Of a DNA stretch of 64,000 nt, positions 1-64,000 are shown piece after piece. Numbering within the stretch: the stretch's first letter is position 1; each line of letters begins with the position of its first letter. The DNA lies in the NCBI GenBank assembly GCA_020347665.1, contig CP070737.1:685286-749285 (forward strand), in the 5' to 3' direction. The translations under genes were made by a program, and so were the position numbers. The notes beneath the pieces are model-generated. The model did not search any database, was not told the DNA's origin, and worked only from the letters and a program-made list of their open reading frames with translations. Source of the stretch: Nitrospiraceae bacterium. GTDB lineage: Bacteria > Nitrospirota > Thermodesulfovibrionia > Thermodesulfovibrionales > UBA6898.

Positions 1-1
1 A

Positions 2-166
2 AGGGAAAGAATTTCGCTTGAGATAAAGGCTCTGCAAAGAGCCCTCGTAATACAGAATTCACTTGAAACAAGAGATCAGAATATAAGCGATGGTATAGGA
101 ATAGAGATTTTGGAAAAAGATTCCAATTACCTTCACCTCATCAGGGGATTTCTTTACGATATATGA
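2..166 (+). CDS. C-terminal fragment of an unrecognised protein, cut by the window edge
   Basis: An open frame enters from the left edge and ends at a TGA at 164-166, giving about 54 residues. The fragment is mixed charged and hydrophobic and ends GFLYDI. I recognise no motif. It points the same way as the MarC gene 64 bases later, so the two could share a transcript. The only support is the open frame and the lack of a better one here, so this is tentative. Confidence 0.4.
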   Translation, partial: RERISLEIKALQRALVIQNSLETRDQNISDGIGIEILEKDSNYLHLIRGFLYDI

Positions 167-230
167 TGTAAGCGAAAATATAGTAGGAGATGAGTACTGA
201 TTCATTTGTTCGCTTTGTTGTTACGGTTAT

Positions 231-866
231 ATGATACCAGAAGATCTTGAAATACTGAAGCACTTCATAACAGTCCTTGTTCCACTTATTATTATCATGG
301 ATCCTTTCGGTAATCTCCCCTTCTTTCTGTTGTTCACGAAGGGAAAGACCCGCCTAGAAAGAACAAAAACAGCTGCCATTGCATCAGGTGTAGCATGTCT
401 GATATTGATTTTCTTCTCCATTACCGGAGATGCAGTGCTTAGTTTTTTCCATATCGGCCTTCCCGCTTTCCAGATCGCAGGTGGATTTATTTTCTTTATG
501 TATGCCCTTCAACTGCTGCATTTGATCCCGGGCGGTATTCGCAGTACAGAAGAAGAGGAACAGGAAGGTATAGCAAAGGAACATGTTGCTCTGGTACCGC
601 TCGCAACGCCGCTGTTGGCTGGACCCGGCGCAATAACCGCTGTCCTAGTTTGGCAGCAAAGTTATGACATTCCATTTAACCTTTTCACACTCACAGCCGC
701 AATAGGAGCGGCCTGTCTGGCAGTATTTTGTACCTTTTTCCTGGGAGAATGGATTCTCCGCATACTGGGTATTGGAGGTATCAGGGTTATTACGCGTATT
801 ATGGGACTTGTGCTCGCGGTCATTGCTGTACAGTTCATGGTAGATGGTTTTATGCAGTTACGGTAA
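231..866 (+). CDS. MarC/UPF0056 family inner-membrane protein
   Basis: A 211-residue polytopic protein with about six membrane segments. The DPFGNLPFF motif near residue 24 and the second-half motif TPLLAGPGAI are hallmarks of the MarC family, whose halves are weakly repeated. Length fits the family (about 200-220). The family sits in the inner membrane; its substrate is not established, and the old link to multiple antibiotic resistance is not well supported. No clear Shine-Dalgarno precedes the ATG. It converges on a small minus-strand gene 17 bases away. Confidence 0.88.
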   Translation: MIPEDLEILKHFITVLVPLIIIMDPFGNLPFFLLFTKGKTRLERTKTAAIASGVACLILIFFSITGDAVLSFFHIGLPAFQIAGGFIFFMYALQLLHLIPGGIRSTEEEEQEGIAKEHVALVPLATPLLAGPGAITAVLVWQQSYDIPFNLFTLTAAIGAACLAVFCTFFLGEWILRILGIGGIRVITRIMGLVLAVIAVQFMVDGFMQLR

Positions 867-883
867 GAATTCCAAAGAACTCA

Positions 884-1216
884 TCAAAAATCAGGAAAAA
901 GCTTTATGCTCAACACGTTCTGGTTCTCTGTTCTGGCCTCAGCTGAAAGGATACCCCCATCAATGTATGAAAGCTCAAAATCTTTATATCCAAGCGATAC
1001 GAGACGCTTTGCATCTGATGGACAACCATGCTCGCATCCGGCTATCCCCGTAATCATCGCCGGAATGAGTTCCCTTATTTCGTTTTTATTCAGATGAGCT
1101 CCTTTTGACAAAATAAACGCGCTGATTTTTTCTGTCAGAGCATCGAGATCGTATTGGAACGGGTCGTCTATCGTAATCGATAGAGAGTCCTTATCAACGC
1201 TGACATCAAGTTCCAT
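884..1216 (-). CDS. conserved-looking small protein of unknown function
   Basis: 110 residues if the start is the ATG at 1216, which has an AAAGGA-like ribosome site about 8 bases upstream. The frame stays open up to 1354, but that extension has poorer start context and overlaps the divergent gene at 1343. The protein is acidic and alpha/beta-like. It has one Cys pair in the motif GCEHGCPSDAKR, followed by a conserved-looking stretch ending IDGGILSAEA. I do not recognise the family. It is divergent from the TIM-barrel gene, with about 126 bases between starts for promoters. Confidence 0.6.
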   Translation of the reverse strand: MELDVSVDKDSLSITIDDPFQYDLDALTEKISAFILSKGAHLNKNEIRELIPAMITGIAGCEHGCPSDAKRLVSLGYKDFELSYIDGGILSAEARTENQNVLSIKLFPDF

Positions 1217-1342
1217 GGGCACAATCCTTTCATCAATACCGGACGTTAACGTGGCAATTATTATACCATGTTCCCGGCGTGCATCTGGATTATCCCCGGT
1301 TACGTGATATAATGCCAGTAACCAGAAGGAGAGACTCATTGC

Positions 1343-2074
1343 ATGAAGCAACATATAATCAGTTTTGCTTTGGGAAATATCTGGAGCTGGATACCATCGC
1401 GAAATATGGGAACATTAGTGGATTTTGCACGACAGCTGGATATTTCAGGCGTAGAAATCACCCTGGCTTCCAAGGACGAACTTTTTTCGTTCCAGCTCTC
1501 TGAAGAAGACCGAACCTGGCTGCGGGCACTTGCGCATGTCACCATACACGCACCGTTCAGGCTCATAAGCGAGTCTGCAAATCAGAAAGAACTTTTAAGC
1601 CAGTTGCATCTTCTTTCTGAGCTGTATCAGAGTATCAATGCAAAAACTATTGTCATTCATCCGGACGAAATGCCGGAGCCAGGACTTTTACAACAACATG
1701 CGTTCACTGTTTCGACAGAAAATATGCCTGAAGGCAGATTTTCCGTTCAGTCAAATTTAAACCACCTCATGAGCCGTTATCCGGGCATCGATCTCTGCAT
1801 AGACGTATCACATGCATTTCTGATATCAGGAAAAGAAACCGCTCAGCTCATCAGTGCTTTCAGCAATAAGATATCGCAGATTCACCTAAGCGGGGCTGAT
1901 GCTGCTTCAGATCATCTGTCATTAAGAAACGCCCCAAGAGAATTTTTACGTTCAATTCGGCCGATTAAGACATTACAGGTTCCGATGGTTCTTGAAGCTG
2001 ATATCAGAATAATGAACATAGAGTATCTCAAAGAAGAAATCGAATATATAAAACATTTTTTGTATACTCCGTAG
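1343..2074 (+). CDS. sugar phosphate isomerase/epimerase-like TIM-barrel protein
   Basis: 243 residues with the pattern of the xylose-isomerase-like TIM barrel (AP endonuclease 2 superfamily). Strand-end metal-ligand-type motifs appear in order: THIHAPF-like near residue 70, IVIHPDE near 111, STENMP near 130, CIDVSHA near 152, QIHLSG near 176 and VLEAD near 217. His, Glu and Asp at these strand ends are the usual divalent metal ligands. At 243 residues it is somewhat short for the family. The substrate cannot be told from sequence. It is followed 86 bases later by the GH15 gene, which suggests but does not prove a carbohydrate role. Confidence 0.8.
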   Translation: MKQHIISFALGNIWSWIPSRNMGTLVDFARQLDISGVEITLASKDELFSFQLSEEDRTWLRALAHVTIHAPFRLISESANQKELLSQLHLLSELYQSINAKTIVIHPDEMPEPGLLQQHAFTVSTENMPEGRFSVQSNLNHLMSRYPGIDLCIDVSHAFLISGKETAQLISAFSNKISQIHLSGADAASDHLSLRNAPREFLRSIRPIKTLQVPMVLEADIRIMNIEYLKEEIEYIKHFLYTP

Positions 2075-2160
2075 CGGGAATAGTGCCCGCACGTTTCATA
2101 TAACCATATATTTATTTTTTTCATTAAGAATCTTTTTTTTGATATCATAGAAGTATCACC

Positions 2161-4002
2161 ATGTCATACCAGCCGATTGAAAACTATGGAATGATAGGGG
2201 ATATGCATACCGTCGCATTGGTCGGGTTAAATGGATCTATTGACTGGCTCTGCATCCCTCACTTCGATTCTCCGAGCGTTTTCGCATCGTTGCTCGACGA
2301 CAAAAAAGGTGGCAGGTTTCTTATTACGCCGGCCACTGATGGTGTAACGTTCAAGCAGTTTTACTGGCCGGAAACCAATGTGCTCATTACGCGATTCCTT
2401 GCTCCCCATGGAGCGGCTGAACTCACTGACTTCATGCCGGTAAAGCGATTAACGCCAAATAGCTCGCCCGGTCACCAGTTAATACGACGGATTACGGCCG
2501 TCCGCGGCAGCGTCGATTTCCAAATGGAATGTACCCCCGCTTTCAACTACGCGCGGGACAGCCATGAGACAACAGTTCTTGACGTTGGTGCTGTGTTTCA
2601 GTCCGCTCAACTCACCCTCGGCCTTGCCACACATACGGCGTTGCAGGCAAATGACAGAGGGGTATATTCCCACTTCACTCTCAGAGAAGGGGAAACAGCT
2701 GTCTTTGCATTACGGGAAGTGCGCCCCGATACTGGGTGCGGCATCTGTATGTCAGAAGAAGAGGTAGAACGGCTGTTTCGAGCAACAGTTGATTTTTGGC
2801 GCAGATGGTTATCGCGGTGTAAATACACCGGCCGTTGGCGGGAAACAGTTTATCGATCAGCACTCGCCCTCAAATTACTCACGTTCGAACCAACCGGTGC
2901 GATTGTTGCCGCGCCTACCTGCAGTCTCCCCGAAGGTATCGGCGGAGAACGCAACTGGGATTATCGTTACACCTGGATCCGCGATTCGGCTTTTACCATA
3001 TATGCTTTTATGCGTCTCGGTTTTACTGAAGAGGCGGAACGGTTCATGTACTTCCTGAACAATATTTGTACGGCAGCAAAAGATGACGTATCTCCCCTCC
3101 AGATCATGTACGGAATTGATGGTCGCAAGGATCTCTCTGAAATAATTCTTCACCATCTCGACGGGTATAAGGGATCAATGCCGGTAAGGATCGGTAACGG
3201 TGCATACGATCAGCTACAGCTCGACATTTATGGGGAACTGATGGATGCGGTCTATCTATACAACAAATACGGTGCGCCTATATCATATGATACCTGGCTG
3301 TCACTGCGCAGGCTCGTCGATTGGGTCTGTGACAACTGGCAACGAAAAGATGAAGGCATCTGGGAAGTCCGTGGCGGTCAGCAGCACTTCGTATATTCCA
3401 AGCTTATGTGCTGGGTGGCACTTGACCGGGGACTGCGACTGGCTGATAAGCGGTCTTTCCCGGCGGACCGGAATCGTTGGTTACAGACTCGGGATACTCT
3501 GTACGAAGAGATTATGAAGAAGGGCTGGAACCCAAAGCGCAGGGCGTTCGTCCAGTACTTTGGCAGCACTGTTCTTGATGCATCTAATTTAATCATGCCG
3601 CTTGTTTTTTTCCTTTCTCCGACAGACCCCCGGATGATAGAGACCCTTGACGCCACCCTGAAACCACCAGAAAAGGGAGGACTTGTTGCTAATAATCTTG
3701 TGTATCGTTATAACGCGGATGAGACTGCAGACGGTCTTCCCGGGCAGGAGGGAACGTTCAACATCTGTACGTTTTGGCTTGTCGAGGCACTGACGAGGGC
3801 CGGACATTTTGACCGTAGCAGACTTGAAGAGGCACGCCTGATGTTTGAACGGATGCTCGGTTTTGCCAATCATGTCGGTCTCTACGCAGAGGAGACCGGA
3901 AACAGCGGTGAAGCCCTTGGAAATTTTCCCCAGGCCTTTACGCATCTTGCGATGATCAGTGCTGCATTTAATCTTGACCGAGCGCTTGGGTCAGGTGTGT
4001 AG
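2161..4002 (+). CDS. glycoside hydrolase family 15 protein (glucoamylase or trehalase type)
   Basis: 613 residues, the usual length for bacterial GH15 enzymes. The N-terminal beta domain begins [14 protein letters not shown] and contains [15 protein letters not shown], the typical opening. The (alpha/alpha)6 barrel follows, with [13 protein letters not shown] near residue 265, EGIWEVRGG near 398 (candidate acid Glu) and [12 protein letters not shown] near 528 (candidate base Glu). Members release glucose from alpha-1,4 glucans or cleave trehalose. Sequence alone does not decide between these. There is no signal peptide, so it is cytoplasmic and could work on stored glycogen or trehalose. Confidence 0.9.
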
Positions 4003-4024
4003 CAGATGACAACGTTGTGATTTA

Positions 4025-5356
4025 CTAAAAATATATTCGTGCCGAAATAAAATAGGTATCAGGGTAAAGGCCAAATTCCGATTCAGCGGAGACAGCAGCA
4101 GAGCCACTGTCTCTGTTAATAACAATATCAGATTCGCTTCCCACGCTGATAAACGCACCTGCTTCAAGGACTGCATTATCTGACATGCTGTACTGCATAT
4201 CCGGGAAAAACAGGAGCGATCGATCTCCCCAGTTAAAGAGGACACTGGAACTGAATGACATAAGAGGCGTTGCCTGCCAGGTAAAACCAGGGGCTATGTA
4301 ATGAGAGCCGAGAAGATATACCGCGCCTTCTGTATAGGCTATTTCTTTTTCAAGGCCGCTCAGGATTTCGCCATAGTCATCAGGATCATGGCTGCCTGCA
4401 CTGTTATAGTGGTATTCTACGGAGGCATAGAACGTATCGGTAAAACTGTAATCAAGACCCGTAGAGAGCCGCATATAATCCTCATCCGCTTCATGATGAT
4501 CAGCAAGATTTGCGAATGTATACGCGCCTTCAAGCCAGAAGCCTGCCCCTCCTATCGACGTGACCATATCAACACCCAGCAACACATTTTCCTTAAACAG
4601 GATTACTAGAGGGGAAAAATCCATGCCAAGCAGAGGCAATCTCATTCTCAGAAAAGCCGCACTCTCAGCCAGTCTAAAATCATCTCCAAACACAGCCCCT
4701 GCGTCAAGTTCTCCCAGTGCACCCACCGGCACCCTGACCCTCACAGCGTCAACTCCAATTCTTTCTTCATTGTTCAGTTCTATGTAACTGAATGATGTGA
4801 GGATGTCTGTCGGATTGATAAAGCGTGCTGATCCAAAAGCAACGGGTTGACGCCCGATAGAGATATCACCGAATGAAGGGGATAATGTTATAAATGCCCG
4901 GTCCAGATTTTGAAAAATGTTCAGGGAACTGGCATCGCCCGTAACTGTTATCTCTTCGCTAAAATCAACCGCCCGGTACGTAAGCGGGTTTGCAGCCTGA
5001 AGGGCAAAAAAAGATTCTACCGAATCATCCTGGATGCGGGGGATGAGTTCATATGCCAGCTCAGCCGAGGCTGAATTACCAAGTTGCCAGAAGAGACTTA
5101 ATCTGAGAGTAGTGATTGAGGTCCACTCAAGCTCCGGTCTGTCTTCAAGAGTATTTCCGGCGATTAAAACATCAGATCCGGTAAAATCATTGAGCGTCAG
5201 AATCGTTTTAATATATCCGGTTAACCTCAAACCGCTTTCATCAGCCAAGACATCATCTGACAGCAGCGCAAAAACTGAAAAAAGAAGAAGAAATCGGAAG
5301 AAGTGTGATATGAATCGCGCGGGTGATCTTTCTTCCCTATTCTCTTGTCTCATCAC
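4025..5356 (-). CDS. outer-membrane beta-barrel protein of a LolA/LolCDE-like operon
   Basis: 443 residues. A basic start followed by a hydrophobic stretch ending DDVLA-DES is a signal peptide. The mature part is full of alternating amphipathic strands with aromatic girdles and ends ISARIYF, with the terminal Phe used for BAM insertion. It resembles porin-like or DUF1302-type barrels, but I cannot name the family. Its ATG overlaps the end of the upstream ATPase gene by 20 bases, so translation is probably coupled. As the last gene of a five-gene operon it is a likely outer-membrane partner of the transporter (inference). Confidence 0.75.
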   Translation of the reverse strand: MMRQENREERSPARFISHFFRFLLLFSVFALLSDDVLADESGLRLTGYIKTILTLNDFTGSDVLIAGNTLEDRPELEWTSITTLRLSLFWQLGNSASAELAYELIPRIQDDSVESFFALQAANPLTYRAVDFSEEITVTGDASSLNIFQNLDRAFITLSPSFGDISIGRQPVAFGSARFINPTDILTSFSYIELNNEERIGVDAVRVRVPVGALGELDAGAVFGDDFRLAESAAFLRMRLPLLGMDFSPLVILFKENVLLGVDMVTSIGGAGFWLEGAYTFANLADHHEADEDYMRLSTGLDYSFTDTFYASVEYHYNSAGSHDPDDYGEILSGLEKEIAYTEGAVYLLGSHYIAPGFTWQATPLMSFSSSVLFNWGDRSLLFFPDMQYSMSDNAVLEAGAFISVGSESDIVINRDSGSAAVSAESEFGLYPDTYFISARIYF

Positions 5357-6029
5357 GTGCTACCTGTCCATCCTTTAACATGACGAGCCGCTTCGCTCTT
5401 TCCATAATCATGGTATCGTGCGTAGAAAACAGAAAAGTCATATTTTTTCTTTCATTCAGTTCCCGCATCATGTCAAGGAGCGCTGCTCCGGTTGAGGAGT
5501 CAAGATTTGCAGTTGGTTCGTCCGCAAGTATGATATCGGGCTCTGTAACCATTGCGCGGGCAACAGCAACGCGCTGTTGCTGCCCGCCGGAAAGCTGGTT
5601 CGGGATTCTGGATTCCATGCCTTCCAGTTCTACATCTTTTAAGATGGCAGCAACCCGCGAACTCCTTTCTTTATCGGAAACGCCCTGCAGGAGCATTATA
5701 TATTCGATGTTCTCCTTTACAGTCAGGACCGGTATAAGGTTATACGACTGGAAGATGAATCCTATATGGTCACGCCGGAAATCTGAGAGTTCACTGCCCC
5801 TCATGCCGCTTATCTGTCTGCCTGACAGAAATGCCCGGCCTGTGGTGGGTATATCGAGCCCGCTCATGATATTCAGGAGCGTTGTCTTGCCCGAGCCGGA
5901 CGGCCCTGCAATAGCGGTAAACTCACCTTTACCAATGACAAGGCTAAGTGCATGAAGGGCCTGCACCTCAATATCACCTGTTCTGTATATTTTGGATACT
6001 TCATCTGCCTTTATCAGTTCTTCAGACAT
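5337..6029 (-). CDS. ABC transporter ATP-binding protein, LolD/MacB family
   Basis: 230 residues, the standard size. Walker A GPSGSGKTT is at 42-50, the Q-loop Gln at 94, signature LSGGQ at 146-150, Walker B IILADEP at about 166-172 and the H-loop His at 204. The stretch SGLDIPTTG after Walker A and FQSYNLIPVLTVKENI are typical of the LolD/MacB branch, which drives FtsX-type permeases. These act as mechanotransmitters that lift substrates out of the inner membrane rather than through it. It lies between two FtsX-like permease genes and a barrel gene in one operon. A GGGG-rich ribosome site precedes the ATG. Confidence 0.92.
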   Translation of the reverse strand: MSEELIKADEVSKIYRTGDIEVQALHALSLVIGKGEFTAIAGPSGSGKTTLLNIMSGLDIPTTGRAFLSGRQISGMRGSELSDFRRDHIGFIFQSYNLIPVLTVKENIEYIMLLQGVSDKERSSRVAAILKDVELEGMESRIPNQLSGGQQQRVAVARAMVTEPDIILADEPTANLDSSTGAALLDMMRELNERKNMTFLFSTHDTMIMERAKRLVMLKDGQVARDETRE

Positions 6030-6044
6030 TCTGCATCCCCTTTC

Positions 6045-7271
6045 CTAAATGCTCCTCTGCATCGCCTGTGCCGGTGTGAGCCTTGCCGCAAAGACCGCAG
6101 GATATATGGCCGCAACCAGTGAAAAGATCATTATCAATGCAGGAAAGATCGTGAACTGCTTGAGATTCATAACCGGGTAAATAAGCTCTGTTATTGTAAC
6201 GCCTGCAAACTCTATGCCCTTATAGTTTATTCCGTATATTGTAAATATCTGCATCACCAGAAAACCGAGTGCCAGGCCGAAAAGTATGCTTATAAAGGAC
6301 AGGGAGGCAGCCTCAAGCAGGATTATCAGTGCCATGTTCAGCGGACGAGTACCAACAGCCCTGAGGATCCCGAACTCGAACATCCTCTCATAAAGAGACA
6401 TGAAGAGTGCATGCATTATTATGACAGCTACAATGCAGAAGACAAGAGACGAGGTGATAACCGTAGACAGTTCGGTCATATCTATCACACCGTCAAGCTG
6501 GGGGATTAGGTCCCTCCATCCAACCGCCTCGTTGCCTCCCTGTGAGTATTCTTTCCAGAGTCCGACCGATCGGTCTCCTGCGACCGCAATATCATTGAAC
6601 CTCAGTGCTATTTCATGTGTAGCCTGTCCGAGTCCAATCAGGTCACGGGATTTTTTGATATGTATAAAGGCCATACCACTGTCAACTTCCCTTATGTCCA
6701 GCTTAAATATGCCTTTTACCCTGAACAGGTCCTGTGAAAGCTCTCCTGTCGCTGCCTGGGCAATAGTAAGCACAAGGCGATCTCCCGGGCCAACCTCGAG
6801 TGTCTCGGCTATCTTTGATCCTATCATTATCTGGTTCAGGCCTTCTGAAGAAATATACTCCCCCTTTCTCACTGCCTCGTCTATAATAGATATATCCTTT
6901 TCGAGTTCCGGGTCAATACCGTAGAGAAGTACTGAATTTACTCCTGCAGCAGAACTCAGCATCGCCGGTGATACTGTCCTGGGGGAGAAGCCCTCGATCA
7001 GATCCTCAGAACCCAGTGACCTGAGTATTTCCTCTGAACTGTTTATTGTGCTTTCGATCTCGAATGTATCGCGGAAACCCTCAGCATGTATCTGTCCCTG
7101 TCCGAGGAAACTGTCTGTTGCTGTCCTTATCATACTCTCAAGCATTCCGGTATAAAGTCCATCAATAAAAATAAGGGAAGCAAGGGTAATGCCTACTGCA
7201 AACCCTGAAAGCAGGGTCCTTCTCCTGTTCCTCAGCACGTTTCTCCATGCAAGTTTAAATATCAGTTTCAC
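6045..7271 (-). CDS. FtsX/LolC-type ABC transporter permease (second of pair)
   Basis: 408 residues. One membrane segment lies near residues 20-42 (after LAWRNVLRNRRRT), then a periplasmic MacB-PCD-type domain of about 230 residues. Three C-terminal segments follow, with the motif FEFGILRAVGTRP between the first two. This four-segment layout and the EFGxxRAxGTRP motif define the FtsX/LolC/MacB permease family. It starts 3 bases after the stop of the other permease gene. The two probably form a heterodimer as LolC-LolE do (inference). Confidence 0.9.
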   Translation of the reverse strand: MKLIFKLAWRNVLRNRRRTLLSGFAVGITLASLIFIDGLYTGMLESMIRTATDSFLGQGQIHAEGFRDTFEIESTINSSEEILRSLGSEDLIEGFSPRTVSPAMLSSAAGVNSVLLYGIDPELEKDISIIDEAVRKGEYISSEGLNQIMIGSKIAETLEVGPGDRLVLTIAQAATGELSQDLFRVKGIFKLDIREVDSGMAFIHIKKSRDLIGLGQATHEIALRFNDIAVAGDRSVGLWKEYSQGGNEAVGWRDLIPQLDGVIDMTELSTVITSSLVFCIVAVIIMHALFMSLYERMFEFGILRAVGTRPLNMALIILLEAASLSFISILFGLALGFLVMQIFTIYGINYKGIEFAGVTITELIYPVMNLKQFTIFPALIMIFSLVAAIYPAVFAARLTPAQAMQRSI

Positions 7272-7274
7272 GGA

Positions 7275-8492
7275 TTAATTTGACCTTATCGCTTTTACTG
7301 GTACAATGCGTGCAGCCCGCAGGGCCGGCCAGACGCTCACGAAAACCGCTGTCCCGAAAATAATTACCGCGGGCATTACAAGAGACTTAAGTGTGATCTT
7401 TGCTGTCAACCTGTCAAAGAAATACCCGCCGTATTCTATCGGGGTTGAAAATGCTATACCGTAAACAGCAAGATACCAGTTGGCCAATATACCTGTAATA
7501 ATGCCAATTATTATGCTGAAGACCGACAGAAATGCGGTCTCGAGCAGAATGAGCATGAATATCTGGAAAGGCCTTGTGCCGAGGGCCTTCATTACCCCGA
7601 ACTCCCTCGTCCTTTCAAGGATTATCATGAGGACAGTATTCAGCACACCGACGGCAATGATTATTGTAAAGACCATGATGGCATACCGGTTTCCCTTGAT
7701 ATCTGCCTTCATCGCCCTGTAAAACTGGCTTTCCACATCCTGCCATGGTTCTACATCAAGGGACAGGTCCTTAAGGGCATTCTTTATCAGCCCGACGGTC
7801 CCGTCTGTCCTTGCATGGTCGGTCAGCACTACAGCTATCTCATGCACACTTCCCGGAAGGCCCAGAAATTCCTGAGCGGTCTTAATATGCATGTAGCATA
7901 CCGATGAGCCGAAAGATCCGGATCCCTTGCCGGTTATGCCGGATACAGTAAAGAGATCGTTTGCGATCGAGCCGTCAACTCCCTGTGCAATAATCGCTAT
8001 TTCATCGCCGATTCCCGCCTTAAGGTTCCCTGAAAGACCCTTGCTTATGACGATCTCATTACGTGGTGTTTCAGATATGAAACGTCCCCGGTCAATCTTG
8101 TTCTTTAGCCGTGTTGTCATGCCCTCTCGTTCGGGGTCTATCCCTGTCACCTTTATGCCAGTCGTCTTTTTCCCTGCAAAGGCAAGCGCAGGTGTATAGA
8201 CCCTGGGCGCCCATGACAGGACATGATCAAGTGTCTTTATTGTATCTCCGGCAGATTCCGGTTCATCTATGGTCTTGTATATTGAGGGTTTATCAAGATA
8301 ACCTTTACTATGCACCTGGATATGTCCTGTGCGGTCTCTGGTAAACATTTCTATGAGGTTGTCATAACTTCCGTCTATCATGCCGATGAATATTGCGAAC
8401 AGAAAGCACCCTCCTGCCATCATCGTGGCCGTAAGTGCAGAGCGCCGTTTATGACGGAATATATTACGGAACGCTATCTTAGAAATAATCAC
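7275..8492 (-). CDS. FtsX/LolE-type ABC transporter permease (first of pair)
   Basis: 405 residues from a GTG start at 8492, with GGGATTG upstream as a possible ribosome site. An N-terminal segment follows AFRNIFRHKRRSALT, then a periplasmic domain and three C-terminal segments with FGVMKALGTRPF. It is a paralogue of the next permease: the same order of motifs but clearly different sequence. It lies 35 bases after the LolA-like gene. The family is inner-membrane and depends on a LolD-type ATPase, which is encoded two genes on. Confidence 0.9.
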   Translation of the reverse strand: MIISKIAFRNIFRHKRRSALTATMMAGGCFLFAIFIGMIDGSYDNLIEMFTRDRTGHIQVHSKGYLDKPSIYKTIDEPESAGDTIKTLDHVLSWAPRVYTPALAFAGKKTTGIKVTGIDPEREGMTTRLKNKIDRGRFISETPRNEIVISKGLSGNLKAGIGDEIAIIAQGVDGSIANDLFTVSGITGKGSGSFGSSVCYMHIKTAQEFLGLPGSVHEIAVVLTDHARTDGTVGLIKNALKDLSLDVEPWQDVESQFYRAMKADIKGNRYAIMVFTIIIAVGVLNTVLMIILERTREFGVMKALGTRPFQIFMLILLETAFLSVFSIIIGIITGILANWYLAVYGIAFSTPIEYGGYFFDRLTAKITLKSLVMPAVIIFGTAVFVSVWPALRAARIVPVKAIRSN

Positions 8493-8526
8493 GAAATCAA
8501 TCCCGGTGAATAGTCAGGACGTTCAT

Positions 8527-9303
8527 TTATCTTTTCTTCTGTAAATTGCGCAGGGTAAATACATCCTTTTCCAGTTTGATGTCGAATTTAATATCTCTAT
8601 AGATTATGACCGTCTTTTTCCCGGGCTTGTTCAGGGGTGTCATCTCAAGAACAGAGGGGATTTCACGGCCGCTGAATGTTTTAATCTCGGAAAACACCAT
8701 CTCCCTCATCTTCCGGCCCTTCTCATCAAAATAGACCTGCAGGACAGGTATATAGTCTTTTTTCCTAACAACAAGGTGTATCCTGTCCCAGACAATCGGG
8801 ATATCCTTTTTTGGTATAAGCTCTATGTAATAATTTGACGGCTCAGCATCCTCCGGATGTATCAGTCTATATACGTAATCCTTTTTCATTGAACTTTCCT
8901 TAACAAGGTCATCGTTCGTAAAATCAGATCCCATCCACGAGCTCATCATCATCGACGGCGGAACCTTCATCACCTTGTTTATCTTTGGAAAGTAATTCCA
9001 CATCTCGTTCTTAATACGGAGCGTTGCTATCCCTGCGTCTTTCCTGGGATAACTTATATGGATAAAAGTGCTATCAAGTCCCTCTGTCCAGACCTCCATC
9101 TTCAGCGTCCGTGTCCAGTTCTCAGAGACAATCGTCATTTCGAGCTGCCCCTGACTCGTTCTGCTCCGGTAGAGCTTATCTACCTTATCAACAATCGTTT
9201 CCACGTCAAGTATGTTTTCCTGGGCAAGCACTCCATGGGACACTTGCGAATTGAATATGTATATTACGAAGACTGCAAGTGATAAGAAAACACTTCTCTT
9301 CAT
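8527..9303 (-). CDS. LolA-like periplasmic outer-membrane lipoprotein-sorting protein
   Basis: 258 residues from the ATG at 9303, preceded by AGGAAGGG. The longer open frame upstream lacks a ribosome site and would spoil the signal peptide. The signal sequence MKRSVFLSLAVF runs to about residue 27 (VLA-QEN). The mature part has the features of the LolA-like family often found with RND or FtsX transporters: MEVWTEG, RKDAGIATLRI, EMWNYFPKINKVMKVPPSMMMSSWMGSDFTN (quoted in part), then a closing LEKDVFTLRNLQ. Such proteins have a half-barrel that carries acyl chains across the periplasm. It is the first gene of the operon. Confidence 0.85.
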   Translation of the reverse strand: MKRSVFLSLAVFVIYIFNSQVSHGVLAQENILDVETIVDKVDKLYRSRTSQGQLEMTIVSENWTRTLKMEVWTEGLDSTFIHISYPRKDAGIATLRIKNEMWNYFPKINKVMKVPPSMMMSSWMGSDFTNDDLVKESSMKKDYVYRLIHPEDAEPSNYYIELIPKKDIPIVWDRIHLVVRKKDYIPVLQVYFDEKGRKMREMVFSEIKTFSGREIPSVLEMTPLNKPGKKTVIIYRDIKFDIKLEKDVFTLRNLQKKR

Positions 9304-9340
9304 GCTGAAAGTACCCTTCCTCGATAGTGATTCTTCATAC

Positions 9341-9369
9341 ACTATATTACTTATTTGGAAATACCTCAA
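9341..9369 (-). promoter_or_regulatory. candidate sigma-70 promoter of the LolA-like exporter operon
   Basis: On the minus strand TTGAGG (9364-9369) and TATAGT (9341-9346) are separated by exactly 17 bases, and the first gene starts about 38 bases further on. Both hexamers match the sigma-70 consensus in 4 to 5 positions. This is a sequence match only. Confidence 0.45.
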
Positions 9370-9441
9370 CAATTCTTTCCGTGCTCTGATACAATTTAAT
9401 ATGATTATTTCTTATATTTTGCATAATCCAGGAGCCGCTCA

Positions 9442-10269
9442 TTGGAAGAACCTCGTTATCTCGTGATTCCCGCTGCAGGTCTTGGGACCAGAATGAGGCA
9501 GGCATATTCTGATACACCCAAAGAGATGCTTCCTATTGATGGCCTGCCGGCCATACAGTATGCACTTCAGGAAGGTCTGTCCGCTGGCCTCAAAAAGCTT
9601 GTAATTATTATCAGCAAGGAAAAAGAGGATATTCGCAGGTATTTCGAAGATAAGAAATTCCGACAGAATATGTTCCCGCATCTGGATGAAGAGATTCATA
9701 CAATGATAGAACAGTGCAGCATCACATTTCTTTATCAGCAAAAACCTCTTGGCGAAGCAGATGCACTGAGTCTTGCAAAAGATTTCGTGGGCCATGAAGT
9801 CCTTGCTGTTATGTATCCTGATAACATCTACTTTCCTGCTCCAGGAGCATTACTCGTTCTAAAATCTGTTTTCGGTCATTATAAAAAAGATGTTATCGCA
9901 CTTTTCACGGTCAGCAGTGCCCATGCCGAGGGAATCGGCAATTCAGGACGAGTCAGGCTCAGCCACGTTACGGGTGATATGTATAAGATCGAGCACTTTT
10001 ATCCAAAGGGAGAGGGATATTTTATTCCCAGATTCAGAGGCGAGCTCAGAGCCTGCGGCATTTTTATTGTTCATCCGCACATCTTTGAATATATTGAGAG
10101 AGCACGGGATTCAGCCAAGACAGGAGAGTTTACTGATATATATTTTCGTAAAGTAATGCTTCAGGAACAGGAACTCCTCGGCTGCAGATTACCAGGAAGG
10201 GTATATGACATAGGAAATCCAAAAGGATATGAACTCTGTCAGCACTACCGGAATTCCGGCAGGCCCTGA
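9442..10269 (+). CDS. UTP-glucose-1-phosphate uridylyltransferase-like nucleotidyltransferase
   Basis: 275 residues from a TTG start, chosen because AGGAG lies 7 bases upstream and the protein begins PRYLVIPAAGLGTRM. That glycine-rich loop at about 10-18 and DTPKEMLPIDG at 24-34 are the nucleotide-binding signature of GalU-type enzymes. PLGEADALSLA near residue 110 and the Asp in MYPDNI near 130 continue the fold. FTDIYF near 231 fits the acceptor part. GalU makes UDP-glucose for glycan and envelope synthesis. Another NDP-sugar cannot be excluded, so I give no symbol. Confidence 0.8.
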   Translation: MEEPRYLVIPAAGLGTRMRQAYSDTPKEMLPIDGLPAIQYALQEGLSAGLKKLVIIISKEKEDIRRYFEDKKFRQNMFPHLDEEIHTMIEQCSITFLYQQKPLGEADALSLAKDFVGHEVLAVMYPDNIYFPAPGALLVLKSVFGHYKKDVIALFTVSSAHAEGIGNSGRVRLSHVTGDMYKIEHFYPKGEGYFIPRFRGELRACGIFIVHPHIFEYIERARDSAKTGEFTDIYFRKVMLQEQELLGCRLPGRVYDIGNPKGYELCQHYRNSGRP

Positions 10270-10371
10270 TACCCTCTGCATTACGGAAGATTCAGGAAAG
10301 GAGTTTACTGTTTTGATCATATCGACAGCGTGTATTAGGGGTATCGGAATTCCGCTAACTATGAACTCTTA

Positions 10372-10907
10372 CTACAGAAATATTCCAGAGTCATCACCAC
10401 CCAAGAAAAGCTCCTTAACCGAGGGAATTACATCGATTGTCACTCTCACTGTACCGTTTTCCAGAAGAAAGTAATCAACATCTAGAACTTCCCTGAATCC
10501 ATAGACAAACGGGTAGTAAGTCGGCTCTATCTCATATCCAATTGTTATTCCGTCTTCAGCCAGGATCTTCTTTAATGCAAAGGTGTAATAATCCTGGTGA
10601 GCACCAATAACGTGGATAGCTTCATCGATTGCATCTTCATCATCTACATTTTGCAGGACCCGATAATTGAAATCATGAGATATGGCTCAAGAAGATAACC
10701 ATCTCCTTCTCTGTCAAGCAGGGCAACTGATTCAAGCCAGTCATAACTCGTGGTTCCGTAGAGAATAACCCTGAACATACTCCTTATCCGGTCTGTTTCT
10801 TCAACTAGGGCTGTTCTGAGGTGATGCCTTCCGACACATGCGCCTATGAATGAAAAAGCCAAAACCATGCAGGCAGTAATGAACACATGTTTTCTCAATT
10901 GGTTCAT
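10372..10907 (-). pseudogene. frameshifted lipoprotein gene of unknown function
   Basis: The first part, from the ATG at 10907, has a lipoprotein signal ending in the lipobox FIGAC, then about 60 residues to GDGYLLEPY. The frame then stops at a TAG near 10644. A second frame, open after a TGA, continues at once with HDFNYRVLQNVDDEDAIDEA and runs through TYYPFVYGFREV to a TAG at 10372-10374. Joined by a -1 shift around 10640-10675 the two give one smooth protein of about 178 residues. One base is therefore missing, by mutation or by sequence error. I do not recognise the family. Confidence 0.7.
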
Positions 10908-10958
10908 GCTGTTATTACAGCACTTCCCGAGGCCTGTAATTGCAGGGCAAACTCTTCT

Positions 10959-10986
10959 TTGTTCTATGTTGAATCTGTTGTATAAT
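10959..10986 (+). promoter_or_regulatory. possible sigma-70 promoter upstream of the sensor kinase
   Basis: TTGTTC (10959-10964) and a perfect TATAAT (10981-10986) lie 16 bases apart on the plus strand, about 190 bases before the kinase start at 11177. No other coding feature lies between them. The -35 match is weak and the leader would be long. Confidence 0.3.
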
Positions 10987-11176
10987 TCATGGTAAACATA
11001 CTCGTATCTGTGTAAGCCGATAACATCTGTTTTGCAGCCTGTAAACAAGGCGTATACTGCTGTAACGCAGGATGATTTTGGGGTAACATAAAAACACTTG
11101 CACGTGATCGGTGGGGATGTGCAGAATTCCTTAATGGCATCTGCACTGAATAAAAACAGGTTCTCGCGTTTCCGTT

Positions 11177-12526
11177 ATGAGCATATTCAAGCATATCATT
11201 GAACGAATCGCTATCAAAAAATCGGACTATAACCGTTATAATTTTACCCGGACAGAAAATAGCGCATTAAAAACCTTTTTTGACCTTGCACAGGAGTTTA
11301 GCAGTATAAAAGATTTTTATAATCTGTGTATTGCCATTCCTAAAGAATTTTTTGACCTTGATGCTCGCCTGTACCTTGCTGATCCGGGAACTCGTGCTTT
11401 TATCCTCAAGGCAACTTCTCAAGAGACCGGGTTCACACTGGATACTCCGGCTCCTGACGAACTTCTGCCGGGAGTCCATCCGTATTATACTGCCGGAAAT
11501 AGCCTTGTCCTGACCATTAGGGGTAAGAAAATGCAGATAGAAGAACTCCCGTTTCATCTCGGTGATGATGTCCTGGCACTGCTTGAACTGTCCCCGGCCC
11601 ACAATATTGATGCTCACAGGGAGCTGTTTTTCGAGAAATATGCCAACCGAATCGGGTTTAACCTTCATAACAGGTTTCTTGTTGAAAAAAATATTGAACA
11701 CCTTGATTTCATCCGCTCTCTGGTAGCAGACATCGAACATAATGTCATAGTTCCCAATATGGTTAATAAGCTGTTTCTGAAGCATCTCAGGTTCATAGCG
11801 AATAAAATTGTTCATATGGAAAAACGCCTTTCTGAATACGCGTCCGTTACTGCTGATCATGCTTTCACGGACACTATCGTAGCGGAGTTATCTGATATTA
11901 ACAGCGATTTCTCGAGAGAACTGGACAATCTTGAAATGCACTATAAAAATATGACCCTCTTTATAGAGACCCTCTTCAGAAAGAGTCATTTTGACCAGGG
12001 CAGACTGGTCCTCCGCACCAAATCCTGCAACATAAAAAAAGAAGTCCTTGAGCCCCAGCTGGAACGGTACCGGGAGCAGTTCAGAAGAGCAGGCATAACG
12101 ATCGACGACCGGGTAAGTGGAATCCCTGATGAAGAGATTATTAATGTCGTTGATGTCGGGCTGTTGTCACAGGTATTTGCAAACCTGTTCTCAAATGCCC
12201 TCAAATATACCCGCGAAGTCGAAATAAAAAACGAAAAAAAGAAATTTATGGCATACGGATATGAAATAGTTAATGACTATTTCGGTGTCGACAAAGACGG
12301 CTCTAAATATAATGTTTTTACGACCGGCCCCCACATTCCAGAGGAAGAGCGGACCAGCATTTTTGAGGAAGATTTCAGGGGATCCAATGCCCGGTCCATA
12401 CCCGGCACCGGACACGGTCTTACCTTTATCAAAAACGTTATTGAAATACACGGCGGCGTGACCGGTTATGAACCAAAAGAATACGGGAATAACTTCTATT
12501 TTATCCTTCCGCAGACAGAACTATAA
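11177..12526 (+). CDS. GAF-like sensor histidine kinase, soluble
   Basis: 449 residues with no membrane segment. About the first 180 look like a GAF-type sensor. A helical region follows with DIEHNVIVPNM near residue 195, a divergent H-box with a candidate phospho-His. The C-terminal ATPase domain has the N-box FSNALKYT near 338 and the G2 box GTGHGL near 412, then IEIHGG. The ATP-binding boxes are clear; the H-box differs from the usual HELRTPL, so autophosphorylation is inferred. No response regulator gene is adjacent, so it is an orphan kinase. No ribosome site is obvious before the ATG. Confidence 0.75.
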   Translation: MSIFKHIIERIAIKKSDYNRYNFTRTENSALKTFFDLAQEFSSIKDFYNLCIAIPKEFFDLDARLYLADPGTRAFILKATSQETGFTLDTPAPDELLPGVHPYYTAGNSLVLTIRGKKMQIEELPFHLGDDVLALLELSPAHNIDAHRELFFEKYANRIGFNLHNRFLVEKNIEHLDFIRSLVADIEHNVIVPNMVNKLFLKHLRFIANKIVHMEKRLSEYASVTADHAFTDTIVAELSDINSDFSRELDNLEMHYKNMTLFIETLFRKSHFDQGRLVLRTKSCNIKKEVLEPQLERYREQFRRAGITIDDRVSGIPDEEIINVVDVGLLSQVFANLFSNALKYTREVEIKNEKKKFMAYGYEIVNDYFGVDKDGSKYNVFTTGPHIPEEERTSIFEEDFRGSNARSIPGTGHGLTFIKNVIEIHGGVTGYEPKEYGNNFYFILPQTEL

Positions 12527-12605
12527 ATCTTACGTTTGAGTGCATAATTTCTGCATGAATATTTATAATAAAAGTAGGAGGATACAATGAGAGGAAGTGA
12601 CCAAA

Positions 12606-13679
12606 ATGTACCGGTCAATTTACATAACGCTCACAATACTATTGTGCTTTTTACTTATGCAGGCTGTGTCTTCGTCTGAGACAAAACACCAGAAAGCAAC
12701 CTTTGCAGGAGGTTGTTTCTGGTGCATAGAACACCCATTTGAAGATCTTGCAGGCGTAATTGACGCTGTTTCAGGATATACGGGGGGGCAGAAGAAAAAT
12801 CCCACATACAAAGAGGTCTCATCGGGCACTACCGGTCATCGCGAGGCGGTTGAAGTACTGTATGACCCGACTGAAGTATCGTACAAAAGGCTTCTCGACG
12901 TATTCTGGAGACAGATAGATCCAACTGATCCTGACGGTCAGTTTGTTGACCGTGGTTTCCAGTACAGCACTGCAATTTATTATCACAATCAAGAACAGAA
13001 GCAGCAGGCAGAACAGTCGAGGGATGAGATGCAAAAATCCGGGCGGTATAAAAAATCCATTGTTACTGAAATTCTTCCTGCATACGAATTCTATGAGGCA
13101 GAAGAATACCATCAGGATTACGCTCAGAATAATAAAATACGGTACAAACTCTATCGCTTTTATTCCGGCAGAGATCAGTACCTGAAAAAGATCTGGGGAG
13201 ATCGAGAAGAATCCTTTAAAGAAGGTGAACATGTGAAACAATACAGCAAACCGACTCAGGAAGAGTTGAAAAAGGAACTGACCCCTCTGCAATACAAAGT
13301 TACCCAGCGAGATGGCACTGAACCTGCTTTTAACAACACATACTGGGACAATAAAAAGGAGGGCATTTATGTGGATATTGTATCCGGCGAGCCTCTGTTC
13401 AGCTCCACTGATAAATTTAAATCCGGAACTGGCTGGCCAAGCTTTACCACGCCGCTTGATCCTGAAAACATAATTGAAAAAGAAGATAAAAGTCTTTTTA
13501 TGACAAGAACCGAAGTGCGGAGCAAGTATGGGGATTCTCATCTCGGTCATGTATTTAATGACGGGCCTGAACCCACCGGCCTCCGTTACTGCATTAATTC
13601 TGCGGCTCTTCGGTTCATCCCCAGGGAGGATCTTGAAGAAGAAGGATACGGAGAATACCTGAAACTTTTTGAAAAATGA
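12606..13679 (+). CDS. msrAB: exported bifunctional methionine sulfoxide reductase MsrA-MsrB
   Basis: 357 residues from the ATG at 12606; a GTG three codons earlier is the alternative. A hydrophobic signal segment covers about 5-22. The MsrA domain has the catalytic motif GGCFWC at 35-40 and EEYHQDY. The MsrB domain begins near 215 and has [18 protein letters not shown] and the catalytic Cys in [11 protein letters not shown]. The MsrB part lacks the first CxxC zinc pair ([10 protein letters not shown] replaces it), so it is of the zinc-free type. Together the domains reduce both diastereomers of oxidised methionine, here in the periplasm. Confidence 0.93.
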
Positions 13680-13682
13680 TCT

Positions 13683-14336
13683 ATGCATTTCCTGCCGATT
13701 TCACTAACGCTCTTTCTCCTCTTTCTTCTCCTCATCCCTCTTCTCTTTATCTTGGCCCCTGCCGTGGCTTTTGCCAAAATGGGATTGCATCCATTTTTCG
13801 GGTATGCTTTCTTTCTGATCTGTCTCATAGGAGGTGGGATCAATATTCCGGTGTACCGTGACACATCATTCCGCGCTCCGCCAGTTGATGACTTTACACT
13901 CTTGTTTCACAGATTTCTCGGGATACGGATACCGGTTGCACGTGAACAAGTAATTGCGGTAAACTTCGGAGGTGCAATCCTTCCCAGCCTGCTCAGCATC
14001 TACCTTCTGGGCCGTGTTCCTCTAACTATAGCAATAGGAGCAACTGCCGTCACATCTGCGGCTTCTTACCTGTTGAGCAGGCCGATTAAAGGAGTAGGCA
14101 TTGTCATGCCACCGTTCGTCCCTCCCATTATTGCCGCAATAACAGCGATGGCCCTTGCACGAGATTACGCCCCACAGATAGCCTATATTTCAGGCGTAAT
14201 GGGTACGCTTATCGGCGCTGATCTGTTGAGAGTCCATCAGATAAAAAAGCTGGGATCACCGTTCATGAGTATCGGTGGAGCTGGCATCTTTGACGGCATT
14301 TACCTTGTAGGTCTCGTCTCGGTTCTCCTTGCTTGA
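13683..14336 (+). CDS. DUF1614 family membrane protein
   Basis: 217 residues, mostly hydrophobic, with about six membrane segments. FLICLIGGGINIPVYR near residue 45, AVNFGGAILPSLLSIY near 95 and the C-terminal GGAGIFDGIYLVG are typical of the DUF1614 family. I know of no established role. It starts 3 bases after the MsrAB stop and so is probably co-transcribed with it. Confidence 0.75.
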   Translation: MHFLPISLTLFLLFLLLIPLLFILAPAVAFAKMGLHPFFGYAFFLICLIGGGINIPVYRDTSFRAPPVDDFTLLFHRFLGIRIPVAREQVIAVNFGGAILPSLLSIYLLGRVPLTIAIGATAVTSAASYLLSRPIKGVGIVMPPFVPPIIAAITAMALARDYAPQIAYISGVMGTLIGADLLRVHQIKKLGSPFMSIGGAGIFDGIYLVGLVSVLLA

Positions 14337-14450
14337 ATCATACCGTACCAATCCTATGAAGTTTTTGTCTTTCCCTTTGCCGGGACCTTTACCTTTGCGA
14401 CCGTCTTTCACTATACTTATAGTCAACCTTTCAAAACGGAGGAATCATAT

Positions 14451-14897
14451 ATGAAAATCAGACCACTCCATGACTGGGCAATTGTCAAGAGGATCGATCC
14501 CGGAGAAAAAACTGCTGGCGGTATCATTATACCCGATTCAGCGCGGGAATCTCCTTCTGAAGGCATTATCCAAGCTATCGGACCGGGCATCTATAAAAAA
14601 GAAGAAATGGGAACAAAGAAGAAATTCATACCCACCATTCTCAAGCCGGGTCATAAGATAGCCTTTGTTGAATATATGGCTCGGGAATTTGAAGTAGACG
14701 GTAAGCATCTTATCTTTATCAGGGAAGAAGATATACTCGGAACATTCGGAGATTCAGCTGAAACCACGGAACAACAGCCGCTCATTACCCGGGAACAGCC
14801 CGCACGAACCAAGGCGCCTGCTTCTCCAAAGAAGTTGGTCCAGAAAACACCAAAAAAGAAACCCGCTGCCAAAAAAAAACAGCCTGCCAAAAAGTGA
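14451..14897 (+). CDS. GroES-family co-chaperonin with a lysine/proline-rich C-terminal tail
   Basis: 148 residues. About 1-100 is a GroES fold: MKIRPLHDWAIVKR opening, GGIIIPDSARE (mobile loop), a glycine-ending IQAIGPG, and a closing LIFIREEDILG. Normal GroES is about 95-100 residues. Here a further tail of about 45 residues rich in Lys, Pro and Ala follows, resembling histone H1 tails. No groEL lies in the window. A strong GGAGGA ribosome site precedes the ATG. It is likely a second GroES copy; the tail could bind nucleic acid or acidic partners, which is inference. Confidence 0.85.
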   Translation: MKIRPLHDWAIVKRIDPGEKTAGGIIIPDSARESPSEGIIQAIGPGIYKKEEMGTKKKFIPTILKPGHKIAFVEYMAREFEVDGKHLIFIREEDILGTFGDSAETTEQQPLITREQPARTKAPASPKKLVQKTPKKKPAAKKKQPAKK

Positions 14898-15007
14898 ACG
14901 AAAAAGTAGTCCGGTGGGAAGGTAACTGCAAGTTGTTTTCATCCATGAATGATACGTATTGATTGTTATCCTGTTCTCCACCACCAGACAGTTTTTTTGT
15001 TACTCTA

Positions 15008-15037
15008 TTGACATTTGGCCCGCATTTAGATTATATT
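15008..15037 (+). promoter_or_regulatory. candidate sigma-70 promoter of the small Cys protein
   Basis: A perfect TTGACA (15008-15013) is followed by TATATT (15032-15037) at 18 bases, or TTATAT at 17 bases. A start near 15044 would leave a leader of about 150 bases before the gene at 15194. The 296 bases between the GroES stop and that gene hold no other convincing feature. Confidence 0.5.
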
Positions 15038-15193
15038 TATCAGTTTTTGTAGTTTCCATGTTTGTTCACATTTACTATCCTCAATTTCTTCCACAATAAA
15101 AGAGGATGTATCACAGGAAACTATGTAATTGACATAGACGGAACATTTTTGCTGTTCCTGCTGGGACTCAATATTGGAAAGGAGGCTGGTATC

Positions 15194-15355
15194 ATGTCAG
15201 AGAAAAAAAAGTCAAAAACCGACGTTGCTGCTCGGGCAAATGCGAAAAATCGGGCGAACCTCTGCCGTTTCTGTGGAAACAAGGTTGAGGTTGTCATGAC
15301 TGTTTTTCCCACAGGCAAGAAGAAAATGCAGCGTACCTGCTGCGCTGCAGCTTAA
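15194..15355 (+). CDS. small Cys- and Lys-rich protein of unknown function
   Basis: 53 residues from the ATG at 15194, which has AAAGGAGG 9 bases upstream; the longer open frame has no such site. The N-terminal half is basic (MSEKKKSKTD). The second half has LCRFCGNKVE, then TGKKKMQRTCCAAA, four Cys that could form a zinc ribbon. A perfect hairpin follows the stop, so the gene looks like a monocistronic transcript. I do not recognise the family. Its small size and charge suggest a nucleic-acid-binding or regulatory role, which is inference. Confidence 0.65.
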   Translation: MSEKKKSKTDVAARANAKNRANLCRFCGNKVEVVMTVFPTGKKKMQRTCCAAA

Positions 15356-15363
15356 CAACACAT

Positions 15364-15392
15364 CCCTGCAGTACCCGACCAGTACTGCAGGG
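15364..15392 (+). terminator. hairpin after the small Cys protein gene
   Basis: CCCTGCAGTA at 15364-15373 and TACTGCAGGG at 15383-15392 form a perfect 10-base-pair stem with a 9-base loop. It lies 8 bases after the TAA. The tract after it (AGTCATTTTATCC) has only four T in a row, so termination may be only partly intrinsic. Confidence 0.6.
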
Positions 15393-15575
15393 AGTCATTT
15401 TATCCTCATGTACGGTCGTTTCTCTTAATAATTATTCCTGTGTTTCTCATCACCAGCGTTGTATCGTACCGTGTGATATACTATTTTTTATGTGTGTCTT
15501 GAAATCTGTATACGTATATCAGCCATTCCGATACATGCTCATGCAGAAGAAAAAGCATCCACTAAGGAGGGAGTT

Positions 15576-16145
15576 ATGATTGTTGTATGGATTATTTTGG
15601 GAATAGTCGTTTTTGTTCTTCTGTGGGTAATAATTACTTTTAATCTTCTCGTATCCCTGAGAAACCAGGTGCACAATGCGTGGAAGCAGATAGATGTCCA
15701 GCTGAAACGCAGACATGATCTTATACCGAATTTGGTATCCACGGTCAAGGGCGCCATGGAATTCGAGCAGGATACGCTCGAAAAGGTAATAAACGCACGG
15801 GCAAAAGCGGTTTCTGCTGTCGGGACTCAGAAAAAGGCATCTGCCGAGAATATGCTTACCCAAGCCCTCGGACGACTGTTTGCAGTTATGGAAAATTATC
15901 CAGATCTTAAAACAAACCAAAATATTATGCAACTTCAGGAAGAACTTACTTCGACTGAAAACAGGATAGGGTTCGCCCGTCAGCTCTATAATGATCTCGT
16001 TGCAAATTACAGGACGAAACAGGAGATATTCCCGAACAACGTCATTGTTTCGCTTTTTGCAGGATTCCAAAAAGAGGAATATTTTGAGGCAGAGGAATCC
16101 GACCGCGCTGTTCCGAAGGCGGATATAAGCATTCGTCCCGAATAA
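15576..16145 (+). CDS. LemA family protein
   Basis: 189 residues from the ATG at 15576, chosen because AAGGAGGGAG lies just upstream; the frame is open further back without a ribosome site. An N-terminal membrane segment (IVVWIILGIVVFVLLW) is followed by the helical LemA domain with NQVHNAWKQIDVQLKRR, DLIPNLVSTVKG and LTSTENRIGFARQLYND. LemA proteins are membrane-anchored with an extended helical bundle, and their role is unclear. It stands 3 bases before an M48 protease gene, a common pairing. Confidence 0.92.
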   Translation: MIVVWIILGIVVFVLLWVIITFNLLVSLRNQVHNAWKQIDVQLKRRHDLIPNLVSTVKGAMEFEQDTLEKVINARAKAVSAVGTQKKASAENMLTQALGRLFAVMENYPDLKTNQNIMQLQEELTSTENRIGFARQLYNDLVANYRTKQEIFPNNVIVSLFAGFQKEEYFEAEESDRAVPKADISIRPE

Positions 16146-16148
16146 TCA

Positions 16149-17762
16149 ATGCCCCTGACGTTTATCGATATCGAGAAACAGAAGAACTGGAGAATCGGGA
16201 TATTATTCGTCTTTCTCATTCTGATGTATTTTCTAACATCAGCCGGCCTCCTTTTTTCGTTCTTTCAGATGATTCCCCTGAGAACTCATTTCGGAAAAAC
16301 ACTCCTGTTCAGCGCGGAGCGGCTTTTCCTCCTCTTTTTCTTCTCGACTGCCGTAGCATCTGTTCACTTTTATTTCTCGGCTTATGATACGGTTCGTTAT
16401 ATAAGAAAAAATATCAGTGCGACTGATCCTGACCCGGAAGACGGCATCCACAAACAGTTGATGAATATCATGGAGGAGATTCATGTCGTGACCGGGAACA
16501 GAGTCAGGATGCAGTGTGTCGTTATACCCTCACTTGCCATGAATGCGCTTTCGGCAATCGATATGCGCGGCAATGCGCTTATAGCAATAACCGAGGGGCT
16601 GCTGTCGAGGCTTTCAAGAGACCAGATAGAAGCCGTAATGGCTCATGAAGCCCACCATATTATCTCGGGTGATTGTCTTGAAAGCACGGTTGCTTCGAGT
16701 CTTTTCGGCGTGCCTGCTTCGCTAGTTGAAAAAGTGCAGACGTTCTCCGAGGGCCGCGCCTATTTGTCTCCGGCATTCATAGTAACTTTAGTTCTGCTGA
16801 AGCTCAGCCAGTTTCTGAACATGTTCATCTCAAGACAACGCGAGTATCGCGCAGATGCCGGTGCTGTGCGCATGACACGCAATCCCCTCGCATTGGCCGA
16901 GGTCCTGCATATCCTTTGGAGAAACTGGAGAGGATCCGGGTTTATCGGCAGCGGGCTTGAAAACCTCTGCATCGTAAATCCAAAAATTAGCTCACTCGAT
17001 GAATCCGAAGGATGGCTTGCGAATCTTCTGTCTACTCATCCCCCGATTCACAAGAGAATCTCTTTCTTACTCTCCATGGCCCATGCACGCCTGTCTGATC
17101 TTGAAACAAAGAATAAGACCGCTGCTATCCCTGCACCTTCAGAACAAAACAAGGATCGGTACTTTGCCCTGGACCATAAATATCAGTGGCAGGGTCCCTA
17201 TACGCTCGCCGAGCTTGCCCTGTTGCCCTGGTTTGCAGCCCTCACCTGGATAAGTACAGGCGGAACATCAATGCAGAAAGCATCTGATATGCCTGTACTG
17301 AACGATATATTTATGAAGCGGATTGCACAGGAAGGCACGGCTCAAACCAGTCATCCCTGCCCGGTGTGTCATCACCCGCTTCTGAAAAGATCCGTTGAAA
17401 AGACCCGCGTCATGCAGTGCAAATTCTGTGGTGGTACTCTCGTTCATCACAACAGAGTTTTTCGTATCATTGCCAGGGGAGAGGATGGATATTCTGAGCG
17501 CATCAGGACTCTTTCAAAAATTACTCTCAAGAAAAACCAGCTGAAGAAAATTACCCGCAGTGTCAAGGGTAGTGAACAGAACATCCCTTTGCTATCCTGC
17601 CCGCAGTGCAAAAATAAAATGACGAGAGCCTTCTACAGTCTCGTATATCTCATTGAACTCGACCGGTGTAGCTGGTGCCGGGTCACCTGGTTTGACCGGG
17701 ATGAACTCAAGATGCTTCAGTGCATGATACACACCAAAATGGCATCGGAGCGATTATTTTAG
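16149..17762 (+). CDS. M48-family membrane metalloprotease with GYF-like and zinc-ribbon extension
   Basis: 537 residues. Two membrane segments lie in the first 80. The zinc site HEAHH is at 166-170 and the third ligand Glu at about 232 in QREYRADAG, as in HtpX. After the protease (to about 305) comes a domain with WQGPYTLAEL, like GYF_2. Two Cys pairs follow in CPVCHHPL and CKFCGG, then CPQC and CSWC in a zf-TFIIB-like ribbon ending WFDRDELKMLQ. HtpX proper is about 290 residues, so the last 230 are an added module. The protease likely acts in membrane protein quality control. Confidence 0.88.
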   Translation: MPLTFIDIEKQKNWRIGILFVFLILMYFLTSAGLLFSFFQMIPLRTHFGKTLLFSAERLFLLFFFSTAVASVHFYFSAYDTVRYIRKNISATDPDPEDGIHKQLMNIMEEIHVVTGNRVRMQCVVIPSLAMNALSAIDMRGNALIAITEGLLSRLSRDQIEAVMAHEAHHIISGDCLESTVASSLFGVPASLVEKVQTFSEGRAYLSPAFIVTLVLLKLSQFLNMFISRQREYRADAGAVRMTRNPLALAEVLHILWRNWRGSGFIGSGLENLCIVNPKISSLDESEGWLANLLSTHPPIHKRISFLLSMAHARLSDLETKNKTAAIPAPSEQNKDRYFALDHKYQWQGPYTLAELALLPWFAALTWISTGGTSMQKASDMPVLNDIFMKRIAQEGTAQTSHPCPVCHHPLLKRSVEKTRVMQCKFCGGTLVHHNRVFRIIARGEDGYSERIRTLSKITLKKNQLKKITRSVKGSEQNIPLLSCPQCKNKMTRAFYSLVYLIELDRCSWCRVTWFDRDELKMLQCMIHTKMASERLF

Positions 17763-17769
17763 CAGGATA

Positions 17770-18407
17770 ATGCATGTAACCATCTATAAACCTTTAAATG
17801 CAAGATTAATTATTACATGGCTTCTTATCTTCTCGTCTGTTCTCATTTGGTCCGGCATACATCCTCATGGTCGCTTAACATGGTTTCTTGAAGTGCTGCC
17901 GGCCCTTGCGGGACTGATTATTATCATAGCCACATACCGATACTTTCGATTTACTAAACTCGCTTATTTGCTCATGCTCATACATGCAATCATACTCATG
18001 ATAGGCGGCCACTATACGTATGCAGAAGTGCCACTGTTCAACTGGATGAGAGATACGTTTGACCTCGGTCGCAATCATTATGATAAGATCGGCCATTTTG
18101 CTCAGGGGTTTGTCCCGGCAATTGTCATACGAGAACTGCTGATCAGGAAATCCCCTGTAACTCTCGACAGATGGTTATTTCCCCGGTCGTCTGCGTCTGC
18201 CTGGCCTTCAGCGTTTTTTATGAATTCGCTGAACGCTGGGTAGCAGTTGCTTCGGGTACAGCTGCCGAGGTATTTTTGGGCACTCAGGGATACGCATGGG
18301 ATACCCAGTCTGACATGTTTCTGGCCCTCATGGGTACTGTTCTGTCCTTGATTTTATTGGGCCGGAATCACGATGCAGTACTTTCGCAGCATTCTAACAG
18401 GCATTAA
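17770..18407 (+). pseudogene. DUF2238 (YjdF-like) membrane protein gene, frameshifted
   Basis: The first frame, from the ATG at 17770, has four membrane segments and the family motif NHYDKIGHFAQGFVPA, then RELLIRKSPVTLDRWLF. It then runs into an unrelated tail and stops at 18243. The -1 frame picks up exactly there with VVCVCLAFSVFYEFAER and the family motifs EVFLGTQGYAWDTQSDMF to 18407. The join lies at a CCCC run near 18181-18184, so one missing base explains it. It is either a real mutation or a homopolymer error; intact, it would be about 212 residues. Confidence 0.85.
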
Positions 18408-18464
18408 ATCATACAGGAGGACGCCATACTCTAACGTAATCTGACCCAGAAGATTGAAACATGG

Positions 18465-18493
18465 TTGACAAACATAATACGTGTATATACACT
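18465..18493 (+). promoter_or_regulatory. promoter with palindromic operator of the MarR gene
   Basis: TTGACA (18465-18470) is perfect. At 17 bases lies TACACT (18488-18493), or TATACA at 15 bases. The perfect 12-base palindrome GTGTATATACAC covers 18481-18492, across the -10 region. MarR proteins commonly bind such palindromes to repress their own genes. Transcription would start near 18500, at the start codon itself. Confidence 0.6.
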
Positions 18494-18499
18494 TAATAT

Positions 18500-18955
18500 A
18501 TGGATAACTCCATCGAAGAAAAAAAGCTTGAGGACTGTGCTGTCTGCGCATGTTTCAATCTGCGCAAGGCAGCCCGTGTCATCACACAGCTTTATGACAG
18601 AAGGCTGGCACCTTCCGGTATAAGGAGCACACAATTTTCAATAATGGCTGTTCTTGCTGTGCATAGTCCTGAAACGCTTACAAGGGTTGCTGAGACGCTT
18701 GCTATGGACAGGACAACTTTGACAAGAAATATGAGGCCTATGGAAAAGCAGGGCTACCTCAAGGTAAACCGAGGACAAGATCAGCGCACAAAGAGACTTA
18801 CCCTTACGAAAAAAGGCCGAAAAGCCTTTGCGAAGACCTTTCCACGCTGGGAATGTATACAGAAACAGGTTATCAAGAAATACGGATTACAAAAATTCAA
18901 TTCCTTTATCAAAGACTTACGTGAAATATCTACGCTCTTTATAGATAAGCAATAG
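18500..18955 (+). CDS. MarR family transcriptional regulator
   Basis: 151 residues, usual for MarR. The winged helix has LTRVAETLAMDRTTLTRNMRPMEKQGYL near 61-88 and the wing motif DQRTKRLTLTKKGRK near 95-109. Two Cys at the N-terminus (CAVCAC near 14-19) could make it redox or metal responsive; that is inference. No Shine-Dalgarno precedes the ATG and the promoter ends just upstream, so the mRNA may be leaderless. The next gene, a ferredoxin-SCP2 protein 59 bases on, may be its target. Confidence 0.88.
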   Translation: MDNSIEEKKLEDCAVCACFNLRKAARVITQLYDRRLAPSGIRSTQFSIMAVLAVHSPETLTRVAETLAMDRTTLTRNMRPMEKQGYLKVNRGQDQRTKRLTLTKKGRKAFAKTFPRWECIQKQVIKKYGLQKFNSFIKDLREISTLFIDKQ

Positions 18956-19014
18956 AGGGTCAGTAGCATGTTACTGATTTTTATCGGATATATATAAAAT
19001 GACAGGGGGTACCC

Positions 19015-20328
19015 ATGGATCCACTCAGAAATAACCATACCAGAGACCCGGTTCAGCAGAAAAGCGCCAAGATTATGTCTGCTAAAGAACTTCGGGATCT
19101 TTGCATCGAAGCTGGCGCTGATGATGTTGGTTTTATCGAGACCAGGCGTAAGGCCATTGTGTCCGAGGTGCATGACATCCTCAGGATCTTTTCAAAATCC
19201 AGGACTATCATCTCAATCGCAAAAAAGACGAATCCGGACAGCATCAGGAGTCCGTCTGTTTCTGTGGCAAATTATGAATTTGCCAAAGTCCATCAGGAGA
19301 TAGCTGAAAGTACACAACGGATATTAAAGAAACTGAATGAAGTGGGGTTCCGGGGTATAGCAATACCACCCGGATTTCCTATGGATATGGATCAATGGCC
19401 GGGAAGAATCTGGGAGATAAGTCATAAGCCTCTCGCTGTTGAGGCCGGGCTGGGGCAGATGGGCATGAATCGCCTTGTTTTACATCCGGTATTCGGTGGA
19501 TATATTCTGCTAGATACAATCCTCACCGATGCAGAACTTGATACCTACAATCAACCGATACATGAAAATCCATGCATCGAATGTGGGCTCTGTGTGTCTG
19601 TCTGTCCGGTCAATGCCATCAGCAGAAAGAATAGAATAGATTTTATGTCATGTGCCATGCATAATTATCACGAATTGTTTGGTGGGTTTCAGGACTGGAT
19701 CGAAGGAATTGTCATGTCAAAGAACGTGCATACATACCGGGCACGATTTCGTGATAGCGAAACTGTAACAAAATGGCAATCCTTGACCTATGGCCACTTT
19801 TACCGGTGCTCGTATTGCATGGCGGTCTGTCCCGCGGGTGAGAACCCTATGAAAGAGTATCAACCAGAAAAGAAGAAATATGTTCAGGAGGTTGTCAAAC
19901 CATTAAAAACAAAAAAAGAGCCGGTATATGTTATAGCAGGCACCTTTGCCGAAGATGCTGCTATGAAAAATGAAAACAAGAAGATTTGCCATGTTAGAAA
20001 TACGATACGGCCACATTCGATATCGTCTTTTCTGGACGGTGTTAAGCTGCTCTTCAATCCAAAACAAGCTGCAGGTCTTGAAATGAGCATTCATTTTTCA
20101 TTTATCGGAGACGAAATGAAAGAGGCGGTAGTCACAATAGCAGACGGCACAATCGATGTGGAGGAAACCGCGACTGGTAAGGCTGACCTGCAGGTTCACG
20201 CAGATTCAGAAACATGGATTGAAATGTTGAACGAAGAAACATCTCTGCTTAGGGCCCTGGTAACCGGCAGGATAAAACTCAAAGGGAATCCGTTATATCT
20301 TAAACAGTTTAAAAAATGTATGGTATAG
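19015..20328 (+). CDS. 4Fe-4S protein (epoxyqueuosine reductase-like) fused to an SCP2-like domain
   Basis: 437 residues. Residues 1-190 resemble the QueG-like reductase fold: ADDVGFIE, VEAGLGQMGMNRLVLHPVFG. Two ferredoxin clusters follow: CIECGLCVSVCPVNAI near 184 and, after a gap, CSYCMAVCPAG near 265. The last 120 residues (from about FLDGVKLLFNP) look like an SCP2 sterol-carrier domain, with hydrophobic-ligand-type strands and TGRIKLKGNP. Such fusions are known as SCP2-containing ferredoxins but have no assigned substrate. GGGGG precedes the ATG. It follows MarR on the same strand. Confidence 0.8.
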   Translation: MDPLRNNHTRDPVQQKSAKIMSAKELRDLCIEAGADDVGFIETRRKAIVSEVHDILRIFSKSRTIISIAKKTNPDSIRSPSVSVANYEFAKVHQEIAESTQRILKKLNEVGFRGIAIPPGFPMDMDQWPGRIWEISHKPLAVEAGLGQMGMNRLVLHPVFGGYILLDTILTDAELDTYNQPIHENPCIECGLCVSVCPVNAISRKNRIDFMSCAMHNYHELFGGFQDWIEGIVMSKNVHTYRARFRDSETVTKWQSLTYGHFYRCSYCMAVCPAGENPMKEYQPEKKKYVQEVVKPLKTKKEPVYVIAGTFAEDAAMKNENKKICHVRNTIRPHSISSFLDGVKLLFNPKQAAGLEMSIHFSFIGDEMKEAVVTIADGTIDVEETATGKADLQVHADSETWIEMLNEETSLLRALVTGRIKLKGNPLYLKQFKKCMV

Positions 20329-20352
20329 CACGGCGAGCATTGCAAAAGAGTT

Positions 20353-21477
20353 TCAATCTTTGGTGAGGAAGTCCTTCAAACGTTCAACGCCAATTGCAAG
20401 CTGAGATATGTCCTGCGTGTATGCAAACCGAACATATCGTTCTGTCCGGATGTTTCCAAAATCAATACCCGGCGTTACAGCAACCGCCTTTTCAAGGAGA
20501 AGTCTCTGGCAGAAATCCATTGCATTATCACTGAATCTGCTGATATCAGCCCAGATATAAAATGCGCCATCAGGAAAAGCGTCCAGCTGGAAGATATCCT
20601 TCAACGTAGCATAGAGAAAGTCCCTCCTCTCCCTGAAGGTGTTTCGCACTTTTTCAAGATACCCTTCATCAAAAGCTCCAATGGCAGCATATTGAGCAGG
20701 GGTATTAGCGGCAATAAATATATTTTGCACGATAATCTCTGCCTTCCTCACCAATTCATCAGGTAATATCATCCAGCCGATCCTGAAGCCAGGCATACAG
20801 AAATATTTCGAAAAACTGTTGATTACGATCGCTCTGTTGGAAAACTGAAGCGCGGTATGCTCCTGCTTATCATACACCAGACCATGATAAATCTCATCAG
20901 ATATGAACCATATATTCCTGTCCTCGCACAGTTTTATCAGTTCCTTTATGGTCTCTGCTCTGTAAAGCGTACCAGTAGGATTTGAAGGAGATGATACAAC
21001 CAGTGATCCGATATCTCCGGTCGATGGAACGTTCTGTGGGATTATTTCATACCCGGTATCTCGTGCAACCGGGATACAGATCGGCTCAGAGCCGAGAAAG
21101 TACGTGAAATTCTTATAACAGGGATAGGAAGGATCTGACAAAACAACCCGCTTGTCTGAATCGCTCAGCAGCGCAAAGACCACAAGAAAAGCACCCGACG
21201 TGCCAGGCGTGATCAGTATTCTTTCAGGAGAAATCTCCACCTGATATTTCTTTATATAATACTCAGCTATTCTTTCGCGCAAAGGGAGTAGTCCTTTTGC
21301 AGGTGTATAGTGGAACTGCCTGTCCTTGATAGCCTTTCTAAAGGATTCAGTGACCTCCTCGGAGGGAGGGAGATCCGGCTCGCCAATTTCCATATGCACC
21401 GCATCAGGCATGGTTCGGGCTTTTGCAAGGATATCCATGACAATGAATGGTGATATTTTATCGATAAATTCTCTCAT
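20353..21477 (-). CDS. class I/II pyridoxal-phosphate aminotransferase (AspC-like)
   Basis: 374 residues. The PLP Lys is K224 in NSFSKYFCMPG, with Asp194 and Tyr197 in SDEIYHG, and Arg232 in FRIGW. The opening MEIGEPDLPPSEEV and HYTPAKGLLPLRE are typical of fold type I transaminases near aspartate aminotransferase. The precise amino donor is not clear. No operon partner on its strand is close; the rhomboid gene lies 63 bases upstream and could share a transcript. Confidence 0.9.
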   Translation of the reverse strand: MREFIDKISPFIVMDILAKARTMPDAVHMEIGEPDLPPSEEVTESFRKAIKDRQFHYTPAKGLLPLRERIAEYYIKKYQVEISPERILITPGTSGAFLVVFALLSDSDKRVVLSDPSYPCYKNFTYFLGSEPICIPVARDTGYEIIPQNVPSTGDIGSLVVSSPSNPTGTLYRAETIKELIKLCEDRNIWFISDEIYHGLVYDKQEHTALQFSNRAIVINSFSKYFCMPGFRIGWMILPDELVRKAEIIVQNIFIAANTPAQYAAIGAFDEGYLEKVRNTFRERRDFLYATLKDIFQLDAFPDGAFYIWADISRFSDNAMDFCQRLLLEKAVAVTPGIDFGNIRTERYVRFAYTQDISQLAIGVERLKDFLTKD

Positions 21478-21540
21478 CGATATCCCTCAAATCAACATTA
21501 AATAAAAAAATAAAAATTCAACATAAATCATACTGTATCG

Positions 21541-22341
21541 TTACTCTTCTTCCCATTTTCGCATCTTTTTACTCGCTGCTGTCAGACGATCTCTTTCCTC
21601 ATCTGTAAGGGAATCCATGCCGTTCTCATTAATTTTGCTTAATAAGGCATCTATGTCTTTCTGGAGTTTTTCCCGTTCACGATCCCGATTCCAGACTACT
21701 TTGAGATCATGCCTGCGCCTCTGCTCTCCCCGCCATGCATACAGCAATCGTTTCCCCTCATCCCACTTCATGTATATCAGACCAAAAAGCATACCACCAA
21801 GGTGAGCGAAGTGGGCGATATTGCTGTGGGTCGTACTGAGTGCGGTCAGAAGTTCAATGATCCCCAATCCGATCACAAAGATTCGGGCTTTTACCGGAAA
21901 AATTCCCCATACAAGAATGATCTGATCAGGGAAAAGAATACCAAAGGCCATCAGTAAACCATAAATAGCACCTGAAGCTCCGACAGTCGGAATAACTGTT
22001 CCCGGCGTCACTGCGGCGTTTAACAGTCCAGCGCCGATACCACAGATCATATAGAATTTCAGGAACCGTCTGCTGCCCCAGGTTGCTTCGAGGGTTGTTC
22101 CGAACATCCAGAGAATAAACATATTAATCAGCAGGTGAAAAAAACCGCCGTGAAGGAACATGTATGTGACAGGCTGCCAAAAAAAACCGCGCCAGAAATT
22201 TAGCGGAGAAAGACCAAAATAGGTAGCCAGGTTTACCTGCAACAATAATTCGAAAACAGAAATCCCTGCGTTAATAAAAATGAGATATCTTACTACAGGC
22301 GTAAATGCCTTGCCGAGTCTCCAGCTATCCGTATATCGCAC
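21541..22341 (-). CDS. rhomboid family intramembrane serine protease
   Basis: 266 residues with six membrane segments. The catalytic pair is Ser123 in GASGAIYG and His180 in AHLGGMLFG. HLLINMF near 69-75 supplies the oxyanion Asn. A charged tail of about 65 residues, rich in Arg, Lys and Glu, follows the membrane part and ends at the stop. Rhomboids cut membrane proteins within or near their transmembrane helix. Substrates are unknown here. Confidence 0.93.
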   Translation of the reverse strand: MRYTDSWRLGKAFTPVVRYLIFINAGISVFELLLQVNLATYFGLSPLNFWRGFFWQPVTYMFLHGGFFHLLINMFILWMFGTTLEATWGSRRFLKFYMICGIGAGLLNAAVTPGTVIPTVGASGAIYGLLMAFGILFPDQIILVWGIFPVKARIFVIGLGIIELLTALSTTHSNIAHFAHLGGMLFGLIYMKWDEGKRLLYAWRGEQRRRHDLKVVWNRDREREKLQKDIDALLSKINENGMDSLTDEERDRLTAASKKMRKWEEE

Positions 22342-22620
22342 TATTTTTCCCTTTTATAGCTCCCTCTCATTCAGAATAACAGAAAAGTCATATGAAACAG
22401 CATAATTTCTCAAAATGTACAGATACTCTAATATTATAACTTCATATTCATTTTATGATATGCAAAACTGTTTCAACCATGATCCGAAAATAAACAGAAC
22501 GTTACTGATAGTAACGGTGCTGTTTTCCGCAGCTGGCATAGTGCTGAGTGTATTCCTGGCAAAACTCAGCATTTCTTTGCTTATGGTGCCTGATTATGAA
22601 GGCTTCTGCAATTATCGTGA

Positions 22621-23226
22621 ATGATATCATGGCAATCAGGAAAGAATGCCAGCGTAAGAGCCGGTAAAGCCACTATTGGGGTTGCAGGAGAGCTTGCCCT
22701 GGCACTGTTTATTGATAGTCATTATCGTAACTGGAAACTACCCTGGCCATTGTATCGTGATATACTCTTTTATGCCCGCGAACACCGCATCCCGATAATT
22801 GGTCTCAACGTGGAACGGAGAATTGTTCAACAGGTTGCCGAAAAGGGGTTCGCCTCTCTTACCAGGAAACATATCGAAAAACTGCCCGGTGTCAGTTGTA
22901 ATGTCAATGAACAATACCGGAAATTTATTCGTACTGTATTCAAGGAGCACGGCAAAAATGATACAGCTTTTACCTATTTCTCTGAGGCCCAAATGGTCTG
23001 GGATACGACACTGGCCTGGAATATTTTACAATTCAAAGAGGATAATCCACAGTATACTGTTTTTGTGATTGCAGGTAACGGACATTCCTGGAAGCAGGGC
23101 TTTCCTGAACAGATACGGCAACAATCCGATCTCGTGTTTAGCGTAATTCTGCCTGAACTGTCTCATGCCGAATGGAAGCAGGATTATACCCGGCGCGATA
23201 CCGATTACCTCTGGCTTGGACTCTGA
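22621..23226 (+). pseudogene. ChaN/DUF399-like lipoprotein gene missing its N-terminal third
   Basis: The 201-residue frame has the C-terminal two thirds of ChaN (haem-binding, Tiki-superfamily): YRDILFYAREHRIPIIGLN, SEAQMVWDTTLAWNI, VIAGNGHSWKQGFP and VILPE. The usual start, with a signal peptide, the GE.HD motif and the Glu-rich helix, is absent. The first 35 residues match nothing, and the upstream frame ending at 22624 does not supply it. There is no ribosome site. A truncated, probably non-functional copy is the best reading, though expression of the remnant cannot be excluded. Confidence 0.65.
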
Positions 23227-23260
23227 TAAAAACAGGTAGCAGTTCCGGCACAGGGTATTC

Positions 23261-23312
23261 AGTAAGAAGTAGGAAGTAAGCAGTGGACAGATAAGACGGG
23301 CTTGCCCGTCTT
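23261..23312 (+). repeat. GTAAG-type simple repeat with adjoining perfect inverted repeat
   Basis: 23261-23292 is made of irregular AGTAAGAAGTAGGAAGTAAGC-like units. At 23293-23312 AAGACGGGC and GCCCGTCTT form a perfect 9-base inverted repeat around TT. Such short intergenic low-complexity repeats are common in related genomes; a further CGGGC follows at 23316. A similar GTAAG-rich tract in opposite orientation lies at 24689-24745. Confidence 0.45.
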
Positions 23313-23496
23313 AGGCGGGCTGAGAGTAAGAAAGTATAAGAAGGCAGTAAAAACAAAAGCAAAAATCTCAAAAAAGCTTTTTTCACCCACTCCCCTCGAC
23401 ACCCCGATTAAGCCGGCAAGCCTGGTATAAGCCGCCGATATCATCATTATTATTTGACAATGAGTCCCAAAAATGCTTTCTTATTCTAGAATAATA

Positions 23497-24612
23497 ATGA
23501 TTATTACGTGCCCGAAATGTAAAACAAGGCTGTCCCTTCCTGACAACCGTATAAAACCCGGGGGTACAAAGATTAAATGCTTTAAGTGTGGTGGTATCCT
23601 TCTGTATAAAGGAAAAGGGCGCGGAAGACGGCCAGATGAAAAACCTTCGGCAGAGTCAGGCACCAGGGCTTCGCAGCCCATTTCTTCAAAGTCCCATTCA
23701 CCGAAAACTGAATCGCTCACCACACTCCAGCAGGGAAAAGCGCCTCACATCCAGAAAGACAGTGTTGGACATCCCTTTCCCGGGGAAAAAAGCCCTGACG
23801 GACCGCCTCAGGAACAGCCGTCCGGTGACCCTTCGCCGCCAGCCACGGAAGGACCCTCGCCTGAGGACAGAGCAAAAGCAGAAGAATATCAAAAAAGATA
23901 TGGATATTTGGTTCCTGAGAAAGAAACTATCGAAGAACGGCCTTTTCTGGAATATCTGCCTGATGTGTTTGCTTATCCGTTTAAAAACTGGGGCATTATA
24001 ACCCTTGTTGCCGGTTCAATTTTTATTACTATTACGCTCTTTTTTGCGGCATTTGCATTCTTGTTCGGCATCATTGGTTATGTGTTTGTTGGCGGACTTC
24101 TTTCATATTATATGATGAAGATAGTGTTTCATTCTGCTGAAGGAGAGATCGACCTTCCCGGCTGGGATGTAGAAGATTGGTGGGATGATATTGTATGCCC
24201 GATATTTCAGCTCATTCTGGTTACACTCGTTGCCTATGCTCCATTGTTTATCTATTTGGTTATTTCTATCTTTACTGGTAGCCCTTCCCTCTTCCTTATT
24301 ATCCCGCTGCTTATTTTCGGAACCGTATTTCAGCCCATGGGAATTTTATCCATGTCTCTTCATCACAGCTTTTCATCACTTAATCCCGCGATACTGATTC
24401 CTGCCATCCTTAAAATACCCCTTGATTATGCGGTTGCCTGCGGTATGTTGCTCCTGATATTCATACTGAAAGCCTTTTTTAATTATTTATTGGTTATACC
24501 GTTCATTACTCCCTTTATCGATAATTTCATCATGATATATCTTCTCGTTGTTGAAATGAGGATTCTCGGTTTGATGTACTATGCCAATAAACACAAGCTT
24601 GGATGGTTTTAA
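23497..24612 (+). CDS. MJ0042-type zinc-ribbon membrane protein with DUF4013-like domain
   Basis: 371 residues from the ATG at 23497, which places the ribbon MIITCPKCKTRLSLPD at the very start, as usual for this family; 23473 is the alternative. A second CxxC is in IKCFKCGG. A disordered Pro/Ser/Glu-rich linker spans about 40-140. The rest has about six membrane segments with PGWDVEDWWDD between them, as in DUF4013-like proteins. Its function is unknown. No ribosome site is clear. The gene is flanked by GTAAG-type repeats in inverted orientation. Confidence 0.7.
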   Translation: MIITCPKCKTRLSLPDNRIKPGGTKIKCFKCGGILLYKGKGRGRRPDEKPSAESGTRASQPISSKSHSPKTESLTTLQQGKAPHIQKDSVGHPFPGEKSPDGPPQEQPSGDPSPPATEGPSPEDRAKAEEYQKRYGYLVPEKETIEERPFLEYLPDVFAYPFKNWGIITLVAGSIFITITLFFAAFAFLFGIIGYVFVGGLLSYYMMKIVFHSAEGEIDLPGWDVEDWWDDIVCPIFQLILVTLVAYAPLFIYLVISIFTGSPSLFLIIPLLIFGTVFQPMGILSMSLHHSFSSLNPAILIPAILKIPLDYAVACGMLLLIFILKAFFNYLLVIPFITPFIDNFIMIYLLVVEMRILGLMYYANKHKLGWF

Positions 24613-24688
24613 CAGAAAATGGCACCCAGGCTTGCAGCCAGCCCTGAAAGGATTCAATGGTTTTCAGTAATATTCTTTTTTTATCCTG

Positions 24689-24745
24689 TTCACGCCTCAC
24701 TCCTTACGTCTTACTACTTACTGTCCGCAGTCACTGCCTGTCCCG
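24689..24745 (-). repeat. GTAAG-type simple repeat, opposite orientation
   Basis: Read on the minus strand this tract has units such as GTAAGTAGTAAGACGTAAGGAG, the same vocabulary as 23261-23292 although not alignable base by base. It lies between the zinc-ribbon gene and the PilZ gene, in about 240 bases that show no gene. Both copies could be remnants of one dispersed intergenic repeat. Confidence 0.4.
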
Positions 24746-24850
24746 TATAGTACAGCTTGTTCGGGGAAAGAGATAGAAAAGGCATTCAAAAAAGTTTCAG
24801 GCTGGCAATGAAAGCAAAGCGCTACGATTTACATGTCGATCCACGGACAA

Positions 24851-25150
24851 CTATTTATACCGCACTATTTTTCCTGAGACCTGATAGGTTGTGCGGTCAA
24901 TAACATCTACACGGAGAACCTCGGTCAGTGCCCTCAACGGTTTTATTCTGACATCTTTCGAAGAAAGAACCACTTCAATCATCTGTCCTCCGGACAAAGC
25001 ATGAGCAGTCTCAAACTGTATGCCGGTATGGCTTAAATTTCTACAGAATCCTTTGCATGTTTTATCCGTTCCCTGAACATTAAATGTCAGGTCAGCGTTA
25101 ATCTTCATCCGGAAATAATCTCTTTTGTTCTTGTGACCTTTAGAAATCAA
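24851..25150 (-). CDS. PilZ domain protein, candidate cyclic-di-GMP effector
   Basis: 99 residues from a TTG at 25150, chosen because GGGAG lies 10 bases upstream; a GTG at 25159 is closer and less likely. The upstream open frame contains hydrophobic and aromatic sequence without a start context. KRDYFRMKI near residue 9 is the basic binding motif (RxxxR-like, with Lys-Arg first). CRNLSHTGIQFET near 39 corresponds to the D/NxSxxG motif. Such single-domain PilZ proteins bind c-di-GMP and act on partners. Confidence 0.75.
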   Translation of the reverse strand: MISKGHKNKRDYFRMKINADLTFNVQGTDKTCKGFCRNLSHTGIQFETAHALSGGQMIEVVLSSKDVRIKPLRALTEVLRVDVIDRTTYQVSGKIVRYK

Positions 25151-25381
25151 AACGATCACTCTCCCTGAAGAAAAAAAGTGCCATATATATATTTTAAAGA
25201 AAAAAAATGCACGGCACAAGTTTACCGTAAAATGAAAAACGTGACAGGTAAACCTCTCATCCTGTATACAAAGAGACATCCATAATAACGACATATTGTA
25301 TATCGTCCTTGAGTGTCAAATATTGAGCATAGTGGGAATGAAAGGTATGCAGGCATCCACGAGCGCACCATTGGTCGGAAA

Positions 25382-26713
25382 CTATCTTTTTTGAAGCGGG
25401 ATGTACTTTAATTTACCTTTTATGGCGTTCACATACGCGGGCCGAATCAGCCGGCCCTGTATTATCTCTTCAATTCTGTGAGCAGACCATCCAGCAATTC
25501 GTGCCATAGCAAATACAGGGGTAAATAATTCCTGCGGGATACCCATCATTTCATAGAGAAATCCGGAATAAAAATCAACATTAATGCAGACATCTTTCCC
25601 CTTCTTTTCTTTTACCAGCCGTACTGCTATCTCAGCTACCTTGTTATATAATTCAAACTCATCAGCGCGTCCTTTTTTCTCGGCAAACAGGGCTGCCTTT
25701 TGTTTCAGTATATGTGTTCTTGGATCGGATATGGTATAGACCGCATGCCCCACGCCGTATATTTTGCCTGAACCGTCACCCTGTTTTTTTTCAAGAATAT
25801 CCTCAAGATACGAATAAATTTCTTCATCATCCTGCCAGTCCCGGACATGTTCTCTCATATCTTTCATCATCTTCATAACAGCTTCATTCGCACCGCCGTG
25901 AAGATGGCCCGCGAGTGATGCCAGCCCGGCGCACATAGCCATATAGGTATCAGTAAGGCTGGATGATACTGTCCTGACCGTAAAGGTTGAGTTGTTACCA
26001 CCACCATGTTCAGCATGGAGGATTAATGCAATATCAAATGTATGGGCAACCAGGTCATCCGGCACTTTTCCCTGCAACAGGTATAAGAAATTTTGAGCAG
26101 TACTCAGGTCTTTTCGCGGCTCAACCATAAGCGGCTTTACCTTTGACCCGGCCATGAGGACATGGTAATTATAAGCGATGATTGTCGGAAACTTGGCTAT
26201 GAGATCAATGCATTGTCGTGTTACGTCTTTTATTGAAGTAGATCGGGGATCAGTGTCAAATTTATGCAGAATAGAAACTGCAGCATGAAGTGCGCCCATA
26301 AGATCGTCGTTCTCAGAAGTACATTTTATTATTTCTTTCGCCATATCAGGCAGAAATCTTCTTTCGCCAAGTTCCCGAGTGAAGCTGTCCAGATGTTTCC
26401 GTACTGGCAGTTCTCCCGTAAGCAGGAGAAAGGCTATTTCCTCAAAACCAAACCGCTGTTCTGCTTCAAGATTCGCAACAAGATCTTCAATATCATATCC
26501 ACAGTAGATGAGTTTCCCTGGAATGGGGACATTACGGCCCTTTTGGTCTCTCTTAAACGCCTTCACCTGACCTTTTGTCGTTATGCCTGCAACGACACCT
26601 GTCCCGTCGGGATTTCTCAGACCCAATTTAATCCTTTTTTTCAATACGAGTTCAGGGTCGAGCTTGTCGTGCTCAAGCTCCATTTTCGCAATCTTTTCAA
26701 CCAAATTATCCAT
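25382..26713 (-). CDS. citrate synthase
   Basis: 443 residues from the ATG at 26713, which has AAAGAGG 5 bases upstream; the longer frame to 26755 has none. Catalytic motifs are present: HAEHGGGNNSTFTVR, then GHLHGGANEAV, then YGVGHAVYTISDPR and NVDFYSGFLYEMMG with the catalytic Asp. The insert GVVAGITTKGQVKAF and the extended loops are seen in large citrate synthases of anaerobes. It condenses oxaloacetate and acetyl-CoA. No other TCA gene is adjacent. A -10-like TATAAT lies at 26747-26752 on the minus strand. Confidence 0.92.
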   Translation of the reverse strand: MDNLVEKIAKMELEHDKLDPELVLKKRIKLGLRNPDGTGVVAGITTKGQVKAFKRDQKGRNVPIPGKLIYCGYDIEDLVANLEAEQRFGFEEIAFLLLTGELPVRKHLDSFTRELGERRFLPDMAKEIIKCTSENDDLMGALHAAVSILHKFDTDPRSTSIKDVTRQCIDLIAKFPTIIAYNYHVLMAGSKVKPLMVEPRKDLSTAQNFLYLLQGKVPDDLVAHTFDIALILHAEHGGGNNSTFTVRTVSSSLTDTYMAMCAGLASLAGHLHGGANEAVMKMMKDMREHVRDWQDDEEIYSYLEDILEKKQGDGSGKIYGVGHAVYTISDPRTHILKQKAALFAEKKGRADEFELYNKVAEIAVRLVKEKKGKDVCINVDFYSGFLYEMMGIPQELFTPVFAMARIAGWSAHRIEEIIQGRLIRPAYVNAIKGKLKYIPLQKR

Positions 26714-27119
26714 GGATACCTCTTTAAAGAATTTTGAAGAGAAAGCATTATACAATATTTTTGTGAAAAAACACTATGGGCAAAAAGAAATGGTTAAGCA
26801 TATCGAAGGGCCGTCATTATGAGCTCAATGGGTAAAATCGTAGCATTATTCCTCTGGTATTTTTGAATGGTTCTTCGATACCGTCCTGATTTTTCGGGTC
26901 AAAGCATGCATTCAGGCTGGTTAATTCTCTGGTCATGAAGAATATGATCATGCCTATTTCAGTGTACGATGCATCTGATTCATTCCCGGCATTGTATCAG
27001 TGTGCCTGCCCGTAAGAATTGCTTTAAAGATAACATTGGCAGTATGTTCCAACAGAATATTTTCTCATGCTATGTTTTTGTGTTAGTCTTTTTATTATTA
27101 TTTATATATACTCAGTGCT
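26714..27119. other. intergenic region between divergent citrate synthase and RCK genes
   Basis: About 400 bases with no convincing gene, tRNA or repeat. On the minus strand TATAAT at 26747-26752 could serve citrate synthase, but its -35 match is poor. The last 60 bases before 27120 are very AT-rich and may hold the promoter of the RCK gene. I see nothing else. Confidence 0.5.
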
Positions 27120-28595
27120 ATGAAAAGAAATAGATTTGTGATCATCGGCGCCGGCGCAATCGGGCAGGAGCTGCTTACGAAAGTTTCAAAAGAATATATG
27201 GTGCTCTGCATTGACATCAATCCTGACGCTGAAACGCTCATCAAGAAAATTCGTGCCGATGTAGCAGTGCTGATCGGAGACGCGACAAGCCGTCTCGTTC
27301 TTGAAAAAGCTGAGGTAAATGAGGCAGACGGAGTGATTCTTACCACAAGCAATGAAGAAGTAAACATAGAAACAGCACGGATTTTGACTGAGCACTTTCA
27401 GGCGAAAAGAATTATTTCTGTGGGTATTTCATCCGGTGCAACAGGTACTCTGGAGGATCTTGGCATAGAGGTGGAAAATATTTTCACGGCAGGGGCTACC
27501 GGCATCCGTAACAGACTGGAGCATAAGTCAAGAGCAGCCCATGCAATCGGTCTGGGAAAGAATGAAATACTTGAGGTCGAGGTGCATCCTAATTCAAGAC
27601 TTGCCAACAAGCCAGTGAGGCTTCTGGCTCCCCTGCGCTGGAGATTAGGCATAATCTACCGGTCAGACAACATCATCATACCCTCTGGCAGTTCCATTCT
27701 CAAGCCTCATGACCGGGTAGTTGTGCTTGGTGATCCTGCGGTTCTCAAGACAGTCTCAGATATATTGACATTTAATTTTCAGCAGTTTCCCCTCGAATAC
27801 GGCTCAACGATGATCGCCTACCTTACCGGGAATGAGAAAGAGCAGTTTTTTCAGGAGATCGATTACCTCTTTTCCATATTCCCGCTTAAGAAAGCTGTTT
27901 TTCTCTGTTCGGCCAAGGCTGCAAAACGTGCCGATGATATCGAATATCTGACAACCACGGATAACCTGAAAGACCGTTCGATTGAAAAAACCTCTCTGAA
28001 ACCGTTGGCAGCGATCCAGCAAAAGGCATCAGAGATCAACAATGATCAGGGCCTCGTGGTCGTGTCGAAAGATGCCCTTATTGATTCTCCCTATTTTTTG
28101 TTTACCAGTTACAGCAAAAAGCGCTTTCTTTATTCTCTCCCCAGACATGCTTCATGCCCGGTGCTGATATCACGGGGTACGTTTCCCTACGAAAAAATGT
28201 TGGTTCCCTGCGGCGCAGGCCTCAGGCTCCAGAATGCTCTCGAGACATCTCTTGAAATCTCATCTTCCCTGCATAACGAAGTGACCGCGCTGGCGATCAA
28301 GCCGTTAAAGTATATCTCCTCGGAAGAAGACTTGCAGCAATTCGAAGAAAGAAAAAAAACAATATCCGAAATTTCGCTCATGTATAAAATGAGCATAACA
28401 ACAGAAACCAAAGAAGGAAATCCGGTGAAGGTTGTGCAGGGTGTCTATAATGATTACAACCTGATGGTAATCGACACAAAAGAATGGGCTCCAAGGCGAT
28501 TTTTTTCGTTTCTCAGTCCTGACATTATCTGGCATACAGTCAAGAATGCTTCAATTTCCACACTGCTGATACCTCCTCTCGCCGAGCTGTTGTAA
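27120..28595 (+). CDS. RCK/TrkA-type regulatory protein with USP-like C-terminal part
   Basis: 491 residues. The Rossmann opening is FVIIGAGAIGQELL with the NAD-binding Asp in LCIDINPDAE. This is the TrkA-N domain; IGDATSRLVLEKA and VILTTSNEEVNIETA follow. A TrkA-C-like part (ILEVEVHPNSRLANKPV) spans about 145-220. The last half has the look of universal stress protein folds (MLVPCGAGLRLQNALE). It lies 39 bases before a CPA2 antiporter gene, so it probably gates that transporter by nucleotide or redox state, as KtrA/KefFC-type regulators do. Confidence 0.8.
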   Translation: MKRNRFVIIGAGAIGQELLTKVSKEYMVLCIDINPDAETLIKKIRADVAVLIGDATSRLVLEKAEVNEADGVILTTSNEEVNIETARILTEHFQAKRIISVGISSGATGTLEDLGIEVENIFTAGATGIRNRLEHKSRAAHAIGLGKNEILEVEVHPNSRLANKPVRLLAPLRWRLGIIYRSDNIIIPSGSSILKPHDRVVVLGDPAVLKTVSDILTFNFQQFPLEYGSTMIAYLTGNEKEQFFQEIDYLFSIFPLKKAVFLCSAKAAKRADDIEYLTTTDNLKDRSIEKTSLKPLAAIQQKASEINNDQGLVVVSKDALIDSPYFLFTSYSKKRFLYSLPRHASCPVLISRGTFPYEKMLVPCGAGLRLQNALETSLEISSSLHNEVTALAIKPLKYISSEEDLQQFEERKKTISEISLMYKMSITTETKEGNPVKVVQGVYNDYNLMVIDTKEWAPRRFFSFLSPDIIWHTVKNASISTLLIPPLAELL

Positions 28596-28634
28596 TGCGC
28601 AATTGTCTATGAATGAAATGAAAGCAGGTACCCT

Positions 28635-29801
28635 TTGGGCGAACAGCTGCTAATCATGTTTGTGGTCGTTGCAGGGGCTGCAGTGGTACCGATTGCCGCG
28701 CGCATAATGCATATTCCTTCCGCTGTCCTGGAAATCGTCTACGGGATACTCGTCTTCAATATCCTGATCTTTCGGCAGCCTGAATGGTTTTCCCTCTTGA
28801 AAGAACTGGGTTTAATTTACCTGATGTTCATTGCGGGTATGGAGCTGAACCTCAGTACTATAATGAAACGGTATCGGTTGTTCTGGTACATCCTTATACC
28901 TCTTCTGTCTCTGCTGTCAATGCCTCTGGTATTTTACTTCATGGGTTATCCCTTTTATCTCGGTCTTGCGATCTCAATGATATCGGCAGGTATTGTCATC
29001 CCGGTACTGAAGGAATCCGGGATCATCAAGACAGATCTTGGGAACGATATTATCGGCATAGCACTGGCGGGTGAACTCATTTCGATCCTTTTTCTCACGG
29101 CCATAGATATATATCATAAATACGGCCTAACACTCATGGCAGGGCTGCAAGGTGTCAAGTTGCTTCTGCTTATGCTGCTCGCGGCTTTCTTTATCAGGAT
29201 TCTCTATGTAGTTGCGTGGTGGAATCCTGAAAAAGTCACGATGGTCATGGAGAGCGAGGACCCGATTGAAGAAGGTATGAGAGGCGTCATTCTGGTTCTA
29301 TTTGCCGGTGCCGTGCTGACATACAGCTCAGGCATTGAGCCCTTTCTCGGCTCTTTTATATCAGGGGTGATTTTCGCTCATGTATTTAAAAGCAAGGGGC
29401 GGTTTGAAGACAAGATCAATGCTGTCGGCTTTGGTTTTTTTGTGCCATTTTTCTTTATTGGTGTCGGTGCTAATTTCAATATTGGCCTTTTCTCCTCGTT
29501 TCAGAGCATCGCTCTGTCACTCTTTCTCACCCTCATGCTCTTTCTCAGTAATATATTCCCCCTCATATTCTCGTTTTTTATGAAGATAAAAAGACTTGAG
29601 GCCTTATCCATATGCTTTATACTTTCTGCGCCGCTTTCCCTGCTCATTGTTGCAGGTACGATCGGCGAGAGAACCCTGCTCATCGGAGCAGAGATGAAGG
29701 ATTCCCTTATATTAACAGCGCTTTTCTCGAGTGTCCTTTTTCCTTTTTTCTTCAGGCTTCTCGGCAAACGCGTCATGGCGCATGAGAATCCTCCTTCATA
29801 G
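28635..29801 (+). CDS. CPA2 family monovalent cation:proton antiporter (KefB-like)
   Basis: 388 residues from a TTG, with AGCAGG upstream. About eleven or twelve membrane segments. GLIYLMFIAGMELNLS near residue 57 and GLAISMISAGIVIPVLKESGI near 112 are typical of the Na+/H+ exchanger fold, and GNDIIGIALAGELISIL is where the family has its ion-binding acidic residue. It lacks the C-terminal RCK domain of full KefB; that function is supplied by the preceding gene. It converges on the diguanylate cyclase gene. Confidence 0.88.
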   Translation: MGEQLLIMFVVVAGAAVVPIAARIMHIPSAVLEIVYGILVFNILIFRQPEWFSLLKELGLIYLMFIAGMELNLSTIMKRYRLFWYILIPLLSLLSMPLVFYFMGYPFYLGLAISMISAGIVIPVLKESGIIKTDLGNDIIGIALAGELISILFLTAIDIYHKYGLTLMAGLQGVKLLLLMLLAAFFIRILYVVAWWNPEKVTMVMESEDPIEEGMRGVILVLFAGAVLTYSSGIEPFLGSFISGVIFAHVFKSKGRFEDKINAVGFGFFVPFFFIGVGANFNIGLFSSFQSIALSLFLTLMLFLSNIFPLIFSFFMKIKRLEALSICFILSAPLSLLIVAGTIGERTLLIGAEMKDSLILTALFSSVLFPFFFRLLGKRVMAHENPPS

Positions 29802-29875
29802 CCGTTTAGGAGCGGTCGTACGAGCAGGAGCTGCTCAAAGAATGTTTCCCGGGATCAGACCCGGATACTTCCCTG

Positions 29876-30751
29876 TTACCTAAGCTTTTTTTTCCTTTGT
29901 TTCTCTTCGTACATCAATTCATCTGCCTTACGAAGCAGGTCATCAATAGAATAGGGAGTTGCGGGATCATAGTATGCCATGCCAACGCTGAACGACAGCG
30001 TATAGTTCCGCAGCTTTTTCGTGTTTTCCCGTTCAACGTTTTCGTAAAATCGTGAGGAGGCTATTTCAGCTCCTTCCCCTGTACTGTAGATGGGGACGAC
30101 AACGAACTCGTCACCGCCAATGCGTGCAATGATGTCAGACTCCCGAAATGTCTGCCGCAGGATATCAGCACTATCGATTAATGCCCGATCCCCTTCCCGA
30201 TGCCCGAACGTGTCATTAATACCCTTCAGATTATCCAGATCAGCATATAACAGGTATACTTTATCCTTTTGCCGTTGGGACAGTTTAAACTGCTGGTCAG
30301 CAAGAGTAAAAAATCCTCTCCGGTTGTAGAGGCCGGTCAGTTCGTCAGTCACTGACATCTTCAGCAGTTTCTCCTGAAGAGTAACAAACTGAAACCGCAC
30401 GACAAGCTCCTGCACAGTGAATGGCTTTTTAATAAAATCAGATCCGCCTGCTTCTATAGCACGGTCATAGGAGAAGTCTTCTGTGAAGCCGGTCATGATA
30501 ATGACAAGAATATCAGGCCTTATTTTTTTTGCCTTTTCTGTTATCTCAAATCCGTCCATACCGGGTAGGACAATATCTGTTACCATGAGATCAAAAGGGA
30601 TTTGATCAAGCAGTTTCATGGCAGACTCGGCATTGGTCGCAGTCTCACAATGATATCCCTCTGATACCAGGCCTGTCTGAATCATCTTCAACACATTCAT
30701 ATCGTCGTCAATAATTAAGACAGATTTTTTTTTATCTTTTTCCTGTCCCAC
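29876..30751 (-). CDS. response regulator with GGDEF output (diguanylate cyclase)
   Basis: 291 residues. Receiver domain 1-120: acidic pair DDD at 15-17, phospho-Asp59 in MVTDIVLPGMDG, Thr87 and Lys109. GGDEF domain from about 130: DELTGLYNRRGF at 136-147, IGGDEFVV with GGDEF at 212-216. RESD at 203-206, five residues before GGDEF, is an intact inhibitory I-site. The protein should make c-di-GMP when phosphorylated and be product-inhibited. No cognate kinase is next to it. Two small stem-loops at 29822-29864 separate it from the convergent antiporter gene. Confidence 0.95.
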   Translation of the reverse strand: MGQEKDKKKSVLIIDDDMNVLKMIQTGLVSEGYHCETATNAESAMKLLDQIPFDLMVTDIVLPGMDGFEITEKAKKIRPDILVIIMTGFTEDFSYDRAIEAGGSDFIKKPFTVQELVVRFQFVTLQEKLLKMSVTDELTGLYNRRGFFTLADQQFKLSQRQKDKVYLLYADLDNLKGINDTFGHREGDRALIDSADILRQTFRESDIIARIGGDEFVVVPIYSTGEGAEIASSRFYENVERENTKKLRNYTLSFSVGMAYYDPATPYSIDDLLRKADELMYEEKQRKKKLR

Positions 30752-30964
30752 GTATCGTTATTCCATCTCTGCTAACGTTATATTGCCTTTTCCAACTTAC
30801 ACGTTTTCGATGGCAATTTCAAGAATTATTTTTATAGACCGGCATCATATTTTTTATAGTGGATACATAAAAAACCTTGCCGCGGCCTATCTGACATTAT
30901 TTTATTGCGTGATACTTCAACAGAGGACGGTCAGGAAAAATCATGGGGAAATGGGCTTAGTTGA

Positions 30965-31963
30965 TTACTCTTTTCCCCAGTCAATACCCCAGGTAATAAA
31001 TTCCTGAAGCCGAGCCGCGGCATCCTGATCAAGCTGCTCAAGGCGGTCATGGATTTTTTTTGCTAGTTCTTTCTTTTCGATACTTACATATACAATACCG
31101 AGTCCTTCAAGAGCGCTTACATTGTTCGGATCTATCTCGAGTGCTCTCTTGAAAGAGGTAATGGACTTCATCGCCTTATCAACATGCATATCAAGAAGGC
31201 TGTGCCCAAGCCCTGCGTGCAGATCAGGTTCTTCAGGCAACAGTTCCGTCGCCTTCCTGTACTGTTCATAAGCCTTATCAGGAAATCCCGAATCAAGAAG
31301 CGTTGCACCGTACCACGCGAGCAGATCGGGGTCATCAGGCCATTTCTTAAGGCCTTCCCTGACAATTTCCGCAGCTTTTTCATATTCCTCATTATCGTAA
31401 AAGGCTGCTACGCGGTCAATGAGCATATTTACCATCTCCTGTTTCGTGGGCTCTTGACGCTCAGGAGAGCTCTGTGATATCGGGACATTCTCAGGGATTG
31501 CCGGTTCGATTGCAGGAACCGGCGCTGCAGAAGATATTATCTTTTCTTCTTTAATTGCTGATGGTTCCATTGGCAAAAACGCTGGCTGCTTTTCATCTCG
31601 GGAATACATCAAGACTATTTCTGAATTTTCAAAGTCGGTTTCTTTGAGAATAAATGCATCAGGCACAAGAGAGGTAACAGCTTGTATTATATTTCTTGCA
31701 TTGTTAATGGTCTGAAATTGTCCAAGCCGAATAATATAATATTTGTTTCCTTTTTCAATCCTGAGATACTCTTTTTCCTGTTCCTTTAATTGCTCTGATA
31801 AAAATGCGAAATGCTCCTTGGCACTCTTAAGTGTATTGAGGGAATACGTTCCCGCCTGAATCGTATAGAACTGAACAGATGCAACAGCAAAGGGGTTTAC
31901 AGTCAGAATACAACACAGTGAGATTGCTACTGCGAAAACATATGTGAACCTTTTTCCCTTCAT
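30965..31963 (-). CDS. exported SPOR-domain and TPR-repeat protein
   Basis: 332 residues from the ATG at 31963, which has AAGGA upstream; the frame is open back to 32011. The signal peptide ends near VASVQ at about residue 30. A SPOR-like domain (FYTIQAGTYSLNTLKSA) covers about 30-110; SPOR domains bind denuded peptidoglycan. A Pro-rich linker follows, then three to four TPR units (YEKAAEIVREGLKKWPDDPDLL; AYEQYRKATELLPEEPDLHA; SFKRALEIDPNNVSALEGLG, each quoted in part). A scaffold role in the cell wall is inferred. It lies 93 bases downstream of the epimerase gene. Confidence 0.82.
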   Translation of the reverse strand: MKGKRFTYVFAVAISLCCILTVNPFAVASVQFYTIQAGTYSLNTLKSAKEHFAFLSEQLKEQEKEYLRIEKGNKYYIIRLGQFQTINNARNIIQAVTSLVPDAFILKETDFENSEIVLMYSRDEKQPAFLPMEPSAIKEEKIISSAAPVPAIEPAIPENVPISQSSPERQEPTKQEMVNMLIDRVAAFYDNEEYEKAAEIVREGLKKWPDDPDLLAWYGATLLDSGFPDKAYEQYRKATELLPEEPDLHAGLGHSLLDMHVDKAMKSITSFKRALEIDPNNVSALEGLGIVYVSIEKKELAKKIHDRLEQLDQDAAARLQEFITWGIDWGKE

Positions 31964-32056
31964 AAGAACATCCTTGCCTGATAAGGAAATCTGTCGGCGC
32001 TGATTCTCCATTATAGCAAATCATCGCATCAATTAGACATAAAAACAGTTCTGTCT

Positions 32057-33019
32057 TCAGGTGGTATATGAAGCCACCATCTCCTTAACGGCATTCTGCA
32101 GCGTATACCGTGGCTCCCAGCCAAGGATTGCCCGTGCCTGTTTGTTAGAAAAAATGAGGTCACGTGAAAAATACTGCACATAGTGAGTTGCATCAAGCTC
32201 AAGACCCAAAAAACCGGTGAACAGGTCTAATGGAAGCGCTGATATTTTCAGCACGGCTGGAGGCAAAGGAAGAATTTTCAGTGTTTTCCCGAGGAGTCCT
32301 GCAATCTCATTGAAAAAATCAAACCAGCTATGGTTTTGACCATCCGTCAGATTGAGGGTCAGTCCGGAAGCCTCCGGAATCATACCGGAAAGATAAATTG
32401 CCCGTGCGAGATCTTTCACGTATATAAGGGGAGCGGCATTTCTGGCATTGCCGATAAAGGGAAGCCCGACCGGCCCGACATATTTAATCGTATTTACAAG
32501 CCTGCCGAGATACCGCGATCCCGGTCCAAAAACCGGAGCCGGCCTCACTATCACGTATTCATTACGAAACGCTCCGCTCATCAACATCTCTTCGCACGAT
32601 CGCTTATATGAGGTGTAATGGTCCTGCAAGACAAGAGTGGGTTTTGTATCCTCATCGGCAGGTAGTACAGACGGAATTCCTGCAACGGTTATCGAACTGA
32701 CAAAGACTAAACGTTTTGAACCTTTCACACTGAAATGTTTCAGAATGTGTTCCATGAGTTTCACGTTTTTCTTGGCTGCCCTGCTCGTACTGTTCTTTAT
32801 TTCTCCAATATGGTAGACGACATCCGTGTTATCCATGGCATCAGAAACTGCAGTAAAATCCTCAAGATTTCCCTTCACGATCTCTATATCTGTGTGTTTC
32901 AATTGTTCCGGGATGGTATCACGTCTCGACAGGACCCGTACTGAATGCGCCTCTTTCAATAATTCAAAAACCACATGGCTACCGATAAATCCGGTTCCAC
33001 CGGTAACTAATGCCTTCAT
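32057..33019 (-). CDS. NAD-dependent epimerase/dehydratase (extended SDR)
   Basis: 320 residues from the ATG at 33019, which has AGAGGA 4 bases upstream. The NAD loop GGTGFIGSH is at 6-14. The catalytic Tyr-Lys pair is in YTSYKRSCEEML near residue 142. VIVRPAPVFGPGSRYLG near 164 follows the usual pattern, and the C-terminal domain is reduced. Substrate is not fixed by sequence; relatives act on nucleotide sugars or steroid-like compounds. It may be co-transcribed with the SPOR-TPR gene. Confidence 0.87.
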   Translation of the reverse strand: MKALVTGGTGFIGSHVVFELLKEAHSVRVLSRRDTIPEQLKHTDIEIVKGNLEDFTAVSDAMDNTDVVYHIGEIKNSTSRAAKKNVKLMEHILKHFSVKGSKRLVFVSSITVAGIPSVLPADEDTKPTLVLQDHYTSYKRSCEEMLMSGAFRNEYVIVRPAPVFGPGSRYLGRLVNTIKYVGPVGLPFIGNARNAAPLIYVKDLARAIYLSGMIPEASGLTLNLTDGQNHSWFDFFNEIAGLLGKTLKILPLPPAVLKISALPLDLFTGFLGLELDATHYVQYFSRDLIFSNKQARAILGWEPRYTLQNAVKEMVASYTT

Positions 33020-33210
33020 GCGTTCCTCTTTCCGTGCTCTGTTCTCCGCACAGTAATCTGCCCCTCTTCCCATGGGGATCCGCCTGTATTCATTTACCAT
33101 CATAGCAGGAAAAATGAAGTAATCCAATATCGTATTCCTCTCTTCGTTCTGAAAGGAACAAAGCGCTCTTACGTACTGATTAATGCCACAGGGTTCTGTT
33201 AAAATAAAAA

Positions 33211-34935
33211 ATGGTGTGTTTTATACTGCACCACATCAATCAGGCGCTGGTGCATAAAATATATAAATCTGTTCTGTTCATTTGTTCTTTCTTCCTTTTC
33301 TGGTACTGCATGTTCATCCCTCGGGAAGCCGCTGCCTTCGGTATGGAGCAATCTCAAGTGACTGATATTATTGCACAGATTCTTTCTAACCACGAAACTG
33401 GTGCGAACATTATGATACAGAATGAGCGGATTCTTGATGTGGCAATGATTAAGAAGTTCTATGTGAAGAGAAATTTCAGATCTGCATGGCTTAACAATGA
33501 CATAAGGATGTCGCGGGCACACGAACTGCTCGATGCAATACAGGAAGCGTATGCTGACGGTCTGATCCCAGAATATTATCATTTGAGCAAGATCAAACTG
33601 CTCCTCCGCGAAGTTCAGTTAAACGATACACCGTACGCTTCTGCTCACTGGAAAAAGTCTGCTGAACTCGACCTGCTGCTTTCAGATGCCTTTTTTCTCT
33701 TGAGCTGTCATCTTTCTTCAGGGTGCGTGAATCCGGTAGCTGTGGAAGCCGAATGGTTTTCAGATAATGGTGTCATTGATGTCATTGCGGTCCTGGAAAA
33801 GGGTTTGCAAGAAAATACTATCAAAGAGTCGCTGAGAAACCTGATTCCCAGAGAAAAAATGTATCACAGACTCAGACAGGCACTGGCAAATTATCGCTCA
33901 ATACAATCAAGAGGGGGCTGGACAGCCGTGTCGCCGGGCGCTTCATTGAAAATCGAGATGCGGGACGCCCGGGTTGCCGAATTACGTCAGCGACTGATAC
34001 GTTCCGGCGATCTTTCCCATGAAGCAGAAGATACGGGAGATCTGTTCAACCATACGATCGAAAAGGCTGTAATCCGGTTCCAGGGGCGGCATGGTCTCCA
34101 TCCGGATGGTGTGGTTGGCCCCAAAACAATATATGAGCTCAATGTCTCTGTTCAGGAACGCGTGCGCCAGATCGAACTGAATCTGGAACGTCTTCGCTGG
34201 AGTTTCAGAAATCTGGGCTCGCAATATATTCTCGTTAACATCGCCGATTACCGACTTGAGGTTGTTGAAGACAGGAAAACTGTTCTGGCAATGAAGGTTA
34301 TTGTTGGCAAGCCCTATTGGCATACGCCGGTATTCAGTGCAGAGATGACATATCTTGAAATAAATCCAGCATGGAATGTTCCTGATAGTATCCTGCAGGA
34401 TGATCTCCTTCCGAAAATAAAAAATGATCCCAACTATATCACTGAACAGAATTTCATCGTTCTGGACGGCTGGGACGAAAATGCTGAACACATAGATCCG
34501 CTGGTTATCGACTGGACAACAGTTACGGGAGAAAACTTTCCGTACCGGCTACGTCAGGAACCGGGACCGAGTAACCCGCTCGGACGTATTAAATTCATGT
34601 TTCCAAATAAATTCAATGTCTATTTGCATGATACCCCTCACACGGCACTTTTCGAAAAGAATGTTAGGACATTCAGTCACGGATGCATACGCCTGAGCCA
34701 GCCAATGAGTGCTGCAGCATATCTGTTACAGGATGATAAGGAATGGACAAAAGAAAAACTTTTGCAAGCTGTTGACAGCGGCGAAACACAAATCGTGCGT
34801 TTGAAACACCCGGTACGTGTTCATATTCTCTATCTGACTGCATGGGTTGATACAAATGGTCTCGTACAGTTTCGGGAGGATATCTACAGCAGAGATGAGC
34901 GGCTTGACAGGGCCCTGAAAAAACCTCCATTCTGA
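33211..34935 (+). CDS. L,D-transpeptidase of the YcbB/LdtD type
   Basis: 574 residues. An N-terminal membrane anchor or signal (FICSFFLFWYCMF) is followed by the scaffold domain (VKRNFRSAWLNN). A peptidoglycan-binding domain near 260-310 has AVIRFQGRHGLHPDGVVGPKT. The YkuD catalytic domain has HDTPHTALF and the catalytic Cys at 492 in SHGCIRLSQP. YcbB-type enzymes make 3-3 cross-links in peptidoglycan and link stress to the cell wall. The DUF882 peptidase gene follows, as in Escherichia coli ycbB-ycbK. Confidence 0.93.
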   Translation: MVCFILHHINQALVHKIYKSVLFICSFFLFWYCMFIPREAAAFGMEQSQVTDIIAQILSNHETGANIMIQNERILDVAMIKKFYVKRNFRSAWLNNDIRMSRAHELLDAIQEAYADGLIPEYYHLSKIKLLLREVQLNDTPYASAHWKKSAELDLLLSDAFFLLSCHLSSGCVNPVAVEAEWFSDNGVIDVIAVLEKGLQENTIKESLRNLIPREKMYHRLRQALANYRSIQSRGGWTAVSPGASLKIEMRDARVAELRQRLIRSGDLSHEAEDTGDLFNHTIEKAVIRFQGRHGLHPDGVVGPKTIYELNVSVQERVRQIELNLERLRWSFRNLGSQYILVNIADYRLEVVEDRKTVLAMKVIVGKPYWHTPVFSAEMTYLEINPAWNVPDSILQDDLLPKIKNDPNYITEQNFIVLDGWDENAEHIDPLVIDWTTVTGENFPYRLRQEPGPSNPLGRIKFMFPNKFNVYLHDTPHTALFEKNVRTFSHGCIRLSQPMSAAAYLLQDDKEWTKEKLLQAVDSGETQIVRLKHPVRVHILYLTAWVDTNGLVQFREDIYSRDERLDRALKKPPF

Positions 34936-35090
34936 ACATACATCCGGACATACCGCGCTTCATATGAGGGATTTCCCGCAGCCGTTGCAAAAATATCATA
35001 TAAAATCAAAACAGTATTCTTTTGGCATAATTCGTGCATTATCTTATAGAGATACGGTATAATAATACCGTTTGTCAAGGAGGCAAAGAG

Positions 35091-35684
35091 GTGCGTACAT
35101 ACTGCCGGAGAAAAGGTTTCACTACAGAATCGACGGATATAAGCAGAAGAGATCTCCTGCTGCTCGGGGTTGCCACTGCGGCCTCAACGATTATCCCGTC
35201 CGGTGTTCTTGGCGCCGCAACCGATATATTCGTACCGGAAAAAAAGCTTTCGTTCATGAACACACACACTGATGAACATCTTACAGCCACGTACTGGTAT
35301 CAGGGGGAATATCTCCCTGATGAACTGTCAAAGATCAATCACATACTCCGTGATCACAGGACAGGAGATGTCAAGCCGATAGATACCGGGCTTCTTGATC
35401 TTCTCTATAATCTCCAGAGAATATTGTGCACTGATGCACCATTCCATATTGTCTCTGGCTATCGATCGCCCCAGACAAACGCTGCCTTACGAAAGAAGAG
35501 CAGGGGCGTAGCAAAAAACAGCTTTCATCAGTTCGGCAAGGCTGTTGACATACGTCTCCCCAGGTATAACCTGAAAATGCTCCGCAATACAGCCAAGCAG
35601 TTACAGGGTGGGGGTGTCGGTTATTACCCGCATCTCAATTTTGTTCACATAGATGTCGGGAATGTACGTTACTGGCGAGGATAG
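35091..35684 (+). CDS. DUF882 (YcbK-like) peptidase M15 homologue, Tat-exported
   Basis: 197 residues from a GTG at 35091, chosen because AAGGAGG lies 6 bases upstream; the frame extends back to 35034. The twin-arginine signal ISRRDLLLLGVA lies at about 18-30. The M15-type zinc site is visible: SFHQFGKAVDIR (His and Asp) and FVHIDVG (His), with GYRSPQTN earlier. It may trim peptide stems in the periplasm. A 7-base inverted repeat ACGGTAT/ATACCGT (35054-35071) sits in the intergenic space and could form part of a control site. Confidence 0.85.
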   Translation: MRTYCRRKGFTTESTDISRRDLLLLGVATAASTIIPSGVLGAATDIFVPEKKLSFMNTHTDEHLTATYWYQGEYLPDELSKINHILRDHRTGDVKPIDTGLLDLLYNLQRILCTDAPFHIVSGYRSPQTNAALRKKSRGVAKNSFHQFGKAVDIRLPRYNLKMLRNTAKQLQGGGVGYYPHLNFVHIDVGNVRYWRG

Positions 35685-35975
35685 TTTCCGAGTACAATTT
35701 TTTTCTTTTACATTTTGACGCTTCAGCTTGCTGTTTATTTCGGCAGATGATTTTATCAGAATGTCCACGACATTCATATATACTGATTTTTTGTTTCGGA
35801 GGAATATTTTTATAAAACAGCCATCATGCTGCATCAGATTTCATGGCACCAGGAAAAAACACAGCGTATAGCGAAAAGAAATTATCCATCATACACCGAA
35901 AATATGATACAATGCATAGCCTGATCTTTAGCTGTACGCTACTCTATCAAATAATTTTTTGGGGGAAACGCTGGT

Positions 35976-37763
35976 ATGATTTCGAAACTAAGAAATGAAA
36001 AACTTAAACAATGGGTGCAGGAAGTAGCTGACCTGTGCCAGCCTGACGACGTATATGTATGCGATGGAACTCGGAAAGAATATGATCATATGATTGCTCG
36101 GCTCCTTTCTGCCGGGAGCGCCACCCCCCTGAAAAAACGCCCGAACAGTTTTCTGTTCCGGTCAGACCCGAGTGACGTCGCCCGCGTTGAAGACCGCACC
36201 TATATCAGTACCCCTTCACAGGACGAGGCCGGGCCAACAAACAACTGGATAGATCCGGGTAAGCTTAAGACCATCATGACTGATCTGTATACCGGCTGCA
36301 TGAAAGGCCGAACCATGTATGTTATCCCCTTTTCTATGGGGCCCATTGGTTCTCCGATTTCAAAGATTGGGATCGAAATAACCGACAGTCCCTATGTCGT
36401 CTGCAACATGCACATTATGACACGGGTCGGCACGCGGGTTCTTGAAGCTCTTTCCACTGATGGAACATTTATTCCCTGCCTGCATTCAATTGGTGCTCCA
36501 CTGGAAAAAGGCCAAAAAGACGTAACCTGGCCCTGTGCACCAATGGAACAGAAATATATCAGCCATTTCCCGGATGAGAATCTCATCTGGTCGTATGGCT
36601 CCGGGTATGGCGGCAATGCCCTGCTCGGGAAAAAGTGTCTCGCCCTAAGGATTGCTTCAGCTATGGCTCGCCGTGAAGGATGGATGGCAGAACATATGCT
36701 GATTCTTCGCCTGACAAATCCCGAGGGGAGACAGTTCCATATTGCTGGTGCCTTTCCCTCTGCATGCGGAAAAACCAATCTGGCCATGATGCAGCCTACG
36801 ATCGGGGATTGGCAATGTGAATGTGTTGGGGATGATATCGCATGGATGAAGATCGGTCCCGACGGACGCCTGTATGCCATTAATCCTGAATCAGGCTTTT
36901 TTGGTGTGGCACCCGGTACATCCGATCAATCAAATCCAATGGCCATGGATACGCTTAAAGAAAATATTATTTTTACGAACTGCGCATTGACAGACGATAG
37001 CGATATCTGGTGGGAAGGCATGACTGATAAGGCCCCCGCTCACCTCATCGACTGGAAAGGCAATGACTGGACCCCGGAGAGTAACAGGGATGCAGCACAC
37101 CCGAATGCCCGCTTTACTGCGCCTGCTGCACAGTGTCCCGTTATCTGCAGAGACTGGGAAAAACCAGAGGGAGTACCGATAGATATCTTTATTTTCGGTG
37201 GTCGCCGTGCAACAGTCGTGCCCCTCGTAAACGAGGCATATAACTGGGATCATGGCGTGTTTCTCGGAGCAACCGCTGCCTCTGAAACAACAAGTGCTAA
37301 CATCGGTGCTGTCGGCAACCTCAGACGGGACCCCTTTGCGATGAAACCCTTTTGCGGATATAACATGGGTGATTATTTTCAGCACTGGCTTCAGATGGGA
37401 GACAAGCTGGGAACCAAACAGCCGAAAATCTTTTACGTAAACTGGTTCCGGAAAAGCCCTGACGGGAAATTCCTGTGGCCGGGGTTTGGTGAAAACAGCA
37501 GAGTATTGAAATGGATGTGTGAGAGAGTGGCCGGCTCTGTTGAAGCTGAAAAGACCCCTATAGGATTGCTTCCAAAAGAGGGTGACCTTGACACCACGGG
37601 TCTCGAACTATCGCCTCCGGAAATGAAGGAACTCCTGCAGATTGATGTTGAAGCATGGAAGAACGAGCTGCCGGATATTGAACAGCATTTTGCCCAGTTT
37701 GGTTCTCGCCTGCCGGAACGTCTGAAAAAGCAGCTTGAGGAATTCAGAAAGCGCCTCGGGTAG
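35976..37763 (+). CDS. pckG: phosphoenolpyruvate carboxykinase (GTP)
   Basis: 595 residues, the normal length. The kinase-1a P-loop is [13 protein letters not shown] near 263-275; [13 protein letters not shown] follows (kinase-2 metal site). Early, the motif FSMGPIGSP and [10 protein letters not shown] fit the PEP/oxaloacetate pocket. GEPs of the GTP type use FVNWFRK near 489 (here [12 protein letters not shown]). It interconverts oxaloacetate and PEP and is the entry to gluconeogenesis. The 291 bases upstream have GGGGGAAACG near the start. That region has no clear gene. Confidence 0.95.
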
Positions 37764-37854
37764 CAGTACGACTGTTCCGCCTCTTCGGGCATACTATTTT
37801 TCCGCTTGCCTGATAGATGGTTACACCCAGTGACTGAAAATTTCGCTTTTTTAT

Positions 37855-38163
37855 TTATTTTCCTTCTTTCTCGATTCCTGCTATAGGCTTTTTCGTAAAG
37901 AGATAGTCTTTTAATTCCTTTGAAAAGGATTCATCCTGTCTCCTGACCCACTCAAGAAGCATGGCAGCATGTTCTTTTTCTTCATCCCGGTTATGGAGCA
38001 GTATTTCTCTGAGTTCTTTGTCATTACAAACATCTGCCCGCTGGTTATACCAGTTTACCGCTTCCAGCTCTTCGATGAGCGAGATAAGAGCCCGATGCAT
38101 ATTTTTTGTTTCCCCGCTCAATTCATTGATGGGCTCATGTAATCCTTCATGTGCCATGACCAA
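37855..38163 (-). CDS. encapsulated-ferritin (EncFtn) type protein without capsid tag
   Basis: 102 residues from the ATG at 38163, which has GGAGG 6 bases upstream. It follows the EncFtn helix pattern closely: SGETKNMHRALISLIEELEA, VNWYNQR, HNRDEEKEHAAMLLEW, DYLFTKKPI. With this start the family numbering is preserved: Glu32, Glu62 and His65 (ferroxidase site) and Trp38 are all present. In encapsulin cargo the protein continues into a C-terminal targeting peptide ending in GSLK-like residues. Here it ends GIEKEGK. No encapsulin gene is in the window. It should oxidise iron as a decamer; how it is housed is open. Confidence 0.9.
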   Translation of the reverse strand: MVMAHEGLHEPINELSGETKNMHRALISLIEELEAVNWYNQRADVCNDKELREILLHNRDEEKEHAAMLLEWVRRQDESFSKELKDYLFTKKPIAGIEKEGK

Positions 38164-38289
38164 CCTCCTTCAAAAAGAATGTACCGTTAATTACTTTCTT
38201 GTGCCAATCGTATTCGTTTCGTGTATGCATCACGATATACAGCCACTGTATTACAGATCCTGATCACCCAAAGACGATCTCCTTTGACG

Positions 38290-38316
38290 AAAAAAGCAGG
38301 GGCTGTAAGCCCCTGC
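38290..38316 (-). terminator. rho-independent terminator of the heat-shock operon
   Basis: On the minus strand GCAGGGGCT and AGCCCCTGC form a perfect 9-base-pair stem around a 3-base loop (38296-38316). Six T follow (38290-38295). It lies 13 bases after the hsp20 stop codon and ends the dnaJ-hspR-clpB-hsp20 unit. Confidence 0.92.
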
Positions 38317-38329
38317 TGCCACAACGCGG

Positions 38330-38767
38330 TTAGTTCCCGGTCACTGTTATGGTTTTCGGTTTTGCTTTTTCTTTCTTCGGAAGAATGATCTCGAGAACAC
38401 CGTTTTCATAACTCGCCGTTGCCTTACCAGTCTCAACTGCATGAGTAATCGGGATTGTCCGGATGAAGGTTCCGGACTGACGCTCGAGTGAATAGTAGTC
38501 TTCTTCTCTCAGTTCTTCTTCCTTCCTGATTTCGCCCTTGATTGTTAAAGCGTCCTTGGTAATCGAGATATCAATATTCTCTTTCGCAACTCCGGGAATA
38601 TCTGCCTTAACCACAAGGGAGCCGTTCTTTTCAAATATGTCGACCTTTGGAACCGGGACGCCTGTCTTCATGCTCCTCTGATTAAACGAACCCCCTGTTC
38701 CCAAATCGATTAAATTCTCAAAAAAGCCGTCCATATCTGACAATGGTCTCCATGTTACCAGCTTCAT
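38330..38767 (-). CDS. Hsp20/alpha-crystallin small heat-shock protein
   Basis: 145 residues, usual for the family. The alpha-crystallin domain has VPKVDIFEKNGSLVVKADIPGV near residue 37, and the closing A-x-x-x-n-GvL motif is ASYENGVLEI near 123, followed by IILPK (an I-x-I-like tail). It holds unfolding proteins in a refoldable state. Its ribosome site AAAGGAGG is strong. It lies 62 bases after clpB and just before a terminator, so it is the last gene of the operon. Confidence 0.95.
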   Translation of the reverse strand: MKLVTWRPLSDMDGFFENLIDLGTGGSFNQRSMKTGVPVPKVDIFEKNGSLVVKADIPGVAKENIDISITKDALTIKGEIRKEEELREEDYYSLERQSGTFIRTIPITHAVETGKATASYENGVLEIILPKKEKAKPKTITVTGN

Positions 38768-38828
38768 GTATATACCTCCTTTATCTTTAATTTGTTTTAT
38801 TCTTAATCCATATTCCGTCGTGGACAGA

Positions 38829-41468
38829 TTAAGAACTCATTTCAGCTGTTGCAGCCTTGCTGAATACCATCTGACCGTCGGCGTAATCAACGTCCACAGA
38901 AACTCCTTCACCAAAGGTTCCATCAAGGATTTTCCGGGCCAGCTCATTCAAAACCATTTTCTGCAGTACTCGTTTCAGGGGGCGTGCGCCATAGATCGGG
39001 TCAAAGCCTATTTCTGCAAAGTGCTCCTTCGCCCTGTCGGTCAGTTTTACATCAATATTTTTTCCCTTGATATACGTCTTCATTCGTTCAAGCTGTATGT
39101 CCACAATCTGCTTGAGCAGCTCTTTTGTCAAAGGGTTGAAGATAATGATTTCATCAACCCGGTTCAGAAACTCAGGCTTAAAGGAAGCCTTAAGGTCCTC
39201 CATGACTTTTCCTTTAAAACTGTTCGCCGAATCATCTACCCAGTACGCAGACGGATGCTTTTCTCGCTCCGTCAGCATTTCCTGAATATGCTCGCTTCCG
39301 ATATTGGACGTCATGATAACAATGGTGTTTCTGAAGTCCACCGTTTTTCCATGGCTGTCGGTCAGCCTGCCGTCATCAAGTAACTGAAGGAGCAGATTGA
39401 AGACTTCAGGGTGCGCCTTCTCTATTTCATCAAACAGGATAGCTGCATATGGTCTCCGCCGAACCGCCTCGGTCAGCTGCCCGCCTTCCTCGTATCCGAC
39501 GTAGCCGGGAGGTGCGCCGATAAGTCGTGAGACCGTGTGGCGTTCCTGATATTCAGACATATCGATTCGTACCATGGCATTTTCATCGTCGAACATGAAT
39601 TCAGCAAGTGCCCGTGCAAGCTCTGTTTTCCCCACACCAGTAGGGCCGAGGAAGATAAAAGAACCGATTGGTCTGTTCGGATCCTGTATCCCTGCGCGCG
39701 CGCGCCTGACCGCATTGGTTACTGCTTCTATGGCCACATCCTGTCCAACGACCCTCATTTTGAGCCGTTCTTCCATATGAAGCAGTTTCTCCACCTCTGT
39801 TTCTAGCATCTTTGAAACAGGAATTCCCGTCCATTTTGATATAACTTCTGCAATGTCCTCTTCATCAACTTCTTCCTTGAGCATTTTTCTTCTGCTCTGG
39901 GCCTCAATCAACTGAGCATTTTCTGTTTCCAGTGATCTTTGCAATTCAAGCAGTTTTCCGTATTTCAATTCAGCAGCTTTGGTAAGATCTCCTTCGCGCT
40001 CTGCTTTTTCAGATGCAACTTTCGTCTGTTCGATCTGTTCCTTATGGGTACGCATCCGCTTAATGATCTCCTTTTCCGTTATCCATTGTGCACGAAGTTC
40101 ATCTCTTCGTACCCGCAGTTCAGACATTTCCCGGTTGATTTTTTCGAGTTTTCCGTCTGATGATTGTGTGCTCTCCTTGGTAACCGCCTTCTTTTCTATT
40201 TCGAGCTGTCTCAATCTTCTCTCGATCTCATCCAGTTCTACCGGCATACTGTCTATTTCCATTCTGAGCTTAGAAGCAGATTCATCGATCAGGTCTATCG
40301 CTTTATCAGGCAGGAAACGGTCTGTTATATACCGGTTTGAGAGAGCTGCGGCTGATATGAGAGCTTCATCCTTGATTTTTACCCCGTGGTGTACTTCATA
40401 TTTTTCTTTGAGCCCCCGTAAAATAGAAATCGTATCTTCAACACCGGGCTCCTTCACAAAGACCGGCTGAAACCTTCTTTCAAGAGCCGGATCTTTCTCA
40501 ATATGCTTTCTGTACTCACCCAGTGTCGTCGCGCCGACACACCTGAGATCACCCCGTGCAAGAGCAGGCTTGAGCATGTTGGATGCGTCAATTGCTCCCT
40601 CAGCCGCACCGGCTCCAACGAGCGTATGCATCTCGTCAATAAAGAGAATGACTCTGCCTTCTGCCTCTTCTATCTCTTTCAATACCGCTTTCAGTCGGTC
40701 TTCAAATTCTCCTCTGAACTTTGATCCGGCTATCAAGGCACCCATATCAAGAGCAACAACTTTTTTATTCTTCAGGGTTTCAGGAACATCGCCTGCGACA
40801 ATCCGCTGCGCCAGTCCTTCTGCCATGGCTGTTTTTCCCACACCCGGTTCGCCAATAAGCACCGGATTGTTTTTGGTCCTTCGGGACAGCACCTGGATAA
40901 TCCGCCGAATTTCTTCGTCCCTTCCGATAACGGGATCAAGCTTTCCTTTTGCAGCCAGTTCAGTGAGATCCCTGCTGAATTTTTTCAGGGCCTGATATTT
41001 GTCTTCAGGATTCGGGTCGGTAACGCGTTGCGCGCCTCTGATTTCCTTCATCGCAGTAAGTATTTTTGCGGCGTCAGCACCGTATTTATGAAGCAGATCT
41101 GAAGCCGCACCACCAGCCGAGCGTATCGCAAGCAGCAGGTGTTCCACACTGACATATTCATCTTTCAAGTGCTCTGCTTCTTTTGTCGCACGCTCAAAAA
41201 TGTCTTTCAGTCTCGGAGTAATATAAATCTGCCCAACGGGTGTCGCGCTGATTACTTTGGGAAGTTTGTCAAGCACCTCCCCGACATCCTTCTGCAAGGC
41301 GCCGGTATCAATGCCTATCCTCCGTAGCAGCTGTGTTGCAACCCCTTCCTGATCGTCAAGAATGACCCAGAAGAGATGCTCTGCATCGATCTGCTGATGC
41401 CCTTTCTGTTCTGCAAGCCGTTGAGCATTCTGTATAGCTTCCTGACTCTTTATGGTAAATTTATCCAT
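38829..41468 (-). CDS. clpB: ClpB disaggregase
   Basis: 879 residues. An N-terminal Clp_N repeat pair, an AAA1 domain ([13 protein letters not shown], then [15 protein letters not shown]), a coiled-coil middle domain (about 400-530, with long Glu/Lys/Arg stretches), an AAA2 domain ([24 protein letters not shown]) and the C-terminal domain ([12 protein letters not shown]). The coiled coil separates it from ClpA and ClpC. It pulls proteins out of aggregates with DnaK/DnaJ. It lies 10 bases after hspR with AAGGAGG before the ATG. Confidence 0.97.
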
Positions 41469-41478
41469 AGCATCCTCC

Positions 41479-41826
41479 TTATTCTTCTTCTAATGCCTTT
41501 CTGAATTTATCTTCAAGATCTCGCCTGATTTCATCATCAAGGGAATCCATCATCTCTTCAATTTCCTTCTGCATGATTTCCATCCGGTGCTTCATTCTGA
41601 GAATAATATCCACGCCGGCTTTATTAACACCAAGTTCTCTGGTAAGCTGAAGAATAAAGCTCAGTCTTTCTACATCGCTGTCCGAATATAACCGCTGTTT
41701 ATTATTTCTTTGAGGAGAAATTAATCCCTCTTTTTCATAGAGCCGCAATGTCTGAGGATGCACATTGAGCATCTCGCAGACTACACTGATTAAATATAAT
41801 GGGTAATCTTTATCTCTTTTATTCAT
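41479..41826 (-). CDS. hspR: HspR-like MerR-family heat-shock repressor
   Basis: 115 residues. The MerR helix-turn-helix is [26 protein letters not shown] with the wing [11 protein letters not shown], and a short coiled-coil C-terminus. HspR usually binds HAIR elements and needs DnaK as co-repressor. It sits between dnaJ and clpB, as in actinobacteria and several deltaproteobacteria. TAATG shared with the dnaJ stop gives translational coupling. A HAIR-like site lies upstream of dnaJ, so the operon is autoregulated (inference). Confidence 0.9.
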
Positions 41827-42914
41827 TATTTTCTCACCATACCTTTTCTCGGTGATTCCCTGTAGAGGGCTTCTATCTCTCGAATCGATTGCACGCCATG
41901 ATCCGGCACGTTATGTGGTACGGCAATTTTTATGCTTACGTATTGATCACCTTTTCGTCCCGTTCGTGCAGAGGGAAATCCCTTGCCTGAAAGCTTGAAT
42001 TTCTGCCCCCCGTGTGTTCCGGGCGGAAGGGTCATCGCGGTCATTCCGTCGATCGTCGGAACTTTTATTTTGGCCCCGAGTACGGCTTCGCCAAAGGTTA
42101 CCGGAATATCAATATATACATTGTCTCCTTTTCGGGTAAAGAGCGGATCTGATAGCACGGTAATTTCAATATACAGGTCACCGGGAGGCCCACTGCCTTC
42201 TCCGGCACCTCCTTTTCCGGTAACACGAACCTTGGAGCCAGTATCTGCCCCGGCCGGGATTTTAACCGTTATGGTTTCTGCCTTAAGCATTTGCCCCCTG
42301 CCTCCGCACGGTTTACAGTTTTTTGTTACCTTCCTTCCGGATCCGCCACAGGCACTACAGTGCTGTGACATTTTGAAAAATCCCTTGGAGGTTGCTATCT
42401 TGCCCGTACCTCTGCAGCGATCGCATTGTGAATAGGTCTCAGCACCTGACCCTTTACAGTGTTTGCATGAAATCTCTCTATTAAATGATATGGGTTTCTT
42501 TACACCTTTATAAGCCTCTTCGAGTGATAGACTCAGCGACATGAGAAGGTCGGGGCCACGGGCATCGGTCCGTTCAAAACCAAAGCCCGTACCAAATACA
42601 TCTGAGAATATATCACCGAATCCCCCAAAGTCGAATCGGTCGCCGGATGTATATGTCCTGAAATCAAATCCCGGACCGCCCTGACCGAACCCTGCATGTC
42701 CGAACTGATCATACCGAGTCCGCTTCTTGTCATCGCTCAAGACTTCATAGGCTTCATTTACTTCCTTGAATTTGCGCTCTGCGGTCTTGTCGCCCGGATT
42801 GAGATCAGGATGATATTTTCGGGCAAGCTTTCTGAATGCCTTTTTTATATCATCCTGCGAGGCCTTTTTGCTGATTCCCAATGTTTCATAGTAATCCTTC
42901 ACAGATTGTGCCAT
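41826..42914 (-). CDS. dnaJ: DnaJ co-chaperone
   Basis: 362 residues. J domain with the HPD motif at 35-37 (YHPDLNPGD), a Gly/Phe-rich region near 75-115, and four CxxCxGxG zinc repeats ([32 protein letters not shown]). The two C-terminal beta domains follow. This is a full type I DnaJ that stimulates DnaK ATPase. No dnaK or grpE is in the window. It is the first gene of the operon, with GGGGG before the ATG. Confidence 0.96.
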
Positions 42915-42935
42915 AGTACCCCCTATTAAGATCTT

Positions 42936-42965
42936 ATAATAACACTTTAGTTTATCCTTGTCAAG
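42936..42965 (-). promoter_or_regulatory. dnaJ operon promoter overlapped by a HAIR-like HspR operator
   Basis: On the minus strand TTGACA (42959-42964) and TATTAT (42936-42941) lie exactly 17 bases apart, an excellent sigma-70 promoter. CTTGACA-N7-ACTAAAG at 42945-42965 matches the HspR element CTTGAGT-N7-ACTCAAG at 11 of 14 positions with the exact 7-base spacing. The operator covers the -35 box and spacer, so HspR binding would block RNA polymerase. Confidence 0.75.
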
Positions 42966-43131
42966 TTATTTTATAAGAAATCATACAAAATATCGAAATG
43001 ATATTGTTTTTAAAGGTTTTTTCGGCAGAACACGGTTGCCCATAGAGAATATGGGTGGCTGTACTTTACTGACGAATGAATTATGATAGACTTAATAAGC
43101 CACTTAACACAAAAACCACGGAACGTGTAGG

Positions 43132-43677
43132 ATGGATCCATTCGCAATAATACGAAAATATTATGATCCAGGATCTTTGTCTGAGACGATTCTGTCTGAA
43201 CACAGCACCCTGGTGATGGAAAAAGCCCTTAAAATAGCAGAGCACGTCACATTCATGAATCCTGACATGACGTTTATCAGAGAGGCTGCCCTGCTCCATG
43301 ATATAGGTATATTTCTGACCTATGCCCCGGTGCTCGGCTGTTTCGGTGATAGGGACTATATCTGCCACGGATATCTCGGCAGAAAATTACTTGAAGATGA
43401 AGGCCTTCCCGTTCACGGCCTGGTGTGTGAAAGGCACGTTGGCGTAGGAATCGCGGAAGCGGATATTGAGAAGCAAAACCTGCCATTACCAAAACGAGAT
43501 ATGCTCCCGATTACCCTTGAAGAAAAAATTATCTGTTATGCTGATAAATTTCATTCAAAAAAATCAGGCTCACCTCAACCAGAGGCATCACTGGTTGAGG
43601 TAAGAAAAAATATCAGCACATATGGACCGGAAAAGGTGCTGAAATTTGACATTCTCCATATGCTGTTCAGTAGATAA
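43132..43677 (+). CDS. HD-domain phosphohydrolase-like protein
   Basis: 181 residues. The HD motif is LLHDIGIF near residue 60, with His earlier in LSEHSTLVMEKA and a third histidine in CHGYLGRKLLEDEG. This fits single HD-domain proteins that cut phosphate esters of nucleotides or act on tRNA-like substrates. The target is unknown. Its end overlaps the convergent truA gene by 11 bases. An inverted repeat CCCATA/TATGGG (43039-43055) lies about 80 bases upstream. Confidence 0.82.
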   Translation: MDPFAIIRKYYDPGSLSETILSEHSTLVMEKALKIAEHVTFMNPDMTFIREAALLHDIGIFLTYAPVLGCFGDRDYICHGYLGRKLLEDEGLPVHGLVCERHVGVGIAEADIEKQNLPLPKRDMLPITLEEKIICYADKFHSKKSGSPQPEASLVEVRKNISTYGPEKVLKFDILHMLFSR

Positions 43678-44434
43678 TCTTTTCGAGAAAGAGCCCCTTT
43701 GCAGGGGCAGTTGGTCCGGCTCTTTTTCTGTCACGCGATTTCAGGAGATCTGTCATTATGTCGGGCGTCATGGTTCCCCTGCCGATCTCAACCAGGGTCC
43801 CAACGATATTTCTGACCATATGTCTGAGAAAGGCATCTGCCTCAACTGATATTCTTATAAAATGCCCTTTGATGGGGACTTTCATGAAATTCATGCTTTT
43901 ATGCGTGGTAATATCCAGAGAAAAAATGGTCCGAACCGGCCGCTTCGAGCCGCAACCAGATGCTTTGAAACATGAAAAGTCATGTTCTCCAAGTAAATAT
44001 TGGGCTGCATATGTCATTTTATCAAGATCCAGTTGTGCCTTTATATCCCACACATAGTGCCGAAAAAAAACAGATGGATTTCTTCCAATAAAAATCATAT
44101 AAAAATAACGCTTTCTCCGTGCTCGATATCGTGGGCTAAACCTTTCGTGAACTTCTGTTGCTTGAAGAATTCGTATGTCATCAGGAAGTTTCGCATTGCA
44201 TGCCCTCATCAGGACATCAGGAGACAGTCCCGACCGAGTGCGAACAACCGCTACCTGGCCGAGTGCATGAACGCCTGCATCTGTCCGGCTTGCGGCGGTC
44301 AGACGCGTATGTTCGCTTGTAATGCTCTGTATTGTTTCGCAGAGAATACCTTGAATCGTCCTGCCGGTCTTCTGTTGCTGCCATCCCTGGTAATCCGTCC
44401 CATTATATGCAAGCAGCAATTGTATCTGTCTCAT
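43667..44434 (-). CDS. truA: tRNA pseudouridine synthase A
   Basis: 255 residues, normal for TruA. The catalytic Asp52 is in SRTDAGVHALGQV. The opening LLLAYNGTDYQGWQQQ and FLRHMVRNIVGTLVEIGRG near 215 are family hallmarks. TruA isomerises uridines 38-40 of the tRNA anticodon stem-loop. The gene stands alone on its strand and overlaps the convergent HD gene by 11 bases. Confidence 0.96.
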   Translation of the reverse strand: MRQIQLLLAYNGTDYQGWQQQKTGRTIQGILCETIQSITSEHTRLTAASRTDAGVHALGQVAVVRTRSGLSPDVLMRACNAKLPDDIRILQATEVHERFSPRYRARRKRYFYMIFIGRNPSVFFRHYVWDIKAQLDLDKMTYAAQYLLGEHDFSCFKASGCGSKRPVRTIFSLDITTHKSMNFMKVPIKGHFIRISVEADAFLRHMVRNIVGTLVEIGRGTMTPDIMTDLLKSRDRKRAGPTAPAKGLFLEKIIY

Positions 44435-44514
44435 CGCACATAGATTGTCTCTTGATTACTTTTCTTTAGTCAAGCTCTCCGGCATTCTGTTACAATGTAC
44501 GGGAGAGAGTATAT

Positions 44515-45600
44515 ATGTCAGATTTTGACGTACAAATTTTCACCGAACAAATCAAAACGAACTGCGATATATCAGATGCATTGTTCTGGGGATATTACTC
44601 AATATGCGGCCTTCTTATGCGGTATCGGGAACTGTTTCGCAATGAGCATAGCCTCATGCCATGGGACCCTGTTCCCCAAACGGCTATTGCCAACTGGATA
44701 GCCAAGAAAGAACACCTATGGCAGGAACTGGAGCATGAACCATTCAAAACAATTGTTATTAAAGGAGACCGGTGCAATCTCTTTGACGTAAAAAAAATAA
44801 ACAGCCTGATCGAGAAAGACGCTCTTGCTTACGGTGCCGGTTATGGTGCTTACATGAAGCCTTCATTCTTTCTAGGAAAACTCATCAGGAAACAAAAGAG
44901 GGAAAACCACCATGTTTATTTCCTGGGGAAAGAGTACGTCCGGGATTTGTCGGCGTATCCGGCTCTGTTACAGGATGATCTCATCTTTGCACGAAAAGAT
45001 GTTTTACTGACGATCATCTGGAATAAGTTTGAAGAAATGAAAACAGGCAGATCAGCCAAATCCCTCGCTTTTGCCTTCTCACGTTATGATATTTCCGCTG
45101 AAGAGCCGGTTTCTCAAGATAGTTATCACCGGATTATCAGGATTACCGAAGAAGAACTTGAGACCTATGTACATCATGAACTCGGTGAGGCTTCTGAAGG
45201 TCGGCGACTCGGCCCCGAATGGAAAATGCTGCTTTCAGGAATTACGAGCAGAAAAATTGAGCTGCTGCTTCGAGCTGTTAAAGATGTGCTTTCTGATATG
45301 TCTGAAAAGGGAATGATACGGTACATCATGGAAAACGATAAAAAGGCATCAATCGGATTGTATATTGCCTTTCTTGAAGGGTTCAGAAAACTCCTTTCTG
45401 CAGAGATGGTACATGCATTCGAAGAGTTCACCGAGTCGCTCGATTGGTCAGTTATTAATACGGCCCGTGCGTCGTGCCTTGCAAAAACAGATCTCATCGC
45501 ATCGAGAGTGCTTGATACCTTCGCATCGCATAAAAACAAGGCAACGTTTCAGGATGTGCTGGAAAGTGAATTGCAATCACTCGTGCCATTTCGATTGTAA
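44515..45600 (+). CDS. conserved-looking protein of unknown function
   Basis: 361 residues, soluble, no signal peptide. A GAGAGAG ribosome site precedes the ATG. The sequence is mostly helical in appearance with Trp and Tyr in the first third (FWGYYSICGLLMRYRELF; MPWDPVPQTAIANWIA) and a candidate acidic helix ITEEELETYVHHELGE near residue 218. I recognise no catalytic motif. Codon use looks native. It stands alone between the divergent truA and the convergent HD-GYP gene. Confidence 0.7.
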   Translation: MSDFDVQIFTEQIKTNCDISDALFWGYYSICGLLMRYRELFRNEHSLMPWDPVPQTAIANWIAKKEHLWQELEHEPFKTIVIKGDRCNLFDVKKINSLIEKDALAYGAGYGAYMKPSFFLGKLIRKQKRENHHVYFLGKEYVRDLSAYPALLQDDLIFARKDVLLTIIWNKFEEMKTGRSAKSLAFAFSRYDISAEEPVSQDSYHRIIRITEEELETYVHHELGEASEGRRLGPEWKMLLSGITSRKIELLLRAVKDVLSDMSEKGMIRYIMENDKKASIGLYIAFLEGFRKLLSAEMVHAFEEFTESLDWSVINTARASCLAKTDLIASRVLDTFASHKNKATFQDVLESELQSLVPFRL

Positions 45601-45629
45601 GCCCGCACCACTGTGTATCACGCTTACAG

Positions 45630-46937
45630 TCACTGTATATGTTCAGGAGTTATATGTTTCAGAAACAGTGTTACCAGCTGAGGATCGAACTGCGTTCCTG
45701 CATTTCGTTTTAATTCTTTTTTCGATTCTTCAAAGCTTAATGGTACGCGGTAAGAGATACTGCTCACCATGACATCAAACGCATCAGAGATCGCAATTAT
45801 CCGTGCTCCAAGCGGAATCGCTTCACCTGCCAGCTGAGAAGGATAGCCAAACCCGTCGTATCGTTCATGATGATGTAAAATCATACGAGCTGTAGGAGCA
45901 TAGAGGTTAATCGGTTTAATCATTTCATAACCGATAACCGTATGTTGTCGAATCATTTCCTTTTTGTATGAATCATCAGCCTTTATCTTCAAGAATCCCA
46001 CATCATGGAGCAGCGAAGCAAAATAAATATTCTTTTTCTGTTCTTCCGGGAGATTCAAGGCCTTTGCAATAATATTGCTATATCTCGCTACCCTTCGAGC
46101 ATGTCCGATTTTTTCTTGAATATGATAATCAATTGCATCAATCAGCATATCTGTAAGATGTATTTCAAAATTTTTCTGATCTTCATAAAATTGCGCTTTT
46201 ATAATCGAAAGGGCAGCCTGTTCGGCGAGGTATATGCTAATTTCTTCGTCTCTTTCACGAAACTTATATTTCTCTCTCACTAATTCTAGTACGCCTATTA
46301 TTCCGTCCTGTGTCTTTAACGGCACGCAGAGTATGGATGACGTTGAAGACGCTGTTATCTTATCTATTTCATACGAGAATCTGGGATCAGATGCACCTCG
46401 ATTCAGGCGGAGCGGCTGGCCCTGTTCCGCTACCCAGCCCGCAATTCCTTTTCCTTTTTCTAGAGTAGTCCCGATCAACGCATCATTTATCTCTCCTCTG
46501 ATTATCTTGAAAATAAGATCCTTTTCTTCATTCAGTAAAAGGAGTGATCCGGCCTTTGACTGAGTTATCGAAATTGCATAATCCATGATTTTTTCGAGAA
46601 GAATATCTCCGTAGAGCTCTTCCCTCAAATCACTTGTTATATTCAGTATTCTGTTGAGTCTGGCACTGTAATCTTCAATAATACGTAAAATCTGTTTTGT
46701 GAGTCTTCTCGAGAGATACAATCCTATTATGGACATGATCAGGACAATCGCTATAATGAGAGAATATGAAATAGGGGGAAGAAAATCCAGATACTCAGCA
46801 ACAGGCTCGTACGAATACCGGATGACGGCAGCAAAGAGGACGACAATTACAAAGGTTATGACAATATGCAGTAAGCGGTGTTTTCTTTGTATTTCTTTAA
46901 TCGCTGGATTCTTATCAAAAAATTCCTCTCCGGACAT
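45630..46937 (-). CDS. membrane GAF/HD-GYP protein, candidate c-di-GMP phosphodiesterase
   Basis: 435 residues. Two N-terminal membrane segments lie within about 25-75, followed by a short coiled region. A GAF domain spans about 100-255 (RGEINDALIGTTLEKGKGIAGWV; ILCVPLKTQDGIIGVLEL). The HD-GYP domain follows: LLHDVGFLKI, the signature HHHERYDGFGYPSQLAGEAIP and ARIIAISDAFDVM. The GYP triad is present (GYP in FGYPS). Such enzymes hydrolyse c-di-GMP. With the diguanylate cyclase and PilZ protein, it makes three c-di-GMP genes in 22 kb. Confidence 0.9.
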   Translation of the reverse strand: MSGEEFFDKNPAIKEIQRKHRLLHIVITFVIVVLFAAVIRYSYEPVAEYLDFLPPISYSLIIAIVLIMSIIGLYLSRRLTKQILRIIEDYSARLNRILNITSDLREELYGDILLEKIMDYAISITQSKAGSLLLLNEEKDLIFKIIRGEINDALIGTTLEKGKGIAGWVAEQGQPLRLNRGASDPRFSYEIDKITASSTSSILCVPLKTQDGIIGVLELVREKYKFRERDEEISIYLAEQAALSIIKAQFYEDQKNFEIHLTDMLIDAIDYHIQEKIGHARRVARYSNIIAKALNLPEEQKKNIYFASLLHDVGFLKIKADDSYKKEMIRQHTVIGYEMIKPINLYAPTARMILHHHERYDGFGYPSQLAGEAIPLGARIIAISDAFDVMVSSISYRVPLSFEESKKELKRNAGTQFDPQLVTLFLKHITPEHIQ

Positions 46938-47104
46938 ACTAAACTTTACTTGAGAAACTGTAAGTTGTCAATATATGTTTCAGGCAATATCTCGGACAAT
47001 AACAGTCCAAAACCGTATCAGTTTATTGCCTCTCTGTATTGCTCGTGTATCGTTATCCCAATATGGCTTGAATAATTATCTGATAAATCATAGAATTAAA
47101 ACGA

Positions 47105-48400
47105 ATGCGGATAATCAGTAAAAGAAAAGATGTCTCAACATTCCTGGACACACTGAGGGTTCGCGCCTCGGGGGATGCTGAAACGGTTGAGCAAGCGGTA
47201 AAAAAAATTCTAACCGATGTCCAGAAAAACGGTGACCATGCCGTTAAGAAGTATACCCGCAGATTTGATCAAAACAGCTCATCGAGACTACGCCTGAGTC
47301 CCGCGACAATACATCGTGTTGCGAATAAAGCAGACGCCACGGTTGTTCGGGCGCTTGAGTTATCGGCAAAGAGGATCAGAAAATTCCATGAGATGCAGAA
47401 AGAGCGGTCCTGGTCTTTATCTGAGGAAGATCTGCTCCTCGGCCAGATTATTCATCCACTGAAACGGGTCGGCGTGTACGTGCCGGGTGGCACGGCTGCG
47501 TATCCATCAACAGTATTAATGAATGTTATTCCGGCTCGCGTAGCAGGAGTGAAGGAAATCGCTCTGTGTGTGCCGGCACCGGGCGGCTCTATCAATCCCT
47601 CTGTCATGGCCGCCGTAAGAATGCTGAATATTGATGAAGTTTATACGATAGGCGGTGTTCAGGCCATAGGTGCCATGGCGTATGGTACGCAAAGCATAAA
47701 AAAAGTCGATAAGATCGTAGGCCCCGGCAACGTCTATGTCGCAACTGCAAAAAAAATGGTCTTCGGTCTGGTTGACATAGACATGATTGCTGGACCAAGT
47801 GAAATCCTGATTATAGCTGATCGCTCAGCCAATGCTGCATTTGTTGCAGCAGACCTTCTCAGTCAGGCAGAACATGACGAACTGGCATCCTCCATACTGT
47901 TGACGACTTCCAAGGCACTGGCCAATGCTGTTTCAAAGGAAATCTCCGGGCAACTCTCTCAATTAAAGAGAAAAAAGATAGCTCGGGCATCGTTGCAGAA
48001 TTACGGGGCAATCATTATCACAAAAAATGTACGCGCCGCCCTTGATCTGTCAAATCAGATAGCGCCTGAACACTTAGAAATAATGCTGCAGGATCCATTT
48101 AAGGTGCTACCCCATATATATCATGCCGGGGCCATATTCCTTGGGCCGTGGACACCTGAGGCGGTCGGTGATTATGCAGCAGGCCCCAATCATACCCTGC
48201 CGACCGGCGGTACGGCACGCTTTTTTTCTCCTTTGGGTGTTCATGACTTTTTCAAGCGTTCAAGCCTTCTCGGATTCACCAGAAAAGGCTTTATGAAAAT
48301 ATCGCAGATAGTGGAAACCCTGGCAGATGCAGAGGGGCTTGAAGCCCATGCTTATACGATACGGGTACGAAGGCCCGAAAAAATGAAAAATCGAAAATAA
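47105..48400 (+). CDS. hisD: histidinol dehydrogenase
   Basis: 431 residues, the normal length. [18 protein letters not shown] near residue 119, [15 protein letters not shown] near 180 and the catalytic motif [16 protein letters not shown] (with the zinc His) near 257 are diagnostic, as is [17 protein letters not shown] near 359. It oxidises histidinol to histidine in the last two steps of the pathway. hisG follows 16 bases later. No ribosome site is clear before the ATG. Confidence 0.97.
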
Positions 48401-48416
48401 AAGGAATGGATATATT

Positions 48417-49301
48417 ATGAAAACGAAAAAGAATGTTCTCAAGCTCGGTCTTCCCAAGGGAAGTCTGCAGGAATCTACTTTAAAGCTGTTCAGAAAGGCT
48501 GGTTACCATATATCAGTAGCCAGTCGTTCATACTACCCGACGTTTGATGACCCCGAAATCGAATCCATGCTCATACGGGCCCAGGAAATGGCACGATATG
48601 TTGAAAACGGCATACTTGACTGTGGGTTAACCGGTTATGACTGGATCATGGAGCAGGGTGCGTCCGTAAAGGAAGTGGCTGAATTGCATTATGCAAAGGA
48701 AGGTCTCCGGCCAGTCAAATGGGTAATTGCCGTACCTATGGATTCAAAAATTAAAACGGTTAAAGACCTTACTGGCAAAAGAATAGCTACCGAACTTGTC
48801 GGATATACGAAAAGATATCTGAAAGCAAGAAATGTCAGGGCTTCGGTTGATTTTTCCTGGGGAGCGACTGAAGTGAAGCCGCCGCAGCTCGCTGATGCCA
48901 TTGTCGAGTTGACTGAAACAGGGGCCTCGCTTAAGGCAAATAATCTCAGAATAATCGATACAATACTGGAGTCCAGCACCCGATTCATAGCAAATAGAAA
49001 GACCTGGCATAACACATGGAAAAAGCAGAAAATAGAAAATATTGTTATGCTCCTGAAAGGGGCGCTTGCCGCTGAAGAAAAGGTTGGTCTCAAGATGAAT
49101 GTTGCACATAAGGATATTAAACGTGTACTGAGCCTCCTTCCAGCCATGCATTCCCCTACCATTTCAGAGCTTTCTCAAGAGGGCTGGTACGATATTGACG
49201 TGGTAATAGATGAAAAACTGATTTGCGATTTGATTCCAAAATTGAAGAAAGTCGGCGCGTCCGGTCTCGTGGAATATCAGTTAAACAAAGTTATTCCGTA
49301 A
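48417..49301 (+). CDS. hisG: ATP phosphoribosyltransferase, long form
   Basis: 294 residues, the long (HisG_L) form with the C-terminal regulatory domain from about 215. [18 protein letters not shown] opens the protein and [15 protein letters not shown] near 67 is the phosphate-binding region. [17 protein letters not shown] near 162 is the PRPP-binding motif. It starts histidine synthesis and is feedback-inhibited by histidine through its C-terminal domain. It follows hisD directly. The hisD-hisG order is found in several lineages. Confidence 0.95.
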
Positions 49302-49382
49302 TTTCGGAATGACGGGATAATGGTTTTCAGTAAAAGCAAAAAGGGATCCGGGCCGGACATAGCCCGGGCCCGATGAATTCGC

Positions 49383-49410
49383 TTGACAAGTTATAAATAT
49401 TTACTATAAA
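49383..49410 (+). promoter_or_regulatory. candidate sigma-70 promoter of speD
   Basis: TTGACA (49383-49388) is perfect and TATAAA (49405-49410) lies 16 bases on. The leader to speD has AGGAGG at 49423-49428 and a CCGG-ATA-CCGG mini-hairpin, then about 27 bases to the ATG. Upstream at about 49345-49372, a GC-rich inverted repeat (CGGGC/GCCCG) without a T-run may end the hisG transcript. Confidence 0.6.
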
Positions 49411-49455
49411 CTTTTTAACTTCAGGAGGCCGGATACCGGATCTCATTATTTTACA

Positions 49456-49881
49456 ATGAAGGGGGGTAGAGGATTGCATGCTTTAGGTAATCATTTATTA
49501 GTGGAATTACGGGACTGCAAGCCCGAAATTCTGAGCGACTTGAACAGGGTCAAGAACGCCTTGGTTGCGGCTGCAAAAGAAGCCAGGGCTACCATCGTAG
49601 ACATTTCCTTCCACGAATTCAATCCTTTTGGTATTAGCGGCATGGTCGTCATTGCGGAGTCGCATATCTCCATTCACACCTGGCCTGAACATGGATATGC
49701 AGCAGTCGACATCTTCACCTGCGGTGATCTCATTAAACCGGAGTCAGCTGCGTCGTTTCTCATAAGGGAACTTGGGTGCAAGAATCCTTCTATGGTGGAA
49801 TTTAAAAGAGGTATTTTATCCGACAAGAACGAAAAAGTGCCGCATAAGGTTTCTGATTCTGTGTGTGAACCAGTAGTCTGA
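49456..49881 (+). CDS. speD: S-adenosylmethionine decarboxylase proenzyme, class 1B
   Basis: 141 residues from the ATG at 49456; a TTG at 49474, with GGGGGT and AGAGGA just before it, would start the protein at LHALGNHLL, the usual N-terminus, so the start is uncertain. The self-cleavage site is Glu68-Ser69 in AESHISIHTWPEHGY; the Ser becomes the pyruvoyl group. The catalytic Cys is in DIFTCGD. It makes decarboxylated AdoMet for spermidine synthesis. No speE is in the window. Confidence 0.94.
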   Translation: MKGGRGLHALGNHLLVELRDCKPEILSDLNRVKNALVAAAKEARATIVDISFHEFNPFGISGMVVIAESHISIHTWPEHGYAAVDIFTCGDLIKPESAASFLIRELGCKNPSMVEFKRGILSDKNEKVPHKVSDSVCEPVV

Positions 49882-49892
49882 ATGATTTATAT

Positions 49893-51128
49893 TTATGTTT
49901 TTTTATCAGTCAATGCAGCGATACCGGGAAGTTCCTTGCCCTCCAGCAACTGTAAAGATGCTCCGCCACCCGTTGAAATAAAAGAGACTGCATCAGATAC
50001 ACCTGCTCTGTGGACCGCCAGGTCTGTATCGCCCCCTCCCACGACCGTCAGTGCATAAGCATCAGCTACCGAATGTGCGATCGCAAATGTTCCACGAGAA
50101 AATGCATCTATCTCAAATACTCCCATAGGGCCGTTCCAGAGGATGGTCTTGGCATTTGCAAGAGCAATCGAAAAGAGCTTCACCGTAGCCGGACCGATAT
50201 CAAGAGCTCTCCAGCCTTTTGGTATTTCAAGTGTTGGCACAATCTTCGTCTCCGCTCCCGGCTCGAGCGTCTGGGCAATGACACAATCCACCGGAAGATA
50301 AAATTTTATGCCCGCGCTTTTCAGCTTCTTTCGTATGCGCTGTGCTGTGTCCAGCATGTCTGATTCCACAAGAGAATCCCCGACCTCATATCCCATTGCC
50401 TTTATAAAAGTAAAAGCCATGCCGCCGCCTATCAGAACTTTTTCAACCTTATCTTCCAGATGTTCCAACACGCCAATTTTTCCCGAAACTTTTGCACCTC
50501 CAAGGATCGCCACAAAAGGCCTGACAGGATTTGTTACGACACCTTTTAAATGCTCTATTTCCTTCTTCATGAGGAATCCCGCGGCCGATGGCAGATATTT
50601 CGTAATGCCTACAATCGATGCATGCAACCTGTGGGCCGTGCCGAATGCATCATTAATGAAACAGTCAGCAAGTCGCGACAAGCTTTCTGCAAAGTCTTCG
50701 TCGTTGGTCTCCTCCCCGACATGATATCTCAAATTCTCCAGCAGAAGCACATCTCCTGCCTTCATTTTTGACACAACTCCTTCCACATGCGGTCCTATAC
50801 AATCGGCGGCAAACAGTACTTCAGTATTCAGCAGGCGCTGAAGCCTCTTCGCAACGGGTGCAAGGCTGTACCGCGGATCAGGCCTTCCCTTGGGTCTGCC
50901 CAGATGCGATGCCAGGATAACCTTGGCACCTTCATCAATGGCATAATTGATAGTGGGGAGTGTTGATCGTATCCTTTTATCGTCGGTAATTTTCAGGTTA
51001 TCATCCAGAGGAACATTAAAGTCAGCTCTGATAAACACTCGTTTTCCTGCTATATCAAGCTCTTCAACGGACAGCTTATCCAGCACATCCTTTATCGGCT
51101 TGCTCTGTGCATTGTTCTTCTGTGCCAT
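49893..51128 (-). CDS. pgk: phosphoglycerate kinase
   Basis: 411 residues from the ATG at 51128, which has AGAGGA 5 bases upstream. The N-terminal domain has VFIRADFNVPLDD and ASHLGRPKGRPD. The nucleotide-binding C-terminal domain has AILGGAKVSGKIGV, GGGMAFTFIKAMG and VGGGDTDLAVH. A short N-terminal extension of about 25 residues precedes the normal start of the fold. It starts 2 bases after the gap stop codon, so the genes are coupled. It works in glycolysis and gluconeogenesis. Confidence 0.96.
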   Translation of the reverse strand: MAQKNNAQSKPIKDVLDKLSVEELDIAGKRVFIRADFNVPLDDNLKITDDKRIRSTLPTINYAIDEGAKVILASHLGRPKGRPDPRYSLAPVAKRLQRLLNTEVLFAADCIGPHVEGVVSKMKAGDVLLLENLRYHVGEETNDEDFAESLSRLADCFINDAFGTAHRLHASIVGITKYLPSAAGFLMKKEIEHLKGVVTNPVRPFVAILGGAKVSGKIGVLEHLEDKVEKVLIGGGMAFTFIKAMGYEVGDSLVESDMLDTAQRIRKKLKSAGIKFYLPVDCVIAQTLEPGAETKIVPTLEIPKGWRALDIGPATVKLFSIALANAKTILWNGPMGVFEIDAFSRGTFAIAHSVADAYALTVVGGGDTDLAVHRAGVSDAVSFISTGGGASLQLLEGKELPGIAALTDKKT

Positions 51129-51130
51129 GG

Positions 51131-52150
<1,020 letters not shown>

Positions 52151-53407
52151 TTAAAAAGCGTTATCAAATATATTAAGAACTGTTCCTGTTAATAACTTTG
52201 GATAAAAATAGGTCGATTTTGGCGGCATCCGCAATGACGCGAGCGCAACATGTTCAACCTCTGAAACCGGTGTCGGATTCAGAAAAAAAGCTGCGGCATA
52301 GCGCCGGTCCTGAACAAGCTGCACGGTTTTTTCTTCATCCATTTCATACCCGACATCATCGACCTGCAATGACTTTTTCAAAATCAGTTCATGCAAAATA
52401 CTTACGTCGAGGTTTCTCAGCGGTTCAGGAATGTCTGAAAGGTCCTGCCCCGAATACTCCAGAAGATACCACGTGTCAGCATCGCCCATATAAAAGCCGA
52501 TGCTCTTTACCGTACGGGCAAGCGAATCAACAATATGTAGCCCGCCTTTCATTTTCCTGACAGCAAATTGTGCTGAAAGACGCTCCAGCGTATCGCCCGG
52601 TATTTTCCCGGCAAGCCTGTGAGTCGGCAGGATCGTAAGGCCCTCAGCAGACATGTTTGCCAGAAACATCATAATATAATTATGGGGCATTTGACTGCCA
52701 GACCCCTTCCCGTTATTTCTTTCTCTTTGATAATCAAGTGCTGTTTCGTACCGATGATGGCCATCAGCAATGAAAATGGGCTTATCCGACAGCTCTGCCT
52801 GTATCATCTGAATATCATTTTCATCAGAAATCTTCCATAATTTATGGATGGTATTGTCCATATCGGGCGCTGCAATGTACGGTTTCCTTCTGCAGATTTC
52901 AGAAAGTCGTGCAGATGTCTTTTTTTCAGGACTGTTATAGAGAGAAAAAATCGGGCTGATATTTGCGTTGCAGACTTTCAAGAGCTGAAGCCGGTCTTTT
53001 TTCGGTTTATCATGCGTACATTCATGCGGATAAATCGTTCCTTTTCCGAGTTCTTCTAGTCTCACAAGACCGATAACGCCTTTCAGCGAAAGTTCTCTCA
53101 ATCCAAGCGTATACACCATTTCATAGGCGTAAAAGCATGGAGAACCGTTTGTTACAAGAACATCTTCGCGAATCCATTGTTTGAGGTATGCCTGCGCCCG
53201 GGTGTATTTATTTTCATTACTGTTGTCATCCGGTAATCCCTTGCCAAAATCAACTCTGACGATATTGTAGGGACTGCTCTGGTAAAAACCCTCCTGGGTT
53301 TCAGGCGTAATAATATCGTACGGAGGACAAAGCAGTTCCTCTCCCTGTTTCCGTGAAACTTTCGCAATATTGTACAGAGATCCCTTAAACGGTATTACTT
53401 CAGCCAT
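52151..53407 (-). CDS. DUF1015 family protein
   Basis: 418 residues, the usual size. The opening EVIPFKGSLYNIAKVSR and CPPYDIITPETQEGFYQ are typical; IFIADGHHRYETALDYQ near 205 is the family's most conserved motif and looks like a nucleotidyl or phosphate site. Related proteins have been described as kinases or sugar/serine-linked enzymes, but the function here is not known. It is the first gene of a DUF1015-gap-pgk operon, a known association. Confidence 0.9.
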   Translation of the reverse strand: MAEVIPFKGSLYNIAKVSRKQGEELLCPPYDIITPETQEGFYQSSPYNIVRVDFGKGLPDDNSNENKYTRAQAYLKQWIREDVLVTNGSPCFYAYEMVYTLGLRELSLKGVIGLVRLEELGKGTIYPHECTHDKPKKDRLQLLKVCNANISPIFSLYNSPEKKTSARLSEICRRKPYIAAPDMDNTIHKLWKISDENDIQMIQAELSDKPIFIADGHHRYETALDYQRERNNGKGSGSQMPHNYIMMFLANMSAEGLTILPTHRLAGKIPGDTLERLSAQFAVRKMKGGLHIVDSLARTVKSIGFYMGDADTWYLLEYSGQDLSDIPEPLRNLDVSILHELILKKSLQVDDVGYEMDEEKTVQLVQDRRYAAAFFLNPTPVSEVEHVALASLRMPPKSTYFYPKLLTGTVLNIFDNAF

Positions 53408-53726
53408 TGATTGTCTGCATCCTGATTATAAGACGATTGATTATTTTATCATTCTTACTCTTATAATTCCAGTCGAAGCCGGTTCAGTGCGGGGTGCTTC
53501 ATCCCGGATCAAGAAAAAACGGTTTTTAAGAAAATCTCTCTTATACTATCACGCACATGGGCAAACTTTAATGGCACGGTATTTGATCCACATTTTTCAT
53601 GATTTTCGTTATAATAAATAAAATAGTCATGCCGGAATAGTGTTTCTTGACAATGGTTGCAATAGGCTCACGTAGTACTGATTTAAACAGGTAATTTAGG
53701 AAAAGAGCTTGATGTAGGGATATGTA
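53408..53726. other. intergenic region with no clear gene
   Basis: About 320 bases between the divergent DUF1015 and FmdB-type genes. I see no open frame with support, no tRNA and no strong hairpin. TGGCACGGTATTTGAT at 53572-53587 is one base from a sigma-54 element but lacks the essential GC at -12. A TTGACA at about 53647-53652 has no good -10 partner. Confidence 0.5.
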
Positions 53727-53939
53727 ATGCCTATTTTTGAATATTTATGTAATGCCTGCAGCAACGAGTTTGAAAAGCTCGTTTTCAGCAATGTGGCAGT
53801 AACCTGCCCCAGCTGTTCATCAGATAATGTTAAAAAAAAGTTCTCAACCTTTGGGATGAGCGGCGTCGATAAGCCTTTTTCAGGATCAGCCTCGGGCTGC
53901 ACTTCATGCAGCAAGAGTTCCTGCAGCTCCTGCGGATAA
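53727..53939 (+). CDS. FmdB-family zinc-ribbon protein
   Basis: 70 residues. The opening MPIFEYLCNACSNEFEKLV and then VTCPSCSSDNVKKKFSTFG form the FmdB/CxxC zinc ribbon with two Cys pairs. A Ser/Gly/Cys-rich tail (SGCTSCSKSSCSSCG) adds more Cys. Such proteins are small putative regulators found near many operons; their role is unclear. It ends 8 bases before the end of a convergent lipoprotein gene. Confidence 0.92.
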   Translation: MPIFEYLCNACSNEFEKLVFSNVAVTCPSCSSDNVKKKFSTFGMSGVDKPFSGSASGCTSCSKSSCSSCG

Positions 53940-53947
53940 TACCCGGG

Positions 53948-54370
53948 CTATTTCGGAAACACGAACGGATTTGCCCGCAAAATTTTTGTTACCTTGAGCG
54001 GCGTTCCCTCCATCAGAAAAATCGCCATTCCGCTTTCCTGTGCGATCATATCGTCAGCAGTCCAGGTGCCCTTCCAGGCAATATTAAGAGAAACATTTTC
54101 ATCTTCAATTTCTACCCACCGCGGGGTAAAGACAAGTCCAACACGATCATAAGCTCTTTCATTGCTGGTAATATCTGCGTACCCTGCTTCTGTGGAATTA
54201 ATTTTGATAATACCCAGGTCTCCCTTTTCAAATGCCTGGCGTACTGTCTCGGCAAGAGCAAATGACTCCTGTGCTAGCTGCGATTCATGTGATATCTTTT
54301 TTACTGCTTCTTTCTTTCCGCATGACATAACGAGCAGCACAATCAATATCACGAAAACAATTTTTTTCAT
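53948..54370 (-). CDS. small predicted lipoprotein
   Basis: 140 residues from the ATG at 54370, which has AGGAGG upstream; the frame is open back to 54475 without start context. The signal is MKKIVFVILIVLLVMSCGKK, with lipobox VMSC, so the mature protein begins at Cys18. The mature part is polar with no recognised domain. KITKILRANPFVF is near the end. Placement in the inner or outer membrane is unknown; the +2 residue is Gly, which would permit outer-membrane transfer. Confidence 0.7.
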   Translation of the reverse strand: MKKIVFVILIVLLVMSCGKKEAVKKISHESQLAQESFALAETVRQAFEKGDLGIIKINSTEAGYADITSNERAYDRVGLVFTPRWVEIEDENVSLNIAWKGTWTADDMIAQESGMAIFLMEGTPLKVTKILRANPFVFPK

Positions 54371-54564
54371 TGTTCCTCCTCTATGAATGGACGAGGTGTT
54401 GCTGCTAATAATAAAACTTCCATCTCTTTTTTTCAATATGAACCGACGGTATTCGCGTTCGGGCATGTTATTCACATATCTTTATATGATGAAAACTGTT
54501 CTTGCCCTTTCCCCGTGCTTAATGCTATGATTTTTTGTCTGGCGTAAGAGGGGATCAGTAATCC

Positions 54565-56097
54565 ATGCTGTCCAAAGTATTAAGTGCAAGTGTTGTGGGC
54601 ATCGATGCCTATGCCGTAGAGGTTGAAGTTGATATCGCCTCTCGCGGTTTGCCGCACTTTTCAATGGTAGGCCTGCCGGACGCCGCAGTAAAAGAAAGCC
54701 GCGACAGGGTGAAGGCTGCATTAAAAAACGTTGGATTTAATTTTCCCTTAAAGCAGATTACGGTTAACCTTGCACCAGCTGATCTCAAAAAAGAAGGTTC
54801 GTCTTTTGACCTTCCTATTGCCATCGGAATCATCTCTTCGGAAGGACTCCTCGCACAGGATGTCATATCCGGATATCTGTTTACGGGCGAGCTTTCACTC
54901 GACGGTCAAATTAAGCCAATACGGGGCGCTCTGTCCGTGGCGCTCCTCGTAAGAAATGCCGGTCTGAAAGGAGTTATACTGCCTACTCAAAACGCGCCTG
55001 AGGCCGGTGTAGTGAATGGCGTAACCGTGTATGGAATGAGCAGCCTCACAGAGGTCGTCGATTTTCTGCGGGATGCCCGGACCGTAAAACCCTACCAGAC
55101 AGATATTATTGCCTCAATGAGGCATTATTCACTCTATGAAGATGATTTTGCAGATGTTAAGGGACAGGAACACGCCAAGCGTGCACTTGAGGTTGCTGCT
55201 GCAGGCGGTCACAATGTAATGATGATCGGCCCTCCTGGCTCTGGAAAGACCATGCTTGCAAAACGCCTGCCTTCGATCCTTCCCCCTATGAATTTTGAAG
55301 AAGCCCTTGAGACTACCATGATTCACAGTGTTTCCGGACTGTTGCAAGCCGGCCAGCCCCTTCTCGCAACGCGTCCGTTCAGATCACCGCATCATACTGT
55401 ATCCGACGTTGCACTCATAGGAGGAGGACAGATTCCGCGTCCCGGTGAAGTCAGCCTTGCTCATAACGGAGTTCTGTTTCTCGATGAGACAGCCGAATTC
55501 AAGCGAAATGCTCTGGAAGTCCTCCGACAACCCATTGAAAATGGAAATGTAACAGTATCGCGGGCAATTGCATCAGTGACATATCCAGCCTCGTTTATGC
55601 TCGTCAGCGCCATGAATCCCTGTCCCTGCGGCTTCTTTGGAGATCCGAAACATCAGTGCACCTGTGCACCGGGGCAGATGTACCGCTATAAGAGAAAAGT
55701 CTCAGGGCCGCTTCTCGACCGAATAGACATACATATAGAGGTCCCCGCAGTGCCCTATAAAGACTTGTCAGCCGTTCATGCGGGAGAACCTTCTCAGGAT
55801 ATCAGATCACGGGTAGTAAACGCACGGAATATCCAGATTATGCGATTCAAGAAAGACAGGATTTATTCAAACGGACAGATGAAAACCCGTCACATCAAAA
55901 AATATTGCACATTAAAGGCTAGTGCACAGAGTCTGCTAGAGACCGCAATGCATAAGCTCGGTCTTTCTGCGCGGGCATATACAAGGATCCTGAAAGTTTC
56001 CCGCACAATAGCTGATATGGACATTTCAGATGATATACATGCCCATCATATATCAGAAGCAATTCAGTACCGAACCCTGGACCGGGCCCAGCTATAA
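54565..56097 (+). CDS. YifB/ComM-family magnesium-chelatase-like ATPase
   Basis: 510 residues. N-terminal Lon-like domain 1-160 (HFSMVGLPDAAVKESRDRV; GELSLDGQIKPIRG). AAA domain with Walker A GPPGSGKTMLAKR near 220 and Walker B HNGVLFLDETAEF near 302. The Cys-rich insert PCPCGFFGDPKHQCTC is typical, as is DRIDIHIEVPAVP. ComM of this family promotes branch migration in natural transformation; YifB in other organisms is unassigned. It is divergent from the lipoprotein gene. Confidence 0.94.
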   Translation: MLSKVLSASVVGIDAYAVEVEVDIASRGLPHFSMVGLPDAAVKESRDRVKAALKNVGFNFPLKQITVNLAPADLKKEGSSFDLPIAIGIISSEGLLAQDVISGYLFTGELSLDGQIKPIRGALSVALLVRNAGLKGVILPTQNAPEAGVVNGVTVYGMSSLTEVVDFLRDARTVKPYQTDIIASMRHYSLYEDDFADVKGQEHAKRALEVAAAGGHNVMMIGPPGSGKTMLAKRLPSILPPMNFEEALETTMIHSVSGLLQAGQPLLATRPFRSPHHTVSDVALIGGGQIPRPGEVSLAHNGVLFLDETAEFKRNALEVLRQPIENGNVTVSRAIASVTYPASFMLVSAMNPCPCGFFGDPKHQCTCAPGQMYRYKRKVSGPLLDRIDIHIEVPAVPYKDLSAVHAGEPSQDIRSRVVNARNIQIMRFKKDRIYSNGQMKTRHIKKYCTLKASAQSLLETAMHKLGLSARAYTRILKVSRTIADMDISDDIHAHHISEAIQYRTLDRAQL

Positions 56098-56161
56098 TTG
56101 TCTGCTGAGGAAATCTTTAAGATGATACCGGCGGAAGGAGCGTACCCGTTTTCCTCTGAGA

Positions 56162-56419
56162 TCAAACCCCGGAAGTGATGACACCGCTTTTATCAATCCG
56201 CGATTTGAGAACTTCATAAACAGCATTCCCCGCGCCTTTGTCAATAAATAAGGATATCATTTTGCTGATCCGGTCCGCTGCTGCCAGCAGGCTTTCTTTT
56301 TCATCCCCGCTCTCATCAATAATGGCAAATACTTTTTTCATAAAGATAGGGCTTGCTTTTTCGTCAAAATGATCATGCATGATATTCTTCATATCGGTTT
56401 TAAGACTAAGCAACGTCAT
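56162..56419 (-). CDS. small helical protein of unknown function
   Basis: 85 residues, mostly helical and charged, no Cys. Its ATG overlaps the stop of the preceding membrane-protein gene by 4 bases (ATGA), which shows they are translated together. I recognise no motif. The gene lies convergent to the ATPase gene, 64 bases away. Confidence 0.6.
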   Translation of the reverse strand: MTLLSLKTDMKNIMHDHFDEKASPIFMKKVFAIIDESGDEKESLLAAADRISKMISLFIDKGAGNAVYEVLKSRIDKSGVITSGV

Positions 56420-56715
56420 GAGAAGCCGATTTCCTTTATGACCTTGTAAAAGAGATTGATCACGATGACAACAAAAATTGCCCCGAACAGGAAAATAATG
56501 CTGACAATCATTAATTTCAGCATCTCCGGAAGCACCGGAAAGAACGGCGTTGTAAGATACCTTGCTGTAAAGAGGACAATTAATATGGTAAGGATTTTCC
56601 AGCTTGATCCGACCATTCCGCCGGGCATTTTCTTATTCAGGCTAATCACCCAGATTAATGCATATACCATTACCCCTATGGCAGAAACTGTCAAGAGCAG
56701 AAAGACATTCTCCAT
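56416..56715 (-). CDS. small membrane protein of unknown function
   Basis: 99 residues with three membrane segments at about 3-22, 40-58 and 67-91. The loop after the first has SLNKKMPGGMVGSSWKI. It is the first gene of a two-gene unit with the 85-residue protein. No family recognised. The pair could form a small membrane complex, inferred only from the overlap. Confidence 0.6.
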   Translation of the reverse strand: MENVFLLLTVSAIGVMVYALIWVISLNKKMPGGMVGSSWKILTILIVLFTARYLTTPFFPVLPEMLKLMIVSIIFLFGAIFVVIVINLFYKVIKEIGFS

Positions 56716-56965
56716 AGCGTACTGTTTTCTCCTTCCTGCTTATATATATTTTTCTATATTGCTAACATATCAAAAGACCCCGTATATGTCAAATTATAAG
56801 CACTATAACATATGATAATCAGCGGTTTTCTGTGCCCGTTTTTTTTTAGGGCAAAGCCAGAAAATAATTTTATAAATCAATGTCTTGCAATAGTATATAT
56901 AAAGACGTATTTATTTGGTAGAAAATCATTCGATTTTATTTTTCTTTCCTCTGGTACTATAGAAT

Positions 56966-57637
56966 ATGAAGAACAGAACAAGAATGTCGGAAACTACAAA
57001 AGATGCTCTCTATACATGGGCATCAGTGCTCGCCCTGATAACCATTTTTTATAACGTGGCAGAGGGTCTCATCTCCGTGTTCCTGGGCCTGGAAGACGAA
57101 ACATATGCCCTCCTTGGTTTTGGTCTCGATTCGTTTGTTGAAGTCATCTCAGGGATCGGTATATGGCATATGATAAAACGACTTCGCTTGAACAGCACGA
57201 GTCCTCCGGACAGATTTGAACAACAGGCTCTCCGGGTTACAGGCTCAGCGTTTTACCTTCTCGCATGTGGACTGATCCTTGTCTCTTGTATAAACGTTTA
57301 CCATGGGCATAAGCCTGAAACGACCTTTTGGGGTATTATAATCGCACTTGTATCAATTATAACCATGGGAGTACTCATTTATTACAAGGTTACTGTTGGC
57401 AGGAGACTTAACTCCACGGCCATCCTTGCGGATGCAAATTGCACAAAAGCCTGTCTGTATCTGTCTGTTATTTTGCTTATCGCCAGCGCAGGATATGAAC
57501 TGACCGGGCTCGGAGGGATTGACACAGCCGGTGCTGTTATGATCGCTGTATTTTCTTTTCGAGAAGGTCGTGAAGCATTTCAGAAGGCGCAGGGGAAGCC
57601 AACCTGCGGGTGCAGTGGCGGTTGTCATGAACTATAG
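56966..57637 (+). CDS. cation-diffusion-facilitator-like membrane transporter, short form
   Basis: 223 residues with five or six membrane segments. The segment IFYNVAEGLISVFLG is followed by GLDSFVEVISGIGIWHM, where the Asp-Ser-x-x-E resembles the metal site of CDF transporters, and ILADANCTKACLYLS near 152 supplies the second Asp. It lacks the usual cytosolic C-terminal domain and ends with the Cys cluster CGCSGGCHEL. It may move zinc or another divalent ion. The metal is not certain. Confidence 0.75.
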   Translation: MKNRTRMSETTKDALYTWASVLALITIFYNVAEGLISVFLGLEDETYALLGFGLDSFVEVISGIGIWHMIKRLRLNSTSPPDRFEQQALRVTGSAFYLLACGLILVSCINVYHGHKPETTFWGIIIALVSIITMGVLIYYKVTVGRRLNSTAILADANCTKACLYLSVILLIASAGYELTGLGGIDTAGAVMIAVFSFREGREAFQKAQGKPTCGCSGGCHEL

Positions 57638-57727
57638 CGAATCACTATCGTTGTCAAGAATACTTGTGTCCCATGCTCTATGACATTGGTTGTAGCTTGA
57701 CTCAAGCCGATCATACACATAAAATCA

Positions 57728-57803
57728 TGGTGGGCAGTCGCAGAATCGAACTGCGGACACGAGGCTTTTCAGGCCTCTGCTCTACCGACTGAGCTAACTG
57801 CCC
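57728..57803 (-). tRNA. tRNA-Phe (GAA)
   Basis: A 76-base cloverleaf on the minus strand. Acceptor stem GGGCAGT pairs perfectly with ACTGCCC; D stem GCTC/GAGC; anticodon stem GAGGC/GCCTC with loop CTGAAAA (anticodon GAA); T stem CGCAG/CTGCG with TTCGATT. The CCA end is encoded (57728-57730). All stems are complete. Confidence 0.98.
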
Positions 57804-57812
57804 ACGGTTTTA

Positions 57813-57841
57813 AATATACCGTTTACTTTTTTCTATGTCAA
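57813..57841 (-). promoter_or_regulatory. sigma-70 promoter of tRNA-Phe
   Basis: On the minus strand TTGACA (57836-57841) and TATATT (57813-57818) are 17 bases apart, close to consensus. A start near 57806 would leave only about 3 bases before the tRNA. The -35 box is only 3 bases from the lnt start codon, on the opposite strand. Confidence 0.7.
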
Positions 57842-57844
57842 CTT

Positions 57845-59392
57845 ATGAAAGAATTCTTTATACGAAATTCTATACGTTATTTCCCCGCTTTTTTTTCGGG
57901 AATTCTGATCGTTCTGTCTTTTCCCTTTTTTGATTTTTACTTGCTTGCGTGGGTAGCATTCGTGCCGCTCTTTTTATCTCTTTGGGGCAAACATCCCAAG
58001 GAGGCATTTTCCGAGGGGTTTTTCTTTGGGCTTACGTCTTTTTTTGGTAGTCTCTACTGGATATATCATTCAATAAATCATTACGGGAACCTGTCTTTTG
58101 TTACCAGTATTCTGCTTGTTCTCCTCCTGTGCTGTTATCTGAGTCTTTACCCTGCCCTGTTTGCTTATTGCTACGTTGCTATGATCCGAAAGACTAAATT
58201 GCCTGCTCTGGTGATAGCCCCGTTTTTCTGGGTTGTGCTCGAGTTTGTCCGTTCATACGCGTTCACCGGCTTTCCCTGGGCAAGCATAGGGTATAGCCAG
58301 TACCTGTTCCTCTCAGTCATTCAGATATCTGATATCACCGGTGTCTACGGGATTTCATTTTTGATACTTGCTGTTAATGGTGCGTGTACCGATATGTTCC
58401 TCCTTAAAAAGAGAATTAAGGAAAAACCCCTGTTCCCTCTTTCTTATACAATCTTCGGTTTTCTGATTCTTATCTGCTTGCTTGCAGGAACCATTGTCTA
58501 CGGTGTCTGGAGTCAGGGCCGGGAACGTCAGGGGTCTTTCATAACCGCAAGCATTGTCCAGGGTAATATTGAGCAGGAATTTAAATGGGATTCGTCATAT
58601 CAGAACCATGTCATGAATACATATTTCACACTATCCGAAGAAGCGGCCGCATTCTCGCCCGATATTATTGTCTGGCCAGAAACTGCTGTTCCGTTTTATT
58701 TTGGCAGTGATATTGAACAGTCTGCTGTATTGGTTGATTTTCAAAAAAATCTTCATTCCTATCTTCTTTTTGGAAGTGTATCCATGCAAGACTATCAGGA
58801 CGACAAAATGCTTTTGTCAAACAGTGCGGTCCTACTCGACCAAAAGGGTAAAACAATATATACGTATGATAAAATACATCTTGTTCCGTTTGGCGAGTAT
58901 GTTCCTTTGCGGAATATTCTCTTTTTTATCGATAAACTTGTTGTTGGTGTCGGTGATTATATTTCTGGCAAAACATATCAAACAGCAGATACTTCTATAG
59001 GGAGATTCGGAACACTTATCTGCTATGAAATCATCTTTCCCGGGCTGGCGAGAAAATTTTATACTCAGGGGGGTGATTTCATGGTTACCATAACAAATGA
59101 TGCATGGTTTGGCAATACTTCCGGTCCGTATCAGCACTTTGGTATGGCTGTTTTTCGTGCTGTGGAAAACCGAAAGCCGATGATCCGTTCTGCAAATACC
59201 GGGATATCTGGTTTCATTGACAGCAATGGACGCATTCTTTCTCAGACTGAATTGTTTACGAGAACGACGTTAACTCAAACGCTTAAAACAGATAGAACAT
59301 TGACATTATATACTCGGTATGGAGATCTTTTTGCAATGTTTTGCCTTATAACGACTATAATAGTTACAATTAATACAAGGCCGTGGAGGTAA
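57845..59392 (+). CDS. lnt: apolipoprotein N-acyltransferase
   Basis: 515 residues. Six or more membrane segments lie in about 1-215, then the nitrilase-like periplasmic domain. The catalytic triad is Glu279 in WPETAVPF, Lys343 in YDKIHLVPFGEYVP and Cys393 in LICYEIIFP. Lnt adds the third acyl chain to lipoproteins, which allows their outer-membrane sorting. No Shine-Dalgarno precedes the ATG, and the tRNA-Phe promoter starts just upstream on the other strand. prfB follows within 2 bases. Confidence 0.96.
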   Translation: MKEFFIRNSIRYFPAFFSGILIVLSFPFFDFYLLAWVAFVPLFLSLWGKHPKEAFSEGFFFGLTSFFGSLYWIYHSINHYGNLSFVTSILLVLLLCCYLSLYPALFAYCYVAMIRKTKLPALVIAPFFWVVLEFVRSYAFTGFPWASIGYSQYLFLSVIQISDITGVYGISFLILAVNGACTDMFLLKKRIKEKPLFPLSYTIFGFLILICLLAGTIVYGVWSQGRERQGSFITASIVQGNIEQEFKWDSSYQNHVMNTYFTLSEEAAAFSPDIIVWPETAVPFYFGSDIEQSAVLVDFQKNLHSYLLFGSVSMQDYQDDKMLLSNSAVLLDQKGKTIYTYDKIHLVPFGEYVPLRNILFFIDKLVVGVGDYISGKTYQTADTSIGRFGTLICYEIIFPGLARKFYTQGGDFMVTITNDAWFGNTSGPYQHFGMAVFRAVENRKPMIRSANTGISGFIDSNGRILSQTELFTRTTLTQTLKTDRTLTLYTRYGDLFAMFCLITTIIVTINTRPWR

Positions 59393-59394
59393 TC

Positions 59395-60502
59395 ATGTTA
59401 ATTCAAACTGAATTAAAGGAACTGCTGACTCAATTGAGACATACTATTGAAGCTCTTCGAGGTTATCTTTGATATACCCGCGAAAGAAATTCTTATAACT
59501 CAAATATCTGAAAATCTTGCCACTGAAAAAATCTGGTCTTCCCCAGAAAAAACCAAAAAACTTCTCAAGGAAAAGTCTCGGATAGAAAACATCATAATAC
59601 CCTTTGAATCAGTAGAAAAAAAGTTGGTCTATCTGGAAGATTCCATAGAAATTCTCAAGGAAGCCGATGGAGAGCTCTTCCTAAAGGAATTACAAAAGGA
59701 GATTGCTTCTTTAAAAAAAGACATTGAAGATATTCAACTCAAAAACCTGCTGTCTGGAGAATATGATAATAATAACGCTATTATTACGATTCATCCGGGC
59801 GCTGGAGGCATAGAAAGTCAGGATTGGGCACAAATGCTGATGAGGATGTATCTTCGCTGGGCTGAGAGACAGGGATATCATGCTCAAATTGTCGATGTAC
59901 AGGCCGGTGATGAAGCCGGTATAAAAAGTGCAACATTATTATTTGAAGGAAATTACGCATATGGCTACCTTCTGTCTGAAGCGGGAGTTCATAGACTCGT
60001 AAGAATATCCCCGTTTGATGCCAATAAAAGAAGACATACCTCTTTTGCTGCGGTTATTGTTATTCCCGAAATTGATGAAGATATCGATATTGATATCAAA
60101 GATGAAGATCTGAAAATGGACACGTTTAGAGCTTCTGGGGCAGGGGGTCAGCATGTTAACAAGACATCTTCTGCTGTACGTTTAACCCATATTCCAACCG
60201 GCATAGTGGTAAGCTGCCAGAATGAGCGGTCTCAACATAAAAACCGGGCCGTGGCCATGAAGATTCTCAAGGCCCGCCTTTTTGATCTTGAATTGCAGGC
60301 AAAGGAGAAAAAGATGGAGAATATCCTTGGTGATAAAAAAGATATTGCCTGGGGTAGTCAGATTCGATCATATATTCTTCAGCCGTATAGACTCGTAAAG
60401 GATCATAGGACAAATAAAGAGATTGGAAATGTTGATGCTGTTCTTGATGGAGATATAGATGTTCTTATTCAGGAGTTTTTGAAGAAAAGGGCGCAAGAGT
60501 AA
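59395..60502 (+). CDS. prfB: peptide chain release factor 2, with programmed +1 frameshift
   Basis: Read as 59395-59469 joined to 59471-60502, about 368 residues. The first 25 codons start at an ATG with GGAGGT overlapping the lnt stop, and end at an in-frame TGA (59470-59472). Skipping one base continues as DIPAKEIL. The GGQ motif is at 250-252 (GAGGQHVNKTSS), with ISPFDANKRRHTS, the anticodon-reading region, before it. RF2 ends translation at UGA and UAA. The in-frame TGA after CTT is the usual autoregulation by RF2 level. Confidence 0.97.
59459..59472 (+). promoter_or_regulatory. RF2 programmed frameshift site
   Basis: GAGGT at 59459-59463 is an internal Shine-Dalgarno, followed by TATCTTTGA with CTT in the P site and TGA in the A site at 59470-59472. 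The base after the stop is T. Spacing of SD to stop is 6 bases, near the value that promotes +1 slippage in other bacteria. Confidence 0.9.
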
Positions 60503-60710
60503 GATATAAACATTCCTTCTTACTATACAATATAATAATATAAAAAAATAGTAGAAGTAGTAATAGTGGTTAAAAAGTTAAAACAGTTTACATTTCTTTG
60601 ATTCATAAGCATATTTTTTCGTGAAAAGCATGTAAAAACAAAATGGAAAATTCATAAGAAAGGGGCACTGAACATATAAAAAAAAATACTCACTGGTTAA
60701 TAACATATTA

Positions 60711-60739
60711 TTGCCTGAATTATCCAATTTAGCTATAAT
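60711..60739 (+). promoter_or_regulatory. candidate dnaA promoter with DnaA-box-like spacer
   Basis: TTGCCT (60711-60716) and a perfect TATAAT (60734-60739) lie 17 bases apart. A start near 60746 gives a leader of about 55 bases. The 7-of-9 DnaA-box-like TTATCCAAT (60720-60728) is within the spacer, where bound DnaA could repress its own gene. Confidence 0.6.
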
Positions 60740-60769
60740 ATCATACCTTCCAAGGGAGAGTTACCAACA

Positions 60770-60791
60770 ATTGTTAGTAAATTGTTAGTAA
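60770..60791 (+). repeat. tandem 11-base repeat before dnaA
   Basis: ATTGTTAGTAA occurs twice without spacing (60770-60780 and 60781-60791), ending 9 bases before the dnaA ATG. It occupies the place where a Shine-Dalgarno would be; none is seen. It could bind a regulator or DnaA. Confidence 0.6.
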
Positions 60792-60800
60792 ATATATCTC

Positions 60801-62135
60801 ATGACAATAGAAGAAATATGGAATAAGAGCCTCTCATCAATAGAAAAAAAGGTCGGAGAAAATGTATTCGACTTATGGTTCAAACCAATTATTCTTACAA
60901 CGCTGAAAGAGCGTACTGCTACGATTGGGATACCAAACAGATTTTACAAGGAATGGATAGAAGATACCTATCCCGGAATTATTAAAGATTCCCTTGAGAC
61001 AACGCTCGGCTATCCAATAAACGTAAAATATTACATAGAAGAAAAGTCGAAAAAAAAACAGCATACGCAAAGTGAACGAATAGAAACCAGACGAAAACGG
61101 CTGGTCAATAAGGGCGTATATCTTCATCCTAAATACACATTTAACAATTTTATTACAGGATCCAGTAATCAATTCGCCCATGCTGCCGCAACAGCAGTCG
61201 CTGAAAGTCCCGGAAAGACATATAATCCTTTCTTTATATACGGCGGGGTAGGTCTTGGCAAAACTCATCTCATGAACGCAATTGGGAATAGCGTTTTACA
61301 GAGGAACCCTGACCATTCTGTGCTCTATGTATCATCAGAGCAGTTTACGAATGAAGTTGTTGCTTCCTTGAGACACGACAAAATGACCGCCCTGAAAGAA
61401 AAGTACAGAAACCTGGATCTTCTGTTACTGGATGATGTGCAGTTTATAGCAAATAAGACAGCTACTCAGGAGGAATTCTTTTATACGTTTAACGCTCTCT
61501 ATGAAAAACAGAAACAGATCGTCATATCGTGTGACAGACCACCAAAAGAGATCAGAGATGTGACAGATAGACTACGATCACGGTTTAACATGGGTCTTAT
61601 TGCTGATATTCAACCGCCGGACATAGAAACAAAATTAGCGATTATAGACAAAAAGGCGGAGATGATGGATATCAGAAAGATTCCGGAGGAAGTTGCCCTG
61701 TTTCTTGCAAAAAAAATTAAGTCGAACATAAGAGAACTTGAAGGATCGCTGATACGGATAGCTGCCCAGTCTGCCCTGACGGGGGAAGCAATAGATTTAG
61801 AGACGTCCAAGAAGATATTAAAAGATATCATACATGATGACGAAAAACCGATTTCTATTGATGCAATTCAAAAAATTGTATGCGAATTCTACAACATAAA
61901 ACTGTCAGATATTAAATCGAAGAGAAGAACAAAAGATGTTGCCCTGCCGCGACAGGTTGCAATGTTTTTGAGCAAGCAAATTACCAATGCATCGCTCAAT
62001 GATATAGGCAAACAGTTTGGAGGAAAGGATCATGCAACAGTAATTTACGCATGTAGACAGATCGAAGACAAGAGAAAAAAAGATGATTCTTTCGATAGAA
62101 CAATAGAAAATCTCGTGCAAAAAATCAGACCGTAA
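60801..62135 (+). CDS. dnaA: chromosomal replication initiator DnaA
   Basis: 444 residues, normal. Domain I 1-85, a short basic linker (KSKKKQHTQSERIETRRKR in part), the AAA+ domain with Walker A GGVGLGKTH at 148-156 and Walker B LLLLDDVQF near 212, and domain IV with the DnaA-box-reading motif GGKDHATVIYACRQIE. It opens the origin and regulates its own gene. dnaN follows after 9 bases. No clear ribosome site precedes the ATG. Confidence 0.98.
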   Translation: MTIEEIWNKSLSSIEKKVGENVFDLWFKPIILTTLKERTATIGIPNRFYKEWIEDTYPGIIKDSLETTLGYPINVKYYIEEKSKKKQHTQSERIETRRKRLVNKGVYLHPKYTFNNFITGSSNQFAHAAATAVAESPGKTYNPFFIYGGVGLGKTHLMNAIGNSVLQRNPDHSVLYVSSEQFTNEVVASLRHDKMTALKEKYRNLDLLLLDDVQFIANKTATQEEFFYTFNALYEKQKQIVISCDRPPKEIRDVTDRLRSRFNMGLIADIQPPDIETKLAIIDKKAEMMDIRKIPEEVALFLAKKIKSNIRELEGSLIRIAAQSALTGEAIDLETSKKILKDIIHDDEKPISIDAIQKIVCEFYNIKLSDIKSKRRTKDVALPRQVAMFLSKQITNASLNDIGKQFGGKDHATVIYACRQIEDKRKKDDSFDRTIENLVQKIRP

Positions 62136-62144
62136 GGAGGGGGC

Positions 62145-63245
62145 ATGAAAATTACCGTAGCAAAAGAGGAATTACAGTCAAAGCTCTCAAATATTCAGAA
62201 TATTGTTGAAAAAAAGAATACCATGCCGATTTTAAGTCACTTTTTGCTTGATGCTCGCAAGAAAGGGGCGTTCATTGTTGCCACAGATCTTGAAACTGCC
62301 ATGAAAGAACCTCTCCAGGTACGTATTGAGAAGGAAGGGCAAATCTGTATTCCGGCGCGAAAGATGTTTGAGATTATCAAAGAAGTTGATGGCGATGTGC
62401 GGTGTGAAACCATCGACGATCAGTGGATGAAAATAAAGGTCGGTAAGAGCAATTTCAGGCTCGCATGCCTGTCATCAGGAGAATTCCCAGCCTGGCCGGG
62501 CATGGAAGACAAAGAAGAGATTTCGATAGAAGCAGATCTTTTAAAAGATGTAATTGAGAAGACCATTTACGCCGCCGGTGAAAGTGATACACGGTACACC
62601 CTGAATGGTCTGCTCTTTCATCTGACGTCGGGGGTAACAATTACTGTTGTCGGGACGGATGGGCATCGGCTTGCAATTATCAGCAAACAGATTCAGGGCA
62701 CCATTAATGAGGAAAAAAAGCTCATCGTGCCCAAGAAGGCAGCGGCAGAGTTAAGGAAGATAATAGAGAAATCAAGTGAAACCGTAAAGGTTACACTTGA
62801 TAAAAACCATGTTCTTTTTACCGTCGGCAAAATAGAATTCCTCACCCGTCTCATTGAAGGAACCTATCCAAGCTATGAACAGGTAATACCGGCACATAAT
62901 GAAAATAAGATAATCGTTAATCGGGAAGCATTTACGAAATCTCTGAGAAGAGTTGCTATTATGTCAAAAGAACGGTCGAATGCGGTCAAAGTTGATATTT
63001 CGAACAATTTGTTTTCCATAACATCTTCAAATCCCGACATTGGTGAAGCTCAGGACGAACTTCCAGTGGAATATAAGGGAGAACAGATTACCATGGGTTT
63101 TAATGCGCGCTATTTTATAGATATACTCGAAGGCATGTCCGATGAAAAGATCACATTGGAGATTCAAGCTGCACTGAATCCCGTGCTGATCAGAGGAGAA
63201 AAAAACGAAAATTACCGCTGTGTTATTATGCCGATGCGAATTTAG
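62145..63245 (+). CDS. dnaN: DNA polymerase III sliding clamp, beta subunit
   Basis: 366 residues, the usual three-domain clamp. MKITVAKEELQSKLSNIQNIVEKKNTMPIL (in part) opens the fold. VGTDGHRLAIISK and PVLIRGEKNENYRCVIMPMRI-type ending are conserved. AGGAGG lies just before the ATG. It tethers the polymerase to DNA. It is the second gene after dnaA. Confidence 0.98.
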   Translation: MKITVAKEELQSKLSNIQNIVEKKNTMPILSHFLLDARKKGAFIVATDLETAMKEPLQVRIEKEGQICIPARKMFEIIKEVDGDVRCETIDDQWMKIKVGKSNFRLACLSSGEFPAWPGMEDKEEISIEADLLKDVIEKTIYAAGESDTRYTLNGLLFHLTSGVTITVVGTDGHRLAIISKQIQGTINEEKKLIVPKKAAAELRKIIEKSSETVKVTLDKNHVLFTVGKIEFLTRLIEGTYPSYEQVIPAHNENKIIVNREAFTKSLRRVAIMSKERSNAVKVDISNNLFSITSSNPDIGEAQDELPVEYKGEQITMGFNARYFIDILEGMSDEKITLEIQAALNPVLIRGEKNENYRCVIMPMRI

Positions 63246-63312
63246 CAGATGAAGCGCACATGAACAATATTTTTTGATGAGCAGCAAAAAATGATTACGG
63301 AAAGAGGACAGA

Positions 63313-64000
63313 TTGGGAACCAGGGCGACAGATACGAATAAGAATGACGATAGAAACATCAACGAAGCGCAGAGGGAAGAATACGGCGCAGATGATATCA
63401 AGGTACTCAAGGGACTGAATGCCGTACGGAAACGACCGGCGATGTATATCGGTTCAACCGGACCTGAAGGGTTGCACCATCTGGTTTATGAGGTTGTTGA
63501 TAACAGTGTAGATGAATCGCTCGCCGGTTTCTGTACAGACATTGCTGTAACTATTCATCATGACGGAAGCTGCACTATCAGAGACGATGGTCGAGGCATA
63601 CCGACTGACCCTCATCCGGGTGACCCAGACGGGCGAACAGCAGCAGAGGTGGTGCTTACGGAGCTGCATGCCGGCGGCAAGTTTGAATCCAAGGCATACA
63701 AAATCTCGGGAGGACTACATGGAGTTGGTGTTTCAGTGGTCAACGCGTTGTCTGAATGGCTTGAAGTGCAGATTAAACAACACGGCAAAGTCTTTGAGCA
63801 GCGATTTGAACGGGGAAAACCTGCAGGACCGCTTACGGAAGTGGGAAAAACCAAAAAACGCGGCACCAAGGTTACCTTTAAACCTGATCCTGAAATCTTT
63901 GATGCAGTCGATTTCAGTTATGACATTCTGTCTGAGCGACTCAGGGAGCTTGCTTTTTTAAACCGTGGCCTTACGATAACAATTTTCGATGAGCGTGTGG
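63313..64000 (+). CDS. gyrB: DNA gyrase subunit B, N-terminal part (runs off the window)
   Basis: Starts at TTG 63313, with AGAGGA 6 bases upstream; a stop at 63292-63294 in the same frame rules out earlier starts. About 229 residues are in the window. The ATPase opening has [30 protein letters not shown] (Asn and Glu of the GHKL site), [11 protein letters not shown] and [16 protein letters not shown]. An N-terminal extension of about 30 polar residues precedes the fold. GyrB supplies ATP hydrolysis for negative supercoiling. Confidence 0.95.

What the first reader, a model, noticed from the sequence alone, without database searches (positions are those of the whole stretch)
37855..38163. EncFtn-type ferritin without capsid tag and without encapsulin gene
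The protein keeps the EncFtn residues Glu32, Glu62, His65 and Trp38 at family positions but ends at residue 102, where encapsulin cargo continue to a GSLK-like targeting peptide. No encapsulin gene is within 38 kb on one side or 26 kb on the other. Such proteins cannot store mineral alone, so a free form would need another sink or shell, or serve as a ferroxidase only.
Basis: partly seen in the sequence, partly recalled or inferred. Interest (0 to 1): 0.55.

Follow-up and report, generated by a model that had tools for sequence, protein, structure and literature searches.

The report
Shell-free short EncFtn-type ferritin-like protein
This gene encodes a small iron-oxidising ferritin-like protein whose best-known cousins work inside protein nanocapsules, but here there is no capsule address tag and no capsule gene was found in the genome; it belongs to a widespread, already named class whose shell-free role has not been shown by experiment.

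Summary
The minus-strand gene at 37855-38157 (100 aa from ATG) is an EncFtn-like protein (PF22277, 139 bits; top solved match NE0167/3k6c, 2e-40) with intact ferroxidase residues and no targeting peptide. The whole genome (one 2.25 Mb contig, 91% complete) has no encapsulin of the two families searched and no ferritin/Bfr/Dps above cut-off. It is no sequence error: the best 80 relatives (of 582) all lack a tag and nearly all end at the same place. The class is in print as 'Non-EncFtn' (2016) and 's-FLP' (2024); the 2024 review leaves open whether s-FLPs are encapsulated. The data here speak against it: 102 of 111 other genomes with an untagged protein have no PF04454 encapsulin, and in 7 of the 9 exceptions the shell lies beside a different, tagged cargo. 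Eight of 99 proteobacterial loci place the gene in or next to a rubrerythrin/Fe-S oxidoreductase/DUF3501 cluster, so I favour a shell-free Fe(II) oxidase in iron/peroxide defence; DUF3501 is missing from the window's own genome. New member of a known kind.

The parts
37855..38157 (-). s-FLP gene (EncFtn-like, 100 aa, ATG start, TAA stop at 37857-37855)
   Evidence: PF22277 139 bits, TIGR04535 130.1 bits, 3k6c E 2e-40, fold match
38164..38170 (-). ribosome-binding site AAGGAGG, 6 bases before the ATG
   Evidence: read directly
38068..38070 (-). codon of E30 (family Glu32, ferroxidase ligand)
   Evidence: alignment to 5da5/33bf; invariant in 16 rows
37978..37980 (-). codon of E60 (family Glu62, ferroxidase ligand)
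37969..37971 (-). codon of H63 (family His65, ferroxidase ligand)
37858..37878 (-). short tail GIEKEGK in the place where cargo proteins go on to the targeting peptide; no tag
   Evidence: low confidence in the model
38295..38317 (-). terminator-like hairpin between hsp20 and the s-FLP gene; suggests a separate transcript
   Evidence: consensus scan only, 1 found against 1.4 expected in shuffles

Best explanation
The gene encodes a shell-free EncFtn-type ferroxidase (the s-FLP class). Subunits with two long helices assemble, by homology, into a ring-shaped decamer with a di-iron ferroxidase centre at the subunit interface. The centre binds Fe(II) and oxidises it with oxygen or peroxide, which lowers the free Fe(II) that feeds damaging chemistry, and gives Fe(III) up to the cytosol instead of to an encapsulin lumen. 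Shown here: the family, the intact ligands, the absent tag, the absent shell gene, and the same pattern in about a hundred other genomes. Inferred: the decamer, the activity, the oxidant and the fate of the iron.
For: All ferroxidase ligands conserved. No tag in this protein or in the 80 best relatives. No PF04454 or PF19307 shell in the genome. Of 111 other untagged carriers 102 have no PF04454; in 7 of the other 9 the shell lies beside its own tagged cargo, EncFtn in five and DyP in two. None of the 80 loci has a shell in its stored flanks. Relatives of R. rubrum type oxidise iron without a shell but do not store it (PMC11202242, PMC5012862, passages). Links to oxidative defence: rubrerythrin/Fe-S oxidoreductase/DUF3501 cluster in 7 of 80 loci and in G574.
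Against: No activity or oligomer state has been measured for this protein, and none for the class in the papers I saw. The window's genome has no DUF3501 and the gene sits alone between hsp20 and PEPCK, so nothing local links it to iron. Free Fe(III) release would be wasteful unless another carrier takes it, and no ferritin cage was found in this genome. Many carriers are incomplete bins, so absence of a shell is weaker for them.
Confidence: 0.6

Rival explanations
1. Rubrerythrin-like peroxide reductase: the di-iron centre is re-reduced by an electron donor (in some relatives the Fe-S oxidoreductase of the rubrerythrin cluster), so iron stays bound and peroxide is the substrate.
For: The gene sits in or next to the rubrerythrin/Fe-S oxidoreductase/DUF3501 cluster in 7 of 80 loci, within 3 kb and never at 3-10 kb, and in G574. 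DUF3501 is in 8 of 23 untagged carriers against 24 of 372 others (no kinship correction) and in 8 of 8 f29/f32 carriers. Weak PF02915 similarity, 20.4 bits against a cut-off of 22.8. katG lies near the gene in L036 and L063.
Against: Most loci lack the cluster (73 of 80); the window's genome and the four f24 carriers have no DUF3501. The ligand set is that of ferroxidases of the EncFtn type.
Confidence: 0.22
2. Cargo of an unrecognised shell, or of an encapsulin that binds a cryptic signal in the short tail.
For: The 2024 review considers it possible on steric grounds (PMC11202242, section 3). In 397 genomes a shell was slightly commoner in untagged carriers (2 of 23) than in the rest (4 of 372), p 0.04 uncorrected. 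Other shell families were not searched.
Against: No shell of two families in the genome; 102 of 111 carriers have none of PF04454; the shells that do occur mostly have their own tagged cargo, and the two shells behind the p 0.04 are DyP systems.
Confidence: 0.07
3. A laterally acquired former cargo gene that is decaying.
For: The 20 same-family genomes listed have no copy; long end branch, 0.58.
Against: Open frame with intact ligands and a strong ribosome-binding site; 70-77% identity to relatives that also lack the tag.
Confidence: 0.04

Closest known systems
s-FLP / Non-EncFtn class, NE0167 of Nitrosomonas europaea (PDB 3k6c)
   Same: Length about 95-100 aa, same fold, same ferroxidase residues except W36, which is Leu in NE0167; no targeting peptide
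   Different: The window's protein runs about five residues further (GIEKEGK instead of the common AH plus one residue)
Encapsulated ferritins FLP-TP, e.g. R. rubrum Rru_A0973 (5da5) and H. ochraceum (5n5f, 7oe2)
   Same: EncFtn fold and ferroxidase ligands
   Different: They carry a C-terminal targeting peptide and have a shell; this protein has neither, and it lies outside the branch that holds the tagged proteins
Aerobic-type rubrerythrin cluster (rubrerythrin, DUF3501, RFO; Cardenas et al. 2016, PMC5114695)
   Same: Di-iron ferritin-superfamily chemistry; in 7 of 80 loci the s-FLP gene is part of or next to this cluster
   Different: The s-FLP subunit has two long helices, not a full four-helix domain; DUF3501 is absent in the window's genome

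Membership tests
EncFtn-like domain family (PF22277 / TIGR04535) | model score above curated cut-off | tested here: met
   139 bits against 27; 130.1 against 125
EncFtn-like domain family (PF22277 / TIGR04535) | ferroxidase ligands Glu32, Glu62, His65 (R. rubrum numbers) | tested here: met
   E30, E60, H63 here; alignment, invariant in 16 rows
s-FLP / Non-EncFtn class | EncFtn fold with a short C-terminus and no targeting peptide | tested here: met
   class described in PMC11202242
s-FLP / Non-EncFtn class | decamer | not testable with these tools
   only a monomer model could be made; decamer stated for 3k6c in PMC11202242
Encapsulin cargo (FLP-TP) | C-terminal targeting peptide | tested here: not met
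Encapsulin cargo (FLP-TP) | encapsulin gene in the genome | tested here: not met
   PF04454 none at E<=10, PF19307 none; genome 91% complete
Rubrerythrin | PF02915 above cut-off | tested here: not met
   20.4 bits against 22.8
Rubrerythrin cluster member | DUF3501 in the same genome | tested here: not met
   PF12007 absent in G000, though present beside the gene in 7 of 80 relatives

The most novel reading that the evidence does not exclude
s-FLPs are a large shell-free branch of the EncFtn family with a job of their own: free ferroxidases or peroxidases that work alongside rubrerythrin-type defence, so that 'encapsulated ferritin' describes only part of the family. In the window's genome such a protein is the only EncFtn-type ferroxidase and no ferritin cage was found, which would mean iron detoxification by a ferritin relative with no storage shell at all.
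Probability: 0.35. Interest if true: 0.5.

Novelty: new member of a known kind. Interest (0 to 1): 0.35.

Why it matters
The 2024 review says it is unclear whether the s-FLP tail holds a binding sequence and that s-FLPs could in theory be encapsulated. The survey here makes this testable and argues that they are not: most carriers have no encapsulin, and where a shell exists it usually lies beside another, tagged cargo. It also offers a concrete partner set (rubrerythrin, Fe-S oxidoreductase, DUF3501), named organisms to test in (Thioalkalivibrio denitrificans L048, Candidatus Thiodiazotropha endolucinida L085), and a warning that the TIGR04535 name ('encapsulin-associated') can mislead for this class.

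Tried and rejected
Sequence error or frameshift that cut a tag: rejected, since no tag motif follows in any forward frame and relatives lack it too. SrpI-type shell taking untagged cargo: PF19307 absent (no control genome holds a hit above cut-off there, so the controls do not show the sensitivity). Tail subgroup: the longer tails of L025, L028, L033, L038, L048 and L098 resemble the window's, but the tree does not join them with it; the window's only neighbour is L029 (support 92, long branch, 95 columns), so its origin is unresolved. Heat-shock control: a recalled HspR (HAIR) consensus gave no match with up to 2 mismatches in the window, and a terminator-like hairpin separates hsp20 from this gene. 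The sigma-70-like site at 38207-38178 lies so close to the ribosome-binding site that it is unconvincing. Conserved neighbours: apart from the rubrerythrin/Fe-S oxidoreductase/DUF3501 set only scattered ones were seen; my ORF lists keep antisense shadows, which filled the largest other clusters, so rarer neighbours may be missed. Literature: searches for EncFtn, encapsulin with Nitrosomonas and localization sequence, NE0167, encapsulin/ferritin-like/rubrerythrin/DUF3501 with at least 3 of 4 terms, s-FLP with encapsulin and 'encapsulin-associated ferritin-like'. In what I read of the results no paper reports the s-FLP/rubrerythrin cluster; I read passages of four papers that held my terms, a fifth held none of them, and one whole section.

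Full report
What is there. The minus-strand ORF 37855-38163 is real. A clear ribosome-binding site (AAGGAGG, 38170-38164) points to the ATG at 38157, so the protein is most likely 100 aa. It scores 139 bits against PF22277 EncFtn-like and passes TIGR04535 narrowly (130.1 against 125). Its closest solved relative is NE0167 of N. europaea, 3k6c (E 2e-40), ahead of the H. ochraceum and R. rubrum encapsulated ferritins. E29, E30, E32, W36, Y37, E60 and H63 are invariant in 16 aligned sequences, the window's and 15 of the 80 relatives. A model built on those 16 rows (mean pLDDT 78) has two long helices and a short third, and its best structural matches are 3k6c and 5da5; residues 90-100 are of low confidence.

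No tag, no shell. The protein stops at ...PIAGIEKEGK. No tag-like motif was found in any forward frame of the gene or the 250 or so bases after it. In the whole genome, one contig of 2.25 Mb estimated at 91% complete, there is no PF04454 encapsulin, no PF19307 shell, a single PF22277 gene above cut-off and no PF00210 ferritin/Bfr/Dps above cut-off (best 15 bits). It does hold rubrerythrin-like ORFs (in L002, L003 and L005; I name these from their sequence, not from a family scan).

It is a class, not an oddity. None of the 80 has a tag; 70 end in A/T-H plus 0-1 residue by script (L061, which the script read past its stop, ends the same way). In 395 genomes drawn from the window's phylum, 13 have PF22277, in 14 copies, all without a tag (one copy, L019, is cut by its contig end); 20 same-family genomes are listed without it. 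The literature knows the class as 'Non-EncFtn' (PMC5012862, passages) and 's-FLP' (PMC11202242, passages and section 3). [quoted passage not shown]

Are they encapsulated? For the genomes of the 12 other phylum carriers and the 80 loci, PF04454 is found in 3 of 50 and 4 of 42. In a separate draw of 397 Pseudomonadota genomes, PF22277 is in 25 and PF04454 in 8 at E<=0.001, 7 of them above cut-off. Of the 25, two are tagged and both lie beside a shell gene; 23 are untagged, and two of these (G524, G543, with a diverged EncFtn-like protein) have a shell elsewhere. Four of the 23 genomes are also among the 80, so there are 111 distinct untagged carriers besides the window's genome, 9 with a shell match. 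In five of the nine (G404, G419, G437, G444, G457) the shell lies with its own tagged EncFtn; in G404 both are cut by contig ends, and G444's shell match is a fragment beside an EncFtn frame with a stop inside. In G524 and G543 the shell lies with a DyP-like protein ending GSLGIGSLKK (named by me from sequence). G447's shell frame carries a stop and no cargo was seen; G320's match is a diverged shell-like protein of 42 bits. None of the 80 loci has a shell in its stored flanks, up to 10 kb a side. A result the other way: in the 397, a shell match was slightly commoner in untagged carriers (2 of 23) than in the rest (4 of 372), p 0.04 uncorrected, owing to the two DyP systems. Many carriers are incomplete bins, and only 10 of the 50 genomes are known to be at least 90% complete with at most 5% contamination (1 of those 10 has a match).

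Context. The gene mostly stands alone. In 7 of 80 loci it lies with an Fe-S oxidoreductase (PF02754) and DUF3501 (PF12007), both within 3 kb and never at 3-10 kb, and with rubrerythrin (PF02915) in 6 of the 7; the seventh, L028, ends before the place where rubrerythrin would lie. In L035 the s-FLP gene follows DUF3501; in the other six it sits between the Fe-S oxidoreductase and DUF3501. G574, from the other sample, shows s-FLP, DUF3501 and a weak PF00210 match in matching positions. That makes 8 of 99 distinct proteobacterial-sample loci (80 plus 23 less 4 shared). Cardenas et al. 2016 described the rubrerythrin/DUF3501/RFO cluster (PMC5114695, passages); the passages I saw do not mention an EncFtn gene. 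DUF3501 is in 8 of 23 untagged carriers against 24 of 372 others (p 1.6e-4, no correction for kinship), in 8 of 8 f29/f32 carriers, in 0 of 4 f24 carriers and not in the window's genome. PF00210 is in 40 of 48 untagged carriers tested, of 111; since a rubrerythrin also passes that model (40 bits), the weak match of G574 may be one, which leaves 39.

Tree. With 120 rows and 95 columns few forks are firm. The seven tagged proteins fall in a starred branch (97) that also holds untagged ones (the f24 group, L121, L123, L124 and L127-L131). The window lies outside it among proteobacterial and same-phylum s-FLPs, next to L029 with support 92 on a long branch. The root was set by me on the four most diverged proteins. 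Patchy presence suggests lateral transfer or loss; the tree does not decide.

Mechanism. Best reading: a free EncFtn-type ferroxidase for iron and peroxide defence (0.6). A rubrerythrin-like peroxide reductase is the main rival (0.22), encapsulation in something unseen 0.07, decay 0.04. Decamer, activity, oxidant and fate of the iron are inferred from relatives. No tool named the organism; the phylum looks like Nitrospirota to me from genome sizes alone, which is a guess.

Noticed in passing
L102 (G320), L109 (G437), L142 (G819): A diverged encapsulin-like gene (about 316-328 aa, PF04454 about 37-53 bits); in L102 and L142 it is followed by an FAD-oxidoreductase-like gene. No EncFtn-type cargo was seen in these stretches.
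   Followed up: no
L015-L019 and L127-L131: Untagged EncFtn-like proteins that fall inside the branch holding the tagged ones: perhaps separate losses of the tag.
   Followed up: partly
L036, L063 (katG); L050, L085 (Fur-like); L036, L039 (ZIP-like transporter): Scattered oxidative-stress or metal genes within 3 kb of the s-FLP gene, two loci each; names are mine from sequence.
   Followed up: partly
G489 contig C1:4309667-4312786: A PF00210 gene (110 bits, one stop inside) about 2.4 kb from an untagged EncFtn gene.
   Followed up: no
38330-42914: Heat-shock cluster on the same strand upstream of the s-FLP gene: dnaJ-like, MerR/HspR-like regulator, clpB-like and hsp20.
   Followed up: partly
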